A DNA stretch of 64,000 nt from Fusibacter sp. 3D3 (GTDB lineage: Bacteria > Bacillota > Clostridia > Peptostreptococcales > Acidaminobacteraceae). The notes under the pieces are model-generated. The model was not told the origin of the DNA. It searched no databases and saw only the letters and a list, made by a program, of their open reading frames with translations. The stretch lies in NCBI RefSeq assembly GCF_001748365.1, contig NZ_BDHH01000004.1, positions 64,346 through 128,345 of the forward strand, in the 5' to 3' direction. A program made the translations under genes and the position numbers. This document shows, in pieces, positions 1 through 64,000 of the stretch (the stretch's first letter is position 1; each line of letters opens with the position of its first letter).

Positions 1-509
1 TAGAGGCTTGTGAGAAAAGTAATCGTCACCTGAGTTATAACACTGCTCACCGCATCGATATCATTTGTAAAACGACTCATGAGATCGCCGTGAGATCGTT
101 TATCAAAATACTCAAGCGGCAATGATTCCATCTTTTCAAAAAGCTGAGTTCTGAGTTTATGAACGCTGTTTTGGGAAGCTTTTGTCACCATGAACTCACC
201 CAACCAGTTTAAAAACGAAATCAGCACATAAATACAAAGTAGCATTAAAACCAGTTTACTGAGAAGTAACGTCTCTCTATCCAAAATGGCATCGGTGGCT
301 CTCCCGATCAGATAAGGCACAGTGATCGTTCCAGTTGTGGCGATAAACACCATCATAACAGCTGCAATAAGGGCTTTTTTCTCGGAGATGAAAGTCCCCA
401 AAAGTCTTTTAAAAGTCTCTTTAAGTGATTTCGGTCTCACTTTATTTCCAAACCGGCTTGAAGCTCTGGACATTCCATTCATATTGCCTTTTTTAGAACT
501 TTGAGTCAT
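1..509 (-). CDS. ABC exporter half-transporter (permease-ATPase), N-terminal part only
   Basis: Reading leftward from ATG at 507-509, an open frame runs off the window edge (about 169 residues seen). It follows GGAGGTGAGCCTC, a good ribosome site. After a basic N-terminus there is a membrane segment, then the motif EYFDKRSHGDLMSRFTND near the edge, which is diagnostic of the transmembrane domain of type IV ABC exporters. The start lies inside the 3' end of the next ABC gene (17-bp overlap), so the two are translationally coupled and most likely form a heterodimeric multidrug or lipid exporter (BmrCD/LmrCD type). The ATPase domain lies outside the window, so its competence cannot be judged. 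Confidence 0.9.
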   Translation of the reverse strand, partial: MTQSSKKGNMNGMSRASSRFGNKVRPKSLKETFKRLLGTFISEKKALIAAVMMVFIATTGTITVPYLIGRATDAILDRETLLLSKLVLMLLCIYVLISFLNWLGEFMVTKASQNSVHKLRTQLFEKMESLPLEYFDKRSHGDLMSRFTNDIDAVSSVITQVTITFLTSL

Positions 510-2223
510 GAGGCTCACCTCCATTCTTACCAATTTCCGCTTGGTATATGGCAAGGTAGGTATCGGATGTCTCAAGGAGTTCTGCATGAGTGCCAAACGC
601 TTCAATCGCGCCGTTATTGAGTACGATAATGCGATCAAGGTCTATGACAGAACTTATCTTCTGAGCCACTATGATCAAGGTCAAATCTCCTAATTTTCTC
701 AAATTGTGTTTAAGCGCTCTTTCCGTAAGCACATCCAGTGCACTGGTGGCATCGTCTAAGATCAATATTTTAGGCTTATGAATAATCGCTCTGGCTATGG
801 CAAGACGTTGTTTTTCGCCACCCGATATATTGACACCATTTTTGCCGATGAGGGTTTCCAGTTGATTTGGCATATGTGCGATAAATTTTTCGGCCATGGC
901 GCGTTCAAGCGCGTGCCACATGGCTTCATCTGAAGCATTTTCACAGCCATATCTTAAATTGTCTGCAACACTTCCTGAAAAAAGCATATTGTTTTGAGGT
1001 ACATAAGCTATGGTCTCTTTTAGAAACACATTCGGGATTTGTGCCATATCGATATCACCAAGCCTGATTTCACCCGATGTCGGTTTGAGGATGCCATTAA
1101 TCAGCCGGATCAACGTCGTCTTTCCCGATCCTGTACAGCCAAGTATGCCAATGCTCTGTCCATGTTCTATTCTAAAATTCAGATTTTTGAGTGTCTCTTC
1201 ACCTTCACCAAATCGAAATGTAACTTCATCAAACGTCAAATGAAGGGCTTCAGGTATTTGATCCGCTTTGGATTCATCTACACTTTCATAAGAAAGCACC
1301 TCTGAAATTCTTGTAGCAGATGTTTTCGCCCTTACAAATACATTAAAAATACGTGTAATGATGGAGAGTGCAAAATAAAATTGGGTCATGTAATTGATAA
1401 AAGCCACAATTTCACCAATACCGATTTCTCCAGATTGAACCCAAGTATTCCCCCTATAGAGCACCACTACAATGGCCATATTGACCGCCAGTAAAATTAC
1501 AGGACCAAACGCCGCCATAATCCGCATGGTTCTGGTGGTAATCTGTCTTAAATCATCACTGATGCGGTGAAATCTACTGTTTTCATACTCAAAACGATTG
1601 AAAGCTTTAACCGTTCGAATACCGCTTAAAAACTCCATGGTGCGCTGATTCAAACTGTCCAGCACACGTTGAATCCGAGCGTACAGGGGATAGCCTATCT
1701 TTAAATTGACATAGACAAGTGCAATCGCAAGTGGGATCACGGCAAGGTAGACCATTAAAAAACGCCGATTGAGATTTAAAACCATGATAAAACTGCCCAT
1801 GACAAGTAGAGGCGCTTTAAGAAAAATTCTCATAAGGCCATTGATAAAAAGTTGAACTTGCGTCACATCACTGGTTAGCCTTGTAATTAGCGAACCTCTT
1901 TCCAAATTTTCCACTTTCAACATTGGAAAAGTCAGTAATTTTTCATAGAGCAATGCTCTCAGTTCCATGGCGATAGAAAACGAAACATTTGAAGATAGCC
2001 AATTGCGCATTAATGCACCGATCATGCCGATAAGTGTCATGCCAAGCATTAAACGCCCATAATGTGCGATGACTGCCCTATTTTCTAAAGCAATCCCTTG
2101 GTCTATCAGTTTGGACACCAATAGGGGCTGCATTAAATCAGAGCACGTTTCAAGTCCAAGAAATAACACAGCGAGTAAAAATGAACCCCAGTGTTTTTTT
2201 ACAAATCGTCCATACACTTTCAA
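493..2223 (-). CDS. ABC exporter half-transporter, permease fused to ATPase
   Basis: A 576-aa type IV ABC exporter subunit. The N-terminal half has six predicted membrane helices. The C-terminal half carries Walker A GCTGSGKTT, signature ISGGEKQRLA and Walker B ILILDDATSALD. I place the start at TTG 2223 (MKVYGRFVKKHW) because GAGGTGACTGTA sits just upstream; the frame is open further to 2283, but that extension is encoded by a repeated element (2239-2278) and looks non-coding. It overlaps the downstream exporter gene by 17 bp, which fits a heterodimer. The second D of the Walker B (LDDATS, instead of LDEATS) marks a degenerate nucleotide site, as is usual in one partner of heterodimeric exporters. 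The substrate is unknown. Confidence 0.9.
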   Translation of the reverse strand: MKVYGRFVKKHWGSFLLAVLFLGLETCSDLMQPLLVSKLIDQGIALENRAVIAHYGRLMLGMTLIGMIGALMRNWLSSNVSFSIAMELRALLYEKLLTFPMLKVENLERGSLITRLTSDVTQVQLFINGLMRIFLKAPLLVMGSFIMVLNLNRRFLMVYLAVIPLAIALVYVNLKIGYPLYARIQRVLDSLNQRTMEFLSGIRTVKAFNRFEYENSRFHRISDDLRQITTRTMRIMAAFGPVILLAVNMAIVVVLYRGNTWVQSGEIGIGEIVAFINYMTQFYFALSIITRIFNVFVRAKTSATRISEVLSYESVDESKADQIPEALHLTFDEVTFRFGEGEETLKNLNFRIEHGQSIGILGCTGSGKTTLIRLINGILKPTSGEIRLGDIDMAQIPNVFLKETIAYVPQNNMLFSGSVADNLRYGCENASDEAMWHALERAMAEKFIAHMPNQLETLIGKNGVNISGGEKQRLAIARAIIHKPKILILDDATSALDVLTERALKHNLRKLGDLTLIIVAQKISSVIDLDRIIVLNNGAIEAFGTHAELLETSDTYLAIYQAEIGKNGGEPHDSKF

Positions 2224-2238
2224 TACAGTCACCTCATT

Positions 2239-2278
2239 GGTTAGAGTTAATGCGAAACTGACTTTTGACCCCCTAACC
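2239..2278. repeat. Short dispersed repeat, copy 1 (GGTTA...TAACC ends)
   Basis: This 40-bp segment begins GGTTA and ends TAACC. It contains a 21-bp stretch (2249-2269, starting AATGCGAAACTG) that recurs exactly at 62856-62876 inside a longer element. It lies at the 5' end of the ABC gene, where it extends the open frame with residues that are probably not translated. It looks like a reduced copy of a non-autonomous repeat family. Confidence 0.6.
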
Positions 2279-2481
2279 CTCATTAATATTCTAAACTTTT
2301 TGGTGTCTAATTGCTAATTGTTTTTGGAGACTAAAAAAGAACTTTGAGAAAATACAAGTGATCACAAAGGCAAATAGAGAATTTAAGATCAAAGACAAAT
2401 GACATATGAGAAAGCCACTTTGAGTGAGATCTAAGGGGGTTTTTTCATTCGAAAATTTAACATAATATGGAATTTTGTGAA

Positions 2482-2510
2482 TTGCAAAATGCTCTCGCAT
2501 ATGATATACT
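2482..2510 (+). promoter_or_regulatory. Probable sigma-A promoter of the hsd operon
   Basis: TTGCAA (2482-2487), 17-bp spacer, TATACT (2505-2510), giving a leader of about 150 nt before hsdR. The gene-free stretch 2224-2666 otherwise holds the short repeat at 2239-2278 and a small palindrome at 2543-2562; I see no convincing gene in it. Confidence 0.5.
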
Positions 2511-2542
2511 TCAATTTGTATAGCGCTGCAATTTAAACGTTT

Positions 2543-2562
2543 TATAGATAGTGTTATCTATA
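2543..2562. promoter_or_regulatory. Small palindrome in the hsdR leader
   Basis: TATAGATA and TATCTATA are separated by 4 bp, about 35 bp downstream of the proposed start of transcription. It could be an operator for a small controller protein or just a weak RNA hairpin. No controller gene is adjacent, so the role is open. Confidence 0.3.
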
Positions 2563-2666
2563 CTGAATTAAATGAAGCACTTGAGAAATGAGCTCTAATA
2601 ATTAAAAATACATTCCCATACAATCATGGTTTAATCGATACTAAATGGTCTGAGAGGAGAGAGGCT

Positions 2667-5600
2667 ATGAAATCAGAAAGGCAGATAGAGTCCACTTTTA
2701 TTGAAAAGCTTAAAGACTTAAAGTACACATATCGTGACGATATTAGAGATAAAGCATCTCTTGAGGCTAATTTTAAGCAACACTTCGAGAAACTAAATCG
2801 TGTTAAGTTAAGTCCTTCAGAATTTGCACGTCTCAAAGATAGTATTATTACCGCAGATGTATTCACTGCGGCTAAAACTTTACGAGAGATTAATACTTTT
2901 AAGCGTGACGATGATACACCGCTGCAATACACGCTCGTTAATATTAAAGACTGGTGCAAAAATGATTTTGAGGTGATCACTCAACTTAGGATAAATACGG
3001 AAAACAGCAATCATCGTTATGATGTTATTATACTTATAAATGGTGTTCCTATAGTACAAGTGGAATTAAAATCGCTTACGATTACGCCTAAAAAGGCAAT
3101 GGAACAAATTGTAGATTATAAAAACGATCCAGGCAATGGTTACACCAACTCACTCCTTTGTTTTATACAGCTTTTTATTGTGAGCAATGAAACAAAGACG
3201 TATTATTTTGCCAATAATCACAAGGAACACTTCAGTTTTAATGCAGATGAAAGGTTCTTGCCCATATATGAATTTGCCGACGAGAAAAATGAAAAAATAA
3301 CGAATCTTTATGAATTCTCAGATCGATTTTTACCAAAATGTACACTTGCTCAGCTCATCAGCCGATATATGGTGCTTGTTGTGAGCGAGCAAAAGTTAAT
3401 GATTATGCGCCCTTATCAGATTTATGCTGTTAAAGCAATCATAGATTGCATTGCACAAAATCGAGGAAATGGATATATTTGGCATACCACTGGCAGTGGC
3501 AAAACCTTAACTTCCTTTAAAACATCTACACTTTTAAAGGATAATTCGAATATTGAAAAATGTCTATTTGTCGTGGATAGAAAAGATCTCGATAGACAGA
3601 CCCGTTTAGAGTTTAATAAATTTCAAGAAGGCTGTGTTGAAGAAAATACAAATACTGAAAGTTTAGTTAGGCGACTCACCTCTGATGATTATAAAGATAA
3701 AGTCATCGTTACCACTATCCAAAAACTTGGACTTGCACTCAATGAAGATAGTAAAAGAAACCAAGAGAAAAAGAAAAAAGGCGAATTAACCTATAAAGAA
3801 CGTTTGATGAAACTTAGTGACAACCGTATTGCTATTATTTTTGACGAATGCCACCGCTCTCAATTTGGTGATAACCATGATGCAATAAAGCGTTTTTTCC
3901 CAAAGGCTCAACTTTTTGGTTTTACTGGGACGCCTATTTTTGAAAACAACTCTACCTACAAGCAAATTGACGGCACTATTGGTTCTTATAGAACTACAAA
4001 AGATGTTTTTGAAAAAGAATTACATGCTTATACCATAACAAATGCGATTGATGATGGTAATGTTCTAAGGTTTCATATTGATTATTTTAAGCCTGATGAT
4101 GTTATAAAAGCTGCAAAAGCAGACTCCACCATTAGCAAAAAAGCGGTTGTTGAAGCTATTCTAGCAAAACATAATGCCGCAACTTACAACAGACGTTACA
4201 ATGCGCTTTTTGCTACAGCTCGTATTAATGATGCTATTGAATATTTTGAATTATTTAAAGAACTGCAAGCAGAACAAAAAAGGAGTGATGTTAACTTTAG
4301 CCCCCTTAATATTGCCTGTGTTTTTTCTCCACCTGCTGAAGGTAACAAGGATGTAAATCAACTCCAAGAAGACCTTATCCAAGAGAAGCTTGATAACGAA
4401 CAAGAACCAGATATGAAAAAAGAAGCTCTTAGAGAGATTATTAAAAACTACAATGATGCATATGGTACAAACCACAGCATAAACGAATTTGACTTATATT
4501 ATCAAGATGTGCAAAAGCGTATCAAAGATCAGCAATATACAAATGCAGACTACCCACACGAAAATAAAATTGATCTTACAATTGTTGTAGATATGCTTTT
4601 AACAGGGTTTGATTCGAAATATTTGAATACCTTGTACGTAGATAAAAATTTAAAACATCATGGTTTAATACAAGCGTTTTCAAGAACAAATCGTATTTTA
4701 AATCCTACTAAACCTTATGGAAACATAATTGATTTTAGAAGCCATGAGGACGAGGTTAATGAAGCTATAAAATTATTTTCAGGTAAAGAAAACAGTGAGA
4801 AGGTAAAGGAAATTTGGCTTGTTGATCCTGCGCCAATTGTTGTTGAAAAACTTGAAAAAGCGGTGTTGGCTCTTGAGAAATTCATGGCATCTCAAGGATT
4901 AGAGTGTAAACCAGAAAAAGTGAGTAATTTAAAAGGTGATACAGCACGTGCTGAATTTATTGATAAATTCAAAGAAGTGCAACGTCTTAAAACACAACTT
5001 GATCAATATACCGATATAAAAGAGGACGAAACCCATAAGATAGATGAATTGTTGCCAGAAGATATTTTACGTGCATTCCGAGGAGCATATATTGAAACTG
5101 CACAACAGTTAAAGTCACAGCAAGGAAAGGATTTAGACAATAAGGTTCCAGAAGTTGAACAGCTAGATTTTGAGTTTGTTCTATTTTCCTCTGCCATAAT
5201 TGACTACGATTATATTATGGCGCTTATTTCTAAGTACACGCAATCTGATGTGCCAACAAAAGAAAAAATGACTAAAAAGGAATTAATCGACCTCATAGCC
5301 TCTACTTCTAACTTGATGGAAGAAAGAAAGGATATTGAAGAATATATTGACACCTTAGAAGCTGGCAAGGGGTTGGATGAAAAAGCTATAAGAGTTGGAT
5401 ATCAAAAATTCAAAGAAGAAAAAACCGTGACAGAGGTTGTTAAGATTGCATCAATGCATGGACTTAAGCCTTCAGATTTACAATCATTTATTAATGAAAT
5501 TATTGACCGAATGATATTTGACGGTGAAAAATTAAGCGACCTTCTTGAGCCGCTTGATCTTGGCTGGAGAGATAGAACCCAGAAAGAACTGGAATTGATG

Positions 5601-5672
5601 GGTGATTTAATTCCACTTCTTAAAAAAATAGCAGGTGGTCGTGAGATTGTGGGGTTAAAAGCATATGAGTAA
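2667..5672 (+). CDS. hsdR: Type I restriction enzyme R subunit (HsdR)
   Basis: A 1001-aa motor and nuclease subunit of a type I restriction-modification complex, which translocates DNA and cuts it far from the recognition site. The N-terminal PD-(D/E)xK nuclease is visible as D119 and E133-L-K135 (RYDV...VELK). The superfamily 2 motor has Walker A TTGSGKT (274-280), DECH (393-396), FGFTGTP (about 418-423) and GLIQAFSRTNRIL near the end of the second RecA-like domain. Length is normal for the family. The start follows GAGAGGAGAG. It overlaps hsdS by 8 bp. All key motifs are intact, so it should be active. Confidence 0.96.
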   Translation: MKSERQIESTFIEKLKDLKYTYRDDIRDKASLEANFKQHFEKLNRVKLSPSEFARLKDSIITADVFTAAKTLREINTFKRDDDTPLQYTLVNIKDWCKNDFEVITQLRINTENSNHRYDVIILINGVPIVQVELKSLTITPKKAMEQIVDYKNDPGNGYTNSLLCFIQLFIVSNETKTYYFANNHKEHFSFNADERFLPIYEFADEKNEKITNLYEFSDRFLPKCTLAQLISRYMVLVVSEQKLMIMRPYQIYAVKAIIDCIAQNRGNGYIWHTTGSGKTLTSFKTSTLLKDNSNIEKCLFVVDRKDLDRQTRLEFNKFQEGCVEENTNTESLVRRLTSDDYKDKVIVTTIQKLGLALNEDSKRNQEKKKKGELTYKERLMKLSDNRIAIIFDECHRSQFGDNHDAIKRFFPKAQLFGFTGTPIFENNSTYKQIDGTIGSYRTTKDVFEKELHAYTITNAIDDGNVLRFHIDYFKPDDVIKAAKADSTISKKAVVEAILAKHNAATYNRRYNALFATARINDAIEYFELFKELQAEQKRSDVNFSPLNIACVFSPPAEGNKDVNQLQEDLIQEKLDNEQEPDMKKEALREIIKNYNDAYGTNHSINEFDLYYQDVQKRIKDQQYTNADYPHENKIDLTIVVDMLLTGFDSKYLNTLYVDKNLKHHGLIQAFSRTNRILNPTKPYGNIIDFRSHEDEVNEAIKLFSGKENSEKVKEIWLVDPAPIVVEKLEKAVLALEKFMASQGLECKPEKVSNLKGDTARAEFIDKFKEVQRLKTQLDQYTDIKEDETHKIDELLPEDILRAFRGAYIETAQQLKSQQGKDLDNKVPEVEQLDFEFVLFSSAIIDYDYIMALISKYTQSDVPTKEKMTKKELIDLIASTSNLMEERKDIEEYIDTLEAGKGLDEKAIRVGYQKFKEEKTVTEVVKIASMHGLKPSDLQSFINEIIDRMIFDGEKLSDLLEPLDLGWRDRTQKELELMGDLIPLLKKIAGGREIVGLKAYE

Positions 5673-6945
5673 AAAAGAAAAAACAACATTAATGCCAAAA
5701 TTGAGATTTCCAGAATTTAAGGCTAAAGATGACATTGTTTTTAGAAATGGAAATTTGATTTTTGAACCCATTAGTAATAAAAATCACAATTCCGATTTGC
5801 CAATACTTGCTATTACGCAAGAGTATGGCGCAATTCCTAGAAATCATATTGATTATAATGTATCTGTTACAGAAAAAAGCCTTGAAAGTTATAAAATTGT
5901 TGAAATAGGAGATTTTATAATAAGCCTGAGGTCCTTTCAAGGCGGTATAGAATACTCCATGTTTCACGGTATTTGCAGCCCTGCATATATCATTTTACGC
6001 AAAAAAGTTGATATAGTTGACCAATATTATAAGCATTATTTCAAGACAAATAGATTCATTCAAGATTTAAACAAGGACTTGGAAGGCATAAGAGATGGAA
6101 AAATGGTCAGTTACAGCCAATTTTCTTCCATTTTGATTCCAAAACCTGATAAAAAAGAACAACAAAAAATTGCAGACTGCTTATCTTCAACGGATGATCT
6201 TATCACTGTAGAAGCTAAAAAGCTTGATGCTCTTAAAAGACACAAAAAAGGATTGATGCAAAAGTTATTCCCTGCCGAGGGTAAAACTCTACCTCAGTGG
6301 AGATTTCCAGAGTTTGTGGATGATTGGAACAATGTCTCTCTAATTGATATTGTAGATAAAAAAATAAAGTGGAGTTTTACAGGAGGTCCATTTGGTTCAA
6401 ATTTGAAATCTTCTGATTATACAAATGATGGTATACGTGTCATTCAACTTCAAAATATTGGAGACGGAAAATTTATTAATAATTATAGCATTTTCACTTC
6501 TAAAAAGAAAGCAGATGAACTTTTAAGTTGCAATATATATCCTAATGAAATTATAATGTCAAAAATGGGAGATCCAGTTGGCAGAGCGTGTATAGTTCCC
6601 AACGTCCATTCACGCTATTTAATGTGCTCAGACGGTATTCGTATTGTAGTTAATAAAGATATATATAATCTATATTTTATATATTCATTAATAAATTCTA
6701 GTACATTTCGTTCTATCATTGAAAATAATTCTACAGGCTCAACAAGGAAGCGTATTGCACTTGATTCTTTAAAAAATCTACAAATGACTGTTCCAAAAAT
6801 AGAAGAGCAAGAAAAAATAGCGGACTGCCTGTCTAGCTTAGACAAACTTATCTCTGCACAAGTTGAAAAAATTGAAGCCCTAAAATTCCATAAAAAAGGT
6901 TTAACACAAGGGCTTTTTCCTTTTATTTTGGAGGTGAGTAAATGA
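5665..6945 (+). CDS. hsdS: Type I restriction-modification specificity subunit (HsdS)
   Basis: A 426-aa DNA-recognition subunit with the usual tandem architecture. Two target-recognition domains each start with an RFPEF element (about residues 12 and 213), and each is followed by a conserved helical repeat: QQKIADCLSSTDDLI with HKKGLMQKLFP, then EKIADCLSSLDKLI with HKKGLTQGLFP. The two halves specify the two parts of a bipartite target, which cannot be read from sequence alone. It overlaps hsdR by 8 bp and the next gene by 4 bp, so all are co-translated. The first recognition domain is somewhat short but shows no break. Confidence 0.95.
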   Translation: MSKKEKTTLMPKLRFPEFKAKDDIVFRNGNLIFEPISNKNHNSDLPILAITQEYGAIPRNHIDYNVSVTEKSLESYKIVEIGDFIISLRSFQGGIEYSMFHGICSPAYIILRKKVDIVDQYYKHYFKTNRFIQDLNKDLEGIRDGKMVSYSQFSSILIPKPDKKEQQKIADCLSSTDDLITVEAKKLDALKRHKKGLMQKLFPAEGKTLPQWRFPEFVDDWNNVSLIDIVDKKIKWSFTGGPFGSNLKSSDYTNDGIRVIQLQNIGDGKFINNYSIFTSKKKADELLSCNIYPNEIIMSKMGDPVGRACIVPNVHSRYLMCSDGIRIVVNKDIYNLYFIYSLINSSTFRSIIENNSTGSTRKRIALDSLKNLQMTVPKIEEQEKIADCLSSLDKLISAQVEKIEALKFHKKGLTQGLFPFILEVSK

Positions 6946-8060
6946 GTTCTCAGCCTACAACAACTTCTTTTTCAGATTTAAACTCACTTTCAACTTATTT
7001 TAGAACGCTTTTAGATAGCAAAAAATATGTGCTCCTATTTGCCTACAACGGTACAGGGAAAACTAGACTTTCAGGTGTGTTTAAAGATATAGGGAAACAA
7101 ACGAATTCTGAAACGGGTGCAAGTACAGCAGACACGCTTTATTATAATGCCTTTACGGAAGATCTTTTTTCATGGGAAAACGACTTAACTGGAGATGCCG
7201 ATAGACATTTAATTCTCAATAGAAATTCTCGATTTTTTGATGGATTGAGAGATCTTGAAATGGAAAGTCGCATTCGCCCATTTTTGAGACGTTATGGTGA
7301 TTTTGATTTTTTTATTAATTATGAAAAATGGACTATTAGTTTTTCTAGAGATGTAATAATAAATGGTAAAAGTGAAAAAATAGAAAATATTAAAGTGTCC
7401 CGCGGTGAAGAAAACATTTTCGTTTGGTGCTTTTTTCTTGCAATTTTGCAACTTGTAGTGGACCGAGAACAGGCATACAAATGGGTTAAATATGTTTACA
7501 TTGATGATCCTATCTCTTCTTTAGATGACAACAACGCTATTGCGGTGGCCAGCCATCTAGCACAATTGTTAAAAAGCCAAGAAGAAATTAAAGTAGTTAT
7601 ATCCTCACATCATTCATTATTTTTTAATGTAATCTACAATGAGTTTAAAAAAATAAAAGGGAAAAATTATTTTTTTTCAAAAAACAAAGAAACAGATGAA
7701 TTCTCAATTCAAGACACTGGGGATACACCATTTTTTAATCATGTTGCCTTAATCAAAGAGTTAAGTATAGCAGCAAATACTGGTAGACTTTATACTTATC
7801 ACTTTAACATTCTGCGTAATATTCTCGAGAAGGCAGCATCCTTTCACGGTTTCAAAGACTTCACTGAATGTATTAAGCGTGATGAGTATGACGAAGACGG
7901 TATTACCTTTGCGAGATATGTGAATATATTAAGCCATGGAAACTACTCACTTTTTGAACCCATCGAAATGGTTGAAGATAACAAAGAAGTATTTAGAAAA
8001 ATATTACAAGGATATATGGAATCCTATCGATTCAATCCTGAGTTATTTAGCGAAGAATAG
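6942..8060 (+). CDS. PrrC-like ATPase, candidate anticodon nuclease
   Basis: A 372-aa ABC-type P-loop protein between hsdS and hsdM. Visible motifs are Walker A YNGTGKT (35-41), a signature-like VSRGEEN (152-158), Walker B YVYIDDPISSLDD (184-196) and a switch-histidine ISSHH (220-224). The C-terminal part has R292-x3-E296 and H332 in NILSHG, which matches the order and approximate spacing of the PrrC catalytic triad (Arg320, Glu324, His356 in E. coli PrrC, 396 aa). PrrC is encoded inside a type I hsd operon, is held silent by the restriction complex, and cleaves tRNA-Lys when a phage inhibits restriction. Family membership is inferred from motifs; the tRNA target is not predictable. It might instead be a related AAA_13 ATPase with another toxic activity. 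Confidence 0.7.
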   Translation: MSSQPTTTSFSDLNSLSTYFRTLLDSKKYVLLFAYNGTGKTRLSGVFKDIGKQTNSETGASTADTLYYNAFTEDLFSWENDLTGDADRHLILNRNSRFFDGLRDLEMESRIRPFLRRYGDFDFFINYEKWTISFSRDVIINGKSEKIENIKVSRGEENIFVWCFFLAILQLVVDREQAYKWVKYVYIDDPISSLDDNNAIAVASHLAQLLKSQEEIKVVISSHHSLFFNVIYNEFKKIKGKNYFFSKNKETDEFSIQDTGDTPFFNHVALIKELSIAANTGRLYTYHFNILRNILEKAASFHGFKDFTECIKRDEYDEDGITFARYVNILSHGNYSLFEPIEMVEDNKEVFRKILQGYMESYRFNPELFSEE

Positions 8061-8069
8061 AGGATAAAA

Positions 8070-9824
8070 ATGAACGATAATCAACAAAAACAACTAGGTG
8101 CAACCCTATGGGGCATTGCCGATAAACTGCGTGGTGCAATGAACGCTGACGACTTCCGTGATTACATGCTATCGTTTCTTTTCTTGCGCTATCTTTCCGA
8201 TAACTATGAGGAAGCTGCGAAGAAAGAACTTGGTAAGGATTATACACAATGCGAAGAAGAAATAAAGATCATCTGTCAAACTTATAAACAAGATGAGAAG
8301 ATTGACATGCTAAAAGAACAGGTGGCAGATTATTTTTACCAACAGCAATCTGTAGATAAGGCAAAAAGGACGATCCCCGACGATCATTTGGCATTTTTAG
8401 AAACAAAAAAATTGACACCACTTGTGCTCTGGTATAGTAACAATTTAGATCAAGTCACTACATTTGAGAAGCAAATGCGTCGAAAAGTTCATTTTGTAAT
8501 CAAGCCACATTATCTTTGGAGCAATATTTATGAATTAGCGCGTACACAAAGCAAACATCTTTTAAAGACCTTGCAAGCAGGTTTTAAGTTCATAGAAAAC
8601 GAATCTTTTGATAGCACATTTCGTGGCTTATTTTCCGAAGTAAACCTTGATTCTGATAAACTTGGGAAAACTTATGATATTCGCAATACAATGATATGTT
8701 CCATTATAACTGAAATTGCTGAGGGGCTTTCAGAATTTCCTAATGAAAGTGATATCTTGGGAGATGCCTACGAATATTTAATCGGACAATTTGCATCGGG
8801 ATCTGGTAAAAAAGCTGGAGAGTTTTACACACCTCAGCAAATTTCAACGATTCTCTCCCAGATCGTTACGCTTGACAGTCAAGATCCAAGTACAGGGAAA
8901 AAGAAATATCTTAAGAGGGTCCTTGATTTTGCATGTGGTTCAGGGTCGCTACTCATCAATGTCAGAAAACAGCTCGGATCAAATTCTATTGGACAGATAT
9001 ACGGGCAGGAAAAAAATATTACGACTTATAATCTAGCACGTATGAATATGTTGCTCCACGGATTAAAAGATTCAGAATTCCAGATTTTTCACGGTGATTC
9101 ACTACTGAATGATTGGGATATTTTAAATGAGATGAATCCCGCAAAAAAACTTGAGTATGATGCAGTAGTTGCAAATCCGCCCTTTAGCTATCGATGGGAG
9201 CCAAACGATACCTTAGCAGAGGATTTTCGTTTTAAAGGTTATGGTCTTGCACCAAAATCTGCAGCTGACTTTGCATTTTTATTACACGGCTTTCACTTTT
9301 TAAGTGACGAGGGGACGATGGCAATTATCCTACCACACGGTGTTCTCTTCCGTGGTGGTGCCGAAGAAAAAATCAGAACAAAGCTTATAAAGGATGGCAA
9401 TATTGATACCGTCATCGGTTTACCTGCTAATCTATTTTTCTCTACTGGTATTCCAGTCTGCATTCTTGTTCTAAAAAAGTGCAAGAAATTTGACGATGTG
9501 TTATTTATCAACGCAAGCGATGATTACAACAAAGGTAAACGCCAAAATATTCTTTTACCAGAACATATTGATAGAATCATTGAGACCTATCAATATCGAA
9601 AAGAAGATGATCAAAAATATTCTCGCCGTGTTTCAATGGCAGAAATCGAGAAACATGATTTCAACTTGAATATTTCCAGATATGTCAACACCGCAGCTGA
9701 TGAAGAAATCATCGACATTAATAAAGTAAATGAAGATTTATCTGCCATTGAAGAAAACATCAAAAAAGCTAAGGCAAACCATAATCAATTTTTAAAAGCG
9801 CTAGGATTGCGTGAACTCCCATAA
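8070..9824 (+). CDS. hsdM: Type I restriction-modification methyltransferase subunit (HsdM)
   Basis: A 584-aa adenine-N6 methyltransferase subunit. It has the HsdM helical N-domain, then GEFYTP (250-255), the S-adenosylmethionine site DFACGSGSLL (286-295) and the catalytic NPPF (369-372). It follows the PrrC-like gene after 9 bp, with an in-operon ribosome site AGAGGA. The gene order R-S-PrrC-M differs from E. coli prr (M-S-prrC-R), but all components are present and intact. It protects host DNA and, with HsdS and HsdR, forms the restriction complex. Confidence 0.96.
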   Translation: MNDNQQKQLGATLWGIADKLRGAMNADDFRDYMLSFLFLRYLSDNYEEAAKKELGKDYTQCEEEIKIICQTYKQDEKIDMLKEQVADYFYQQQSVDKAKRTIPDDHLAFLETKKLTPLVLWYSNNLDQVTTFEKQMRRKVHFVIKPHYLWSNIYELARTQSKHLLKTLQAGFKFIENESFDSTFRGLFSEVNLDSDKLGKTYDIRNTMICSIITEIAEGLSEFPNESDILGDAYEYLIGQFASGSGKKAGEFYTPQQISTILSQIVTLDSQDPSTGKKKYLKRVLDFACGSGSLLINVRKQLGSNSIGQIYGQEKNITTYNLARMNMLLHGLKDSEFQIFHGDSLLNDWDILNEMNPAKKLEYDAVVANPPFSYRWEPNDTLAEDFRFKGYGLAPKSAADFAFLLHGFHFLSDEGTMAIILPHGVLFRGGAEEKIRTKLIKDGNIDTVIGLPANLFFSTGIPVCILVLKKCKKFDDVLFINASDDYNKGKRQNILLPEHIDRIIETYQYRKEDDQKYSRRVSMAEIEKHDFNLNISRYVNTAADEEIIDINKVNEDLSAIEENIKKAKANHNQFLKALGLRELP

Positions 9825-9830
9825 CCCATA

Positions 9831-9858
9831 AAAAAAGCGGACAGCTGTAGCTGTCCGC
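9831..9858 (-). terminator. Terminator between convergent operons
   Basis: A perfect 10-bp stem, GCGGACAGCT/AGCTGTCCGC with a 2-nt gap, is followed on the minus strand by a T-run. It best serves the leftward carbohydrate operon and may also stop the hsd operon, although no T-run follows in that direction. Confidence 0.8.
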
Positions 9859-9865
9859 CTAAACA

Positions 9866-11527
9866 CTAACCTAATCTAAAGTTTTGTATCCTAAACTGAC
9901 GCTCAAAACTGGTATAATCTGTGAAATAAACGGTTGCACAGCCTGGATGCTTCGCATCACTGTCTTCTTTACCTTCTATAAATCGATGATTGCCAAAGGC
10001 AGGTCCAATTATCATGCTGCTGGATGCGTTGCTCACCTCTACCATGCCCTCTTTGATCACCAATGCTTCTGAACCCGTCACGTGGATCGCCATGTGTTCT
10101 GTTTCGATGGTTTCAATCCCTGCAAGTGCCATTTCCACTCTAAAAGGCGCTTGATCGGGGCCATCCACTTTTATTCGTACATCCACACTTGTCTCTATCG
10201 GTGTCACCCATACTGTAAGGTTCAAGGTCGGTCCCGCTTTGATTTCACGTTTGCTGTGATCCATTGCCCACCAATCCGCAGTCGCCTGTGCGGTTTTAAA
10301 CGGAAGATAGTACCAGCCCTTCATCTGTTGAGACAGTTTAAACGTTTTGCCCTCTATCAGTTCAATTTGATCAGGCTTAAACCCTCTGTGTTCAAAATAA
10401 CTGCCACTTAATTTCAGCTCAAGTGTTATACTGCCGTTATTAAAATAAAGGAAATTTGACTTGTCCTTAAGCACGGTTAAACTGATATCTTTATTCAAAT
10501 ATCTGCCAATGCCAGACGCCTGATAATAATGAACACTTTCCTGAACTTCATAAACACCTTCAACTTCGCCTTCGCCTTCAATTTCGCCTTCGATGCATTC
10601 GGGATGATTCATAAAATGAATCAAGAAATCGGGTGCCGTGATCTGTTTTTCTGCCACAATCGCCATGATCTTGTTTGCCATTCTTAAGAATTCAGGCTTA
10701 TGATATTTTTGCCCCAAATAGAGATACTGCCAGTAGTAATATTTAGGATATACCTTGGCATCCTTGTCAAATCGGGTCGAATTGGCAGTGAAAACGCTAC
10801 CATCAGGCTCTATATATGTGAGCATCATCTGGAGATTCTTGAGCGCATAAGCTTCGTAAGAGGGGTCGCCCGTAGCTTCTGTGAGCCAGATCATGGCGTC
10901 GTTGTTGATGCGGTTGTAATTGCCAGCGGACCTTTCTGCAAATTCACCATCCGCATTGCAATCTATGCCCTCAATGAGATAACTGTCCATCGCAGATTTC
11001 ATGGCTTCATCCTTAAATAGGTTTGCGCAGATGCCTAAAACCGATGCAATTGCCCAGCGGTGATTCGGGGTGTGAAACCCGCCTTCGAGGAGACCATATG
11101 CCCCTTTTTTAATAATCACCTCTAGCATTTTGTAGAGTGGTTCTTGATTTTTAACAGAGCGCTCCACGCTGAGGTATTGATAGACCGGTAATAACTTTTT
11201 AAGACAAAAAGCGGTATCTGGTGCGGAATCAAAATTGCATGTTACATAATCGAACAACCCATTTTCTCGTTGTACAGACGCCACATAAGTGAGGCCTAAT
11301 ACCATACTTTTATAAACGGTCTCGTCATTATAGTAATCAGAAGCTTCATGGCAATAGACCATCGCCAGTTTTGTGATTTCATAGATGCTATTCTTAGCTT
11401 GAATGACATGATGCGGATTCCTAAAGCCGCCGTAAAAGGGGCTTTCCACATCTAGAACTTGCTTGTACATGGCTTTTTGGGCCCTTCTATTGGCCTCCTG
11501 TAAAATCATTTGATAATGTTTATACAT
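9866..11527 (-). CDS. Unknown 553-aa protein, probable carbohydrate-active alpha/alpha-barrel with beta domain
   Basis: I do not recognise the family firmly. The first ~330 residues are helix-rich and lack a signal peptide. The segments NHRWAIASVLG and GEFAERSAGNYNRINNDAM resemble the toroid fold of heparinase II/III-like lyases and family 88/105 hydrolases. The rest looks beta-rich. A low-complexity Glu-Gly stretch (EGEIEGEGEVEG) lies around residue 320. It is the last gene of the GH38/GH105 operon, 83 bp after the mannosidase gene, so a role in degrading the imported oligosaccharide in the cytoplasm is likely. The reaction cannot be stated. Confidence 0.6.
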   Translation of the reverse strand: MYKHYQMILQEANRRAQKAMYKQVLDVESPFYGGFRNPHHVIQAKNSIYEITKLAMVYCHEASDYYNDETVYKSMVLGLTYVASVQRENGLFDYVTCNFDSAPDTAFCLKKLLPVYQYLSVERSVKNQEPLYKMLEVIIKKGAYGLLEGGFHTPNHRWAIASVLGICANLFKDEAMKSAMDSYLIEGIDCNADGEFAERSAGNYNRINNDAMIWLTEATGDPSYEAYALKNLQMMLTYIEPDGSVFTANSTRFDKDAKVYPKYYYWQYLYLGQKYHKPEFLRMANKIMAIVAEKQITAPDFLIHFMNHPECIEGEIEGEGEVEGVYEVQESVHYYQASGIGRYLNKDISLTVLKDKSNFLYFNNGSITLELKLSGSYFEHRGFKPDQIELIEGKTFKLSQQMKGWYYLPFKTAQATADWWAMDHSKREIKAGPTLNLTVWVTPIETSVDVRIKVDGPDQAPFRVEMALAGIETIETEHMAIHVTGSEALVIKEGMVEVSNASSSMIIGPAFGNHRFIEGKEDSDAKHPGCATVYFTDYTSFERQFRIQNFRLG

Positions 11528-11610
11528 ATGCGTTTGATACCTCCTATCCCGATTTAACGTTGTAATAAGGCGCTATAAACTTTTTATTTTTCTGACCCTT
11601 GTGTGTGAAA

Positions 11611-14600
11611 TCACTTCATTTTGAGCAAGATGGTCTTGATTTCAAAAGGTCTAAATTCTAGCGGTATTCGGTTCTGTGACATTTCAAGGGATGCCACAGG
11701 GCGCTCCACAAGATTGACCTGTTCGGCTGATTTAATCTGTGGCGGCACTTTAAGAAAAGTCCGTGCCTGTTTTCCTTTTGCCTCGTATAGGCGCGCAACA
11801 ATTGCATTTTCAAATGTTTCAGAAGGTTTTAATGCTTCAACCACAATATGATCTGCTAAGCCCTCAAAATAAGATTGACCGCCCTGCGTGCTCAACCCTT
11901 CGGCCACTACTAGCGGATAATTCAAGTCATAACCTTCTTGAATCACATCACTTGCGTCAAATGTACCTCTGTAGGGGTATAACGCGTATACAAAGTGATG
12001 CGTCCCAAGATCGGCTTCCATATCTGGAATGACGGGTGCCTTTAGGAGTGTGAGCTGTATGGTATGCCTCTCAAAGCTCAAGCCATACTTCCCGTCGTTG
12101 AGCAATGCAAGTCCATGGCTGTTATCCGCTATGACACAATACTTGTGATGCCAGACCTCATAGTGGTCTTTCTCAAACTGGCGTGACTTGTGAAGTGGTC
12201 TTTTGATATAGCCAAATTGGATATCACAGATGGCTTCTTGAGCATAGAGGTTCGCTGGAAAAGCCACTTTTAGTAATTTGTGACGCTCTTTCCAATCTAT
12301 TGTAGTCTGAAATTCAAGCCGCCTTGCACCTCTTTTTAATAAAATTTCTTGACTGAGCAGAGAATTGTTGAGTTGCCTTTCCACAGAAACCCCAACACAG
12401 CCCTCACGCCTAATTACTTTTATTTCCGCTTTTTCACTGAGTTTTACGGGCATTTCCTTGGCCATAATCTCCAATTCCCAAGCATCATAAACCCCGTTTA
12501 CATCTTTATACATGATGAAATCATTGCCTGGTGCTGATAGCCATTCACCCTCTTGCGGTTTGCCCTCTTTTTTATCTTTGAGGCTGATCACTCTACCCGT
12601 ATGGTCAATCAAGGCGAGGATCGCATTGTTTTCTAAATAAAAGCCCGCCTCTACTGCTGTGACACACATCTCTTCATCAAGGTACGCAGACATTGCCGCT
12701 TTAGGCATTTCAATTTGACCACAAGCTGGAATCACATGACCTTCATAAGTTCTTTCAAAACTAAGCGCATTATAGAGCATTTGTACAGGTTCCTTGCCTT
12801 TGCAACGTTTCCTCAGAAGATCGTGGAGAAGCGCTTTACTCTCCTCTATAACACGTTTAAAGTCATTTTCAGCTTCTTCGTGTACCCTACGGATAGAAGT
12901 CCCAGGTAAAATATCATGGAAGGTATTGAAGAGCAACAAAGACCACAATTCGTGTAACTTTTCTTTAGTCCCATCCTCTAGATTGCCGTTTTCCATCAGA
13001 TAAATGCTTGCCCAAAATTCAGCTTCTCTAAGGGCTACTTCTGCTTTCCTAAGGCCCATCTTCATCGCCGCTTGAGAGGTATAAGTGCCCCTATGCCAAG
13101 CTAAATAAAGTTCACCGGTGTAAATGTTTTGAACATCGCTTTCTGCAATGCGTTCAAAAAAGTGGATCGGGCTCTCCATCACGCATTTAGGAGCACCTTC
13201 AAGGTCTTTGAGTCTTCGGTACATCTCCAACATATCCCGTGTTGGACCACCGCCCCCATCGCCAAACCCAAAAGGAAATAGCATGCTATCGATATCCTCT
13301 GTTTGATTTCGATCCTTTTCCCAACGCTCAATGAGCAATTTGGGTTCAAGACGTGCGTTGTTTTTCTTGTAGAGGTGACTCAATACTTTGCTGCCATCAA
13401 TCCCCTCCCACCAGAAGAGATTATAGGGAAAGGGTTCTGTCTCTGGATCAGCTCTGAGTAATTTTTGGGTCGCAAAATAGGGGATGTCACAGCCTTTCAT
13501 GATCTGTGGAAGCGCAGCTGAAAACCCAAATGTATCTGGCATCCAAGCCATCTTCGTCTCTACACCATATTCACTTTGGAACCACTGCTTACCCCATAAA
13601 AACTGGCGGATCAGCGTCTCTCCAGAAGGCAAATTACAATCCCCCTCCACCCAGAGACCACCTTCTGGTATAAAGCGGCCTTCTTCTACTTTCGCCTTAA
13701 CACGACTGTATACTTCTGGATAGTATTGTTTTAAATATTCTAAAATAGGGGGTTCGCAGAGCAAGAACTGGTACTCTTCATAGCGTTCCATGAGCCTCAA
13801 TTGATTGGCATAAGTCCTAGCACTCTTTCTTTTGGTTTCCTCAACTGGCCATAGCCAAGCTAAATCCAAATGCGATTGGCCAAATACACTCATGGTGGGT
13901 GTCGTCGAACCATTCACACAGGTTAATAACGCCGTTAAACAAGCTCTCGCCTCTATGATACTCGCTTCTCGAGCCACAGGATCAAGCTCAAAATCAGCTT
14001 TATAGGTGAATGCTTTTAAGCCCTTTTCTATTTTCATCGCTCTTAAAGCGTGCTCTGGCAGTGACTGTAATATCTGATAAAGCACTTCATAATCGATCCA
14101 CGCTTGGTAGATGGCTTCATGCCAAATGCCCACCGTCGAACATTGGATGCACACTTGATGCGCCGTTACTTCTGGCACTGGTGTCACTGTCATAGGATAT
14201 GGACCGCCATTTTCTAGTCTAGGTCCATGACCGGCATAAGCTTCTGCTGCAATCTCAAAGACTTCTCCTGCCTTGGCACAATCCGTTAAAATAAGGGTCT
14301 TGTGCTGCCCATCTATGGCACTCGCCACTTCCCCATTGATCCAAACCAGCATCTCTGGACCGACGCCAATGCGCATGACAACAGGTTGTCCAATCAGATC
14401 ATCACAGATCTGAACGCGTGTGAAAAACCATCCGTATTCCCATTTATCGCCCCAGGAAGTCCCCGATGACATGGGGATTCTCTTTTGCTTTCTAGCATTT
14501 TCAAATGACAAGTGCTCAAAAGTCGTAAACCCTTCAAATTCAACGTCGAGCAAAGGCGTATAAAAATACTTTTGAAGTTCTTCTGACCACATTTGAAGTC

Positions 14601-14634
14601 TCTGACGCCATTGTCTTCCTAGATTCATGTCCAT
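11611..14634 (-). CDS. Alpha-mannosidase, glycoside hydrolase family 38
   Basis: A 1007-aa cytoplasmic enzyme releasing alpha-linked mannose. It has an N-terminal beta domain, then the GH38 catalytic domain with the zinc motif QSHLDLAWLWP (HLD at 255-257) and the nucleophile in WMPDTFGF (D367). A glycine-rich FGFGDGGGGPTRDM follows, then the long C-terminal beta-sandwich. Length is normal and there is no signal peptide, so it acts on sugars imported by the adjacent ABC system. It starts at 14634, a few bases from the stop of the GH105 gene, so the two are translationally coupled. Confidence 0.93.
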   Translation of the reverse strand: MDMNLGRQWRQRLQMWSEELQKYFYTPLLDVEFEGFTTFEHLSFENARKQKRIPMSSGTSWGDKWEYGWFFTRVQICDDLIGQPVVMRIGVGPEMLVWINGEVASAIDGQHKTLILTDCAKAGEVFEIAAEAYAGHGPRLENGGPYPMTVTPVPEVTAHQVCIQCSTVGIWHEAIYQAWIDYEVLYQILQSLPEHALRAMKIEKGLKAFTYKADFELDPVAREASIIEARACLTALLTCVNGSTTPTMSVFGQSHLDLAWLWPVEETKRKSARTYANQLRLMERYEEYQFLLCEPPILEYLKQYYPEVYSRVKAKVEEGRFIPEGGLWVEGDCNLPSGETLIRQFLWGKQWFQSEYGVETKMAWMPDTFGFSAALPQIMKGCDIPYFATQKLLRADPETEPFPYNLFWWEGIDGSKVLSHLYKKNNARLEPKLLIERWEKDRNQTEDIDSMLFPFGFGDGGGGPTRDMLEMYRRLKDLEGAPKCVMESPIHFFERIAESDVQNIYTGELYLAWHRGTYTSQAAMKMGLRKAEVALREAEFWASIYLMENGNLEDGTKEKLHELWSLLLFNTFHDILPGTSIRRVHEEAENDFKRVIEESKALLHDLLRKRCKGKEPVQMLYNALSFERTYEGHVIPACGQIEMPKAAMSAYLDEEMCVTAVEAGFYLENNAILALIDHTGRVISLKDKKEGKPQEGEWLSAPGNDFIMYKDVNGVYDAWELEIMAKEMPVKLSEKAEIKVIRREGCVGVSVERQLNNSLLSQEILLKRGARRLEFQTTIDWKERHKLLKVAFPANLYAQEAICDIQFGYIKRPLHKSRQFEKDHYEVWHHKYCVIADNSHGLALLNDGKYGLSFERHTIQLTLLKAPVIPDMEADLGTHHFVYALYPYRGTFDASDVIQEGYDLNYPLVVAEGLSTQGGQSYFEGLADHIVVEALKPSETFENAIVARLYEAKGKQARTFLKVPPQIKSAEQVNLVERPVASLEMSQNRIPLEFRPFEIKTILLKMK

Positions 14635-14637
14635 CTC

Positions 14638-15735
14638 CTATTCTTTTTTTTGCCATTCAAATAAAAACAATATCGCCAGCGCCTGTCCATAAGGCATGGG
14701 TTTGAGTTCAATGTTCTTATAAAAGTCTTTTGAGTCACGCCCCATGGCGGTGCCATAGGAGACTTGATTTACAACGCCATCATCGTCAATATAATCTAAA
14801 ATCGGTTCTAATGCTCTTTCTGCAAGTTCGAGATTTGAAGGTTCTATTAGATCCATTTCAAGTGCTCTGAGTATCCCATATGCAAAACCACAGGTCGCAC
14901 TGGATTCTACATAGGAAGTTTTATCGTCCACGATGGTATGCCACATGCCATTTGGATTTTGATGTTCTTTTAAACTCGCCACTTGGTTGATCAAGGTCTG
15001 CTTTAAATACCGTTTTATAGAAGCATCGCAATCCACCATGCTTAAAAACTCAGGTATGACCATTGTGATCCAGCAGTTGCCTCTACCCCAAAAGACTTCT
15101 GTAAAATTGTTGTTGCCATTAAAAGTCCAACCATGATAAAAAAGACCCGTCTCTTTATCTTGCAAATATTTAATGTGAAGTAAGAATTGGTATTGTGCTT
15201 CATCCACATAGACTTTTTGATCCAAAATTCTGCCCATATTGGCTAAAAAGAGTACGGTCATAAAAAGGGTATCATCCCAAAGTTCCTGATCGTTCACCGT
15301 ATCAGAAGTCATATGCTGAAATCCAGCATCTTTGGTCCTGGGGAAATGCTCTAAAATCCATTTTGCACTTGCCTTACACGGCTTCATGTACTTCTCTTCC
15401 CCTGTATATTCTGCCAAAAAAGAGAGTGCCAAAAAAGGCGCCACAGTATTCACATTTAATGCTGGAAACCCCTTCTCCAGTTGACGGTCATAGTACTTTG
15501 TCAACAAATCAAGGTATTTCACTTCTTTAGTTTGCTCAAAAATTTTCCATATCCCGTAGAGGCCAACCCCTTGAGGCCATTCCCAATATTGATACTTGCT
15601 CAAATCATCATTTGCTAAACTGTTATCCTTCATGTTCTCCATAAATATGGTATCGTCCAAATATAGAATATCACAAAAGGCATCAATTAATTTTTCGATT
15701 TTTTGTTCTATATATGTTTTTGTTACATCCATCAT
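14638..15735 (-). CDS. Glycoside hydrolase family 105 (unsaturated uronyl hydrolase type)
   Basis: A 365-aa (alpha/alpha)6-barrel enzyme of the GH88/GH105 group, which removes 4,5-unsaturated uronic acids left by polysaccharide lyases. The family motifs WEWPQGVGLYG (51-61), WDDTLFM (153-159, with the catalytic Asp) and FWGRGNCW are all present. It has no signal peptide, which fits intracellular action. It is placed directly upstream of the GH38 gene and downstream of the HAD gene. The pairing of GH105 with alpha-mannosidase suggests a mixed acidic or host-type glycan as substrate, but which one is not clear. Confidence 0.88.
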   Translation of the reverse strand: MMDVTKTYIEQKIEKLIDAFCDILYLDDTIFMENMKDNSLANDDLSKYQYWEWPQGVGLYGIWKIFEQTKEVKYLDLLTKYYDRQLEKGFPALNVNTVAPFLALSFLAEYTGEEKYMKPCKASAKWILEHFPRTKDAGFQHMTSDTVNDQELWDDTLFMTVLFLANMGRILDQKVYVDEAQYQFLLHIKYLQDKETGLFYHGWTFNGNNNFTEVFWGRGNCWITMVIPEFLSMVDCDASIKRYLKQTLINQVASLKEHQNPNGMWHTIVDDKTSYVESSATCGFAYGILRALEMDLIEPSNLELAERALEPILDYIDDDGVVNQVSYGTAMGRDSKDFYKNIELKPMPYGQALAILFLFEWQKKE

Positions 15736-15751
15736 GAAACCTTCTTTCTGC

Positions 15752-16282
15752 TTAAATATTCAACTGCCCATTTAATTTTTCCAGCAAAGGCATTAATGCC
15801 TCTGGCGATTTAACGGTATAATCTGGCGTCCAATCCGTCTCTTCCACTTCATGAAAATATCTTGGAGACCAGTCCATCCATATGGAAACTAGGCCATATC
15901 GATTTGCCCCAGCGATATCTTTTTTAAGATTATTGCCCACCATTACAATGCGCTGTTTGTCTACATCCATTAAATGCATTGCCGTCATAGCGGCATCGAA
16001 CATCGGTCTTTCAGGTTTTTGAACCCCTACTTTTTCAGAGACGACCCAGCCTTCAAAACAGTTTCTTAGCCCATTCCCCTCATATACATTTTTAAAGGAA
16101 TCCCATTCCCCATCTGCCACAAGACAAACGCGATAGCCTTCTCTTTGAAGCGCCTTAAGCAACGCTTTAGCCCCTTCATAGAGTTCAGCTTCAAGCACGA
16201 TGCCTTTTTCATCATAGACTTGAGTACTTTCATCGATGAGCGTATCGCCACTATCTATAAATACAATTAGACGCTTTTCCAT
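15752..16282 (-). CDS. HAD-family hydrolase, probable sugar phosphatase
   Basis: A 176-aa haloacid-dehalogenase-like phosphatase. Motif I is FIDSGDTL (nucleophile D10), and a later motif is VGNNLKKDIAGANRYGL with its DIAGA acidic loop. It is a compact form with a small cap. RBS TAGGAGG precedes ATG 16282. Its place between the importer ATPase and the glycosidases suggests dephosphorylation of a sugar phosphate from this pathway, although HAD specificity cannot be read from sequence. Confidence 0.8.
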   Translation of the reverse strand: MEKRLIVFIDSGDTLIDESTQVYDEKGIVLEAELYEGAKALLKALQREGYRVCLVADGEWDSFKNVYEGNGLRNCFEGWVVSEKVGVQKPERPMFDAAMTAMHLMDVDKQRIVMVGNNLKKDIAGANRYGLVSIWMDWSPRYFHEVEETDWTPDYTVKSPEALMPLLEKLNGQLNI

Positions 16283-16291
16283 TATGACCTC

Positions 16292-17311
16292 CTAGCCCTT
16301 TACATTCTCTGCCTGCGTATAATCCAATATACTTTTAAGTTTTAATTCCTTTACAAAATGACATGCCACGTAATGCTCTTCTGAAACCATTTGAAGCACA
16401 GGCACTTCTACTTTACATTTTTCCTGACAATAATGGCAACGCGTGTGGAAGTAGCATCCAGTCGGCGGATTTGCAGGGTTCGGAATTTCGCCTTGTAGTT
16501 GAATGCGTTCCATGACAATGTCAGGATCTGCTATGGGTACTGCTGACAGCAATGCCTCTGTATAGGGATGCCTCACTTGTTCAAACAATTTTGTTGTAGG
16601 TGCAAATTCCACCATCTTACCCAGATACATCACCCCAACTCTATCCGAAATATATTCCACCACGGATAAGTCATGGCTGATAAACAAGTACGTTAAATTC
16701 ATATCGCGTTGCAAATCCTTAAGCAAGTTGATCACTTGCGACTGAATCGACACATCCAGTGCTGAAACCGCTTCATCACAGACGATCACTTCGGGTTTTA
16801 GTACTAAGGCTCTGGCGATGCCAATACGTTGCCTTTGTCCACCTGAAAACGCATGTGGATAACGTTTAAGGTAAGTCACGTTTAAGCCCACTTTTGAAGC
16901 AATATCAATGACCATTTCTTCAACTTTATCATAGGAGAGTTTAGGATAATTCGCTATAATAGGTTCCTTGATGATATCAAATACGGTCATTCTCGGATCC
17001 AATGAAGAATAAGGATTCTGGAAAATCATTTGAATTTCTTTGCGCAGTGTCTTCATCGTTTTCCGATTGACGTTTAGAAAATCAAAATCTTTGCCTTCCT
17101 TATTGGTATAGATCACATGACCGTCTGTAGCGGTTACCGCTTTTACAATGCAGCGCCCAAGTGTGGTCTTGCCACATCCAGATTCGCCCACGATCCCTAT
17201 GGTTTCGCCTTCGTAGACATCAAAGCTCACATCACTGAGCGCATGAACAGTTGTCTTTTTGGAGGGGAAATCTTTCGTTAAATTTTGAATTTGAAGTATC
17301 TTTCTACTCAT
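16292..17311 (-). CDS. Importer ATPase, OppF/DppF type
   Basis: A 339-aa ABC ATPase with Walker A GESGCGKTT, signature FSGGQRQRIGIARAL, Walker B VIVCDEAVSALD and the C-terminal oligopeptide-ABC extension with a Cys-rich patch (CYFHTRCHYCQEKC), typical of Opp/Dpp ATPases that may carry an iron-sulfur cluster. ATG 17311 is chosen because GAGGAGG lies at proper distance; the longer frame to 17350 lies within the OppD gene. It overlaps that gene by 8 bp. With the OppD-like partner it powers uptake of the ligand, here probably an oligosaccharide rather than a peptide because of the glycosidase neighbours. Confidence 0.93.
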   Translation of the reverse strand: MSRKILQIQNLTKDFPSKKTTVHALSDVSFDVYEGETIGIVGESGCGKTTLGRCIVKAVTATDGHVIYTNKEGKDFDFLNVNRKTMKTLRKEIQMIFQNPYSSLDPRMTVFDIIKEPIIANYPKLSYDKVEEMVIDIASKVGLNVTYLKRYPHAFSGGQRQRIGIARALVLKPEVIVCDEAVSALDVSIQSQVINLLKDLQRDMNLTYLFISHDLSVVEYISDRVGVMYLGKMVEFAPTTKLFEQVRHPYTEALLSAVPIADPDIVMERIQLQGEIPNPANPPTGCYFHTRCHYCQEKCKVEVPVLQMVSEEHYVACHFVKELKLKSILDYTQAENVKG

Positions 17312-18320
17312 GCTTTGCCTCCTCGTGCTCACAAGCAAAACAAGCCACAAAATGACCTTCGCTTTTTTCTCTTAATTCCGGTTGTTTTTGATTACAAATC
17401 CCTTTAATCTTCTTTGGGCATCGATCATAAAAACCACAGCCTTTAGGCAAATTAAGGGCAAGTGGTACTGTCCCTTCAATGGAATAAAGCCTCTTTTCAC
17501 GACTCGTCCCGATTCTATGAACGGACCCGAGCAACCCGTTTGTATAAGGATGGAGGGGCGTCTTGTAAAGCGAACGAACAGGTGCAAGCTCTACAATTTT
17601 ACCAAGGTACATCACTGCAACGCGGTCGCACATTTTGGCAACTGTTCCGAGATCATGTGTGATGAATAAAATGGACATCCCCATTTCTTTTTTAAGATTG
17701 TTCATAAGGTCAAGGATTTGGGCTTGAATGGTCACATCAAGCGCCGTGGTGGGTTCGTCTGCTATGAGCAGTTTGGGACCACTTACTAGAGACATGGCGA
17801 TCATCGCTCTTTGTAACATACCGCCAGAGAATTCATGAGGATATTGATCATATCGCTTACTCGCATTTGCAATGCCCACTTTCTCCATCATCTCTATGGA
17901 CAACGCTTTTGACTTGACTTTATCCTTTGTCACATGAAGCCTTGTACATTCATTTATTTGATTGCCTATGGTATAAAGAGGCGAAAACGCAACAAGCGGT
18001 TCCTGAAAGATCATAGAGATCTCTTTGCCTCTAATTTTCTTGATTGCCTTGCCGTTTGGATTCAATTTAAGCATGTCAACAGACTTTTCCGGATTCAGTT
18101 GAAACAAAATCTCCCCTTTGGAATTACATTTTTTGTTATTTATGCCTAGAATAGACTTGCTCGTCAAACTTTTACCACAGCCTGATTCCCCCACAAGTCC
18201 AAGCGTTTCATTGCGCTTGATATCCAGCTGAACGCCTCTGACAACATTTAAAGTGCCTTCATCAATTTTAATATCAATGGTTAAATCCTTCATTTGAAGA
18301 ATCGTATCTATTGTATTCAT
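17304..18320 (-). CDS. Importer ATPase, OppD/DppD type
   Basis: A 338-aa ABC ATPase with Walker A GESGCGKSLT, signature FSGGMLQRAMIAMSL, Walker B LLIADEPTTALD and the C-terminal oligopeptide-ABC segment (GCGFYDRCPKKIKGIC). I choose ATG 18320, preceded by AAGAGG; a TTG 15 bp upstream would overlap that ribosome site. It pairs with the OppF-like subunit and is co-translated with it. Confidence 0.93.
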   Translation of the reverse strand: MNTIDTILQMKDLTIDIKIDEGTLNVVRGVQLDIKRNETLGLVGESGCGKSLTSKSILGINNKKCNSKGEILFQLNPEKSVDMLKLNPNGKAIKKIRGKEISMIFQEPLVAFSPLYTIGNQINECTRLHVTKDKVKSKALSIEMMEKVGIANASKRYDQYPHEFSGGMLQRAMIAMSLVSGPKLLIADEPTTALDVTIQAQILDLMNNLKKEMGMSILFITHDLGTVAKMCDRVAVMYLGKIVELAPVRSLYKTPLHPYTNGLLGSVHRIGTSREKRLYSIEGTVPLALNLPKGCGFYDRCPKKIKGICNQKQPELREKSEGHFVACFACEHEEAKHE

Positions 18321-18355
18321 ATGAACCTCTTTCAATTCTGAAATCTTGTTGTTCC

Positions 18356-19480
18356 TTATTTATAAGGATCTGCTGCATCTCTCATACCATCACCTAAGAA
18401 GTTAAACGCCAGAACTGTAACAATAACGGCGATCAAAGGAATCAAACGCCATGGATATTGTGCCACACTGTTAATATCTTGTGTTTCTTTAAGCAATACA
18501 CCCCAACTTGTAGCTGGTGAACGCATACCAAGGCCCAAAAAGCTCATGGAGGTCTCTCCAATAATCATGTTGGGAATTCCCAGTGTCAAGTTGACAATGA
18601 GGTAACTCATAAAACCAGGGACCATATGTTTGAGGATGATCTTCATATTGCTCACCCCAGCAATCCGTGCGGCTACAATATAGTCTTCATTCTTCAGTGC
18701 ATAAAACTGACCTCTTACAACCCTTGCAAGCCCAGTCCATGAAATCAGAGAAATAATCATCGTGATCATCAAGTACATTTGTGCCACAGGGATATCTGGT
18801 GGTATTGCCGCAGAAAGCGCCATCCAGAGCGGAATCGTCGGGAGTGCTGATAAAACTTCTATCACCCTTTGGATCACATTATCCACCATTCCGCCAAAAT
18901 ACCCAGATATGCCCCCTAGAAAAACCCCTAAAACAAAACTGATCAGAGTGCCTACAAAGGGAATGGTCAAAGAAATTTGGCTTCCAATGAGTACTCTCGA
19001 AAACAAATCATTGCCTAAATTGTCCCCACCGAATAGTAAAATTCTTGGAGGCTCTTCATCGCCTATGGCTTCTGTCCCAAATAAATGCACATCGCTTGGA
19101 ATTATACCAAAGAGTCTATACGGTTTTCTCTTGACAAAAAACTTGAGGGGGTACATGACACTTGTATCTTCTTCCCATTCTCTTTTAAAGGTTTCTTTAT
19201 TCATGGTATAACTCATCTTATAAACATGTGGGCCAACAAATGCGCCCTCTTTCATCCAATGAATGGCTGTCGGTGTCGCATTTTTATAATCACTGCTAAA
19301 ATCTTCAAGACCATAAGGGGCCAAAAAGTTAGCAAATAACGCTGTTGTGTAGAGGATACCCAGTACAATCATACTGGTTACGGCCAGCTTATGAGCCATG
19401 AGCTTCTTCCGAATCAGCGTCCATTGTGATGCCAAATAATAAGATTCTTCCGATTTTTCTTTTTTCTTAAATAGACTCAT
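18356..19480 (-). CDS. Importer permease, OppC/DppC type with long outside loop
   Basis: A 374-aa inner-membrane permease. It has a basic N-terminus, a first helix near residue 35-55, a long extracytoplasmic loop of about 100 residues, and five further helices with the ATPase-coupling loop EDYIVAARIAGVSNMKIILKH. The extended first loop is typical of OppC proteins that serve carbohydrate-linked family-5 binding proteins. It starts 3 bp from the end of oppB-like, after AAAGGGGTAGG. Confidence 0.92.
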   Translation of the reverse strand: MSLFKKKEKSEESYYLASQWTLIRKKLMAHKLAVTSMIVLGILYTTALFANFLAPYGLEDFSSDYKNATPTAIHWMKEGAFVGPHVYKMSYTMNKETFKREWEEDTSVMYPLKFFVKRKPYRLFGIIPSDVHLFGTEAIGDEEPPRILLFGGDNLGNDLFSRVLIGSQISLTIPFVGTLISFVLGVFLGGISGYFGGMVDNVIQRVIEVLSALPTIPLWMALSAAIPPDIPVAQMYLMITMIISLISWTGLARVVRGQFYALKNEDYIVAARIAGVSNMKIILKHMVPGFMSYLIVNLTLGIPNMIIGETSMSFLGLGMRSPATSWGVLLKETQDINSVAQYPWRLIPLIAVIVTVLAFNFLGDGMRDAADPYK

Positions 19481-19483
19481 AAC

Positions 19484-20479
19484 CTACCCCTTTCTATCAA
19501 ATCTAATTCTTGGATCTAACCACGCTAGCGCTAAATCTGAAAGCAGTGTTCCAATAACCACGAGGACTGCTTGTACAAGGAGAATCGTCCCAGCGAGATA
19601 CATATCTTGACTTTTTAACGCTGCATAGAGCACCGGCCCTTGAATCGATAAATTCATAACGATGGCTGAGATCGTAGAACCTGAAAAAATATTAGAGAGC
19701 GCTTTAGCGAGGCCACTTGCAACCGGATTGAGCACTGCTCGCAAACAATATTTATAAACAATAACATATTCAGGTAAACCTTTCGCTCGAGCTGTCAATG
19801 TGTATTGTTTGGTCTGTTCATCCAACATTTGACCTCTCACAGTTCTAATAATGCCTGCAGTTCCAGCAGTTCCAATGACAATAGTTGGAATAATCATCCT
19901 CTGTAAAAATTCACCAAAATTATAGAGATGAACCCCTTCCTGAAGCATTTCAGTTGAAAACAGGCCGAGCAAGGGATCTCCTGTCCACTTAAAGGAGACG
20001 TACATCAGTATAATCGCCAATAAGAAATTGGGTGTTGCCATGCCTAAAAACCCCAGAGCTGTGAAAAAGTAATCTCCTACAGAATACTGATGCAAAGCAC
20101 TGTAGAGTCCGATCGGTATGGATACCAAATAAGTGAAAATCAAAATCGTGAGTGAAACGATAATGGTCAAGACCAGTCGATCCATTATAACGCTCCATAC
20201 AGGTCTTGCATAAGCAAAGGAATAACCAAAATCCCCTTTTGTAATAATTTTTTCCATCCAATTGAAGTACTGAACAAGCCAAGGCTGATCAATACCGTAT
20301 TGAGTTCTCAAATCCGCTACATCTTGTGCTGTAAAAACTTCTCCTTCTGCCTGCATTCTCGCCACATAACTGCTTACAAAGTCTCCCTCTGGCAATTGAA
20401 TGATAAAAAATATGACAAAAGATATGATCAAGACTGTAGGAATGAATAAAAAAATCCTTTTTATTGTATACTTCAGCAT
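19484..20479 (-). CDS. Importer permease, OppB/DppB type
   Basis: A 331-aa six-helix permease with the coupling loop QYTLTARAKGLPEYVIVYKY and the family ending DPRIRFD. I choose ATG 20479, preceded by GAAAGGG; the frame is open to 20497, but that start has no ribosome site. It is the first permease after the binding protein, separated by a 133-bp gap that holds a strong hairpin (20560-20590). Confidence 0.92.
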   Translation of the reverse strand: MLKYTIKRIFLFIPTVLIISFVIFFIIQLPEGDFVSSYVARMQAEGEVFTAQDVADLRTQYGIDQPWLVQYFNWMEKIITKGDFGYSFAYARPVWSVIMDRLVLTIIVSLTILIFTYLVSIPIGLYSALHQYSVGDYFFTALGFLGMATPNFLLAIILMYVSFKWTGDPLLGLFSTEMLQEGVHLYNFGEFLQRMIIPTIVIGTAGTAGIIRTVRGQMLDEQTKQYTLTARAKGLPEYVIVYKYCLRAVLNPVASGLAKALSNIFSGSTISAIVMNLSIQGPVLYAALKSQDMYLAGTILLVQAVLVVIGTLLSDLALAWLDPRIRFDRKG

Positions 20480-20559
20480 CTTGCATTTCCCTTTCAATAT
20501 AAATTTTGAGGATCCCCCATAGAATAGCGATGGTGTAAAATTGACATTTTATAAGCAAG

Positions 20560-20590
20560 AAGGTGAATTCTTAAATTGAATTCACCTTCC
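20560..20590. promoter_or_regulatory. Perfect hairpin between binding-protein and permease genes
   Basis: A 12-bp perfect stem, GAAGGTGAATTC/GAATTCACCTTC, with a 7-nt loop. No T-run follows in the direction of the operon. Such hairpins after binding-protein genes usually stabilise the upstream message against 3' exonucleases, giving more binding protein than permease. Confidence 0.7.
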
Positions 20591-20612
20591 TCAAACATCT
20601 ATAATTCTATGT

Positions 20613-22622
20613 TTATTGAGCAAAGAAGCAAGTATCAATATGTGCAATCCCAAGTCCTCTGAACTCATCACTGTATACAGACACTTCTTTAAAATTGTGA
20701 ATGTTTTTATCAACAGTCCATAAAGTTGCCGCTGAGCTCATGTACCCTATAACCCAGGTATTGTCTTCGTGGAGTTTTAACATTTTCTTAGCAATTTCAG
20801 TGCGTTGCTCTGCGTTGGCAGTTGCTTTTAATTGATCATATAATTGACAGAGTTCTAACAAATCGCCTTCTGGTTTGTAACCTTCTTTACCATTTGAAGC
20901 GTACCAAGTTCCAATTTGACCATACCACGCCGCATAATTTCTAACAGGTACAAGAGTATCTGGTAAGAGCATAATATTAATCGTTTCTGCTGGCGGTACT
21001 GGTCCCAACACAACCTCAAAGTCATTAGAAGTCAATCTATTGTTGAGTAAATCCTTATCAACTGGCTGATATGTCGTTTTAATACCGACAGCATCAAAAT
21101 ACTTTTTGAGAACAACATAGGTGTCATCTGCACCAGATCCCGTATAACTTGTAATATTTAAAACAAGCTCTTTTCCATCCGTAAAAGTATAATAGCCCTT
21201 TGAGCCTTTGACTAAGCCGATCTCTTCAAGCAGTTGAGCTGCTTTTTCTGGACTGTAATCTGTCCATTTTTTTGCCCATGCCTCGCTATAACCAAGCATC
21301 CCTTCCCCTGGCGACGCTTGAGTCGGTTCTGCCCATCCATTTGAAATCAATTTGGAATATTCTTCGCGATCCACGCTGATAGAGAGTGCTTCTCTAAATC
21401 TTTTGTCTTGGAAGAGTTTTCTCAAATCATCATCTTGGGCTGTTTGATTTAATTGTAATTGAGAAGCAACATCTGACCAAGGAGAATTGGCCCATTGATT
21501 GATCGTATAACCGACTTTATCCGCATTCTCATTGACCGTTTCAATATCTTTCCACTCTGCTAGACCAATACTGATATCGCCTGCAAGTAGTTTTAATAAA
21601 TTCTGTGACTCATCTGTAATTTTAGTGTATTCAATTTTATCGACATATGGCAATTGGTTGCCCGCTTGATCTGTTTTCCAATAGTATGGATTTCTTATAT
21701 ACTCATAATAATCACCGTTGGTATCACTTTTACCTTTTTCGGTAGAGAGGACATAGGGGTTGAGCGTTGGAACACCAGGTACATTCCAATAATAATAGCC
21801 TGTTTCTTTCCCCATCGCTTTTATATCCGAAAAGCCCATTTCAGTTGCTTTTTCGAGCGCTTTTTCTTCGCCTACAAACTCAGTTAAAATCGTCTCGTGG
21901 TAATGTTTAGGTGCATACAACCACTTGGCATTAATGGCTACATTTTCTATAAAAGAAGGTTTCGAAAACTCAAAAGTCACTGTAAAGGTATAATCATCCA
22001 CTTGTTTAAATACAGCGTGTGTTTCTTCCCCAGTACTTGGATTATCTACTTTAAAGCAATCCCATAGAGACTTTCCAAAAGATTCTGTTAAACACATATG
22101 CTCATAAAAAAACACACTATCTGCAGCTGTGAAGTCGACGCCATCTGACCATTTCATCCCTTCTCTCAAATGAATGGTATAAACGGTGGCATCTTCATTC
22201 ACTTCATAGCCTTTTGCAACATTGGGCTCCACAGAACCATCTTCCTTAAATCTAAAGAGCCCTTGTTCGATTGGTTTTCCAGTATTCCAACTTGCCTTTG
22301 GATAAGCAAATTTAAATGAACCACCATAAGTGCCCACTTCTACAACATTTTCTACCATGATGTCCTCAGAAAGTGGTAAACGATCTGCCACACTAGGCAA
22401 AGTTCCTGCATTAACCATTTTAGCTAACTCTGGAGATTCATTTAAAACATACTTCCCAGCGTCTGTTGAAACAACATCTGTTGCCGTATTGTCCGGTGTA
22501 CCTTCTTGTACAGCATTTGCGCCTGCGTCCCCCGCTGGTTCATTTGACTTCGAATCATTTTGACTACTGCAACCCGCCGTAATCATGGTCATGATCAACA
22601 TCAGTATCAGTAACTTTTTCAT
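20613..22622 (-). CDS. Family-5 solute-binding lipoprotein of the Opp-type importer
   Basis: A 669-aa lipoprotein with signal peptide and lipobox TAGC (Cys18), a low-complexity linker rich in Gly/Ala/Asp, then a family-5 (peptide/nickel/oligosaccharide) binding fold. Recognisable segments are YTIHLREGMKWSDGVDFTAAD (partly, near 150) and REALSISVDREE. It is longer than most peptide-binding members, as is usual for oligosaccharide-binding relatives. AAGGAGG (22629-22635) lies ahead of ATG 22622. First gene of the operon; divergent AraC regulator upstream. Confidence 0.93.
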   Translation of the reverse strand: MKKLLILMLIMTMITAGCSSQNDSKSNEPAGDAGANAVQEGTPDNTATDVVSTDAGKYVLNESPELAKMVNAGTLPSVADRLPLSEDIMVENVVEVGTYGGSFKFAYPKASWNTGKPIEQGLFRFKEDGSVEPNVAKGYEVNEDATVYTIHLREGMKWSDGVDFTAADSVFFYEHMCLTESFGKSLWDCFKVDNPSTGEETHAVFKQVDDYTFTVTFEFSKPSFIENVAINAKWLYAPKHYHETILTEFVGEEKALEKATEMGFSDIKAMGKETGYYYWNVPGVPTLNPYVLSTEKGKSDTNGDYYEYIRNPYYWKTDQAGNQLPYVDKIEYTKITDESQNLLKLLAGDISIGLAEWKDIETVNENADKVGYTINQWANSPWSDVASQLQLNQTAQDDDLRKLFQDKRFREALSISVDREEYSKLISNGWAEPTQASPGEGMLGYSEAWAKKWTDYSPEKAAQLLEEIGLVKGSKGYYTFTDGKELVLNITSYTGSGADDTYVVLKKYFDAVGIKTTYQPVDKDLLNNRLTSNDFEVVLGPVPPAETINIMLLPDTLVPVRNYAAWYGQIGTWYASNGKEGYKPEGDLLELCQLYDQLKATANAEQRTEIAKKMLKLHEDNTWVIGYMSSAATLWTVDKNIHNFKEVSVYSDEFRGLGIAHIDTCFFAQ

Positions 22623-22895
22623 CTCATTCCTCCTTGAGTATCATCATAAGACATACATGCCATTAATCTTAAGTACATTTTCACAATAACAAATGCAAAG
22701 TGCAATTTCCACTCGTTTTTTGCCTTTCTAATCAAAAACATTGCATTACTTGCTCTTTTTATGTCTTTTTGTTAAAAATGAACACAATTTTAACTTGGAT
22801 ATAACATTGCTGGCATTTAATTGTGCCTTATAAGAGGTAAGTTCTTGCCCTACGGTCCAATTCATATTATACTAATTATAAAAAAAGAGGTCTAT

Positions 22896-23777
22896 ATGCT
22901 TATTGATAATGTCGTTCTATATGATCGTGCACATTCATTTGAATTGAATAATCCCATGCATCCTCTTTATTACGCGTTTGATTACGATGAGCGCTCCTAT
23001 CAAATCAATATGGAATTTCAACACTACCACAGACATTATGAAATCTGTGTTTTTTTAGACGACAGCGCCGGACATATTATTGATGGCGATTGGTTTGATA
23101 TCAAATGTGCAGATATTGTTTTGCTTCGTCCCCTTCTACTTCATAAAACGCAGTATCCTCAAGGGGCTCCCAATAAGCGCCTTATTATAAATTTTAATTT
23201 TCCTATTGCCATCCCTGGATTAGAAGAGTCTTACAAGCATCTTTTGGCACTTTTTGATGCCTCTACTCCGATTTATCGTTTTGAAGGCCCTGAAAAAAAA
23301 ATCATTTTTAGCAAGCTCAATATGATTTATGATCTGACTAAGTCCAGTAATGTGCTCTCTCCTCTGATGATTCATCAGAAATTTCAAGAATTCTTGAGTT
23401 TGATCTATTTAAATCAGTCTAAGAATGTCTACAAAAAAAAATCTCTGCTGACCACAAGTCTCGCAAAGATTTATAATATCACTTCTTTTATCCATAATAA
23501 TTACAATGAGCAATTGTCGCTTTCCCATATTTCTAAAAAATTCTTTATAAGTGATTATTACTTATCACATCAGTTCAAGAAAGTCACGGGCTTTACTTTG
23601 ACAGAGTATATTCAAATAACGCGTATTCAAATGGTTCAATTTCTATTGATGACCACGGATCAAGACATCACGGATATCGCTTTTCAGTGTGGCTTTTCAA
23701 GTTTTTCACAATTCAACCGCGTTTTTAGAAAGCATTCTAATATGTCCCCCTCTGCCTTTAGAAAGCAAAATAAGTAA
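22896..23777 (+). CDS. AraC-family transcriptional regulator of the carbohydrate locus
   Basis: A 293-aa regulator with an N-terminal cupin-like sensing domain (EFQHYHRHYEICVFLDD region) and a C-terminal double helix-turn-helix (SLSHISKKFFISDYYLSHQF, then DITDIAFQCGFSSFSQFNRV). ATG 22896 follows AAAAAAGAGG; the frame is open upstream to 22821 but without a ribosome site. It is divergent from the importer operon, with 273 bp between them, and most likely activates it in response to the imported sugar. I could not assign its operator or a clear promoter in the gap. Confidence 0.9.
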   Translation: MLIDNVVLYDRAHSFELNNPMHPLYYAFDYDERSYQINMEFQHYHRHYEICVFLDDSAGHIIDGDWFDIKCADIVLLRPLLLHKTQYPQGAPNKRLIINFNFPIAIPGLEESYKHLLALFDASTPIYRFEGPEKKIIFSKLNMIYDLTKSSNVLSPLMIHQKFQEFLSLIYLNQSKNVYKKKSLLTTSLAKIYNITSFIHNNYNEQLSLSHISKKFFISDYYLSHQFKKVTGFTLTEYIQITRIQMVQFLLMTTDQDITDIAFQCGFSSFSQFNRVFRKHSNMSPSAFRKQNK

Positions 23778-23787
23778 CAGGCCTAAT

Positions 23788-24648
23788 TCAGTTATAGTAA
23801 ATATACGGTTCTTTTGGTGGTGCAATGATTTCAATCTCTTTAACTCTAATTTGTGCCATCTCAATTTCTTGATCGTCATATGAACGCCTATAAGTCGTCT
23901 GCTCTACAATGCCCTTTACGCGTACCCAACTGTTGGCTTTATGATCTAATTCACTATCATCCACACATAAAATGCCATACATTTCAGCATCTGCGGCGCA
24001 ACAAGTCACCACATACCTTCCAACGACGAATTGATTTGATTCAAAACCCTCTTCTAAATATATAAAGCCAGCAAGTTCAATCTCTTGCCCAACAACTGCA
24101 TCCAAATCCAAAGAGAGCTTATCCACTGTTTTTAAAAAAACTTGGCCCTCAAGTGCTGCCACCGTTTGACTGGTTTTGGAAAATGATTGCTTATCCAGCG
24201 ATAAAGGCGTTGAAGGCGTTGAAGGCGTTTCTGTAACCTCTTTAAAGGTTTGATTCGAATCAAGTGCCACCTCTATAGCAGGTGCCTTAGACGGTTGAAT
24301 AGCCACTTGCGCAGGTGCTTTTCGCGAGAGCTGTATGCCAGTAGCAAACGATGTGGCATCCATCACTTTTACAGGTAGAACAAAGCCTGTCACAAGTGGC
24401 ATCAAAAAGAACAAATAGGGCGCTATATTAATATGCTGTTTCATTCTAAATACATCTTTGGTGGTAAAAAGAGCGATCACAACCATAGCCCCAATCCCCC
24501 CCTTTACATAAGGCACCATCCGCGGGTGGACATAATAGTGAATTTCACCCGATGCAATCATCTTGGAAAAGAGAACTGCAAATCCTAGCAAAACTGCTAT
24601 TTTAAGTACCGCCTCTATATTAATACGCTTAGAACCTTTTATATACAT
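23788..24648 (-). CDS. TIGR03943/DUF1980 membrane protein (YcgQ type), partner of a permease
   Basis: A 286-aa protein with two to three N-terminal membrane helices, a Pro/Ser/Thr linker containing small tandem repeats (TPSTPS, from a 9-bp DNA repeat near 24195), and a C-terminal domain with RYVVTCCAADAEMYGILC, the hallmark of the TIGR03943 family. These proteins are encoded next to YraQ/YcgR-type permeases, as here. It is the last gene of the putative zinc operon. Function unknown; the CC pair may bind metal. Confidence 0.85.
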   Translation of the reverse strand: MYIKGSKRINIEAVLKIAVLLGFAVLFSKMIASGEIHYYVHPRMVPYVKGGIGAMVVIALFTTKDVFRMKQHINIAPYLFFLMPLVTGFVLPVKVMDATSFATGIQLSRKAPAQVAIQPSKAPAIEVALDSNQTFKEVTETPSTPSTPLSLDKQSFSKTSQTVAALEGQVFLKTVDKLSLDLDAVVGQEIELAGFIYLEEGFESNQFVVGRYVVTCCAADAEMYGILCVDDSELDHKANSWVRVKGIVEQTTYRRSYDDQEIEMAQIRVKEIEIIAPPKEPYIYYN

Positions 24649-24659
24649 TCATACACTCC

Positions 24660-26252
24660 TTAAAACATTATCTGCGTTGCAACCCACAGCACTTCAAAAC
24701 TAATGATTCCTATTAAAAAAGTCAATCTCACCACAAATCCCTTCTTAAAACGACCTGTCAACACCAAGAAATTTTTGAAATCCATCATAGGACCCAAGAC
24801 CAAAAATCCCATAACGGACCCCATTGACATTTGATTTACAAAAGTTCTTGCAATAAATGCATCAGAAGTCGAGCAGATTGACATCACAAAAGCTGCTAAC
24901 ATCATAATGAGTAAGGTCACTGCTGGTTTGTCACTTAAACTGAATACGATTTCTTTTGGAATGAATACTTGCACCATACTTGAGATCAAAGCCCCAATGA
25001 TTAAAAAGCGCCCCACAGCGATGAATTCTGTGCCCGTATGTGCAAAAACAGCTCCTATTTTTCCCATAAAGCCTGTATTAGACTCTAGTTCTAAACAGCT
25101 TTCACAGTCACAATAAAAATCATCATATGGATCTAATAAGACCTCTTGATCCCATTTTGATAATGTTATCATCAAACCCACAATTAAAGCCACTGCAGCG
25201 CCGATTATAAGCCTAGAAAAGGCAACAAGGGGGAGTCCTTGAAAAGCGTACAAAGTTGAGATCACTACAACGGGATTCACTATGGGGGCTGCCAGCATAA
25301 AAGTCACTGCAATGCCAAGGGGAACCCCTTTCTTTACAAGTCGTGCTGCCACAGGAATCACCGCACAATCACAAACTGGGAATAGAACACCAGCCCCCAG
25401 TGCTGCCACAAAACCCAATACGCTGTTATTCGGAAACCATTTTAAGATGGCATCATTGGGTATGAGCACTTGAATTACGGATGAAATAAACACACCCAAT
25501 AAAATAAAGGGGAATGCCTCTAAAAGAACACTCAAAAACACTGTATTTAGCACCAATATTTTCGAGTAAATGGGTGCGCCCCAATTGTAATCCATATTCT
25601 TTAAAAATGAAAAAGACAAATACCCTATAATAAAAACGGCAAACAGAGCAAAAAAAATATTAAAAACCTTTTCAAACTGTTTTGGATCACCAGTTGACGC
25701 TTTTATATCCACCACATCTCTAGAATCCATAATTTCCGCAAACGGGCTTATGCGGTTTAACTTAGACACCACATCATGTAAACCTTCTTCTGAAAGTAAC
25801 TCTGCCTGATTTAAAATGATCACATCTGAATTTGATATTTGTTCAATAAACGTCCCGCCGATATTTTGAGAAAAAAGTTCAAAGGTTACCGTATCTAGTG
25901 TATGGATGACATCACCGATGAAAACGTATTTTCTAAGCCTTCTATGATTTAATAGATTTAGCAAACCCTCTAATTTTAACATGCCATTGTACTCAATTAG
26001 GATTCTTTTGGGCCGATATTTCAAAATGCACTCATACAGGTATTCTGGTGTCAGCATGTTTTCTGCTTGAGTCTCTAAAAGCCTGACGTCATCAACCTCT
26101 AAATGTACTTTTTCAATCTCCGTTTCACCTGCTTCACATTGTATAACGACGATTTTTTCTTTCGATGGACTTTTTTTTCTTAAAAATTCATTTATAAATT
26201 TTGTTTTTCCTGACCCTAGGAATCCTGAGATTATATCGATCTGAGTCTTCAC
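24660..26252 (-). CDS. Fusion of a CobW/COG0523-like GTPase domain with a YraQ/ArsP-type permease
   Basis: A 530-aa protein in which two usually separate families are joined. Residues 1-190 resemble CobW GTPases: Walker A GFLGSGKT (10-17) and the ILIEYNGMLKLEGL segment. However, the metal-binding CxCC motif is absent, and the guanine motif reads NQAE (148-151). Residues 195-530 are a permease of the DUF318/ArsP group, with about eight helices, the membrane motif FPVCDCAVIPVAARLVKKG (291-309), a cytoplasmic Cys cluster CDCESC (381-386) and CSTSD. The gene sits between a complete CobW gene and the permease's usual TIGR03943 partner, downstream of Zur. A metal-dependent or zinc-sparing transport role is inferred; the substrate is unknown. 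Confidence 0.85.
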   Translation of the reverse strand: MKTQIDIISGFLGSGKTKFINEFLRKKSPSKEKIVVIQCEAGETEIEKVHLEVDDVRLLETQAENMLTPEYLYECILKYRPKRILIEYNGMLKLEGLLNLLNHRRLRKYVFIGDVIHTLDTVTFELFSQNIGGTFIEQISNSDVIILNQAELLSEEGLHDVVSKLNRISPFAEIMDSRDVVDIKASTGDPKQFEKVFNIFFALFAVFIIGYLSFSFLKNMDYNWGAPIYSKILVLNTVFLSVLLEAFPFILLGVFISSVIQVLIPNDAILKWFPNNSVLGFVAALGAGVLFPVCDCAVIPVAARLVKKGVPLGIAVTFMLAAPIVNPVVVISTLYAFQGLPLVAFSRLIIGAAVALIVGLMITLSKWDQEVLLDPYDDFYCDCESCLELESNTGFMGKIGAVFAHTGTEFIAVGRFLIIGALISSMVQVFIPKEIVFSLSDKPAVTLLIMMLAAFVMSICSTSDAFIARTFVNQMSMGSVMGFLVLGPMMDFKNFLVLTGRFKKGFVVRLTFLIGIISFEVLWVATQIMF

Positions 26253-26263
26253 GTCTACCTCAC

Positions 26264-27235
26264 TTATGCGTTAATCGAAAACAGTTTATCAAGTTCTTCT
26301 GGGTTTAGTGATTTCCCTATGATACACAACCTTCCGGTGTAATCCGGTTGAGCGTCTTGAATCCCAGTTTCATTTGGCACATAATTAAACTGAATCCATT
26401 CCTTGGAATGCGTCTGTAAAATACCCTTTCCTCGTAATATTTGACCATACTTGGTCTCTTGATCTAGGGTCTTTAAAATCTGCTCTATGGCATTTTTCTC
26501 ATAAGTTTTAGGGGTTTCCATACTCCAAACGTCAAAAACAGCATCTGCACTGTGGTTATGATAATGCCCCTCTACTTGAATGGTCGTCACAGTCTGAAGG
26601 TGTGCAGCCTTCAATTGATTTTCAAGAGATAACAAAGCGTCTTCTTCAGCCACTGAAAGGATCAAAGAGGCATCCAGCACCTCCCATGGTGTGGTAATAA
26701 TGCTTGCTTTTGCATTTCTCTTCTGAATATCTGCTACTGTAAGTGCGATTTTTAACGCCTCTGCCTTCTGAGTTCTGCTCAGAATAATCGTTTTGGCATG
26801 ACTGATTTGATTTTCAAAAAATGCCCCAAAATTTTTGATGTAGGCTTTGTATTTTAGAATATCTACCACAGTAATAATCATGTTGATATCCACTAATGCT
26901 TTTATAGAGGTGCTTTCACACGCCTTGATCACATCAGATAATTTACCCACACCTGAAGGCTCAATAATCAGCCTATCCGGATGATAAGTTGAGATTATTG
27001 CTTCTATCGCCCTCTCAAAATCGCCCACAAGTGTACAACAAATACACCCTGAATTGATCTCCTTTATTTCAATACCACTTCTTCTCAAAAGGCTTCCATC
27101 TATACCAATTTCACCAAATTCGTTCTCAATAATCGCCAATCGCTCTTCAAATAATTTTTCACTGATGAGTTTCTGAATTAAAGTGGTCTTCCCAGCGCCT
27201 AAAAATCCAGAGATTATATCGAGCTTTGTTTTCAT
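26264..27235 (-). CDS. CobW/COG0523-family GTP-binding metallochaperone
   Basis: A 323-aa G3E GTPase with Walker A GFLGAGKTT (10-18), ENEFGEIGIDG, and the metal-binding CICC (64-67) in NSGCICCTL. A C-terminal CobW domain follows. Such proteins move zinc to client enzymes during zinc starvation (ZagA/YciC, YeiR). ATG 27235 follows GGAGG; a longer frame to 27283 lies inside the Fur gene. Its place right after a Fur-family gene in an operon with znuBC supports the zinc role. Confidence 0.9.
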   Translation of the reverse strand: MKTKLDIISGFLGAGKTTLIQKLISEKLFEERLAIIENEFGEIGIDGSLLRRSGIEIKEINSGCICCTLVGDFERAIEAIISTYHPDRLIIEPSGVGKLSDVIKACESTSIKALVDINMIITVVDILKYKAYIKNFGAFFENQISHAKTIILSRTQKAEALKIALTVADIQKRNAKASIITTPWEVLDASLILSVAEEDALLSLENQLKAAHLQTVTTIQVEGHYHNHSADAVFDVWSMETPKTYEKNAIEQILKTLDQETKYGQILRGKGILQTHSKEWIQFNYVPNETGIQDAQPDYTGRLCIIGKSLNPEELDKLFSINA

Positions 27236-27239
27236 TATG

Positions 27240-27680
27240 TCATGCCTCCATCTGCTTTTGCTTACAATCCGAGCAGTAACCATATAGCTCCACTTTATGG
27301 CTCACGATGTCAATATTCATTTTCTCTTCCAAATAGCGTCCAAATTTTTCAAGCGGGCACTCATATATGGGGATATTGCGCTTACATTTCAAGCAAATTA
27401 AGTAATGCTTATGCTCCATTCGATTCCGCTCATACAGGGCCTTGTTCATATCCCCAATATAATTTTTGGTCACCAAGCCCTTCATTGTAAACAAATCCAG
27501 AACTCTATAAACTGTGGACAAATTCATTGAAATTTCGGCGGCTTGGATCTGAATATAAAGCGTTTCTGCAGTCAAGGGCATCTCTGAATGATTCAGTAAC
27601 TCTAAAATAAGGTCCCTCTGTTTTGAATATTTTATACCCACACCCGTTAAAATCTTTTTACGTTCTTCAGTCGGTTTCAT
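27240..27680 (-). CDS. zur: Fur-family regulator, probable zinc-responsive Zur
   Basis: A 146-aa Fur-fold repressor. The winged helix has the recognition segment MNLSTVYRVLDLF. The dimerisation domain has HKHYLICLKC with His90, His92, Cys97 and Cys100, and the second structural-zinc pair is Cys136/Cys139 (YCSDCK). The start is ATG 27680 after AAGGGAG. Its place between znuB and a CobW metallochaperone, and the palindrome ahead of znuA/znuC, support Zur rather than Fur or PerR. The gene probably represses its own operon. Confidence 0.85.
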   Translation of the reverse strand: MKPTEERKKILTGVGIKYSKQRDLILELLNHSEMPLTAETLYIQIQAAEISMNLSTVYRVLDLFTMKGLVTKNYIGDMNKALYERNRMEHKHYLICLKCKRNIPIYECPLEKFGRYLEEKMNIDIVSHKVELYGYCSDCKQKQMEA

Positions 27681-27725
27681 AAAATGAACTCCCTTCATCT
27701 TTCAATCGCTTTTATACCGCTTTCA

Positions 27726-28532
27726 TCATTTCTGCCTATTATAACCTTTAAATTTCTGAAAGGCAATTACGCAGAGCAAAGTCACCACCGACAGGATCGC
27801 TGTCACTCCCCCCGGAGCTGCATCCATATAATAGGAGATTAATAATCCTGAAATAATATTGATCATACTGATTAAGATCGAAAAAGCCAAAGTCACTTTA
27901 AACCCCTTGTTCAGTTGTAGTGCTGTGGCTGTGGGTAAAGCAATGAGTGAACTCAGCACGAGAACGCCGACAATCTGTATCGAAACTGAAATTGTAGCCG
28001 CCACAAGAAGCGCAAAGATATAATTGATACGCTTCACTTTAACGCCTGCAATCTTCGCGCCTTCTTCATCAAATGTGATGAACACCAACTGATTATAAAA
28101 GAGCGCGATCACAGTCATGGAAAGTAAACTCAGTGCTAAAACGGTCCATAAGTCCATACGCGTCACGGTTAAAATGCTCCCAAATAGAAAAGTTTCCACG
28201 TTGGCATTCGCGTGGCCAGAACTGATAATGGTAATGGCTATCCCCACTGAAAGTGATAGAATCACAGTAAGGATTAACTCCGCATATTTTTTGTAATAAG
28301 TTCTTAAAATTTCAATCAATATGCCGAAAATAGAAGTCGTCACAAATGCAGTTATAATCGGATTAAAGCCTAGCATCAATCCAATCGCCACGCCGGCTAA
28401 TGAAGAATGTGCTAACGTATCGCCGATCATGGAATATCGCCTCAGCACTAGAAACATCCCTACTACAGGACATAAAACGGAAATCAGCACCGCAATTATA
28501 AAAGCATTTTGCATAAAACTATATTGAAACAT
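27726..28532 (-). CDS. znuB: Zinc ABC transporter permease (ZnuB)
   Basis: A 268-aa ABC-3 family permease with eight or nine membrane helices. The family segments MIGDTLAHSSLAGVAIGLML and GVLVLSSLIALPTATALQL are clear. It overlaps znuC by 14 bp. It forms the channel for metal delivered by ZnuA. Manganese cannot be excluded by sequence, but the CobW neighbours favour zinc. Confidence 0.92.
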   Translation of the reverse strand: MFQYSFMQNAFIIAVLISVLCPVVGMFLVLRRYSMIGDTLAHSSLAGVAIGLMLGFNPIITAFVTTSIFGILIEILRTYYKKYAELILTVILSLSVGIAITIISSGHANANVETFLFGSILTVTRMDLWTVLALSLLSMTVIALFYNQLVFITFDEEGAKIAGVKVKRINYIFALLVAATISVSIQIVGVLVLSSLIALPTATALQLNKGFKVTLAFSILISMINIISGLLISYYMDAAPGGVTAILSVVTLLCVIAFQKFKGYNRQK

Positions 28533-29202
28533 TTACTCTGCCTCCTGTACTGGATTTAACGTAATCATGGATGTAATCCTCGGGCTTACATAAATGTCCA
28601 CTCCCATTTTTCAAGTGATAAATATGAGATGAGTTATCCATGGCGGCCTTGAGATTATGTTCAACCGATATTACAGTCACTTTCTGATTGATGTTGATGT
28701 TTTTAATCAATCCATAGATTTCGTCTTGACTGTTCACATCAATTCCACTTGATGGCTCATCTAAAACGAGTAAATCTGGATGCCCGATCATGGCACGAGC
28801 GATAAAGACCTTTTGTCTTTGCCCCCCTGATAAAGTGCCCACGAGCGCATTTTTAAAAGCACTCATGTTTACGATTTCCAAAGATTGAGCAACACAATTT
28901 TTATCTTTGATTTTAAGCGTTTTACGGTAACACTCTAAGAGTTCATAAACCGTAATCGGAAATTGTGTGTTTAAATTATCAAATAATTGCGGGACGTATC
29001 CGATTCTTAAAAAATCGTTTTTAAGAGTCCCTTTGGATGGCGTCATGAGCTTTAAAATTAATTTCATCAAAGTGCTTTTTCCTGAACCATTTTCACCAAG
29101 TACTGAAATATAGTCCCCCCTATTAACGGTAATATTGATATCGTTTAAGACATATGTGGATTGATTTGAATATGAAAAATATAGATTTTGAATTTCGATC
29201 AT
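28519..29202 (-). CDS. znuC: Zinc ABC transporter ATPase (ZnuC)
   Basis: A 227-aa ATPase with Walker A GENGSGKSTLM, signature LSGGQRQKVFIARAM, Walker B LLVLDEPSSGID and switch His in SVEHN. ATG 29202 follows GAAAGG; the upstream TTG (29220) is less likely. It is the first gene of the leftward zinc operon, starting 108 bp from divergent znuA. Confidence 0.93.
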   Translation of the reverse strand: MIEIQNLYFSYSNQSTYVLNDINITVNRGDYISVLGENGSGKSTLMKLILKLMTPSKGTLKNDFLRIGYVPQLFDNLNTQFPITVYELLECYRKTLKIKDKNCVAQSLEIVNMSAFKNALVGTLSGGQRQKVFIARAMIGHPDLLVLDEPSSGIDVNSQDEIYGLIKNININQKVTVISVEHNLKAAMDNSSHIYHLKNGSGHLCKPEDYIHDYVKSSTGGRVNVSI

Positions 29203-29230
29203 ACTTTTTACCTTTCTCAAAATTAAGGTG

Positions 29231-29259
29231 TTGACAGGATATGTTATCTATTATATTAT
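29231..29259 (+). promoter_or_regulatory. Promoter of znuA
   Basis: A consensus TTGACA (29231-29236), 17-bp spacer and TATTAT (29254-29259). The palindromic operator at 29257-29289 overlaps the -10 element and start point, so a bound repressor would block it. Confidence 0.8.
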
Positions 29260-29284
29260 AGTTGCAAATGCGAACTATTTGCAA
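29255..29284 (-). promoter_or_regulatory. Promoter of the znuCB-zur operon
   Basis: On the minus strand, TTGCAA (29279-29284), 18-bp spacer, TATAAT (29255-29260). The -35 lies inside the operator's right arm and the -10 touches its left arm, so the same repressor site controls both directions. Confidence 0.65.
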
Positions 29285-29289
29285 CTATA
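29257..29289. promoter_or_regulatory. Zur-type operator, perfect inverted repeat
   Basis: A 13-bp perfect inverted repeat, TATAGTTGCAAAT and ATTTGCAACTATA, separated by 7 bp. It sits in the znuA/znuC intergenic region and overlaps both promoters. The length and position fit a Fur-family dimer site. Zinc-responsive binding by the Fur-family protein at 27240-27680 is inferred. Confidence 0.75.
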
Positions 29290-29309
29290 ATTTTGAAAGG
29301 AGTTCAAAA

Positions 29310-30239
29310 ATGTTTAAGAAAAGTGCTGTTTTTTTACTCACATTAATGCTTTTACTCACACTGTCAGCTTGTAATAGCAACACAGATAAGGTTTCTCCCT
29401 CTGGGGATTCTAGTCTAAAAGAAACACCCCTTAATGTCGTGGTTTCGTTCGATGCCATGAGAGAATTTGTTGAAGCAGTGGGCAAAGATAAGGTCAGTGT
29501 TCAATCGATGATTCCCGATGGTACAGAACCTCATAGTTTTTCACCAAAAGCCTCTGATATTGAAATGTTAAATACTGCCGATTTATTTGTTTATAGTGGC
29601 ATGGGGATGGAGTCTTCTTGGGTTGATAAAACATTAAATGCCGTTGAAAATAGCGAACTTGTCGTGGTGGAAGCCTCCATCGGGGTTACACCTATTAAAT
29701 TCACAGATGAGGAAGTTATCGCAAAAAAGAAAGAGTTTGATCCACATGTTTGGCTCAGTTTGAAAAATGCAGAAATTGAGGCACTCAATATCAAGGATGC
29801 CCTTGTAAAAATGGATCCTTCAAATGAGGCCTTTTATGAGGCCAATTATTCTGAATTCTACGATCAATTAGAAGCCTTGTATAATGATTATGCCACTAAA
29901 TTAAGTACTGTGACACATAAAAATTTTGTGACAGGCCATGCCGCATTTGGATACCTCTGTAGAGATTTTGGGTTGACACAAAATAGTGTTCAAGACGTCT
30001 TCGCCACGGGTGAACCCAGTGCTAAAAAACTAAAAGAGCTTGTGGAATACTGTAAAGAAAACAATATCACGACGATATTCGTCGAAGACATGGTGAGTCC
30101 AAAAGTTTCTGAAACGCTGGCCAGTGAAGTCGGTGCAACTGTGGAAATCATATATACAATTGCCTCTCATGAAGATGACAAAGATTATATTCAGCGCATG
30201 ACAGAAAATCTTGAAAAAATCTATGAAGCGTTGAAATAG
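29310..30239 (+). CDS. znuA: Zinc-binding lipoprotein of ABC transporter (ZnuA)
   Basis: A 309-aa cluster-9 binding protein. Signal peptide and lipobox LSAC, then the metal ligands: His in GTEPHSFSPKASD, His in DPHVWLSL, His in VTGHAAFGYL and a C-terminal acidic residue in FVEDMVSPKVSETLA. The His-rich loop of many ZnuA proteins is absent. ATG 29310 follows GAAAGGAG. It delivers zinc to ZnuBC, encoded divergently. Confidence 0.92.
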   Translation: MFKKSAVFLLTLMLLLTLSACNSNTDKVSPSGDSSLKETPLNVVVSFDAMREFVEAVGKDKVSVQSMIPDGTEPHSFSPKASDIEMLNTADLFVYSGMGMESSWVDKTLNAVENSELVVVEASIGVTPIKFTDEEVIAKKKEFDPHVWLSLKNAEIEALNIKDALVKMDPSNEAFYEANYSEFYDQLEALYNDYATKLSTVTHKNFVTGHAAFGYLCRDFGLTQNSVQDVFATGEPSAKKLKELVEYCKENNITTIFVEDMVSPKVSETLASEVGATVEIIYTIASHEDDKDYIQRMTENLEKIYEALK

Positions 30240-30270
30240 AGTCTATAGATTATACAGTGCTGAAATGCGA

Positions 30271-30327
30271 AAAAAAAATGTCACTGGAAAAGTGCGCTTT
30301 GCGACTTATCCCAGTGGCATTTTTTTC
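30271..30327. terminator. Bidirectional terminator between znuA and dbpA
   Basis: ATGTCACTGG (30279-30288 region) pairs with CCAGTGGCAT (30311-30320), flanked by an A-run on the left and a T-run on the right. The pairing serves convergent znuA and the helicase gene. Confidence 0.8.
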
Positions 30328-30367
30328 TATTTTCGGTGCTCTAATCTCGATGCTCTAATCTCTTGAC

Positions 30368-31834
30368 CTAGCCCCGTTTAGCACGGTACATTTTCCCTTT
30401 AATCTTTTTGGATTCAAATGCTTTTATGATGAGTCTTTCTTTACCGTTTAATATAGCAACATTTGTCGTCGTTTCTCTCATATCAATTTTGCCAATATCA
30501 TCACTGGTTACGCCACTAATACTTCTAATGCTGGCTAATATATCACTTCTTTTTAAATTGCTATTATTCACACCTGCATTGATTTGAATTTTAACATCAG
30601 CGCCTTTTTTAGGGCCTTCTTTATATCTGTTTTTGGCGTTTTTCTTTTCTGGATTTTCTTTTGGTTTTTTCTCTACATGCCCACCTTTACAGGGTATCTT
30701 ATAGCCTAGAAAATCTTCAAGCGCTTTAAACCGCTCCATCTCACTTGGAATAACCAGCGTTATGGCTATGCCAACCTCATCTACACGGCCTGTTCGACCT
30801 ATTCTGTGCACATAGTTCTCGTGATCAAATGGCACACCATAATTAATAATATGTGTAATGCCTCTAACATGTAACCCGCGTGCCGCTAAATCCGTGGCAA
30901 TCAAGGTTTTGTACGCCCCTTTTTTAAAGGCCCTCAATTTTTCCATACGAACACTTTGATCCATACCCCCATGTACAGCACAAGTAGATCGATCCCATTT
31001 TCTCGCAATATCAAATAGAGCGTCCACTTGCTGCTGTGTGTTACAGAATATAAGCGTTTTTTCAGGTTGTTCATGCTTGATCATTTTCTTCATAAAATCC
31101 ACTTTTTTCAAGCCATCCACAGCATAATAGATTTGCTCAATTTTTTCTATATTTGTAACTTCTGATTCTACTTCAATATATTGTGGACTGATCATATACA
31201 TCTGACTTAAATCATGGACTTCTTCTGGGATCGTTGCAGAAAAAAGAAGTGTCACACGTTCAAGTGGTAATTTATTGATAATAGCTTCCAGTTGTGTTTT
31301 AAATCCCATGAGTAGCATTTCATCCGCTTCATCTATCACCAGATATTTAATAGACTGGAGTTTAACATTTTTATTTAATATATGATCCATCATTCTGCCT
31401 GGAGTTGCAACGATCACATGAGGATTTTGTTTGAGCTCTTTACGCTGAAGCTCCATAGGCTGTTTGCCATAGAGTGCACAAAATTTTAGACCTTTATATT
31501 TACCGATATCCACCATGTCTTCTTTGACTTGGACTGCAAGCTCTCGCGTCGGAGTCAGTACCAATACCTGAGGTCTTTCGAGTTCGACATCGATTTTTTC
31601 ACAAATCGGTATCGCAAATGCAGCTGTTTTGCCACTACCTGTCTGTGATTTCACGATTAAATCCTTACCCTCGAAAATCAATGGCATCGTGATCGCTTGA
31701 ACCTCTAAGGGACTATTAAATCCCAACTCACCAAGCGCACGTTTAATTTGATGATCCAGCGGATAATCTTTAAATTTTTCAATCTTCTTTTCTTGTTTTT
31801 CTATTTTTGCCTGTTCTTCTTTTATTGCACTCAT
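30368..31834 (-). CDS. dbpA: DEAD-box RNA helicase of the DbpA/YxiN type
   Basis: A 488-aa RNA helicase. Motifs are Walker A SQTGSGKT (63-70), PTRELA, TPGR, DEAD (168-171), FSAT, ATDLAARGL and HRIGRTGR. After a basic, lysine-rich linker, the C-terminal ~75 residues match the DbpA RNA-binding domain (VKIQINAGVNNS, ILASIRSISGVTSDDIGKID), which targets the helicase to hairpin 92 of 23S rRNA in E. coli DbpA and B. subtilis YxiN. It therefore likely acts in 50S assembly. The start follows AAGAGG. Single-gene unit. Confidence 0.9.
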   Translation of the reverse strand: MSAIKEEQAKIEKQEKKIEKFKDYPLDHQIKRALGELGFNSPLEVQAITMPLIFEGKDLIVKSQTGSGKTAAFAIPICEKIDVELERPQVLVLTPTRELAVQVKEDMVDIGKYKGLKFCALYGKQPMELQRKELKQNPHVIVATPGRMMDHILNKNVKLQSIKYLVIDEADEMLLMGFKTQLEAIINKLPLERVTLLFSATIPEEVHDLSQMYMISPQYIEVESEVTNIEKIEQIYYAVDGLKKVDFMKKMIKHEQPEKTLIFCNTQQQVDALFDIARKWDRSTCAVHGGMDQSVRMEKLRAFKKGAYKTLIATDLAARGLHVRGITHIINYGVPFDHENYVHRIGRTGRVDEVGIAITLVIPSEMERFKALEDFLGYKIPCKGGHVEKKPKENPEKKNAKNRYKEGPKKGADVKIQINAGVNNSNLKRSDILASIRSISGVTSDDIGKIDMRETTTNVAILNGKERLIIKAFESKKIKGKMYRAKRG

Positions 31835-32005
31835 GTTCTAACCTCTTTCCAAACCTGACGAACCAATTCTATATCAATTGATACTTACTAACCACCTAGT
31901 TTAACATATTTTTGATAAACATTAAAGGTTTTTATGATTTGATTCTTTATATATACATAAATGATTTCTCTCTACCTCATGGATACAACTAAATCACAGT
32001 ATATT

Positions 32006-32473
32006 CTAGTTTTTAGGATATGGTGACCCTTCAACACCATCCTTAAATCGTATAAATATATGCGAACTATCTTCATATTCAACGGCCCAGTACATGTAGT
32101 CAACAATATTCTTGTCCGCATAAAATGAACTTAATGTCATGAGATAGATAGATAATACATCCAAGTCTTCAGCAGTAGAACTTGATTTTACGTTTTCATA
32201 GGTAACACCTTCACTACCATCGACTAGAAAAACACCTTTTTTGTATACAAATACGACATACTTCAAGGCTCCAGTCTTCTTGTCAGTTCCCCAAAATGCA
32301 TGATCTTTAGCAATGGAGGTATGATTGATAATGCTAATAGAATATTTATAAGACACATACATCTCATTAGTTTTGGAAAAATACATAATATCCTCTGCAA
32401 GATATCGGCATTTGGTAAACGAAATCAAATAAATCAAACATATTACAATCAAAATGATCCACTTTTTTTTCAT
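32006..32473 (-). CDS. Small unknown protein with N-terminal membrane anchor
   Basis: A 155-aa protein I do not recognise. ATG 32473 after GAGGAG gives KKKWIILIVICLIYLISF, a membrane or signal segment, followed directly by a Cys (TKC) that is not a clear lipobox. The rest is a hydrophilic, extracytoplasmic-looking domain rich in Tyr and Asp. There are no operon partners. The flanking gaps of 171 bp (31835-32005) and 287 bp (32474-32760) show nothing convincing. Confidence 0.6.
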   Translation of the reverse strand: MKKKWIILIVICLIYLISFTKCRYLAEDIMYFSKTNEMYVSYKYSISIINHTSIAKDHAFWGTDKKTGALKYVVFVYKKGVFLVDGSEGVTYENVKSSSTAEDLDVLSIYLMTLSSFYADKNIVDYMYWAVEYEDSSHIFIRFKDGVEGSPYPKN

Positions 32474-32760
32474 GGTCAGCTCCTCGTGTTTAATAGATTC
32501 AGCGTAATCAACAAATAACAAAAAATATCAACCTTAATTGTAACATCTGACCATATTCTAAAGTCTTCAATCTTATAAGATGCCATCTGATACCATTAAT
32601 AACATATGAATGTACGAATGTCAAATATTAAAATATTCTTTTTTACTTCCTATTTTAATCACCTTAAACTTAAATAAATAAAGTAAGTTCCGCTTTTACT
32701 GCATAAACGAAAGTTAGTTTTGCAAGAAAAATGGAACTCAGTTTTTTCAATCAACGCTTG

Positions 32761-33018
32761 TTAATATAAAAATCCCATTTCTAGCCCCACTATTGCGATT
32801 CCAAGTACATAACTCGCCCAGTTTAGAGTTTTGAGCTCTACCAAGAAACTATTTCTCTCCATTGGAAACACAAATAGTAAGAGTCCAGTGGCAATCAAAG
32901 CCGTCATATAGGTCATCAGCATTGAAATCACAGGATCGGAATGCCCCGATATTGACTTTTGAGAAATATGATAGAATAAACTAGAACCAATCACTAGAAA
33001 CATAGAAATATATTGCAA
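32761..33018 (-). pseudogene. N-terminal remnant of a DMT/EamA-type transporter
   Basis: An 85-codon frame from TTG 33018 (AAGGAGG 9 bp upstream) encodes three membrane helices typical of the first third of a small DMT-type transporter (SLFYHISQKSI, then LGIAIVGLEMGFL). It stops at 32761, where full-length relatives continue for about 200 residues. In the next frame, the bases at the break read YINKR and stop, which resembles a DMT C-terminus, so an internal deletion that joined both ends out of frame is possible. It is the last gene of the ornithine-cyclodeaminase/aminotransferase operon and is presumably non-functional. Confidence 0.65.
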
Positions 33019-33069
33019 TTATTGTAACCTCCTTAAAATGTTTGATTTAAAAAATGGATATAGACTGTT

Positions 33070-34194
33070 TTATGAACATAATTTTCTATAAAATCGTCCA
33101 ATCCTTTTAAGTGCCTCTTTAAGATTATCCGTGTTATTGCCTATCCCCACTCTAAAATGGCCCTCAATGTCAAGCGTTTCTCCAGGGACTACGAGCACTT
33201 GCTCTTCATCCAGTAATTTCTTGCAAAATGTCTTTGAATCCATTTCCAGATCATATTTTAAAACAATAACAGGCCCTGACTTTGGCTTAAAATAACTAAA
33301 TCCAGAATTCTCTTTTAACCAAGTTTCTATAACCTCAAGGTTAGTTCTTATGATATCAAGGCTTCTATCGATGATTTTATCTTTATTTTCAAGTGCAAGA
33401 GCTGCTATATAATCATCGATCATGGGACAACTGATATGGTTGTAATCACGCATTTTATTCACAGCTTCGATCACCTGTTTAGTGCTACATACCCATCCAG
33501 TTCTCAGCCCTGCAAGTGCAAAAGTCTTGGACATACTGCTCGTGCTAATGCCCTTTTCATACAAATCCACAATAGAAGCTGTAAATCTTTCACCTTCATG
33601 GTTCATCCCTCTATAGGCCTCATCCGATAGGACATACGCATCCACTGAACTTGCGATTTCAACGATTTCTTTAAGCATCGCTTCATCCATGGATGCACCT
33701 GTTGGATTGTTGGGGTTTGCAAAGCTTATGAGCTTTGTCTTGTCATTTACAAGGTGTCTAAGTGCTTTAAGATCAGGTAAAAAGCCATTTTGGGGATCAA
33801 GATAAAGTTTATGCACTTTGGCACCGATGGACTCCGGTACAGAATAGTGTTGCTGATAAGTTGGTAAAATAGTGATCACTTCATCTTCTGGTTCTATAAG
33901 GCTCATGAGCACCAAATAGTTGGCACCAATGGTGCCGTGAGTTACGGTAATCTGTGAAGGAGAAACATCTTTGTATAAACGCAATATGCCCTTTTTTAAA
34001 TAATCTGAGCCTTCAATCGCACCATAGGTGAGTTTCATTGCCATGAGATGCGTTATAAATTCATTTCTATGACCACAGATTTCGAGTAATTCATCCAATC
34101 TCAGTGAATCCACACAGCTTTCTCCCACATTGATCTCACATTTCGTCTCATAGGCATCCATCCATCTCTCAACTTTAAAATCTTTAATTTTCAT
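33070..34194 (-). CDS. PLP-dependent aminotransferase, class I/II
   Basis: A 374-aa fold-type I PLP enzyme. Visible features are FANPNNPTGA, LSDEAYRGM (with the Asp that contacts the cofactor), SSMSKTFALAGLRTGW with the Schiff-base Lys, and a C-terminal RVGIGN with the substrate-carboxylate Arg. It starts at ATG 34194, overlapping the stop of the ornithine-cyclodeaminase pseudogene (TAATG). Its operon partners on both sides are broken but this gene is intact. The substrate is unknown; co-occurrence with an ornithine cyclodeaminase suggests amino acid catabolism or a specialised amino acid. Confidence 0.85.
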   Translation of the reverse strand: MKIKDFKVERWMDAYETKCEINVGESCVDSLRLDELLEICGHRNEFITHLMAMKLTYGAIEGSDYLKKGILRLYKDVSPSQITVTHGTIGANYLVLMSLIEPEDEVITILPTYQQHYSVPESIGAKVHKLYLDPQNGFLPDLKALRHLVNDKTKLISFANPNNPTGASMDEAMLKEIVEIASSVDAYVLSDEAYRGMNHEGERFTASIVDLYEKGISTSSMSKTFALAGLRTGWVCSTKQVIEAVNKMRDYNHISCPMIDDYIAALALENKDKIIDRSLDIIRTNLEVIETWLKENSGFSYFKPKSGPVIVLKYDLEMDSKTFCKKLLDEEQVLVVPGETLDIEGHFRVGIGNNTDNLKEALKRIGRFYRKLCS

Positions 34195-34566
34195 TATAAA
34201 TCTACCTCCTGACCTATATTTTTAGCGTTTGCGTTATCTATTGCCAATTTTGAAACGAGTAAATCTTGAAGTGCTATACCCGTTGAATCAAATACCGTTA
34301 TATCAGAATCACTTGTCCTGCCCACTTTTTCAGATAAAATCAATTCGCCCATTTCACCGATGATGTCCTTTTCACTTATAACGCCCTCTTTTAATGCGAT
34401 TTCTATCCATATCGGCGACCCCTGATTGAAATTCATGAAAAATTAACGGCCATAGACCTGCTCTCTGCCTCGCTTTTAACCGATAGACTTCCTCCACTTT
34501 ATCCATAACTGAAATCATATGAAGAGACGCTTTGACATCATGCTTATTTAATACTTTAACTTTCAT
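34194..34566 (-). pseudogene. Ornithine cyclodeaminase/mu-crystallin family gene with its middle deleted
   Basis: Two overlapping frames are parts of one gene. From ATG 34566 (AAGGAGG upstream) the first reads MKVKVLNKHDVKASLHM and WPLIFHEFQSGVADMD, the N-terminus of the family. From about 34410 the other frame reads IWIEIALKEGVIS, GEMGELIL, GRTSDSDITVFDSTGIALQDL, the family C-terminus. About 200 internal residues are missing and the halves are out of frame; the join lies near 34395-34420. A normal member has about 330 residues. No functional product is expected. Confidence 0.85.
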
Positions 34567-34681
34567 GGCATCCTCCTTAAAGACTTTATCACTATACCGT
34601 TAAATATAAGCCACTGTTCATGATTCCGATCATATTACATTTTGTAAAAAAGGGACACCACATAACAAAAAATATTGACCC

Positions 34682-34762
34682 AACAAAAAAACATCTATAC
34701 ACTACAGCAAGAATTAAACCCTTGAGAGATTTCTCAATTCTTATTATTAGACATAGATGTTT
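34682..34762 (-). terminator. Branched terminator-like structure downstream of the MocR gene
   Basis: An outer stem AAACATCTAT/ATAGATGTTT (34689-34698 with 34753-34762) encloses AAGAATT/AATTCTT (34709-34715 with 34736-34742) and an overlapping TTGAGA/TCTCAA. On the minus strand a T-run follows. It would end the thi-mocR transcript. The nested shape is more elaborate than a simple terminator. Confidence 0.6.
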
Positions 34763-34766
34763 ATAT

Positions 34767-36251
34767 TTAGTGCTTATTTAAGTTCAATTTGATCATTCGT
34801 GCTAGAATAATCAACCCTTGTTCTATATCTTCCAAACTTGCATAAGAAAATGAAATTCTAATATTTTTATTACTGGTAATATCGTAAATATTACCCGGAT
34901 TGATGACAACGCCTTGTCTATAACAAGACTCAAATAGGCGATACATTTGAAATTCTTTATTAAGAGTAAGCCAAATATAGAAGCCTCCTGCAGGTTTTTG
35001 CCATGTGGCTATGTCCGAAAAATAGTGTTCCAAGATCTTTAAAGTGAAATCGCGTTTTATTTTCAGTTCACCCCTTAAGGACTGGATAAAAGATTGATAA
35101 TACCCCTTGGCTAAAAATTCATAACACATCCATTGAGAAATGGAACTGCTGCCATAATCCGTCTGCATTTTAATATCCGCTAACCGATCGATAACCCTTT
35201 CAGCTCCGACAATCCACCCAACTCTCATGCCAGCAGATAATGACTTAGAGATACTGCCCATATACAAAACAGTTTCATCTTGATCCCCAGCTTTGATCGG
35301 TGCAGCAGGTGCCTCATCTAACCACAGTTCTCTATACGTATCATCTTCTAAAATGGGCAATCTTTCTTTTTCACATAATTTCAAAATAGCGCTTCGCCGT
35401 TTATCAGACATCAAGATCCCTGTGGGGTTTTGAAAACTAGGAATCGTATACAGCAGCTCAGGCTTTTTCATAGAGACTTTTCTAAGAAGGTCATCCACAA
35501 CTAAGCCTTCACCGTCCATTGCTACACCTGTTAAATGGATCCCATGAGATTCAAACAAGGTGAGTGATTGAATATAAGTAGCTTGCTCTGTCAGTATCGT
35601 TGAACCTCTGCGCAATATGCCCATAGAAATTAAATGTAAAGCCTGAAGCACACCCGAAACGATCAAAACTTTATTGGGATTTACATCTATCCCCATCGGC
35701 TTTAGGTACTTACAGACTTCTTCTCGAAGCGGTAAGAGGCCTTTTGCCTCTTCATACCCCATGTAATGCACATCCGTCAACATGTGGTCATAAATTGATT
35801 TCATATATTGCACGGGGTACATCTCTGGTGAGAGCTCCCCAGCACCTAGCCGAATCATTTTCGAATCCATATTGAGCTCATTGATAATTTTAATGACATT
35901 GAGATTAGGCTTTTGATAACCGCTTTCGATGTATTTATCCCAATTGGGAGGTGTTTTAGACGCTAGAACAGACCAAGTATTGTTGACTATAATCGTTCCA
36001 GAACTCTTCTTACTCTCTATGAGTCCCTCGGTCTTCAATTCATCATAAGCTTCAAGTACGGTACTTCTATTGACTTTAAAGGCATTGGCCATTTCCACTT
36101 GAGTTGGCAGTCTGTTTCCGATCGACCAATCTCCCGATGCAATTTTACTTTTGATAAAATCATAAATCTGTTTATGCATTGGAACGATTGATTGCTTATC
36201 TGGTTTCCAGTTGATTTGAGCTATGTTTACTTTAGCTGCTATATTGCGCAT
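34767..36251 (-). CDS. MocR-type regulator (GntR helix-turn-helix fused to aminotransferase fold)
   Basis: A 494-aa MocR/PdxR-family regulator. The N-terminal GntR winged helix reads IKSKIASGDWSIGNRLPTQ and NRSTVLEAYDELKTEGLI. The C-terminal aminotransferase I fold has IPSFQNPTGILMS and the PLP Lys in GSISKSLSAGMRVGW. It starts 8 bp after thiE and is probably co-transcribed with the thi operon. Downstream, same strand, lies the ornithine-cyclodeaminase/aminotransferase operon, which is its likely target. Effector unknown; PLP-amino acid adducts are usual for the family. Confidence 0.88.
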   Translation of the reverse strand: MRNIAAKVNIAQINWKPDKQSIVPMHKQIYDFIKSKIASGDWSIGNRLPTQVEMANAFKVNRSTVLEAYDELKTEGLIESKKSSGTIIVNNTWSVLASKTPPNWDKYIESGYQKPNLNVIKIINELNMDSKMIRLGAGELSPEMYPVQYMKSIYDHMLTDVHYMGYEEAKGLLPLREEVCKYLKPMGIDVNPNKVLIVSGVLQALHLISMGILRRGSTILTEQATYIQSLTLFESHGIHLTGVAMDGEGLVVDDLLRKVSMKKPELLYTIPSFQNPTGILMSDKRRSAILKLCEKERLPILEDDTYRELWLDEAPAAPIKAGDQDETVLYMGSISKSLSAGMRVGWIVGAERVIDRLADIKMQTDYGSSSISQWMCYEFLAKGYYQSFIQSLRGELKIKRDFTLKILEHYFSDIATWQKPAGGFYIWLTLNKEFQMYRLFESCYRQGVVINPGNIYDITSNKNIRISFSYASLEDIEQGLIILARMIKLNLNKH

Positions 36252-36259
36252 ATGATCAC

Positions 36260-36871
36260 CTACTCAATTTTGAATTGAGTTAACTTTATATTTTTAAAAC
36301 GATCAATCAAAACTTTAGGTTCTGGACTGTTCATTATACTGGACATGATACAGACCCCTGTTGCACCAGATGAAATTAGATCTGCATAACGCTCTGGTGT
36401 AACGCCCCCTATTGCCATAACTGGAATTGAAGCTTTAGAACAGATTTCTTTTAAAAAGGAAAGGCCTCTCGGTTCAATAGCCGCCTTACAATCTGTTTGA
36501 AATACATGTCCTGCAATGACTTGTGTTGCGCCTAAAAATTGTGCCAATTGTGCTTCTCTTGCTGAATGTACCGCAACACTGACAACATTAAAGTCACTAA
36601 GAGTGTGATATTTAGAGATAAATGAATCAAAGGGCAAGTGAATATTGTGATTATCGAGTTTTTTTGAAAGTGTTAAATGAGAATGAAATAAAAGCGTTAT
36701 GTGCTTCTCTAAAGCTATGGCTAAGCATTTCTCTGCTAATCTTTCATAGGTATGCATGTCAAGATATTTTGCCCTAAGTATGATTTGATCTGGTGCACCA
36801 TTACAGATTTTTTGAAATTGTTCTAAAAAAGAAATCCCCATTGACTCCTGATCCGTCACACAGATCACCAT
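36260..36871 (-). CDS. thiE: Thiamine phosphate synthase family protein (ThiE/TenI)
   Basis: A 203-aa TIM-barrel protein with [47 protein letters not shown] and VMAIGGVTPERY. These are shared by ThiE, which joins the thiazole and pyrimidine moieties, and TenI, the thiazole tautomerase. As no other ThiE is seen, I prefer ThiE, but the TDCK motif leaves TenI open. ATG 36871 overlaps the end of thiH by 7 bp; a GTG at 36880 is an alternative start. Confidence 0.75.
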   Translation of the reverse strand: MVICVTDQESMGISFLEQFQKICNGAPDQIILRAKYLDMHTYERLAEKCLAIALEKHITLLFHSHLTLSKKLDNHNIHLPFDSFISKYHTLSDFNVVSVAVHSAREAQLAQFLGATQVIAGHVFQTDCKAAIEPRGLSFLKEICSKASIPVMAIGGVTPERYADLISSGATGVCIMSSIMNSPEPKVLIDRFKNIKLTQFKIE

Positions 36872-38040
36872 ACACCCCACCCTACAAGCCCTTTTGAAGT
36901 GATATGATTTGTATACACGGGTTGTAATCCTTTTTGAAGGATCATTGAGTGAATTTCAGCTACACTTCTAGGATCAGAGATTTCGAATTGTTCATCCCCT
37001 TTGATTTCCGCCACATGTCCACCCACCCCAACGACTACGCCTGCAGACATTTTCGTCGCACAAACCCCCAAAGTATGATCTCTAAAATGTGCCTTTTCCC
37101 TGGTGGATATCGTGATGCTTGCATAAGGCATGAAAAGTCTGTAGGCGAGCATCACTTGAAATAATGCCCCTTCATCTACATCATTGATCTCCTTTTCCTC
37201 ATGGTTGATATAGGGTCTAATTCTTGGAAGGGAAAAAGATATTTCTGCGCTGGGGTATTTTCTTTGTACAAAGTACGCATGCATACCCGTTGCAAATGCA
37301 TCTTTTCTAAAATCATCAAGTCCTAAAAGTGCACCAAATGAAACGCCATACATATGCCCCATTAAAGCACGTTCTTGAGCATGAAACCGATAAGGAAATA
37401 CACGTTTTGGACCAGATAAATGAACAGATTCATACTTAACAAGATTGTATGTTTCCTGATAAACAGATACAAAATCAGCACCACAGTTATTCAAATAGCT
37501 GTATTCTTCCGAATTAAGCGGATAGATTTCAATCCCAATAGTTGAAAAATATGTCTTAGCCAATTTGATGGCCTCTCCAATATACTGAATATCTGATTTT
37601 TGACGAGATTCACCCGTTAATATCAAAATTTCCTTTAAGCCCGTTTCAGAGATGGTTTTGAGTTCCGTATTAATTTCTTCCAAAGATAACTTCCCACGCT
37701 TAATTTTATTTTTGCAATTGAAACCACAGTAAATACAATTATTCTCACAATAATTTGAAATATAAAGTGGTGTAAACAACTGAATCGAATTGCCAAAGTG
37801 TTTATGAGTTAACGCTTTTGATTTTTGTGCCATTTCTTCAAGATAGGGTTTTGCAGCAGGTGAAAGTAAGGCTGCAAAATCGTCAGGATTCAAGGTGTCC
37901 TTTAAGAGCGCACACTTCACATCACAATCTTTATATTGAGTATAATCATAACTTGAAACCCTAGAAAGTACTTTTTCAAAAACATCTGATTCAATCTGTT
38001 CCATATTGGCTAAATAAGTCATTGGATTTGTCTTCATCAT
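36865..38040 (-). CDS. thiH: 2-iminoacetate synthase (ThiH), radical SAM
   Basis: A 391-aa oxygen-sensitive enzyme that cleaves tyrosine to dehydroglycine for thiazole formation. The radical SAM cluster motif is C98-x3-C102-x2-C105 (YCENNCIYC). Further family features are [31 protein letters not shown] and FSLPRIRP. It overlaps thiG by 4 bp and thiE by 7 bp. Using ThiH rather than the oxidase ThiO fits an anaerobe. Confidence 0.95.
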
Positions 38041-38810
38041 AGGTTTTCACCTAAAAATCCTGTTAATGGACTGGACGCTTCTCCACATCGATCAAGAACT
38101 CTTCCAAGACCAGCCAAATAAGCCGCACGTCCAGATTCTATTGCTAATTTAAAAGCTGTTGCCATCAAAGCGACATTTCTTGCAGTGGCTATAGCTGTAT
38201 TCGCCATGACTGCTGCACACCCAATTTCCATAGCCTCACAAGCTTGAGAGGGTTTGCCTATACCCGCATCCACAATAATCGGAAGTTCTATCTCATCTAT
38301 GAGCATTTCTATGAAAGCTTTTGTAAGTAGGCCTTTGTTGCTGCCAATTGGTGCACCCAGTGGCATCACTGCAGCCGCTCCTGAACTGACGAGATCACGC
38401 GCTACATTTAGATCAGGATGCATGTAGGGCATGACGATAAAGCCCTCTTTCGCAAGTATTTCTGTTGCTCTAAGAGTTTCATAATTATCTGGCATCAAAT
38501 ATTTTGAATCCCTGATGACTTCTACCTTTATAAAATTTCCACAGCCCAGTTCACGTGCCAATCTTGCGATTCGAACTGCTTCTTCTGCACTTCTTGCTCC
38601 TGAAGTATTTGGCAGTAGTGTAATGCCTTTTGGCATATAATCTATGATATTTTCTTCACCATTTTTGTTAGCACGTCTCACAGCGATGGTAGCCATCTCC
38701 ACGCCTCCATTTTGGATAACCGTCTCTGTCATGTCCAGTGAAAACTTACCTGACCCCAGTATAAATCTAGAACCGAAATCATGTCCACCTATAATCAATC
38801 TGTCTCTCAT
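38037..38810 (-). CDS. thiG: Thiazole synthase (ThiG)
   Basis: A 257-aa TIM-barrel enzyme that forms the thiazole ring from deoxyxylulose phosphate, dehydroglycine and ThiS thiocarboxylate. Recognisable are [35 protein letters not shown] with the Schiff-base Lys, [13 protein letters not shown] and [18 protein letters not shown]. Complete length; located between thiF and thiH. Confidence 0.96.
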
Positions 38811-38838
38811 AAATACCTACTTTCTGACCTTCGTCACA

Positions 38839-39471
38839 CTATACTGTCTCTAAATGGATTAATAACCTCAATATCATATTAGCTTGATGTCCTGCGCAAA
38901 TGTGTACTCTCGGTGCCATGATCCCGCTTTCAGAGGTGGCTTCCGTTTCCATGTCACCACATATATAAAGATTTTTAAATTTTCGGATGGTTTTAATGGT
39001 GTTAGCACTTGAAAACCCAGCCAGACCTGAACCTGAGACTATTTTAACTTTAGGTTTTTTACTTAATATGGTATTGATCAACATGGCTTTCTGAGTAGGA
39101 TCATCAAAAGCTTCACAGACAATTTCACAACCACTGATCATCAAAAGTGCATTTTCTGCAGTTACTTTCTCCTGAATAGATTCAACTATTATATAAGGGT
39201 TAATCTCTTTAAGTATTTGTTTTAAAGCTTCCGTTTTTGGCAACCCTAGATGTTGGATACTATAGGCTTGTCGATTGAGATTGCTTGGTTCTACAATGTC
39301 AAAATCAATGATTTTCATAAAACCAACGCCCGTCCTGGCAAGCATGATGGCCACGTTTGAGCCCAGACCACCTAACCCCATAATACAGACCCTCCCTTTT
39401 TTAACTTTTTGATGGACGGCAGGTGTATGCCTAGCGATTAGCATGGATTCCAGAGTTTTTTCAGCCGGCAT
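38839..39471 (-). CDS. thiF: ThiS adenylyltransferase (ThiF), short form
   Basis: A 210-aa E1-like enzyme that adenylates the ThiS C-terminus. It has the nucleotide site GLGGLGSNVAIMLARTGVG, DFDIVEPSNLNRQ and a C-terminal half without the CxxC zinc pairs of longer MoeB/ThiF proteins, as is typical of the short clostridial form. I choose ATG 39471, correctly spaced from AGGAGG; the TTG at 39480 is too close to it. That ribosome site lies within the last codons of thiS. Confidence 0.9.
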   Translation of the reverse strand: MPAEKTLESMLIARHTPAVHQKVKKGRVCIMGLGGLGSNVAIMLARTGVGFMKIIDFDIVEPSNLNRQAYSIQHLGLPKTEALKQILKEINPYIIVESIQEKVTAENALLMISGCEIVCEAFDDPTQKAMLINTILSKKPKVKIVSGSGLAGFSSANTIKTIRKFKNLYICGDMETEATSESGIMAPRVHICAGHQANMILRLLIHLETV

Positions 39472-39476
39472 TTTTT

Positions 39477-39671
39477 TCAACCTCCTCCTACAAAACTCAC
39501 CACTTCAAGTTGAGTTGAATCGTATATAATCGTATTTTCATATAATGATTTTGAAACGATCTGACCATCCATTTCTGTGGCTATTTTGGTCAAATTATAA
39601 CCTTCTCTCTCAAGAAATGATTTTAGGCTCACTGGTTCTTCCAATGTATGCAATACGCCATTTACAAACAT
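39477..39671 (-). CDS. thiS: Sulfur carrier protein ThiS
   Basis: A 64-aa ubiquitin-fold protein beginning MFVNGVLHTLEEP and ending VVSFVGGG. The C-terminal Gly-Gly becomes a thiocarboxylate that supplies sulfur to ThiG. ATG 39671 follows AAAGGAG; an upstream extension to 39725 lacks a ribosome site. First gene of the operon, directly behind the TPP riboswitch. Confidence 0.92.
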   Translation of the reverse strand: MFVNGVLHTLEEPVSLKSFLEREGYNLTKIATEMDGQIVSKSLYENTIIYDSTQLEVVSFVGGG

Positions 39672-39734
39672 TTTAATCTCCTTTCTAAAATTAATTGGTC
39701 TCATTTTTGATGTGGATTGCGACATTATAATATC

Positions 39735-39769
39735 GCATAAAAAAACAGATGTCTTTGTAAGGACATCTG
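39735..39769 (-). terminator. Attenuator of the TPP riboswitch
   Basis: CAGATGTC and GACATCTG form an 8-bp stem with an 8-nt loop, followed on the minus strand by a run of T. It lies between the aptamer and thiS and is the expected off-state terminator. Confidence 0.85.
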
Positions 39770-39784
39770 CGGGTTTAAAAATCT

Positions 39785-39872
39785 AATCACATTTCCTACG
39801 TTGGCATTATCCAAATCAGGTACGGTCGAAGTTCAATTACTTCCTCTCAGCCTGAAATACAAGCTCCCGAAA
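39785..39872 (-). ncRNA. TPP riboswitch
   Basis: The minus strand shows the THI-box signature: CTGAGAGGAAG, then ACCTGATTTGGATAATGCCA and ACGTAGGAAA, in the right order and spacing. Thiamine pyrophosphate binding should favour the terminator at 39735-39769 and shut off thiSFGHE. The gene-free stretch 39672-39988 is filled by this switch, its attenuator and its promoter. Confidence 0.96.
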
Positions 39873-39904
39873 AATATTCAATTTTAATTTGTTGATTCGT
39901 GATT

Positions 39905-39933
39905 ATTATAGTATATTAATAAAAATCCGTCAA
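39905..39933 (-). promoter_or_regulatory. Promoter of the thi operon
   Basis: On the minus strand, TTGACG (39928-39933), 17-bp spacer, TATAAT (39905-39910). It puts the transcript start about 25 nt ahead of the TPP aptamer. Confidence 0.8.
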
Positions 39934-39988
39934 TAGCAAGAAAAAACGATCTCCGTAACCCTATGGATATTAAAGATGCTACAGTGGT

Positions 39989-41389
39989 TTATTCTGTATC
40001 CATAATCAAGTTATATAACCTAGAGACACTTTTCTGAATCTCTTCGACCTTCAAATGACCATATCCTAACATCAACTGATCCATGTGATTTCCCTTCGAA
40101 ATACAATAATGCTCTATTGGAAATACGCGAATGCCTGCGTTTTGGCATTTTTCAATAAAGAATTCATCGAAATGAGCCCCCGGTATTTTTAGGACAAGAT
40201 GTAATCCAGTCTCGTCACCTAATATGGAACACTGCTCTCCAAAGCATTCATAAATAGAGGTTGTAAGTGCCTTACGTTTTTTCTCATACATTCGACTGAT
40301 TTGCTGAATATATTTGTCGAGTTTTCTTTGGTTTAAAAATTCTGCTAATGCCGCCTGTTCTACAATTGGATTTTGAACATCCAAATGCTTTCTCAGGTAC
40401 ATCCACTCCGAATGCAGTTTTGGTGGCAATATTACAAATCCAATTCTCAGAGCTGGATATAGAGTCTTACTAAATGAACCGGTATAGAGCACCTGTTCTT
40501 TGTCCATAGAATAAAGTGGTGTCACCGATGCACCAACGTAACGAAATTCACTATCATAATCATCTTCAATGATATAAAATTTCTTTTGCCTTGCAAGACG
40601 AATAAGTTCTATTCTACGTTCCGCAGTTAAAATGCTGCCCAGTGGAAATTGATGCGAGGGGGTCACATAGACAGCAGAAAAATCATGCGCCTCCAAAAGT
40701 GCAGTTTTCATGCCTTCTTGGTCCACAGAGATCCCCAAAATCGAATTTCCACTGTTCTCAATCACTTCCAGAAGCCCTCTGTGACAAGGATCTTCCACCG
40801 CAAAGGGTAAACCTGCTTTGGATAGCATGGTCACAAGTATACTTAACGCTTGTGTCGTCCCAGAAGTGATAAAAATATCCTGAGGCTTAGCAGATAACCC
40901 TCTTTTTCGAAACAACCAATGACTGATTTCCACTCTAAGCGACTCATACCCAGCGGTTCCAAAATACCCTAAGTCTTTGTCGCTTAACTGCTCAAATGAT
41001 TTGTACATCATCTGATTCCATACATAACGTGGAAAGAGACTCACATCGGGTTGCCCCGTTTTAAAATCAACTTTATACGGTTTATCCGCTAAGGTGATCA
41101 CTGGGAACAGTGCTTCTTCATGATGCTTTTGATGTTTTTCAAGGTATAGACCCTCTTTCACCCTTGTGGGAGCACCCTGATGCGTCACAATATACCCCTC
41201 CGTTTCGAGCATATCATAAGCCTCATTAACAGTACTCCGTGAGATCGACATATCTTTAGCCAACCCACGACTTGATGGCAATGCTTCTCCCGATCGGATC
41301 TGCCCCTCTAAAATCATGTCCTTCATCGCATAAAAGAGTTGTCTTGATAATGAAATTTCATTTTCTCTTTTCAAGATGATTTGCCACAT
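39989..41389 (-). CDS. MocR-type regulator (GntR helix-turn-helix fused to aminotransferase fold)
   Basis: A 466-aa PdxR/MocR-family protein. The GntR domain reads MILEGQIRSGEALPSSRGLA and ISRSTVNEAYDMLETEGYI. The aminotransferase-like domain has VTPSHQFPLGSILT, IIEDDYDSEFRY and the PLP Lys in YTGSFSKTLYPALRIGF. It is divergent from a DMT-transporter gene, with direct and inverted repeats between them (41399-41448), so it very likely controls that transporter and itself. Intact. Confidence 0.9.
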   Translation of the reverse strand: MWQIILKRENEISLSRQLFYAMKDMILEGQIRSGEALPSSRGLAKDMSISRSTVNEAYDMLETEGYIVTHQGAPTRVKEGLYLEKHQKHHEEALFPVITLADKPYKVDFKTGQPDVSLFPRYVWNQMMYKSFEQLSDKDLGYFGTAGYESLRVEISHWLFRKRGLSAKPQDIFITSGTTQALSILVTMLSKAGLPFAVEDPCHRGLLEVIENSGNSILGISVDQEGMKTALLEAHDFSAVYVTPSHQFPLGSILTAERRIELIRLARQKKFYIIEDDYDSEFRYVGASVTPLYSMDKEQVLYTGSFSKTLYPALRIGFVILPPKLHSEWMYLRKHLDVQNPIVEQAALAEFLNQRKLDKYIQQISRMYEKKRKALTTSIYECFGEQCSILGDETGLHLVLKIPGAHFDEFFIEKCQNAGIRVFPIEHYCISKGNHMDQLMLGYGHLKVEEIQKSVSRLYNLIMDTE

Positions 41390-41398
41390 ATGCCCTCC

Positions 41399-41448
41399 AA
41401 CTGGTATGTAAAATATAATGTTTAACTGGATATTGTATCAAACCAGTT
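41399..41448. promoter_or_regulatory. Candidate MocR operator with overlapping promoter
   Basis: AACTGG recurs at 41399-41404 and 41424-41429 (25 bp apart), with an inverted AACCAGTT at 41441-41448. MocR regulators commonly bind such mixed direct and inverted repeats. On the minus strand TTGATA-17 bp-TTATAT overlaps the repeats and would drive the regulator gene. Confidence 0.5.
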
Positions 41449-41502
41449 TTCAATGTTATTATTCTACCATATTTACAAATCAAAATAAAGGAGAAATAAC
41501 AC

Positions 41503-42159
41503 GTGGAAAAATTTAAAGGCGGATTTTACTTAGCCATTGGTTTTATATTTGCTGGCACCTCAGTAATCGCTGCACGTTTTGTAACAGCTTTTCTTGGGCC
41601 TTTCACAATCACTGCTGTAAGCTTACTTATAGCACTTGTGCTACTGCTCCCATTTTACTATTTTCAAATCAAAGTAGCCATCAAGCAGATGAGCAAAAAT
41701 GATTGGCTCATGATTGGCTTACAAGCATTTTTTGGTATTTTCTTATTCAGAGCTTTCCTACTTTTTGGTCTTCAAAGGATCAGTTCAACTGAGGCAGGGG
41801 TTTTAATCGGAACAGCACCTATATTGACGAGTATTTTGGCGTACACTTTACTTAAAGAAAAAGCAACTTTAAAAACCATAACAGGGATTTTATGCGCCGT
41901 TTTAGGGATTATATTCCTTCAAGGGGCTCACTTTTCAAATTTCACATTGGGACAATCCATCGGCACCATACTCGTTTTAGGTGCAGCTGCCGCCTTTTCT
42001 GGTCTTATGCCATTTACGTCCATGATCTTATCACACTGGATTTTGGATGAAAGCATCGCACCCTTACAATGGCTTGGCGGCGGAATGGTCATACTCGGAG
42101 TGATCCTCATTGGCATTTCTCAATCTCAAGAAAACAAAGAAACCCTATTTCAGACCTAA
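41503..42159 (+). CDS. DMT/EamA transporter with about 80 residues missing from its second half
   Basis: A 218-aa membrane protein; normal EamA exporters have about 290-300 residues and ten helices. Residues 1-150 hold the complete first EamA repeat (GTSVIAARF, AGVLIGTAPILTSILAY). The second repeat begins (TLGQSIGTILVLGAAAA) and then jumps to its last part (FSGLMPFTSMIL, LQWLGGGMVILGVILI). The reading frame is preserved across the join. Start is GTG 41503 after AAGGAG. It might be a dead but open frame or a reduced transporter; the divergent MocR gene is intact. Confidence 0.75.
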   Translation: MEKFKGGFYLAIGFIFAGTSVIAARFVTAFLGPFTITAVSLLIALVLLLPFYYFQIKVAIKQMSKNDWLMIGLQAFFGIFLFRAFLLFGLQRISSTEAGVLIGTAPILTSILAYTLLKEKATLKTITGILCAVLGIIFLQGAHFSNFTLGQSIGTILVLGAAAAFSGLMPFTSMILSHWILDESIAPLQWLGGGMVILGVILIGISQSQENKETLFQT

Positions 42160-42178
42160 ATTTTATAAAGTAAATAAA

Positions 42179-42220
42179 GCTGAATGATATTCTAATTTAA
42201 TATCACTCAGCCTTTTTATT
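42179..42220 (+). terminator. Terminator after the DMT gene
   Basis: GCTGAATGATAT pairs with ATATCACTCAGC (one mismatch), followed by CCTTTTTATT on the plus strand. Confidence 0.75.
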
Positions 42221-42254
42221 AGATTAATGCTTTTTATGCACTACACTTAACGCA

Positions 42255-43634
42255 TTACGCTTCACGCTTACTCATAAACTCATTATGAATTTCGTAAGCA
42301 CACTGTTTGCCTTTTCCCATGGCATTGATAACCGTTGCGGCACCACTTACGGCATCGCCCCCTGCATAAACCGATAAATTACTGGTTTGACCTACTTCAT
42401 TGGTCTCTATTAGCCCCTGATGATTGATGTCAATTCCAAGTGTTTTAATCAAGGGATTCGCCATAGTGCCAATGGACATAATCACATTGTCCACCGCTAT
42501 GATGTGTTCTGAACCTTCGACTTCGTGAGGACGTCGTCTATTATTTTGGTCTACATCTCCAAGTGCCATATCAATGCACTTAATGCCAGAGACATACTGA
42601 TTTTCATTGCCGAGGATCTCTAGTGGATTGCATAAGAATTTAAATTCAATGCCTTCTTCTTTGGCATGCTCCACTTCTTCTCTTCTGGCTGGCATCTCTT
42701 CTTCAGAGCGGCGATAGATGAGATACACATGTGCTGCCCCGAGACGTTTCGCTGATCTTGCCGCATCCATAGCGACATTGCCACCACCCACAACAGCAAC
42801 ATTACTGCCTAAATATAAAGGCGTGTCACTTTTGGCTTCATATGCTTTCATTAAATTTATTCTGGTTAAAAACTCATTTGCTGAATAAACGCCCAGTAAA
42901 TTTTCACCTTCGATGTTCATAAACCTAGGAAGTCCAGCGCCAGTCCCGATGAAAATAGCTTTAAAACCATCATCTTCAAGGTCTTTTAAATCTAGAGATC
43001 TGCCAATGACTACATTTTTTTCGATTTTAACGCCTAATTTCTTAAGTGCATTTATTTCACGATCTACGATTGCTTTAGGCAATCTAAACTCTGGGATACC
43101 ATATCTTAAAACGCCACCCGTTTCATGCAGCGCTTCAAAAATAGTCACATCATATCCCAGCCTAGCCAAGGTGCCTGCACACGATAGACCCGCAGGCCCA
43201 GAACCAATAACAGCTGTTTTTATGCCCTTGGTCTCACTTGGAACTGTTTTCAAAATACCGTTATGACTGTCCGCAACAAACCGTTCAAGTGCACCTATAG
43301 CAACGGGTTCGCCTTTAAGCCCTCTTACACAAAGTGCTTCACACTGAGTCTCTTGGGGACAGACACGTCCACAAACTGCCGGTAACGAAGTATACTCAGA
43401 GAGCACTTCAAACGCTTTTTCTAAATTGCCCGCTTTAATCTCGTGAATAAACTTTGGAATATCAATTGCAACAGGACAGCCAGATACACAGGGTTTATTT
43501 TTGCATTCAAGGCATCGATTCGCTTCAGCCATGGCTTCTTCAAGCGTATATCCAAGTGCCACTTCTTCAAAATTAGTGATCCGTTCTTTAGAATCTTTTA
43601 ACGCCATAAGCGTTCTTTGAGTCTTATTTGCCAT
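42255..43634 (-). CDS. nfnB: NADPH-dependent oxidoreductase, NfnB/GltA-like subunit
   Basis: A 459-aa flavoprotein. The N-terminal cluster-binding region reads RCLECKNKPCVSGCP and CGRVCPQETQCEALC. Then come the FAD site GSGPAGLSCAGTLARLG and the NADPH site VVGGGNVAMDAARSAKRLG. The pair with the next upstream gene matches NfnAB (NADH-dependent ferredoxin:NADP+ oxidoreductase, flavin bifurcating) or the related sulfide dehydrogenase. ATG 43634 follows AAGGAGG; a frame open to 43730 lies inside nfnA. The two genes overlap by 11 bp. Confidence 0.88.
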   Translation of the reverse strand: MANKTQRTLMALKDSKERITNFEEVALGYTLEEAMAEANRCLECKNKPCVSGCPVAIDIPKFIHEIKAGNLEKAFEVLSEYTSLPAVCGRVCPQETQCEALCVRGLKGEPVAIGALERFVADSHNGILKTVPSETKGIKTAVIGSGPAGLSCAGTLARLGYDVTIFEALHETGGVLRYGIPEFRLPKAIVDREINALKKLGVKIEKNVVIGRSLDLKDLEDDGFKAIFIGTGAGLPRFMNIEGENLLGVYSANEFLTRINLMKAYEAKSDTPLYLGSNVAVVGGGNVAMDAARSAKRLGAAHVYLIYRRSEEEMPARREEVEHAKEEGIEFKFLCNPLEILGNENQYVSGIKCIDMALGDVDQNNRRRPHEVEGSEHIIAVDNVIMSIGTMANPLIKTLGIDINHQGLIETNEVGQTSNLSVYAGGDAVSGAATVINAMGKGKQCAYEIHNEFMSKREA

Positions 43635-44478
43635 TTTCGACCTCCTTGAGCAATTGACATGTTTTATCTTCCTCAAAACTATGGGCAGGTTGATTCTTAA
43701 ATATATTATTACGACTTTGAGCTTCATCAAAATCGACTAAGTGTCCATCAAATTCAGGACCGTCTACACATGCAAACTTAGTTTCTCCGCCAACGGTTAA
43801 TCGACATCCACCGCACATGCCCGTGCCATCAATCATAATCGAATTCATGCTGACAACGGTTTTAACGCCGTACTTTCGAGTGACTGCTGCAATATTCTTC
43901 ATCATGATAATGGGCCCGATCGCAAAAACACAGTCTATATCTTTGTGTTCTTCTAAAAGACCTTCTAAACCCGTGGTCACAAATCCTTTTGAACCATATG
44001 AGCCATCATCTGACATGAGTACCCTCTTATCTGAATGACTTGCAAACTCATCTTCCAAAATAACCATTTCCTTGTTCCTAAAGCCTACAACAGAGTATAC
44101 CTCTGTATTTTGCTCAGCTAAAGCTTTAACAATTGGGTAAGCGATGGCACAGCCAACACCTCCACCTACTACGATGGCTTTCTTAAGATTTTCTATCTCA
44201 GAAGGTTTTCCCAGTGGTCCAACAAAATCATGAATATAATCGCCCTCTTCGAGGTTATTTAAATCCATAGTTGCTTTTCCAACCACTTGATATATAATGG
44301 TAATCAACCCCTCTTCTCGGTTATAGTCTGCAATTGTAAGTGGAATACGCTCACTGTTCTCATGAACTCTAAGAATAATAAATTGTCCCGCTTTTGCTTT
44401 TCTTGCGACATATGGCGCGTGTACCATCATCTTAACCACAGCCGTAGCCAGAGTCTCTTTTAACACTATTTTATACAA
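43624..44478 (-). CDS. nfnA: Ferredoxin-NADP+ reductase-like NfnA subunit
   Basis: A 284-aa FAD/NAD(H)-binding subunit. It has GQFIILRVHENSERIPLTI (FAD), VVGGGVGCAIAYPIVKAL (NAD) and a C-terminal [2Fe-2S] motif GMCGGCRLTVGG with KFACVDGP. I choose TTG 44478, 7 bp after TTGGAGG, because the family starts MYKIV at this point; the frame is open to 44586. Forms an electron-bifurcating complex with NfnB that exchanges electrons between NADH, NADPH and ferredoxin. Paralogues exist as sulfide dehydrogenase, so the name is provisional. Confidence 0.87.
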   Translation of the reverse strand: MYKIVLKETLATAVVKMMVHAPYVARKAKAGQFIILRVHENSERIPLTIADYNREEGLITIIYQVVGKATMDLNNLEEGDYIHDFVGPLGKPSEIENLKKAIVVGGGVGCAIAYPIVKALAEQNTEVYSVVGFRNKEMVILEDEFASHSDKRVLMSDDGSYGSKGFVTTGLEGLLEEHKDIDCVFAIGPIIMMKNIAAVTRKYGVKTVVSMNSIMIDGTGMCGGCRLTVGGETKFACVDGPEFDGHLVDFDEAQSRNNIFKNQPAHSFEEDKTCQLLKEVENGK

Positions 44479-44574
44479 AGAAGTAACCTCCAATAAAAAT
44501 TTTATAATTCTATCCATTGTTACATATGCCATAAAAGAATGCAATATGCAGCCTCTAATTTTTTTCACATCATT

Positions 44575-44610
44575 ATGCATTACCATACATTTTTATGCAT
44601 TCGCATACAT
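44575..44610. repeat. Two 16-bp direct repeats with 20-bp period upstream of nfnA
   Basis: ATGCATTACCATACAT (44575-44590) and ATGCATTCGCATACAT (44595-44610) differ at two bases and are two helical turns apart, about 100 bp upstream of nfnA. This suggests a site for two regulator dimers on one face of DNA. The intergenic region 44479-44908 also holds the esterase promoter and leader; I see no other gene in it. Confidence 0.55.
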
Positions 44611-44714
44611 TGGTTTTCATAAATAATAGCACTTTTTATCAATCCTCACAAGTCTTTGCGTAAATATACGTTTAAATTTATGACGTTTTGGTAACATTTC
44701 CCCATAAATCTCCA

Positions 44715-44743
44715 TTGACTTACCAAAAGTGCTGTGATACTAT
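44715..44743 (+). promoter_or_regulatory. Promoter of the esterase gene
   Basis: TTGACT (44715-44720), 17-bp spacer, TACTAT (44738-44743). The expected start near 44750 gives a leader of about 160 nt containing a terminator-like hairpin. Confidence 0.7.
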
Positions 44744-44794
44744 TTTGTTATTAAGTTCATATCGAAACAATGGATTGTGACTGCAAGCGCGGGC

Positions 44795-44850
44795 AAGACC
44801 ATAATTTGAAGACAAAGATGCTTTGTTTTTAAATTGATGGTCTTTTTTTG
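44795..44850 (+). terminator. Terminator-like hairpin in the esterase leader (possible attenuator)
   Basis: AAGACCAT pairs with ATGGTCTT, with inner pairs AATTT/AAATT and ACAAAG/CTTTGT, followed by seven T. It lies 60 bp before the esterase start and 45 nt after the promoter's start point. The 45 nt before it (44750-44794) could hold a small sensor; I could not match it to a known riboswitch class. Confidence 0.65.
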
Positions 44851-44908
44851 TGTCTTTTTTTGAAATTGTTTCCTTGAACGAAAAATAAGTATTTGGGAGG
44901 CGTTAGAC

Positions 44909-46777
44909 ATGTTAAGAAGAAAAGTATTTACGGTAACACTTGCGATTATGCTATTACTGTCAACCATTGCGGTATATGCTGATACGGCACCTCAACTGGG
45001 GGATATTGAGGGAAGATGGTCTTTCAGCGTCATCAACAAGTGGGCAGAAAAAGGGATTATCAAACCAAACACAGATGGCACTTTCAGACCTAATGCGTTT
45101 TTGACATTTGAACAAGCCGTCAGCATCATGGATCAAATTTCTATGAGAGATTTAAAATATGCAAAAGGTATTTTACAAACCACCTCATACGGACAAGTGG
45201 AAGGCCAATTATCCAATGAATCACTCAGCATAGAATGGTTAGGTGTGCCTTATGCCGCACCACCTATTGACGAGCTCAGATGGTTAGCGCCACAGCCACC
45301 TGAAAAATGGAGTGGTGTGCTCGCAACAAAATCCTATAAAGAAAAAGCAATGCAACTCAGTGGCAAGGAGATTATAGGCAGTGAAGATTGCTTATATTTG
45401 AACCTATACCGGCCCAATACAGCTGAGACAGATTTGCCAGTCCTTGTATTTATCCATGGGGGTAACAATCAAACTGGGACCAGTCAAGATTTTAAAGGCG
45501 AAAAATTGGCTGTGGCTTCAAATAGTATTGTAGTCTCCATAGACTACAGATTGGCAGCACTTGGCTGGATTAATCTACCCGCTCTAAAAACAGGCGATCC
45601 ATTAACGGATTCAGGCAACTTTGGTTTATTAGATATCCACGAAGCCTTAACTTGGGTGAATGGCAATATTAAAGCCTTCGGAGGAAATCCCTACAACGTG
45701 ACCCTTTCTGGACAGTCTGCTGGTGGTCGTGACGTCATGGCTGCCTTGATTTCACCAATCTTCAAGGGCGATTTCCAGAAAGCTTTTGCAATTAGTGGGG
45801 GGATGACGGTTACAGATCCTGCTGTGGGCCAAGCAATCGATGCAAAAGCACTCACAACTTTAGTTGTAGAAGACGGTATTAAAGCGACGGCATCAGAAGC
45901 AATAGCTTGGTTAAACACAGATGCCCAAGCTGTAAAAAATTATCTAAGAAGTCTACCAGGAAAAAGAATCACAGGCTTGATGGACAACGCTGCAATTCGA
46001 ATGTCCGTATTTCCACATCTCTTTGCCGATGGCTATGTACTTCCAAAAGAAGGCTTCGCTGTACTCTCAACTGGAAATTACAACAAAGTCCCTACATTAC
46101 TCGGCAGCTGTGAAGATGAATTTTCAGTGTTTGCTGGAACTGATCCTATGTTTGTCGGTGCCCTTTTCGGTGGTACTTTGGCTACTGATGAGGTTTTGTT
46201 GCCTCAATACACTTTTGCGAGTACTTACGGCAGTATGTTGTACACCGGTTTCAACGCAGACCGTTCCGCTGAAATTATGGCAGATGTCCATGGTCAACCT
46301 GACGTATACGCTTATCGATTTGCATGGGGTAAAGATCAAGACGTGATTGGTTCAGGACTCGGAAGTCTTCTTGGCGCCTTCCATGGTGTTGATATGGACT
46401 TTTTAAAAGGCCGGTATGAATCTTTCGTCAGCAGTAATTATACAGTTGAAAATCTCCAAGGCAGAGATGCACTGGTCTCTGCTCTACACGCCTACCTAAA
46501 AAACTTCTTGTATACAGGCAATCCTAATGGCCCTGATCTTCCTGTTTGGACCGCATGGTCTAACGCTGAAAACGCTGGTAAACTCATGGTGCTTGACGCC
46601 GATAAAAAAGAAGCGAAACTTGGGATGACAGATGAGTATATCATTGAAAGTGAAGTCTTTAAAGCGATTGATGCAGATAAAACACTGCCCACAGGTCAGA
46701 AACAAAATATGATCGCTAACATGATGTCCGGTCGATTCTTCAGCACATCATTTGATGCACATTATAATGGTAAATAA
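44909..46777 (+). CDS. Secreted carboxylesterase type B with one SLH-like domain
   Basis: A 622-aa exported protein. Signal peptide (1-24, ending VYADT), then one S-layer-homology-like unit (FSVINKWAEKGIIKPNTDGT, PNAFLTFEQA; about 28-75), then a carboxylesterase of the p-nitrobenzyl esterase type: oxyanion FIHGGN (182-186), nucleophile S270 in LSGQSAGG, a Glu in LLGSCEDEF and a His in AFHGVD. The single SLH unit is less than the usual three, so cell-wall anchoring may need oligomerisation or be weak. Ribosome site GGGAGG. Natural substrate unknown. Confidence 0.88.
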   Translation: MLRRKVFTVTLAIMLLLSTIAVYADTAPQLGDIEGRWSFSVINKWAEKGIIKPNTDGTFRPNAFLTFEQAVSIMDQISMRDLKYAKGILQTTSYGQVEGQLSNESLSIEWLGVPYAAPPIDELRWLAPQPPEKWSGVLATKSYKEKAMQLSGKEIIGSEDCLYLNLYRPNTAETDLPVLVFIHGGNNQTGTSQDFKGEKLAVASNSIVVSIDYRLAALGWINLPALKTGDPLTDSGNFGLLDIHEALTWVNGNIKAFGGNPYNVTLSGQSAGGRDVMAALISPIFKGDFQKAFAISGGMTVTDPAVGQAIDAKALTTLVVEDGIKATASEAIAWLNTDAQAVKNYLRSLPGKRITGLMDNAAIRMSVFPHLFADGYVLPKEGFAVLSTGNYNKVPTLLGSCEDEFSVFAGTDPMFVGALFGGTLATDEVLLPQYTFASTYGSMLYTGFNADRSAEIMADVHGQPDVYAYRFAWGKDQDVIGSGLGSLLGAFHGVDMDFLKGRYESFVSSNYTVENLQGRDALVSALHAYLKNFLYTGNPNGPDLPVWTAWSNAENAGKLMVLDADKKEAKLGMTDEYIIESEVFKAIDADKTLPTGQKQNMIANMMSGRFFSTSFDAHYNGK

Positions 46778-46781
46778 ATAG

Positions 46782-46829
46782 ACACCCCCCTCATACGGAA
46801 ATATAATTTACGTTGAGGGGGGTGTTTTG
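46782..46829 (+). terminator. Terminator after the esterase gene
   Basis: ACACCCCCCTCA pairs with TGAGGGGGGTGT, followed by TTTTG. A strong GC stem in an AT-rich context. Confidence 0.85.
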
Positions 46830-46859
46830 TGTAAACACTATTTGTTCACAGCGAGGTCT

Positions 46860-47759
46860 TTAAAGCTCCAATAAAAATTCAATATCAATTTCAAAGAATT
46901 CATCCGTAAGACTTGCAGAAATTGCTCCACCCATTTTTGTAACCAGTCCCTTTGCAATAAATAATCCAAGTCCCGCGGCGTTTTGACTTCTTGATTGATC
47001 TGCTTTATAAAAGCGATCAAAAATTTGATCTACATCGATATGATCACCCTTGTTATAGCTGTTTTTAAATTTCAAAATAGCTTTATTGCCCACTCTGACA
47101 AGTCCAATTTCAATATGTTGTTCACCATATTGAAGCCCATTTTTAATCATATTCTGAATTACCCTTTTAACGGCTTCAACATTGCAAATGACGTTTAGCG
47201 GTTCATCCGTTATTTGAATATCAGGCTCAATATTTTTTTGTTTAAAGTCATCATAGAATGAAAATACCGTGTCACAGAATATTTTATTCATATTCTGTGG
47301 CACGACATCAAGCCTATAATGATCATTCTGTAATTTTGTGTAAGTAAACAACTCCTCTAACATCTCTTTAAGACTTCTTATACGCCCTTGGATTACAGCA
47401 GCGTAACGTTCCTTTTCTGTAGGTTCGTCTGATTCAATGAGCAACTGAAAATAACCATCAAGCGAAGTTAGGGGGGTTCTGATATCATGAGATAAATGGG
47501 TAATAATCTCCTTGAGGTTTGCATCTTTGATTTGATATGCTGTCCTCTGACTTTTCTCTTTTTCAAGGAGTGTATTGATTTGATTAATTAACGCCATTAT
47601 GCCAGCGTCATGCAGGTTTTGGGTAATCATCATATTGCTGCTGTTTTTAGTTAAAAACGCCATCTGATGACAGATGCTTTTAATCTGTCTCTTGTATGAA
47701 ATCAGCATTGCAATGCTAATGAATGCTACTATAACCGCCAAAATTGTCACGATCACCAT
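46860..47759 (-). CDS. Sensor histidine kinase, short intramembrane-sensing type
   Basis: A 299-aa kinase with one N-terminal membrane helix (4-22), almost no outside domain, a HisKA domain with H91 in HLSHDIRTPLTS, N box NMIKNGLQYG, and a G box GLGLFIAKGL. Small kinases of this type, encoded with an ABC transporter, sense cell-envelope stress or peptide antibiotics through the transporter. It is the last gene of the operon response regulator-ATPase-permease-kinase, 9 bp after the permease. Confidence 0.9.
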   Translation of the reverse strand: MVIVTILAVIVAFISIAMLISYKRQIKSICHQMAFLTKNSSNMMITQNLHDAGIMALINQINTLLEKEKSQRTAYQIKDANLKEIITHLSHDIRTPLTSLDGYFQLLIESDEPTEKERYAAVIQGRIRSLKEMLEELFTYTKLQNDHYRLDVVPQNMNKIFCDTVFSFYDDFKQKNIEPDIQITDEPLNVICNVEAVKRVIQNMIKNGLQYGEQHIEIGLVRVGNKAILKFKNSYNKGDHIDVDQIFDRFYKADQSRSQNAAGLGLFIAKGLVTKMGGAISASLTDEFFEIDIEFLLEL

Positions 47760-47768
47760 AAAAACCTC

Positions 47769-48599
47769 TTATAAAATATCCTTTTTTTTCATATCCAATA
47801 TACTGATTGCCATCGCTATTAGAATAATACTGCCACCTACTGTCCAGGCTTGCTGATAAGCAGAAAATTCATAAGGCAAAGGCAGTGCTACTCTGTTGTG
47901 AGTGATCAAAAGTGAAGAGAATGAAAAATGATTTATTGAAAATACCGTATCAAACCAATTTGTGATGATCTTTGTAAAGCCTATCGCAAGCAACGCACCA
48001 ATCCCCATACTGATCGCTTGATTTTTAATAAGGAGTGACATACACATGACGAGAATAGCAAATGCGGCATATAACAGCATCTGTGACAGAGTATAGATCA
48101 ACATGTCTGGCAGTGAATACATGGCAAAGTAGACATATCCAAAAAACAATTTGAAGCTTATTAAAGTCACCACAAAGGTTAAAATTACACTCATGCTGGA
48201 AAAAACAAAATTGGAGAAACACTTAGAAATTATCGTCCTATGTCTTATCGCTGACTGCCCTGCAATATTCTTAATAAAGCCAGTACTATTCTCTAATCCC
48301 GTAAAAAGCACTGAGAACAAAACAACAAAGAAAGAAAGAAAATAACCTATAGATTGTTGCAAAAGGTGAGAAAACATGAAAAATGTATCTACGACTTCGT
48401 CTCCTGAATCTAATGTCACTAAAGGAAACCGTTCGAAAAACATCTCTGAATCCGTTTCAAGGACACTGAGTAAATAGATATAATCACGGTGCTGTGTACG
48501 GACGCTTACTGCTATAAAAATTCCAATAATGATGAATATGATCCATGTAAATCTACTTTTGACCATTCTGTATAAGTCCATTTTAATAACATTAATCAT
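47769..48599 (-). CDS. ABC-2 type permease, lantibiotic/bacitracin-resistance type
   Basis: A 276-aa membrane protein with six predicted helices and a long outside loop between the first two, as in BcrB, SpaE/G or LanE/G immunity permeases. Its start lies 1 bp after the ATPase gene. With that ATPase it probably removes or resists a membrane-active peptide. No lantibiotic structural gene is near, so immunity to self-made peptide is unlikely. Confidence 0.82.
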   Translation of the reverse strand: MINVIKMDLYRMVKSRFTWIIFIIIGIFIAVSVRTQHRDYIYLLSVLETDSEMFFERFPLVTLDSGDEVVDTFFMFSHLLQQSIGYFLSFFVVLFSVLFTGLENSTGFIKNIAGQSAIRHRTIISKCFSNFVFSSMSVILTFVVTLISFKLFFGYVYFAMYSLPDMLIYTLSQMLLYAAFAILVMCMSLLIKNQAISMGIGALLAIGFTKIITNWFDTVFSINHFSFSSLLITHNRVALPLPYEFSAYQQAWTVGGSIILIAMAISILDMKKKDIL

Positions 48600-48600
48600 T

Positions 48601-49506
48601 CTATGCCTCCCTTGTGAGATTTAAAAAGAATTCTTCAAGTGCTTCACTGACAACGGTTATAGAACTTAACTTTATTTTGTTCTCCGCAAATGTCATGGCT
48701 ATTTCACCCGTTTCTTCAAGTCTTTCATAGATGTGGATTGTATTTTTCCCGATCATCTTATATTCGGTGAATCCCATTCTATCTAAAATAACACATGCCT
48801 TTTCAGACTGTTCCAATTTGATCTCAATATGCGCGCAACATTTTCCGAGAAGCTCTTCCCTTGTCAATTGTTCAATTAAAACGCCTTTATGGATGATGCC
48901 ATAATGTGTTGCAATCTTTGAAAGTTCGTCGAGAATATGACTTGATACTATAATCGTTATATTGCGTTCTTTATTCAGTTTAAGGATCATCTCGCGCATT
49001 TCAACAATGCCCTGTGGATCAAGACCATTTATAGGTTCATCTAAGACAAGAAGATCTGGTTCTCCAACAAGCGCCATAGCAATTCCAAGTCTTTGCTTCA
49101 TTCCAAAAGAATAATTTTGAACTTTTTTCGTCCCGACATCCGCAAGTCCAACCGTTTTTAATAGATCAAAAATATAATGCGTTTTGTTGATGCCCATGCA
49201 CAAGCATTTTAGCTTGAGATTGTCATATGCTGATAATGTTGGATAGAGCCCTGGTTCTTCTATAAGAGTCCCTATCCTTGAAAACATTTTCTTCGTCTCG
49301 CTGTCACTGTACCCAAACAAAGAGATCTCTCCACTTGTTGGAAAAGTAAGCCCGCTTATCATTTTCATAAAAGTTGTTTTTCCTGCTCCGTTTCTGCCTA
49401 TAAAGCCATAAATTTCGCCTTGCTTAATGTTCATGCTGACATTATTCACTGCTTTGTAATCTTTAAATTGCTTCGTAAGGCAGTTTGTACTCAATAAATA
49501 GGTCAT
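48601..49506 (-). CDS. ABC ATPase, BcrA/SpaF type
   Basis: A 301-aa ATPase with Walker A GRNGAGKTTFMKM, signature YSFGMKQRLGIAMAL, Walker B LLVLDEPINGLDPQG and a C-terminal domain of about 90 residues typical of peptide-antibiotic exporters. The E-loop has a Glu (LIEEPGLYPTLSAYDN), as in lantibiotic immunity ATPases. ATG 49506 follows AAAGGAGG; the longer frame to 49572 has no ribosome site. Confidence 0.9.
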   Translation of the reverse strand: MTYLLSTNCLTKQFKDYKAVNNVSMNIKQGEIYGFIGRNGAGKTTFMKMISGLTFPTSGEISLFGYSDSETKKMFSRIGTLIEEPGLYPTLSAYDNLKLKCLCMGINKTHYIFDLLKTVGLADVGTKKVQNYSFGMKQRLGIAMALVGEPDLLVLDEPINGLDPQGIVEMREMILKLNKERNITIIVSSHILDELSKIATHYGIIHKGVLIEQLTREELLGKCCAHIEIKLEQSEKACVILDRMGFTEYKMIGKNTIHIYERLEETGEIAMTFAENKIKLSSITVVSEALEEFFLNLTREA

Positions 49507-49598
49507 CTCGACGCCTCCTTTTGTGCTTAACTCACTTATGAGTATACAGATTAAGTACAAAAATATCGCCAATAAAAGTTAAAGAAATCATAAAGATG

Positions 49599-50270
49599 TC
49601 ATTTAGAAAGTTTAAAACCTATTCCCCATACGGTTTCAATATACTCATCACGAGATACTTTTTTGAATTTTTGCCTCATATTACTGATGTGCACATTAAT
49701 TGTTTTATCTTCACCAACATAGTATTCATCCCAAGCATATTGATATATATCTTGTTTGCTGAAAACCTTATTCGGATAGTTCATCAAGAGTTCAAGAATT
49801 TTAAATTCTTGCCTTGTAAGGCTTATATCGCATCCCTTTAAAGCGACCTGATACGTGACACAATTGAGTGATAAACCCTTGTGTGTATAGAGTGTATCCA
49901 CAGGCCTTTTGCTTTTTCTTCTCAATTGAACTGCAATCCTTGCAAGTAATTCTTTTATTTCAAATGGCTTCGTGACATAATCTTCCGCACCTGCTGAAAG
50001 CAAGTCCACTTTACGATCCAATTCATCATTTGCTGAAATTATAATCACCGAGGTTTCCTCTATTGACTTAATTTTCTGAATAACCTGATCCCCAGTCATT
50101 CCCGGCAACATTAAATCCAGTAAAATGAGATCAAAATATTGCTGTTCCATTCTTAAAAGTGCTTCAGTCCCCGAAAAAGCCTGTATACACGAATATTGGT
50201 TTTTAGTAAGTGCCTCTGCAATCATGTTGTTTATATTCAAGTCATCTTCTACAATTAAAATTACAGCCAT
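49599..50270 (-). CDS. OmpR-family response regulator
   Basis: A 223-aa regulator. Receiver with EDD acidic pocket, phospho-acceptor D52 (LLDLMLPG), and Lys in VTKPFEIKELL. C-terminal winged helix with LTRQEFKILELLMNYP and VHISNMRQKFKK. ATG 50270 follows AAAGGAAA. It is transcribed with the ABC genes and kinase below and presumably activates that operon when the kinase is stimulated. Confidence 0.93.
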   Translation of the reverse strand: MAVILIVEDDLNINNMIAEALTKNQYSCIQAFSGTEALLRMEQQYFDLILLDLMLPGMTGDQVIQKIKSIEETSVIIISANDELDRKVDLLSAGAEDYVTKPFEIKELLARIAVQLRRKSKRPVDTLYTHKGLSLNCVTYQVALKGCDISLTRQEFKILELLMNYPNKVFSKQDIYQYAWDEYYVGEDKTINVHISNMRQKFKKVSRDEYIETVWGIGFKLSK

Positions 50271-50354
50271 ATTGTTTCCTTTCAAAAATTAAGTGCTTCT
50301 GTTTATTTTACCAAATTTTTTTAATATTGTAATGACTCGATTTTTTTTATCTCT

Positions 50355-50390
50355 AAAAAAGCCTAGGTTGTCAAAATGCAACCTAAGCTC
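50355..50390 (-). terminator. Terminator downstream of the YoaP-like pseudogene
   Basis: On the minus strand AGCTTAGGTTG pairs with CAACCTAGGCT (one mismatch), followed by TTTTTT. Probably ends the que operon read-through as well. Confidence 0.75.
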
Positions 50391-50395
50391 TAAAT

Positions 50396-50705
50396 CTATT
50401 TAGCATATTGCTCTAAGTACATCACAAGCTTTTTCTCTGTAAGCACCTCATTTGTTATAAAGTCTCCATTGATAAATACCGTGTATATCGTACATGGCGT
50501 CGGTGCATTTTGTGCCTCTTCCACGGTTTCAAGCTTAGTGATGCGATATGGCGTTCTGCTGGCATATACTCTATAAAGACTTTACCTCTTTCTGCAAGCT
50601 TTACAAAGACCATCCCATCTTTAAACCGTTCTTTTAACCACTGCTTTTTACTACCCACACAGTTTTCACCTTTTTTCTCTGAAATAGCACAACAGATGTA
50701 TTAGA
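50396..50705 (-). pseudogene. GNAT-YoaP acetyltransferase gene with its middle deleted
   Basis: The N-terminal part reads ICCAISEKKGENCVGSKKQW, then LKERFKDGMVFVKL and RGKVFIEYMPAE, the start of the GNAT-YoaP family. The C-terminal YoaP part then follows in another frame: KLETVEEAQNAPTPCTIYTV, FINGDFITNEVLTEKK, ending MYLEQYAK at 50396. About 150-170 residues between are missing; the join lies near 50540-50550. A stop codon also precedes ICCAIS, and no start is evident. Full-length relatives have about 250 residues. Non-functional. Confidence 0.8.
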
Positions 50706-50733
50706 TTAAATCAATGTCTTCCAAAACCTTGTT

Positions 50734-51399
50734 TTATAAATAATTTGCCTCAAATTCACGATACCCTTTATTTCTGAGTTCACACGAAGGACAAGCGCCG
50801 CACCCCTCCCCAATGATCCCGTTATAACAGGTGAGGGTTTCATTTTTAATGGTCTCCAGGACGCCTAAATCGTAGGCCATTTTCCAGGTCTGCGCTTTAT
50901 CAAGCCACATAAGCGGTGTATGAATGACGAATGGATAGTCCATCGCAAGATTTAAAGTCACATGCGTTGATTTTATAAAGACATCTCTACAATCTGGGTA
51001 TCCACTAAAATCACTCTGAGAAACACCCGTTATAATATGATGAATATCCCTTTGCTTTGCAAATACAGCCGCAAATGTTAAAAATATAAGATTTCTGCCA
51101 TCGACAAACGAATTTGGCAGTTCGCCCTCCGGCTTTTCTTTACAGACCTCAATATCGCGTCTTGTCAAAGAATTGGGTGCCAATTGGTTTAATAAAGACA
51201 TATCCAAGACGTGAAACTCTACATTATTATTTTTACATATTTTTTCAGCACAAGTCAATTCAAATATATGTTTTTGACCGTAATCAAAAGATATGGCAAT
51301 AACCTCATCATACGCCTTTAAAGCCCAAAATAAACAAGTGGTACTATCTTGACCCCCACTAAAAACAACAACTGCCTTACGCTTTAATTTTTCATTCAT
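50734..51399 (-). CDS. queC: 7-cyano-7-deazaguanine synthase (QueC)
   Basis: A 221-aa enzyme making preQ0 from 7-carboxy-7-deazaguanine with ATP and ammonia. P-loop SGGQDST (14-20), [13 protein letters not shown], and a C-terminal zinc site [15 protein letters not shown] 51399 follows GAGGAGG; the upstream extension has no ribosome site. Last intact gene of the preQ1-riboswitch operon. Confidence 0.96.
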
Positions 51400-51431
51400 G
51401 TTTGCCTCCTCGTCTTTATAACAGCCCACGT

Positions 51432-52013
51432 TTACAATAGCCCGATGATCTGATTGGCCAAATAAGGTTCCGATTTAAAACGGCCTCTAAAAGTTTTGGT
51501 TATGGTTTTTGCCCCTGGCTTTCTGATTCCACGTGTGGTCATGCAGCTGTGCTCGCCCTCAATGATCACAGCCACATCTTCACTCTCACTGATTAATTGA
51601 ATGATCTCAGCAATATCTTTTCCAATGCGTTCTTGGAGCTGTAAACGTTTTCCAACTAAATCTGCCACTCTTGTGATTTTACTAAGTCCAATGACTTTTT
51701 GCTTTGGCATATAGGCCACGGCAACTTTCATATTATACATTAAGGCAAAGTGATGCTCACAATATGAAAATATTTCGATATCTTTCATGAGAACAAAATC
51801 GTCTGTGCCTGCTTCATAATACGTTTCATCTTCAAACGTGACGTCATAGAGCTTGGCAATCTCCGCATTTGAATACGCTATCCCAGCAAAGTTCTCCATG
51901 CACATCTTTGCAAATCGCTCGGGGGTATCCACAAGACCTTCGCGATCAGGATTTTCACCAAGTGCCTCTAAAATTTCTTTAAAGGCACTTTCTAGTCTTT
52001 TTTGATCGATCAT
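51432..52013 (-). CDS. folE: GTP cyclohydrolase I (FolE)
   Basis: A 193-aa enzyme converting GTP to dihydroneopterin triphosphate, the first step to preQ0 as well as folate. Zinc motif [24 protein letters not shown], and [10 protein letters not shown] with the third zinc ligand. ATG 52013 is preceded by AAAGAGG and begins 1 nt after the queE stop. Its placement among queC/D/E shows a dedicated role in deazapurine synthesis. Confidence 0.96.
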
Positions 52014-52014
52014 A

Positions 52015-52683
52015 TCAAACACCTCTTTCATCCGGATTCCAGATGATTTTGTGGAGCTGTAACTGCACACGCACGCCATTTAATTGCTTCGCCTTCATAA
52101 AATCGACGATCTGCAGGGGCTCTATCTTGCCATATACAGGGCTCAATAGAATGTGGCACCTATCTATCAATTCATAATCACGTACGATTTCAGCCACTTG
52201 CTCAAGCTCTTTTGGACTACTGATAACAAATTTCAAAACATCATCTTTGGTGAGCGCAGTAAAATTCGCTAAATACATGTGCGCTTCCATCTGGCTGCCC
52301 TCTAACTTGTAGTCCATCGTAAAGGCAATGCGCTTATAACCTTGCGCCTTAAACAGGGCTAAATCAATACTCCCATTCGTTTCAATTTCAACTTCTATTT
52401 GCTCATCCTGATCTAAAAAAGACAGCAGGTCTTTTATCCCCTTTTGAAGCAAAGGCTCACCGCCTGTTAGTGTGACATTTTTAATTCCCGCCGCTTTGAT
52501 CTTTTTATAAATCTGCGCCTTCGTCTGCCACTCGAAATCGACATCGGCAGCATTTGCCCACTTCGTATCACAATAACTACAATTGAGATTGCATCCTGCA
52601 AATCGTATAAAATAAGCCAGTTCGCCAGCTTTCAGGCCCTCTCCATTGATACTGCTAAAGGATTCTACCACCTGATACTTCAT
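52015..52683 (-). CDS. queE: 7-carboxy-7-deazaguanine synthase (QueE), radical SAM
   Basis: A 222-aa enzyme converting carboxy-tetrahydropterin to carboxy-deazaguanine. The cluster motif is C31-x3-C35-x2-C38 ([12 protein letters not shown]), preceded by [18 protein letters not shown], and followed by [12 protein letters not shown]. It overlaps queD by 4 bp. Confidence 0.95.
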
Positions 52684-53108
52684 AAGGTCACCCCTTCAAA
52701 ACTTGCACAGTTCGTAGGCGTCTCATAGACTTCAATGCTCTTCACGCTGTAACCTCTACGGGTCATTTGATCATAAAAATGCGCACTAAAAGATTCTGCC
52801 GTGGGCCTAAACATCACTTCGATAACCCTGAAGTCATCCTCTATTAAACACGCTAAAGTCTTTGCCTTCATACTCCCCTTTTCAATAATGAGCGCATGGT
52901 CAAAGTAATCCACTTCTATTTTCAAATCCCGCTTAAGATCTCCAAAATCAACGATCATACCGCGTAATATACCTTCTTCAACTAATTTTTCAGAATAAAT
53001 TTCAGCGACAACACGCCATCTGTGACCATGAATATTGGCACATTTGCCTTGATAATCTTTTAAAAAATGAGCGCTGTCAAAACTATGTTCACATTTAAGA
53101 AAGTACAT
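52680..53108 (-). CDS. queD: 6-carboxytetrahydropterin synthase (QueD)
   Basis: A 142-aa homologue of PTPS. Zinc ligands H14 (FDSAHF), H27 and H29 (IHGHRW); catalytic Cys23; DFGDLK; and a C-terminal ETPTNCASFE. ATG 53108 follows GAGAGGGGG. It overlaps the activase gene by 14 bp, which ties the activase/dehydratase pair to the que genes by translational coupling. Confidence 0.95.
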   Translation of the reverse strand: MYFLKCEHSFDSAHFLKDYQGKCANIHGHRWRVVAEIYSEKLVEEGILRGMIVDFGDLKRDLKIEVDYFDHALIIEKGSMKAKTLACLIEDDFRVIEVMFRPTAESFSAHFYDQMTRRGYSVKSIEVYETPTNCASFEGVTL

Positions 53109-53889
53109 AAGTTGCCCCCTCTCTACTTTTCTGCCTCTTTTTATGCGCCAAAACACAACACCCGATCGCACCGTTAAATTGAGGCTCTTTCAGACAAATG
53201 ACATTCTGATAATCCTGTTTTAAATACGAGATCAAGGCTTTATTATAGGCAACGCCGCCTGCCACAAGCAATCGATTGCCTTTGAATTTAGTGAGCATGG
53301 GTTTAAGTCTTTTATAAAGTGAATAATTTACCCCAGCACAAAGGTGCTCTAAGCGGATGCCTTCTGCAATTTTCCCGATGAGCTCAGACTCTGTAAAGAC
53401 AGCACAAGTTGAGTTTAGTGCTACTGGGTTCTCCGCATAAGTGGATAGTCTATCCATATCCACTTCAAGAATCTGGGCCATGTTCTCTAAATATCTGCCA
53501 CATGAAGCCGCACATTTATCATTAAGGGCCATGTCCATCATTTTGCCCTTTTCAACTTGCATAATTTTGATATCCTGTCCACCGACATCCACTAATATAA
53601 AGTCTCTGAGATTAGATTGATAAACGGCACCTTGAACATGAGCTTTCACTTCATTGACTACTGTGAAACTTTCTAGATCAACATTATTTCTACCATATCC
53701 CGTCGATATGGCAGCATCAAACTTACCCAGTTTCAACTTTTCAAAATCCACAACAATCTTATCTTTATACGCGCAATAATCTCTGTAAAATTGCATCGTA
53801 CTGATCTTCTTCTTTTCGATAATAAAGCCCTCTTCCATAACGACAAGCTTCACTTCACGGCTTCCAAGGTCTATTCCTAGTATTTTCAT
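53095..53889 (-). CDS. HgdC/BadF-type ATP-dependent activator (acyl-CoA dehydratase activase family)
   Basis: A 264-aa ASKHA-fold ATPase. GIDLGSREVKLVV (phosphate 1), LVDVGGQDIKIMQ (phosphate 2), and the cluster cysteines C126 (NDKCAAS) and C162 (NSTCAVFTESE) that bind a [4Fe-4S] between two subunits. An extra Cys130 replaces Thr in the usual CAAGTGRF motif. Such activators use ATP hydrolysis to inject one very low-potential electron into a partner protein. The partner here is encoded immediately upstream (overlap 4 bp). The operon is controlled by a preQ1 riboswitch, which points to a reaction in queuosine or preQ1 metabolism rather than amino acid fermentation. Confidence 0.85.
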   Translation of the reverse strand: MKILGIDLGSREVKLVVMEEGFIIEKKKISTMQFYRDYCAYKDKIVVDFEKLKLGKFDAAISTGYGRNNVDLESFTVVNEVKAHVQGAVYQSNLRDFILVDVGGQDIKIMQVEKGKMMDMALNDKCAASCGRYLENMAQILEVDMDRLSTYAENPVALNSTCAVFTESELIGKIAEGIRLEHLCAGVNYSLYKRLKPMLTKFKGNRLLVAGGVAYNKALISYLKQDYQNVICLKEPQFNGAIGCCVLAHKKRQKSREGATYVLS

Positions 53890-54884
53890 TTGTCTGCCTC
53901 TATTTCACAAATCATATCCACAAAGGCTTCAACGCGTAGTTTCGTCCGCGCATCCATTGTATTCAACTTATCGCCCTCAATCGTCAACATAGGGATCTTC
54001 AGCCGATCGCGCAAAACGATATCTTCGATCGCTCGATGACAAAATGCCTGTGTGTAATGAATAATGCCGTGAACATGACGTGCTTCAATTTGTTTCACTA
54101 TTTCTGCTATTCTAAAATCAAGTTCATAAGGATAGGTATAATCAAAGTATTGTTCATATATATTTTTTGCCTGACCTGCCCGTGGGAATGCAAATTCTCT
54201 TTGGACTTCATTATAGACAAAGCGCGCATCCAACGCTTCCACAAAGTCAAATAAGTCGCCAGTCATAGGCGGTACGCCGATATAAGCTAGCCGGATCATT
54301 TTCGGATTTTCTTGACGCTTGCTGATCTCATCTCGTTTTTGGGTTAGTAAAGCTTCATAAGCCTCTGGATTCCCATTAAAATCACTCAAGCAAAGCTGTA
54401 ACAAGTGATTTTCAAACCCTGTGACCTTATGTGTGTCATAGGTAAGCTGATCAATTTCAATAGCATTTGCTCTGATCTTATTGAGGTGCTTTCGTGTGAA
54501 TTCTACGGTATTTTCGTCTATCTCAAAGCGTTTACTAAATGTCTTTATCGACATCGTAACCGCTTCTATCGTATGTTCTTGTGGAAAGGCGAATGGATAA
54601 ACCTCAATCCCTTTCATTTTCATGACTTCAATTAAAGCCTTAGTGTTAGAACAATCCCCTTCAACGACTCCGATTACTTCTTTTATATCGTGCCTAATAC
54701 AAGCGCCATATATGCCTTTTGTCCAAGCACAAGTGCTCTTTGGAAAACCCTCTTTTTCAGCCAATTCAATATAGGCCAAATAATCCGCAGAGGTTATGAA
54801 CAGATTGTTCAAATCCACTGGCGTATAGCCTGCTGCTATCAACACTTCTATTGGTACTGTTGTTGTTAAACCGATCTTTTTCAT
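53886..54884 (-). CDS. 2-hydroxyacyl-CoA dehydratase-like (HgdB family) protein in a queuosine operon
   Basis: A 332-aa protein of the HgdB/D-component family (also benzoyl-CoA reductase and double-cubane proteins). Candidate [4Fe-4S] ligands are C52 (STCAWTKGIYG), C78 (VVEGDCSNT) and C282 (YTQAFCHRAIED). These match the conserved positions of the family. It is a single subunit, where fermentative dehydratases have two. ATG 54884 follows AAAGGAG. It is the first gene after the preQ1 riboswitch, and its activase and queD, queE, folE, queC follow. I infer an ATP-driven reductive step on a deazapurine or a precursor; no exact reaction can be assigned. Confidence 0.82.
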   Translation of the reverse strand: MKKIGLTTTVPIEVLIAAGYTPVDLNNLFITSADYLAYIELAEKEGFPKSTCAWTKGIYGACIRHDIKEVIGVVEGDCSNTKALIEVMKMKGIEVYPFAFPQEHTIEAVTMSIKTFSKRFEIDENTVEFTRKHLNKIRANAIEIDQLTYDTHKVTGFENHLLQLCLSDFNGNPEAYEALLTQKRDEISKRQENPKMIRLAYIGVPPMTGDLFDFVEALDARFVYNEVQREFAFPRAGQAKNIYEQYFDYTYPYELDFRIAEIVKQIEARHVHGIIHYTQAFCHRAIEDIVLRDRLKIPMLTIEGDKLNTMDARTKLRVEAFVDMICEIEADK

Positions 54885-54909
54885 GATACTCCTTTCAAAA
54901 AAAGCAAAC

Positions 54910-54966
54910 AAAAAAAGGGCCTGCTCGCCCTAAACAAAAAAAGCACTTATGTAATTCATACAAGTG
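54910..54966 (-). terminator. Tandem hairpins (attenuators) behind the preQ1 riboswitch
   Basis: Hairpin 1 (54944-54966) has a CACTT/AAGTG-based bulged stem, followed by seven T on the minus strand. Hairpin 2 (54916-54931) is AGGGC/GCCCT, followed by another T-run. Two consecutive terminators between aptamer and first gene suggest tight off-control. Confidence 0.75.
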
Positions 54967-54970
54967 TAAG

Positions 54971-55009
54971 TCCTAGTTTTGTTTATAGACAGGATGGTTA
55001 CGAACTGTC
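54971..55009 (-). ncRNA. preQ1-I riboswitch
   Basis: On the minus strand, P1 is GACAG (55005-55009) with CTGTC (54988-54992), the loop contains GTAACC, and the A-rich tail AACAAAACTAGGA can pair back to the loop as the H-type pseudoknot. This matches the Thermoanaerobacter tengcongensis preQ1-I switch in order and in the GTAACC and AACAAAAC segments. It is about 40 nt, as expected, and lies upstream of deazapurine genes, which supports the call. Confidence 0.9.
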
Positions 55010-55057
55010 TTATTCCATTAGTTTGACCTTATTCATGCGTATTTTTACCGCCTGTAC

Positions 55058-55086
55058 ATTATACCTTTCATCCCTACAAAAAACAA
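55058..55086 (-). promoter_or_regulatory. Promoter of the preQ1-riboswitch operon
   Basis: On the minus strand, TTGTTT (55081-55086), 17-bp spacer, TATAAT (55058-55063), about 50 nt ahead of the aptamer. Confidence 0.75.
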
Positions 55087-55113
55087 GGCTGTATTTCTAT
55101 ATCCCTATTGAGC

Positions 55114-55145
55114 CCTCAAAAAAAGCGGCGTAAAAAACGCCGCTA
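55114..55145 (-). terminator. Terminator of the GyrI-like gene
   Basis: AGCGGCG and CGCCGCT form a 7-bp stem with T-run on the minus strand. It overlaps the stop codon of the gene (55143-55145). Confidence 0.85.
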
Positions 55146-55598
55146 CTCTAATCCGATATAAATATCAATCGTTTGATGGTCCATGTCACCATTTTCATTA
55201 TGATAGAGTTCAAAGTCATAAGCGTACTTTCGTTTGAGGTCCATTGCCCATATAGCTTGCCATGCTTTGCCAACAGATTCTACGGCATCCCCGATCACTG
55301 TAAATTTTGCATATTTGCCACCCGCGATGGTTCTCGTCTCAAAACCAGATTGTTCCCCTTTTGAAACCGCCACACAGCACATAAAGCGATACGGGTTTGT
55401 AACATCCCCTTCATAATCGGTATAGAGGCCAATGCCTTCGCCCGTGGTTTTATGCTCAATGCGCTCAAAATGCCCTTCGCTGATAAACTTTTGCCACATT
55501 GCACCAATATCATACATCGCCTGTCCATTTTCATTGGTTGTCATGATCGATTGCCCCACAACTGTTATGTCTTCAAGTGTTACTATTTCATAATTCAT
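55143..55598 (-). CDS. GyrI-like effector-binding domain protein
   Basis: A 151-aa stand-alone GyrI/AraC effector-binding (SOUL-like) fold. Features are VVGQSIMTTNENGQ, GEGIGLYTDYEGD, FETRTIAGGKYAKFTVIG and a C-terminal FELYHNENGD, IDIYIGLE. Such proteins bind small hydrophobic molecules and can act as drug-binding or accessory effectors. ATG 55598 follows GGGAGAGG. The WYL regulator gene lies 100 bp upstream on the same strand; the two may be a pair, as often seen. Confidence 0.82.
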   Translation of the reverse strand: MNYEIVTLEDITVVGQSIMTTNENGQAMYDIGAMWQKFISEGHFERIEHKTTGEGIGLYTDYEGDVTNPYRFMCCVAVSKGEQSGFETRTIAGGKYAKFTVIGDAVESVGKAWQAIWAMDLKRKYAYDFELYHNENGDMDHQTIDIYIGLE

Positions 55599-55696
55599 AA
55601 AGCACCTCTCCCTATCTTTTGTAGTCTCTGTTATAGTATCTATAACCACATTATAAGGTACCTAATATGACAACAGCATGTCATATTAGGTGGAGT

Positions 55697-56596
55697 TTAC
55701 AAATTCATTATTTTTTGGGCTTTGTCCTTAAGCTTTTCTTTTAAAAATTCTGGCTTAATATCCATCAGATCATCGGCGTAAGTCATGATGTAATGGAGTA
55801 ACCATTCATCCAGTTCTGCCTCAAACGTGACGACTAAAATGCCTTTATCCTCATGATGCACAATCCTGCTCAATGAAAATTCTTCTTCAACTCTAAATAG
55901 AGCTTTTGCATCAAGTGTTAACGTCACTGGCTCCATATGATTCATTTCATGAGATATGAGCACCCGATCTGAAATATCATAATCTTTTCTATTAAAGAGT
56001 TTAGAGGTTATTTCAGTATCCAGTATTCGAGATATTCTAAAGGTTCTATAGTCTTTTCTTTTATGACAATAAGCCATCAGGTACCATCTCTGTTGCTTGA
56101 AAATGAGTTTAAGGGGATCGATGATCCGATCCGTTTTTTCCCCGCTATTATTTTGATAGACCATTTTTAAAGTTTGATTTTTTTGAAGCGCCGCTTTGAG
56201 GTCTTCAAAGATCTTAGGTTGTCTTCCATTACTAAAATCCGAAAAATCGACTTCGATATAGTGATTTTTTTCGCCATCGAATAAGTGTTTAAGCTTGCTA
56301 ATCGCTGTATTGGATTGATCATAATGCGTGGCTTCTAGAACTTCAAGGCCTAATAAAATACTGTTTTTTTCTGCCTCTGAAATAACTGTTTTGTTGAGCA
56401 CATAATTTTCAAGTAGGCTTATGCCACCCCCTGTGCCTTTATCCGTGTAGATCGGAATGCCACTCATAGAAAGTGAATCCACATCCCGATAAATCGTCCT
56501 CGTGGAAACTTCAAATTTTTCAGCCAGCTCTTTAGCCGTAACGCGGTCTTTATTGAGTAGTATATGCACGATACTAAATAAGCGATCTGTTTTCAA
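55697..56596 (-). CDS. WYL-domain transcriptional regulator (YafY type)
   Basis: A 299-aa regulator. N-terminal helix-turn-helix with LAEKFEVSTRTIYRDVDSL, a central WYL domain with IIDPLKLIFKQQRWYLMAYC and RTFRISRIL, and a C-terminal WCX extension. The start TTG 56596 is 7 bp after GGGAGG; the open frame to 56629 contains that ribosome site. Ligand and targets unknown; the GyrI-like gene downstream is a candidate target. Confidence 0.88.
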   Translation of the reverse strand: MKTDRLFSIVHILLNKDRVTAKELAEKFEVSTRTIYRDVDSLSMSGIPIYTDKGTGGGISLLENYVLNKTVISEAEKNSILLGLEVLEATHYDQSNTAISKLKHLFDGEKNHYIEVDFSDFSNGRQPKIFEDLKAALQKNQTLKMVYQNNSGEKTDRIIDPLKLIFKQQRWYLMAYCHKRKDYRTFRISRILDTEITSKLFNRKDYDISDRVLISHEMNHMEPVTLTLDAKALFRVEEEFSLSRIVHHEDKGILVVTFEAELDEWLLHYIMTYADDLMDIKPEFLKEKLKDKAQKIMNL

Positions 56597-56671
56597 ATGA
56601 ATGCCTCCCTTCAAAAGTGCTGTTGCCATCTAGATCACGCGCAGCACCTTCTTTATTTTCCTACTTTATTT

Positions 56672-57991
56672 CTAGGGTTCTCTCACAAGCCCTATAAACA
56701 ATGCAGCACCACTTGCATCATCTTTTATAATATATAGAAAAGGTCTATCACATTTAAAAGTCACAGGTTCACTCGGCATCGCAGATGTTGTTGCGAATTC
56801 TGCTACCGTCACTGCGGCTGCTTCTGTTCCCTTTTCATCTAGTATAATGCGTGCATTTTGAAAAATAGAACTGATATATAAATTTTCGCCCTCAATCTCA
56901 ATCATCTTTCCAAATTCTGCTTCAGTTCTAGAGAAGGCTCTCCCCATGCCCTTAGCCGTAAGCAAATCCGTTAAACCATTGCTCACTTCATAATCAAACT
57001 TAGGCAAACTCAACTCTAATCTTTGCATCTCATTTTGATTAGCTTGAATCATCTTTTGAAAATCGTCATATTTCAATGTACTTAAAAAATCATCCAAGTT
57101 TCCTTTTGGCAAAACCAAAACCAAGCTGCTACCGCCATAATAGGGTAAACTTGTCATCTGATATGATGCGTCTTCGTAATATGTCAAACTGTTTGTTTTA
57201 TGCATCATCTTGACTGGGGTTGTCTCTGTTTCTGTTTTGAAAAAGGTTTCTTCTTGCGTTGCCGATTCTGAGAATTCATCAATCCAAGTCCCCTTAAAAT
57301 ACACCGTATTCATCAAATATGCAATGGTCTCCGCGTCAATTTTGTCAAAAGTGCCCTTGAGCAGATGATTCGTCTGTGCTTCAACCCATTGGTTCATTTG
57401 ATCCACTGTTTTGAGATCACTAAAATCAGAACGATAGACCTGTGCATTGTAAAAAGCACCTAAAGTATCCACAAAATCTTGTTTAGGCTCAAGTGTATCC
57501 TTAAACCATAAAGAATTTGCAATTTTCATCTTAATGCCCGGGACATCCGAATCTTCTTTTTTATCGAGGGCATTCAAATAGTTCATTAATAGGTTATAAC
57601 GTTCATTAAGCTCGACTTCCGTATCACCCATTACTTCTAAAATACCCGATTTCGTTTCACCTTCTGCGCCATTTACAATCATTGCAAGTGCAAATGATAG
57701 ACTGGTTGGAGAGAACAGCAAATTCCCATCTTGATTTTTTTTCGCCATCTCTTGAATCAATTCGAATCCCATTTGATTAGATGCCATAATACCTGTTTCA
57801 ACCCTATCCTCTATTTCAGGGACCTCGTTGTTTATAACTTTAAAAGCTTCCGATGTCTGCGCCAAACCTTTTATAGGCGTCACTTCACCATGATCACTTG
57901 TGCATCCGGCCAGTAATATCAAAGATACAATGAGTACTGCAATCATACTCATATGTAAACTTCTAAAAATTTTATGCCTTTTTTTATCCAC
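56672..57991 (-). CDS. Serpin lipoprotein
   Basis: A 439-aa serine protease inhibitor. Lipoprotein signal with lipobox LLAGC, then the serpin fold: NLLFSPTSLSFALAMIVNGA, LMNTVYFKGTWIDEF, and the reactive loop. The hinge reads EKGTEAAAVT, which counts from P17 to P8; by length the scissile bond is Thr(P1)-Ser(P1'), followed by AMPSEP. The final strand has CDRPFLYIIKDDASGAALFIG. The intact small-residue hinge says inhibitory rather than storage serpin. Start is GTG 57991 after AAGGAG. Surface anchored, so it probably protects against external proteases. Confidence 0.93.
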   Translation of the reverse strand: MDKKRHKIFRSLHMSMIAVLIVSLILLAGCTSDHGEVTPIKGLAQTSEAFKVINNEVPEIEDRVETGIMASNQMGFELIQEMAKKNQDGNLLFSPTSLSFALAMIVNGAEGETKSGILEVMGDTEVELNERYNLLMNYLNALDKKEDSDVPGIKMKIANSLWFKDTLEPKQDFVDTLGAFYNAQVYRSDFSDLKTVDQMNQWVEAQTNHLLKGTFDKIDAETIAYLMNTVYFKGTWIDEFSESATQEETFFKTETETTPVKMMHKTNSLTYYEDASYQMTSLPYYGGSSLVLVLPKGNLDDFLSTLKYDDFQKMIQANQNEMQRLELSLPKFDYEVSNGLTDLLTAKGMGRAFSRTEAEFGKMIEIEGENLYISSIFQNARIILDEKGTEAAAVTVAEFATTSAMPSEPVTFKCDRPFLYIIKDDASGAALFIGLVREP

Positions 57992-58137
57992 CTTGCCACA
58001 CTCCTTTAAAATATAATTGGGTATTGAACACACTTTATTTGACGGGTGAACTTATTAAAAAGTTCCATCGTGCTCTTCGTGCTCTCATTGGCATCGAACT
58101 TAAAAGAAGCTTATCTGCCCAAAATATTGAAATAGAT

Positions 58138-58539
58138 CTACTCTAAATCTTGAATACGCATCTTTTCAAGCGCCAGATTCTTTTTGCGCTTTTCACGACA
58201 CCCTAAATAGATTGCATAAAATATCAGTGTGGATAAATTACTCATAATAAATACGGGAATCACCATCGCCAGTATTTCGCCTAAACTCTTTTTTGAAGTC
58301 TGAGACTGTACAACGCCTTGATTAATCACTTCTCCGTTAACGATTTCCGTTTTTGAGGTTGTCGTAAACGTCGTGAACACAGCTATATTCGCCACAATTA
58401 ACAGTGACAACATAAAACAAATAATAGGGATTATCAATCCAAGCCATTTGTTTTGTCTCGTAGATAAAAAGATTTGTAAGCCTACGCTTCCACCTAATAT
58501 GAATGTAAAAAAAATAATCGCTAATAAGGTATTCATCAT
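58138..58539 (-). CDS. Small membrane protein downstream of a DUF2089 regulator
   Basis: A 133-aa protein with three predicted membrane helices (about 3-27, 33-57, 88-112) and a polar Thr/Ser-rich outside loop (TTSKTEIVNGEV). It ends in a basic tail (CREKRKKN). It has no recognised family. ATG 58539 lies 1 bp after the DUF2089 gene (translational coupling). Similar membrane proteins often accompany DUF2089 genes; function unknown. Confidence 0.75.
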   Translation of the reverse strand: MMNTLLAIIFFTFILGGSVGLQIFLSTRQNKWLGLIIPIICFMLSLLIVANIAVFTTFTTTSKTEIVNGEVINQGVVQSQTSKKSLGEILAMVIPVFIMSNLSTLIFYAIYLGCREKRKKNLALEKMRIQDLE

Positions 58540-58540
58540 C

Positions 58541-58843
58541 TTATTTATTCTCCTTTATGGTTTTTTTGTATTCTGTTATCAAGATTTTTGCCGTGGCAAA
58601 ATCAACCTTCTCATTTACTGCAAGTCGTTTTATCAATGCGATATAGGGTTCATTAGCCGTATCATCACTGATTTTAATCTTCTGTATTAACCGATCAAGC
58701 CTTAGTCTCACCGTGGGATAAGTCACATGATACTGTTTGGCAATCTCTTTCAAAGAACCTGATGCCATTATGAAATTCTTTAAAAAAGACACATCTTCAT
58801 CATCCAGATTGACCATCCAATCTGGAACCATTTCTATTGCCAT
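58541..58843 (-). CDS. DUF2089-family helix-turn-helix protein
   Basis: A 100-aa protein matching DUF2089: PDWMVNLDDEDVSFLKNFI, GSLKEIAKQYHVTYPTVRLR and LDRLIQKIK. The central part is a helix-turn-helix that likely binds DNA. The zinc-ribbon N-terminus of long family members is missing, as is common in short ones. Its start follows AAAGGAGG, which is directly adjacent to three phased 22-bp repeats (58855-58913), making autoregulation likely. Confidence 0.85.
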   Translation of the reverse strand: MAIEMVPDWMVNLDDEDVSFLKNFIMASGSLKEIAKQYHVTYPTVRLRLDRLIQKIKISDDTANEPYIALIKRLAVNEKVDFATAKILITEYKKTIKENK

Positions 58844-58854
58844 ACGATACCTCC

Positions 58855-58913
58855 TTTAATAAAATTGATTATATGCTTTAATTTTATTAAAGTCAATGTT
58901 TAATATTATTAAA
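58855..58913. repeat. Three direct repeats with exact 22-bp period, probable DUF2089 operator
   Basis: TTTAATnnnATT occurs at 58855, 58877 and 58899, exactly 22 bp apart; the second and third copies are 15-bp near-palindromes (TTTAATTTTATTAAA and TTTAATATTATTAAA). The array covers the region where the promoter of the DUF2089 gene must lie and reaches its ribosome site. Such iteron-like phasing (two helical turns) indicates cooperative regulator binding. Confidence 0.7.
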
Positions 58914-59063
58914 ACAAAATATCAAATTATCTTTTCAAATTCAAACGTTTGATGATATTCAAGTCAAATAATAGACCTTTTTCAGACATTTCAGAAATGT
59001 TAGACTGAATTCGAAAGTTGTAATTATAGAATTATAGCTGGATCATATAACTTAGGGGGAGAC

Positions 59064-59820
59064 ATGCTTATGCTCGAAAAAGAACTCTTAAATGAAGATT
59101 TTAAAATTTCAAGTGATTTGAAAACCATAGTAGATGCAGCAGAAGTTTATCTGAAGTTATTTCCCTTAGATTGTTGCGCTATTATTTGCGATAATGAGGG
59201 CAATATCGTTGGCTATACGCCTGCCAAAACATTTGATATCGGTGCTCAAAATTGGAGGGCACTCAATTTTAAAAAAGGGGACCTATATTGGCGCTATAGT
59301 CGTCATCATGACTTTAGAAATTCAAAACAAACTGCATGAATCTTCCCAATTGATTTCAGAAGGGACTGAAAAAACCACCGCTATGATGGAGGAAATTGCA
59401 TCCACTGCCAAAATTTTATCTTCACATATTGGTTATTTAAAAGAAAAAGGAAATCGCGTCATTGAAGAAACACATAAGACTGGAGAGATCTTAAACTTTG
59501 TAAGTGCCGTTGGCCGAAACTCCAATTTACTAGGGCTTAACGCTTCTATTGAGGCGGCTCGTGCTGGCGAACATGGAAAAGGATTTGCCGTGGTGGCTCA
59601 AGAGATCCGAAAAATGGCTGATGAGAGCACTTTGGCAGTTGAGAATATCAAAAATACACTCAACACGATTAGACAAGAAACAGATGAGATTATAAGTGCC
59701 ATTGACAAAGCCCTCATCTTAGGCGAACAACAATTACGTGCTTCTGATGAAGTGGCGCATGATATGGAAGAACTGACGCATTCTGCTTATGAAGTCGAAA
59801 AAATAGCAGATCAGCTTTAA
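59064..59820 (+). pseudogene. Small methyl-accepting chemotaxis protein with its middle deleted
   Basis: The first frame (from ATG 59064 after AGGGGGAG) reads a PAS-like sensor start: [20 protein letters not shown] and [13 protein letters not shown]. At about 59270-59285 it shifts out. The next frame then reads [33 protein letters not shown] and the chemoreceptor hairpin [38 protein letters not shown], ending at 59820. About 50-60 residues of the sensor domain are missing and the two parts are out of frame. The signalling half alone could in principle be translated, but has no clear start. Confidence 0.8.
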
Positions 59821-59872
59821 TAAAAAAATATAATCATTATAAATAAAGGCTATATACTTCAAAAAACGGCAT

Positions 59873-59899
59873 AAAAAATGGCAAGCTTACTTGCCATTT
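59873..59899 (-). terminator. Terminator of the HD-GYP gene
   Basis: A perfect 10-bp stem, AAATGGCAAG and CTTGCCATTT, with a 4-nt loop, then T-rich sequence on the minus strand. It touches the stop codon of the HD-GYP gene and also lies downstream of the convergent chemoreceptor pseudogene. Confidence 0.8.
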
Positions 59900-61089
59900 C
59901 AACTAGGATCTTCTGTTGAAAATCCATCCTCAATGATTTGAATCATATGCTTTACAATTTCGCCATCAAACTGAATTCCTGAACAATTCTCAAGTTCCTT
60001 GAAGATGATCTCTCTTGACAATTTGTTTCTATAACACCGATCACTGTCCATGGCGTCAAAAGCATCTGCAACACAAATGATTCTTGCACACTCTGGAATT
60101 GCTTCACCAGCTAGCCCGCATGGATAGCCTTTGCCATCAAAACTTTCATGATGAAATCGAGCACCATCTTCAATCCCGTCAATTTTAGTAAAATCTTTCA
60201 GAATATCACCGCCAGTACTCGCATGCATCTTCGCTTTTTCAAGCTCTTCAGGTGTTAATCTACCTGGTTTTTTGAGGATGCTATCATCAACTGCAATTTT
60301 TCCAATATCATGAAGTAACGAAATTTGAAAGATGCGTTCCTGTTCTTCCACCGATTTTCCCATGCGCCTTGAAATCTCCTGTGCATACTTGGCTACACGT
60401 AAAGAATGACCTTTTGTGTAGGCATCCTTTGCATCAATGATATTTGCAAAGGTTTTAAGTGATTGTAAAATAATTTCTTTGTATTCATCCTGTTTGATGC
60501 GCATATTTTTCATACGAAAATCGGAAATCAAATACGTTATTAAAGCCACCAAAACAATTACCAAAAGGAACATTAGAAACCCAAAGATTGGATAGCTTGT
60601 CATCTTACGATCCCAGTAACCACTAACCTTGATCTCATTTACGGTAAAAGGCTCGCTGGTATACATCACAAGACCAAAAGTAATCGCATTTTCATGGCTT
60701 AAATTTGTATTATAATCCACTGCATGTAAATGGATCTGATTCTCTTTTTTTTCAAACACACCATTCCATGCACTATCGATATAGCTTTCTTCTGGAACAA
60801 CAAAGTCGATGCTCCAATCCACAAGTTCTGAGCCCTTCTTGTTGTAAAAATACCCATCGTATTGAGCGCCAAAACCTATCGCAGTCCCATCAATTTGCCA
60901 ACCTTCACCTGCTACTATCTCCACATAAAAGTCATTATTTTTATAGACTTTAGAAGACACATCCTCAACATAAGAATATAGAATTGTACTTTGATAAGAT
61001 GCATATCCCCATAGTCCAAGTACAGATAAACCGATAAAAAAAATGATAATAACAAATGCTGCAAGAACACGCTTGCGCTCCCTTACCAT
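59899..61089 (-). CDS. Membrane HD-GYP phosphodiesterase with carbohydrate-binding-like outer domain
   Basis: A 396-aa protein. Helix 8-30, an outer domain of about 130 residues rich in Trp and Tyr (GWQIDG, YVEIVAGEG, DSAWNGVF, NAITFGLVMYT), which resembles a cellulose-binding beta-sandwich, then helix 167-188 and a cytoplasmic HD-GYP domain: HD260-261 in LLHDIGKIAVDD, HHESFDGKGYP (313-323), and ICVADAFDAM. HD-GYP domains degrade cyclic di-GMP. ATG 61089 follows GGAGG. The architecture suggests sensing of a surface glycan; the CBM resemblance is by eye only. Confidence 0.85.
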   Translation of the reverse strand: MVRERKRVLAAFVIIIFFIGLSVLGLWGYASYQSTILYSYVEDVSSKVYKNNDFYVEIVAGEGWQIDGTAIGFGAQYDGYFYNKKGSELVDWSIDFVVPEESYIDSAWNGVFEKKENQIHLHAVDYNTNLSHENAITFGLVMYTSEPFTVNEIKVSGYWDRKMTSYPIFGFLMFLLVIVLVALITYLISDFRMKNMRIKQDEYKEIILQSLKTFANIIDAKDAYTKGHSLRVAKYAQEISRRMGKSVEEQERIFQISLLHDIGKIAVDDSILKKPGRLTPEELEKAKMHASTGGDILKDFTKIDGIEDGARFHHESFDGKGYPCGLAGEAIPECARIICVADAFDAMDSDRCYRNKLSREIIFKELENCSGIQFDGEIVKHMIQIIEDGFSTEDPS

Positions 61090-61357
61090 ACCTGTTCCTC
61101 CACTTCCTTTTGAGAATTCTTACAATGGGTTAGATGTCGTATTTGTTTCGACTTATTAACAACTATAATTTCTCTTTATTATACACGATTCCTTTTGAAT
61201 TGATAAGCGCTATGAGCACTTAGGTTCATTCTAATATCCCTTTAACTGTTACGGTACAGCTGCATTGTTTACACATTGATTACAAAAAACCAATCGTATA
61301 TCATTAGGGTATAAGGATTCCATGTGTTAAACATATAAAATTATAGGAGGCCGTAAA

Positions 61358-62755
61358 ATGACTCGGAAATCTGTAAAAATTGTCACTATAGGTGGTGGTT
61401 CATCCTATACACCTGAACTTGTAGAAGGGTTCATCAAAAGATATGATGAATTGCCTGTAAGAGAACTGTGGTTAGTGGATATTGAGGAGGGTCAGGAAAA
61501 ATTAGAAATCGTAGGAAACCTCGCCAAGCGTATGGTTGAAAAAGCTGGTTTACCGATGAAAATAATCTTGACGCTCGACAGAGCAAAAGCACTTCCAGAT
61601 GCTGATTTCGTAACGACTCAATTCCGCGTTGGCTTATTAGAGGCACGTATCAAGGATGAGCGCATTCCACTCAGCCATGGTCTCATTGGACAAGAGACAA
61701 ATGGTATCGGTGGCATGTTTAAAGGGCTCAGAACCATTCCCGTCATACTGGACATCGTTAAGGACATTCAAAAATACTGCCCTGATGCATGGCTCATCAA
61801 TTTTACAAATCCAAGTGGCATGGTCACAGAAGCTGTTTTGAAGTATACAAATCATACCAAGGTCGTGGGTCTTTGCAATGTGCCCATTGGCATGCAAATG
61901 TCTCTGGCGCTTATGCTTGATGTACCCCCTGAAAAACTGCGGCTTCAAATAGCAGGATTGAACCATCATTTTTTTGCGACGGACGTCTTTTTAGAAGGCA
62001 AAAGTGTTATGCCAGAAGTCCTCGAAAAGTATATTGCATTCTCAAAAGAATACGGGATTAAAGAAAGAATGAAAATGATGAAAGCCAGCCGCGAAAACAT
62101 AGGCAAGGAGGGACATAAGCCAGAAGAAAGTCTTTCTAAAACACCTATGCTCATGCCTTTTAGCGAAGCATTCCTTCGCGGTATTCAGGCGGTTCCTTGT
62201 GGCTATATGATGTATTACTACCATACCAAGGAGATGCTCGAGATGGAGCTTGAAGAATTTAAACAGGGCAATGTTCGTGCTGAAGTGGTCAAGCGCACCG
62301 AAGCCGAATTGTTTGAACTATACAAAGACGAAAATCTTAACATCAAACCCCCTCAACTTGAAAAACGTGGTGGTGCACATTACAGCGATGCTGCATGTAA
62401 TTTAATCGCTTCAATCTATACAGATAAAGGCGATATTCAATATGTGAACTGTAAAAACAACGGTGCTGTAAGTGGTATCGACAACAACAGTGGTGTGGAA
62501 ATTGCTGCTATGATTACAGCGGATGGCCCTAAGCCCATCGCAATTGGTGAACTATCGCCTACGATTCGCGGCACAATCCAAAACATAAAAGCCTTTGAAG
62601 CCTTAGTCTGTGAAGCCGCTGTTACTGGCAATAAAAACATTGCCATCACAGCGCTTAACAATAACCCCCTCGTCCCCTCAGATACAATGGCATCAGAAAT
62701 ATTTGAAGAAATGTTACAAGCCCATAAGCGCTATCTTCCAAATTTCTTCAAATAA
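61358..62755 (+). CDS. 6-phospho-glucosidase, glycoside hydrolase family 4
   Basis: A 465-aa NAD+ and Mn2+-dependent hydrolase. NAD site VTIGGGSSYTPELVEG (9-24), NFTNPSGMVTEA, the metal ligands C173 (CNVPIG) and H203 (GLNHHFF), and a C-terminal NNSGVEIAAMI. The GGGSSYTPE and CNVPIG motifs fit 6-phospho-beta-glucosidases (LicH, BglT) rather than alpha-glucosidases (CDMP). It cleaves phosphorylated disaccharides brought in by a PTS; no PTS gene is nearby. ATG follows TAGGAGG. It is a single gene, with a 268-bp region upstream in which I see no clear regulatory site. Confidence 0.92.
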   Translation: MTRKSVKIVTIGGGSSYTPELVEGFIKRYDELPVRELWLVDIEEGQEKLEIVGNLAKRMVEKAGLPMKIILTLDRAKALPDADFVTTQFRVGLLEARIKDERIPLSHGLIGQETNGIGGMFKGLRTIPVILDIVKDIQKYCPDAWLINFTNPSGMVTEAVLKYTNHTKVVGLCNVPIGMQMSLALMLDVPPEKLRLQIAGLNHHFFATDVFLEGKSVMPEVLEKYIAFSKEYGIKERMKMMKASRENIGKEGHKPEESLSKTPMLMPFSEAFLRGIQAVPCGYMMYYYHTKEMLEMELEEFKQGNVRAEVVKRTEAELFELYKDENLNIKPPQLEKRGGAHYSDAACNLIASIYTDKGDIQYVNCKNNGAVSGIDNNSGVEIAAMITADGPKPIAIGELSPTIRGTIQNIKAFEALVCEAAVTGNKNIAITALNNNPLVPSDTMASEIFEEMLQAHKRYLPNFFK

Positions 62756-62764
62756 CATAAACAG

Positions 62765-62885
62765 GGTTAAGGGATCAAAATCTAAAAGTTGAGCCCCCCT
62801 CTCCCCTATGATGTCGTTTACAGGAAGTACGCGATACAGCATAGGGTTGAGGGGGAATGCGAAACTGACTTTTGACATCCTAACC
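62765..62885. repeat. Imperfect palindromic element, copy 2 of dispersed repeat
   Basis: A 121-bp segment starts GGTTA and ends TAACC. Its halves are imperfect inverted repeats: GGTTAAGGGATCAAAA with TTTTGACATCCTAACC, CCCCCCTC with GAGGGGG, and CCCCTATG with CATAGGG. Its right part shares 21 identical bases with 2249-2269. It follows the GH4 gene directly and could fold into a long hairpin when transcribed. It looks like a MITE or REP-like element without coding capacity. Confidence 0.65.
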
Positions 62886-63006
62886 AAACATGTAAAATAG
62901 AAAAAAGAACTATTGACCCCTGTCAGCAGTTCTTTTTTTGCCCATTCTTTTAACTTCATATCCATATACGATCAAAACATGTACTCAGTCCGCTTCGCTG
63001 CCTTCG

Positions 63007-63117
63007 TAACCCTTGTGCAATCCTATAGGATTGCATTCCGTGGGAGTTTGGACTCCCACGGAATTAGGGAGATGAACCCCCACTTCTTAAAGTGGGGGTT
63101 CATCTCCCCAAGGGTTA
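63007..63117. repeat. Cloverleaf-like structured element of three perfect hairpins within an outer stem
   Basis: TAACCCTTG (63007-63015) pairs with CAAGGGTTA (63109-63117). Enclosed are three perfect hairpins: palindrome 63017-63034 (GCAATCC/GGATTGC), 63038-63061 (CCGTGGGAGT/ACTCCCACGG, 4-nt loop) and 63067-63108 (19-bp stem, 4-nt loop). The element abuts the MocR gene so closely that its last three bases are that gene's stop codon. It has the shape of transposon-end or small-RNA structures, such as IS200/IS605 ends, but no transposase is near. It is not a tRNA. Confidence 0.75.
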
Positions 63118-64000
63118 TATCAATTTCTTTATTTCCGCCATGATGGTAGGAATGCCTCGTGCTATTTGTTCATTGTTTGCACGGGTGATGCATATTCGAA
63201 TCCCCTTTTTATATGAGGATGCGTTTAAATAATGACGTGAACCTGAACTCACCTTAATGCTTTTCTTTTCTAAGTTATCGATGAGCCTTTTTTCATCAAG
63301 ATGCTCTGGCAACCCTATATAGACATAATAACCAGAACCATAAGACCATTTGCACCCTTCTGGTAAAGGCTCTAACTGAGCGATTGCTGATTTTAAACAT
63401 TCTATTTTACTGGCGTATTGCTTTTTCAAAAGGTTGATATGGCTGCTGATCATGCCATTCTTAATGTATATTTCCAGTGTGGCTTGAGCCACTATCGACG
63501 AGGCCACATAGGAGTAGTAATAATGATTCCACTTATACGCTCGAAAAGTGTCTATAAGGTGAGTGGGCATCACGCACAATCCAATTCTAATCCACGGTAT
63601 AATTTTAGAAAAACTTTTTAGATAGATATGATGGTAATGATCCCCATAAGCATATAGGGGATCGTATTTGAGATTAAAGTCCATTTCTGCTAAATAATCA
63701 TCTTCAACAATGTAGACATCATATTTCTTGGCAAGTTTTGCAATTTTTTCTCTCGTTTTTTTGGAATAACACGTTCCAAGTGGATTGTGATGTCTCGGGA
63801 CCGTATAAAAAAACTTGATGTTTTCAACTTTAAACAAATGCTCTAAGACATTGAGATCAAGACCATTTTCATCTCTTGCAATGGTCAAAGTTTTGATCCC
63901 AGCTTGCTTTAAGAACATGATATACACCGCATAAGTGGGTTCTTCAATTAATATAACGTCCTTATTATTAGGAAATGGCATTTGCGATAAAATCGTAAGC
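63115..64000 (-). CDS. MocR-type regulator, C-terminal aminotransferase domain (partial)
   Basis: The open frame enters from the right edge; about 295 residues are seen. The segments ILSQMPFPNNKDVILIEEPT, NPLGTCYSKKTREKI, VYIVEDDYLAEMDF, YLKSFSKIIPWIRIGLCVMP (PLP Lys) and GIRICITRANNEQI belong to the aminotransferase domain of MocR/PdxR regulators. The GntR domain lies outside the window. The DDY motif, like the 39989 MocR, supports regulator rather than enzyme. It is the third MocR gene in the window. Confidence 0.85.
   Translation of the reverse strand, partial: LTILSQMPFPNNKDVILIEEPTYAVYIMFLKQAGIKTLTIARDENGLDLNVLEHLFKVENIKFFYTVPRHHNPLGTCYSKKTREKIAKLAKKYDVYIVEDDYLAEMDFNLKYDPLYAYGDHYHHIYLKSFSKIIPWIRIGLCVMPTHLIDTFRAYKWNHYYYSYVASSIVAQATLEIYIKNGMISSHINLLKKQYASKIECLKSAIAQLEPLPEGCKWSYGSGYYVYIGLPEHLDEKRLIDNLEKKSIKVSSGSRHYLNASSYKKGIRICITRANNEQIARGIPTIMAEIKKLI

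Follow-up and report, generated by a model that had tools for sequence, protein, structure and literature searches.

Which enzyme reduces preQ0 to preQ1 in Fusibacter sp. 3D3? The question is raised by a six-gene operon on the minus strand (positions 50734–55086 of the window, the whole 64 kb stretch of DNA analysed), in which genes for an HgdB-like protein and an HgdC-like activase are followed by queD, queE, folE and queC. The preliminary description had noted that the window shows no QueF, QueG or QueH. The whole source genome (97.4% complete) was searched: QueF and QueH were likewise not found in it, but a QueG-like protein was present (171 bits, below the curated cut-off of 200; TIGR00276, E = 3.3e-50), as were TGT and QueA.

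Operon and leader

The features of the operon are listed in Table 1. The order of the six genes and the overlaps of 4 bp (hgdB/hgdC) and 14 bp (hgdC/queD), as originally described, were borne out by profile searches and by the sequence. QueD matched PF01242 with 97.6 bits (cut-off 22.4) and TIGR03367 with 83 bits, slightly below its cut-off of 89.25. The preQ1-I aptamer described at the head of the operon was confirmed by its conserved motif, which occurs once in the window, though its RF00522 score falls short of Rfam's gathering cut-off of 39 (E = 0.0035 in a 301-base search); for this reason, the aptamer is missing from the gathering-level Rfam listing. The promoter and tandem attenuators that had also been described were recovered by different routes: the promoter by eye, the upstream attenuator from the RNA fold and its U-run, and the downstream one from the terminator scan. 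A consensus promoter scan requiring at least four of six matches in the first hexamer returned nothing at threshold in the leader.

Table 1. Features of the operon and its leader (window positions).
Feature	Position	Strand	Basis
Candidate promoter	55058..55086	-	TTGTTT 55086-55081, 17 nt spacing, TATAAT 55063-55058; read by eye
preQ1-I riboswitch aptamer	54967..55013	-	RF00522 25.1 bits and conserved motif
First attenuator hairpin, then U-run	54936..54971 (about)	-	RNA fold and sequence; not listed by the terminator scan
Second attenuator (intrinsic terminator), then U-run	54916..54931	-	Terminator scan and RNA fold
HgdB-like catalytic subunit, 332 aa; proposed preQ0 nitrile reductase	53886..54884	-	PF06050, fold, Cys set
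HgdC-like ATP-driven activase, 264 aa	53095..53889	-	TIGR00241 177 bits; 1hux E 3.4e-35
queD (6-carboxytetrahydropterin synthase)	52680..53108	-	PF01242; start read from sequence
queE	52015..52683	-	TIGR03963 (QueE_Clost) 324.2 bits, cut-off 260.1
folE (GTP cyclohydrolase I)	51432..52013	-	NF006826 219.4 bits, cut-off 162; start chosen by eye
queC	50734..51399	-	TIGR00364 263.7 bits, cut-off 150.3; start by eye, after AGGAGG

Proteins of the pair

The HgdB-like protein matched PF06050 (HGD-D) over residues 8–325 with 130.9 bits, above the Pfam gathering score of 28.4. Its AF2 model (pLDDT 92.2) has the two-domain α/β fold of the dehydratase, BzdNO and DCCP (VIA Z 26–33 over 311–326 residues in ten family rows); the next row outside the HGD-D family reached only Z 7.4. 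Three cysteines, Cys51, Cys77 and Cys281, are invariant in 110 of 110 rows of the first clade and 27 of 27 of the second (rows include duplicates), and their columns align to cysteines in Escherichia coli YjiM. From the alignment, they form a putative three-cysteine ligand set of a (proximal) [4Fe–4S] cluster. A fourth cysteine, Cys61, is present in 98 of 110 first-clade rows but in none of the 27 second-clade rows. Within the HgdB/BcrBC/double-cubane superfamily, the protein represents a branch with three cysteines.

The activase belongs to the TIGR00241/PF01869 family (cut-off for TIGR00241, 125.4 bits), and its two bridging-cluster cysteines, Cys126 and Cys162, are conserved in all 125 aligned rows (110 of 110 and 15 of 15). 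Neither protein of the pair matched QueF (PF14489) in profile searches.

Linkage to the preQ1 switch and que genes

A species-genome survey was assembled from one scan, with 80 loci kept out of 118 relatives; it overlaps the loci of the order sample described below (138 tree rows, 132 of them different, with further pairs at zero-length branches). hgdC directly followed hgdB in all 80 survey loci, and a preQ1 motif was located upstream of the pair in 75 by regular expression. queD was identified in 62 of the 80 loci, queE in 61, queC in 62, queT in nine, yhhQ in two and queF in none. In eight further survey loci, a queuosine-precursor transporter gene (queT or yhhQ) stood downstream in place of queC. 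Salvage operons consisted of the pair with queT (six survey loci) or yhhQ (two) and lacked queD, queE and queC. No recognised que or transporter gene was found downstream of the pair in six of the 80 loci (L118, L130, L139, L150, L156 and L170), five of which still carry the switch; a seventh locus, L176, ends 840 bases past hgdB.

Two gene orders were observed around the pair, BC-D-E-(folE)-C and BC-C-D-E. In 26 of the 28 order-sample loci, the motif (stem, loop and ACUA-G 3' strand) lay before the hgdB orthologue. The regular expression matched none of 14 000 mononucleotide shuffles; a looser version was abandoned after matching 340 of 5600. At the gathering score, Rfam reported no preQ1 element in 20 + 17 loci (pair loci L002–L028 and QueF loci L056–L065), and this cut-off is too strict for this preQ1-I variant. 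In one genome (G111) the pair is separated from queDEC, with a motif before each piece; in another (G291, locus L221) the activase is absent from the locus sequence examined. The pair with its motif and its que or transporter linkage was found in clostridia, fusobacteria and halanaerobia, as assigned by record titles. The linkage to queCDE and preQ1 switches thus came out of the neighbour survey as had been predicted, and it is not local chance.

Mutual exclusion with QueF

In an order sample of 198 genomes, the pair was found in 28, QueF in 13 and both in none. Of the 34 genomes with a true QueC, 26 had the pair only, seven had QueF only, none had both and one had neither; this last genome carries a DpdA/DpdC-type DNA system. 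In a phylum sample of 249 genomes, the corresponding numbers were 50 with the pair, 61 with QueF and none with both; among the 73 with QueC, 42 had the pair only and 31 QueF only, with none in either remaining class. The exclusion in the phylum sample has a Fisher probability of 2.6e-21 (without tree correction) and a within-family stratified probability of 1.4e-4. Pair-only and QueF-only states occur side by side within seven families (f1, f2, f3 and f11; f20, f49 and f50), with no genome holding both. Eight of the 50 phylum-sample genomes with the pair lack QueC.

PF14489 matches above E = 1e-7 were counted as not QueF. Six such weak matches were inspected, and proved to be five FolE and one P-loop protein; two more (G086 and G098) coincide with the FolE of the operon, and the remainder, alike in model range and length, were classed as not QueF. 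PF06508 matches weaker than a limit of E = 1e-50 in the order sample, or 1e-30 in the phylum sample, were excluded from the QueC set on E-value alone. In the phylum sample, three of the 61 QueF matches (G399, G407 and G451) run across a stop codon, and the pair call in G483 is a fragment of 175 residues. In the species-genome survey, 50 of the 80 genomes were searched; QueF was found in none of these 50 pair genomes, and their four weak matches were three FolE and one P-loop protein.

QueF occupies the slot matching that of the pair in sister operons, both biosynthetic and salvage. All seven genomes of the order with QueF and QueC have a queF domain no more than 0.3 kb from queC, and a preQ1 motif precedes queDEC-queF in four of six loci examined. 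Five of six loci with QueF and no QueC are queT-queF salvage operons, all five with the motif; these are mirrored by preQ1-hgdBC-queT and preQ1-hgdBC-yhhQ.

A second clade of the pair

Of the 50 phylum-sample genomes with the pair, 47 carry a second HgdB-like clade (41–48% identity). In the loci examined its gene is not beside que genes, its neighbours being Asp/Glu racemase or methylaspartate genes, RNase PH and Ham1-family genes. The partition in the phylum sample therefore rests partly on shared ancestry. The motif was matched in none of 27 second-clade loci, in two of which (L181 and L182) the gene lies at another offset. Rfam at the gathering score also reported no preQ1 element in 18 second-clade loci, which says little because the cut-off is too strict. 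In the tree, which included 27 of the 47 lower-identity members (15 second-clade activases were aligned), the clade falls between que-linked groups and is set apart by only two fixed differences, both conservative.

Among the 40 second-clade genomes with QueC, twelve queC loci were examined. A DUF366 gene (PF04017) lies between queC and queE in five, assigned by Pfam in L238, L240 and L244 and by position and length only in L241 and L243. As a QueF replacement in these genomes DUF366 was rejected: no such gene was found beside queC in seven of the twelve loci (queC surroundings only).

Proposed function and alternatives

The genomic evidence strongly supports the reading of the pair as a replacement of QueF. 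Because of the exclusion with QueF, the slot swap and the preQ1 switch, we infer that it acts on preQ0: the pair is very probably the preQ1 synthase of its host, an ATP-driven [4Fe–4S] preQ0 nitrile reductase that is not orthologous to QueF. In the proposed mechanism, preQ0 would be supplied by QueC or imported by QueT or YhhQ. A low-potential donor (ferredoxin or flavodoxin) would give an electron to the HgdC-like homodimer, which would hold a bridging [4Fe–4S] cluster, and ATP hydrolysis would drive the electron onto the predicted [4Fe–4S] cluster of the HgdB-like protein at Cys51, Cys77 and Cys281. Four such electrons, with protons, would convert the nitrile of preQ0 to the aminomethyl group of preQ1, with preQ0 probably sitting at the open iron site or close to it. 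The preQ1 would then be inserted by TGT and finished by QueA and QueG, and would turn the operon off through the preQ1-I switch. NADPH suffices for QueF, so ATP-driven low-potential electrons look costlier than needed for preQ0. The downstream steps represented in the source genome (TGT, QueA and the QueG-like protein) and the fold and ligands of an ATP-driven reductase count for this reading.

That the pair instead reduces epoxyqueuosine (oQ), substituting for QueG or QueH at the last step, is extremely unlikely. The operon shared with Q genes and the reductive chemistry would suit such a role, as would a source genome without QueH and with a QueG-like protein below its curated cut-off; yet that protein matches TIGR00276 clearly, QueG was found in 23 of the 28 order-sample pair genomes and QueH in three more (the other two are only 85% and 73% complete), and if the pair were an oQ reductase, these genomes would have no enzyme for reducing preQ0. 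Because 26 of the 28 retain QueG or QueH, this half of the earlier proposal, that the pair replaces either QueF or QueG/QueH, is not supported; the half concerning QueF stands, with no QueF in the genome, the exclusion among queC genomes and the same slot. We also regard as very unlikely a role further upstream (on 7-carboxy- or 7-amido-7-deazaguanine, at the QueE/QueD step or as a redox partner of QueE) with another enzyme reducing preQ0. The pair does adjoin queD in many operons, but the salvage operons dispense with queD, queE and queC, and one genome (G103) has the pair, switch and transporter without a true QueC. Apart from the operon families, no gene family is common to more than six of 27 pair neighbourhoods, and QueC occurs in QueF genomes that lack the pair, as do QueD and QueE in those of their loci that were read.

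We consider it highly improbable that the pair serves as an anaerobic reductase in some unrelated role (for a CoA ester or in housekeeping) and that its match to QueC and lack of QueF merely follow lineage. The neighbours of the second clade and the phylum-sample statistics without tree correction would favour this explanation. Against it, the motif and the que or transporter linkage span three groups of bacteria, gene orders differ between loci, both states occur within seven families and never in one genome, and the second clade is nested between que-linked groups with just two conservative fixed differences.

Returning to the pair as preQ0 reductase, we consider it likely that an ATP-driven [4Fe–4S] radical-type enzyme of this kind carries out the reduction of an aromatic nitrile to the amine within nucleobase metabolism and serves strict anaerobes (clostridia and relatives, fusobacteria and halanaerobia) as their standard preQ1 synthase. 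This would include the second, unlinked clade, on which many queC-containing genomes without queF would rely, and the enzyme would alternate with QueF by repeated replacement in biosynthesis and salvage operons. If so, the missing preQ0-to-preQ1 step would be filled in a large set of QueF-less anaerobes, the HgdB/BcrBC/double-cubane superfamily would gain a tRNA-modification role and a defined nitrile substrate, and a small three-cysteine system would be at hand for ATP-driven reduction of a C–N triple bond without nitrogenase. Predictions of which gut and soil community members make and share queuosine precursors would also change; a passage of one gut-genome reconstruction includes QueF in the signature for Q prototrophs (PMC6593275). 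Searches of open-licence PubMed Central returned nothing linking queuosine with 2-hydroxyacyl-CoA dehydratase, acyl-CoA dehydratase, double-cubane or benzoyl-CoA reductase, preQ1 with hydroxyglutaryl-CoA dehydratase, or queuosine with DUF366.

Comparison with known systems

The pair resembles QueF in its proposed reaction, its slot in the queDEC operon, its partnership with queT in salvage operons and the preQ1 switch upstream. It differs in having no sequence relation to QueF, which is a Cys-thioimide/NADPH enzyme, and in coming from an Fe–S, ATP-driven family. The best PDB sequence relative of the HgdB-like protein is a double-cubane protein (7yyl_C, E = 7.5e-15; DCCP/DCCP-R entries 6eno, 7yyl and 7yzm), which is also ATP-driven and a near-top fold match (Z 32.0). 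Identity as a double-cubane reductase was nevertheless rejected: NF040772 gave 50.1 bits against an equivalog cut-off of 350, three cysteine columns are invariant rather than the six of DCCP ([8Fe–9S]), and the HgdB-like protein is about 90 residues shorter.

The HgdB-like fold likewise matches BzdN of the class I benzoyl-CoA reductase BzdNO (Z 32.8) and the β subunit of 2-hydroxyisocaproyl-CoA dehydratase (Z 30.6), and the HgdC-like protein matches activases of this group (1hux and 4eht). The set Cys51, Cys77 and Cys281 can be compared with the three-cysteine [4Fe–4S] cluster of BzdO (Cys95, Cys128 and Cys380), which has a water-bound iron according to a passage of PMC11971306. Those enzymes have two unlike subunits, whereas the deazapurine-linked pair operon has a single HGD-D protein among its six genes, which does not fit the two-subunit make-up of a 2-hydroxyacyl-CoA dehydratase or class I benzoyl-CoA reductase. 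One HgdB-matching frame was found per neighbourhood in 27 of 27 (blastp E up to 1e-5; more distant paralogues could escape), and the operon context argues against a CoA-ester substrate. The closest parallel within the pathway is QueH, a non-orthologous replacement of QueG (Zallot, 2017, as cited in a passage of PMC5372724): there too a Q-pathway enzyme is swapped for one of an unrelated family, at another step and from another family.

Queuosine genes and the window operon

The genome of Fusibacter sp. 3D3 (5.1 Mb, 97.4% complete) was searched for enzymes of queuosine (Q) synthesis. Whole-genome searches returned neither QueF nor QueH, both absent from the window according to the preliminary description. 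QueG, which it also listed as missing from the window, has a candidate in the genome: a QueG-like protein of 399 residues that matches TIGR00276 with E = 3.3e-50 and scores 171 bits where the cut-off is 200. The genes for QueA and TGT are both present, side by side. With QueA, TGT and the QueG-like protein in place the organism should make Q, and among the Q enzymes sought only that for preQ0 to preQ1 is without a candidate.

The leader of the window operon (minus strand) carries the preQ1-I aptamer and two terminator-like hairpins. Six tightly packed genes follow, encoding an HgdB-like (HGD-D) protein of 332 residues, an HgdC-type activase of 264 residues, QueD, QueE, FolE and QueC; the overlaps of 4 and 14 bp were correctly described before. 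Features with coordinates are collected in the table.

Table. Features located in the window and in fetched loci of relatives
Feature	Position	Strand	Remarks
preQ1-I aptamer	window 54967-55013	-	Rfam, 25.1 bits, under gathering score
GyrI-like/Cass2 effector-binding protein (PF14526)	window 55143-55649	-	immediately upstream of switch; terminator at its end
TPP riboswitch	window 39776-39880	-	60.9, above Rfam gathering score of 54.3
Lipoprotein-like frame, 453 residues	window 56672-58033	-	no NCBIfam match; looks serpin-like by eye
Reading frame, 677 residues	L049, between 6538 and 8998		separates hgdB from hgdC of que operon
Protein with DpdC-like and DpdA-like parts, 794 residues	L082:2916-5300		beside queC, queD and folE2
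DUF366 (PF04017)	L238:4276-4836		between queC and queE, second-clade genome
DUF366 (PF04017)	L240:3032-3595		as above
DUF366 (PF04017)	L244:3873-4433		as above

Linkage of the pair to que genes

Orthologues of hgdB, one per genome and 47-64% identical to the window protein, were found in 28 of 198 genomes of the order sample (own genome included; 24 genera), with no match from E = 1e-97 up to the limit of 1e-20. In all 27 relatives hgdC lies downstream, and queD, queE and queC follow the pair in 23. The remaining four deviate: G179 breaks off where its contig stops, the pair stands alone in G103 and G111, and G045 has queE and queC in displaced positions. Any other gene family is shared by six of the 27 neighbourhoods at most. 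The relative G043 deviates in gene order (queC-queD-queE) and all three genes are distant in sequence, which argues for a link that was selected rather than inherited as one block.

A further 80 loci were kept from 118 in a scan of species genomes, overlapping partly with the order set. According to their record titles they come from clostridia (Clostridium, Caloramator, Tepidibacter, Ruminiclostridium and others), fusobacteria (Propionigenium, Psychrilyobacter and an Ilyobacter MAG) and halanaerobia (Halonatronum, Halanaerobacter, Fuchsiella and Natroniella). All 80 have hgdC after hgdB, and 75 have a preQ1 motif within 450 nt upstream; the loci contain queD (62), queE (61), queC (62), folE (39) and the transporter genes queT (9) and yhhQ (2), and queF in none. 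The association with que genes or the switch, raised as a question in the preliminary description, recurs in both sets.

A strict aptamer motif, present in 0 of 14,000 mononucleotide shuffles, lies upstream in 26 of the 28 order loci; one of the two missed (L007) has a near match by eye. In G111 the pair and the separate que genes each have their own preQ1 motif. In G103, which lacks true queC, the motif precedes hgdB-hgdC and then a gene for a transporter of queuosine precursors, which scores 173.5 bits with TIGR00697 (cut-off 50.95).

Assignment of the reductive step

The pair had been proposed to replace either QueF or QueG/QueH. The latter role, reduction of epoxyqueuosine, is very unlikely because 26 of the 28 order pair genomes keep QueG (23) or QueH (3); completeness is 85% and 73% for the two genomes with neither. 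The QueF role is strongly supported by genomic evidence, as QueF and the pair co-occur in none of the genomes sampled. Of the 198 order genomes 13 have QueF (E < 1e-31), and all 13 lack the pair. Among 34 order genomes with true QueC (E < 1e-50), 26 have the pair, seven QueF, none both and one neither. In this exception (G018) queC accompanies folE2 and a 794-residue protein matching DpdA and DpdC; judged by these matches, the locus (L082) is a DNA 7-deazaguanine system. Such systems use preQ0 as starting compound.

In the phylum sample (249 genomes) the pair was found in 50, one match being a fragment (G483), and QueF (E < 1e-18) in 61, with no overlap. The QueF matches in G399, G407 and G451 each read through one in-frame stop codon. 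All 73 genomes with QueC (E <= 1e-30) have one or the other, 42 the pair only and 31 QueF only. The Fisher probability of this exclusion is 2.6e-21 with the tree ignored, and the exact probability stratified within families is 1.4e-4; both states occur within seven families. QueF was absent from the 50 titled pair genomes searched (of 80), four weak matches being three FolE and one P-loop protein.

Gene positions show QueF and the pair in exchangeable slots. In each of the seven order genomes with both queF and queC, no more than 0.3 kb separates queC from the queF domain; the order queD-queE-(folE)-queC-queF was found in five of six such loci fetched (both genes of the sixth, L090 of G077, were masked by the reading-frame filter) and a preQ1 motif in four. 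Of six order QueF genomes without QueC, five have preQ1-queT-queF; in G010 (L097) queF has no adjacent motif or QueT. The pair operons read hgdBC-queDE(folE)C, hgdBC-queT (6 loci), hgdBC-yhhQ (2) or hgdBC-queC-queT (3), and the pair occupies the QueF position in both biosynthetic-gene and transporter operons. The loci L131, L138 and L172 have preQ1-hgdB-hgdC-queC-queT with queD and queE not recognised nearby, an arrangement that suggests import of a precursor resembling 7-carboxy-7-deazaguanine.

Second clade

Homologues at 41-48% identity occur in 47 of the 50 phylum pair genomes. Sixteen neighbourhoods, from 18 loci, were fetched (L215-L224, L227-L232); ten of their recurrent genes were identified, including those for Asp/Glu racemase or methylaspartate enzymes, a metallo-beta-lactamase-fold protein, RNase PH, a Ham1-family protein and a metallophosphatase. 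No que genes were recognised in the 16 and no preQ1 motif at the loci examined; hgdC is distant or absent in some. QueC is present in 40 of the 47 genomes, compared with 31 of 199 without the pair. The 27 members tested form one clade (support 100) placed between que-linked groups, in a tree whose outgroup branch is very long and whose root is unsure. Across both clades 62 columns are nearly invariant and identical, 40 of them differing from E. coli YjiM, and the two fixed differences between clades are conservative. We infer that the second clade is the same enzyme, unlinked to que genes. A literature search found no paper connecting DUF366, seen in que operons of such genomes, with queuosine.

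Proposed reaction and comparison with known enzymes

The genes, operon, switch motif, exclusion with QueF and conserved cysteines are the observed parts of a scheme in which the pair would reduce preQ0 to preQ1 in four one-electron, ATP-driven transfers. A donor would supply the electrons, the cluster would have an open iron, and preQ1 would repress the operon. Searches of the open-licence literature found no paper that ties the family names to queuosine or preQ1; a description outside that scope may exist. In a published reconstruction over 2,228 gut genomes QueF is part of the Q-prototroph signature (PMC6593275).

The activase matches 1hux, and each of the 125 rows in its alignment retains the two cluster cysteines. 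The HgdB-like protein was modelled confidently with AlphaFold2 (pLDDT 92.2). Its top structural matches are BzdN (Z = 32.8, r.m.s.d. 2.3 over 313) and DCCP (Z = 32.0), with the 2-hydroxyisocaproyl-CoA dehydratase beta subunit at Z = 30.6; the first match beyond the family has Z = 7.4. DCCP chains are also the nearest solved ones by sequence, but with the NCBIfam double-cubane model, whose cut-off is 350, the protein reaches 50 bits. Only Cys51, Cys77 and Cys281 are invariant, unlike the six cysteines that hold the [8Fe-9S] cluster in BzdN and DCCP; this set fits BzdO, in which three cysteines hold a [4Fe-4S] cluster with water on the fourth iron (PMC11971306). The same paper describes reduction of acetylene, hydrazine and azide by DCCP and places 4-thiouridine-5'-monophosphate desulfidase partly within the family; these are precedents for multiple-bond reduction and for a base substrate, respectively.
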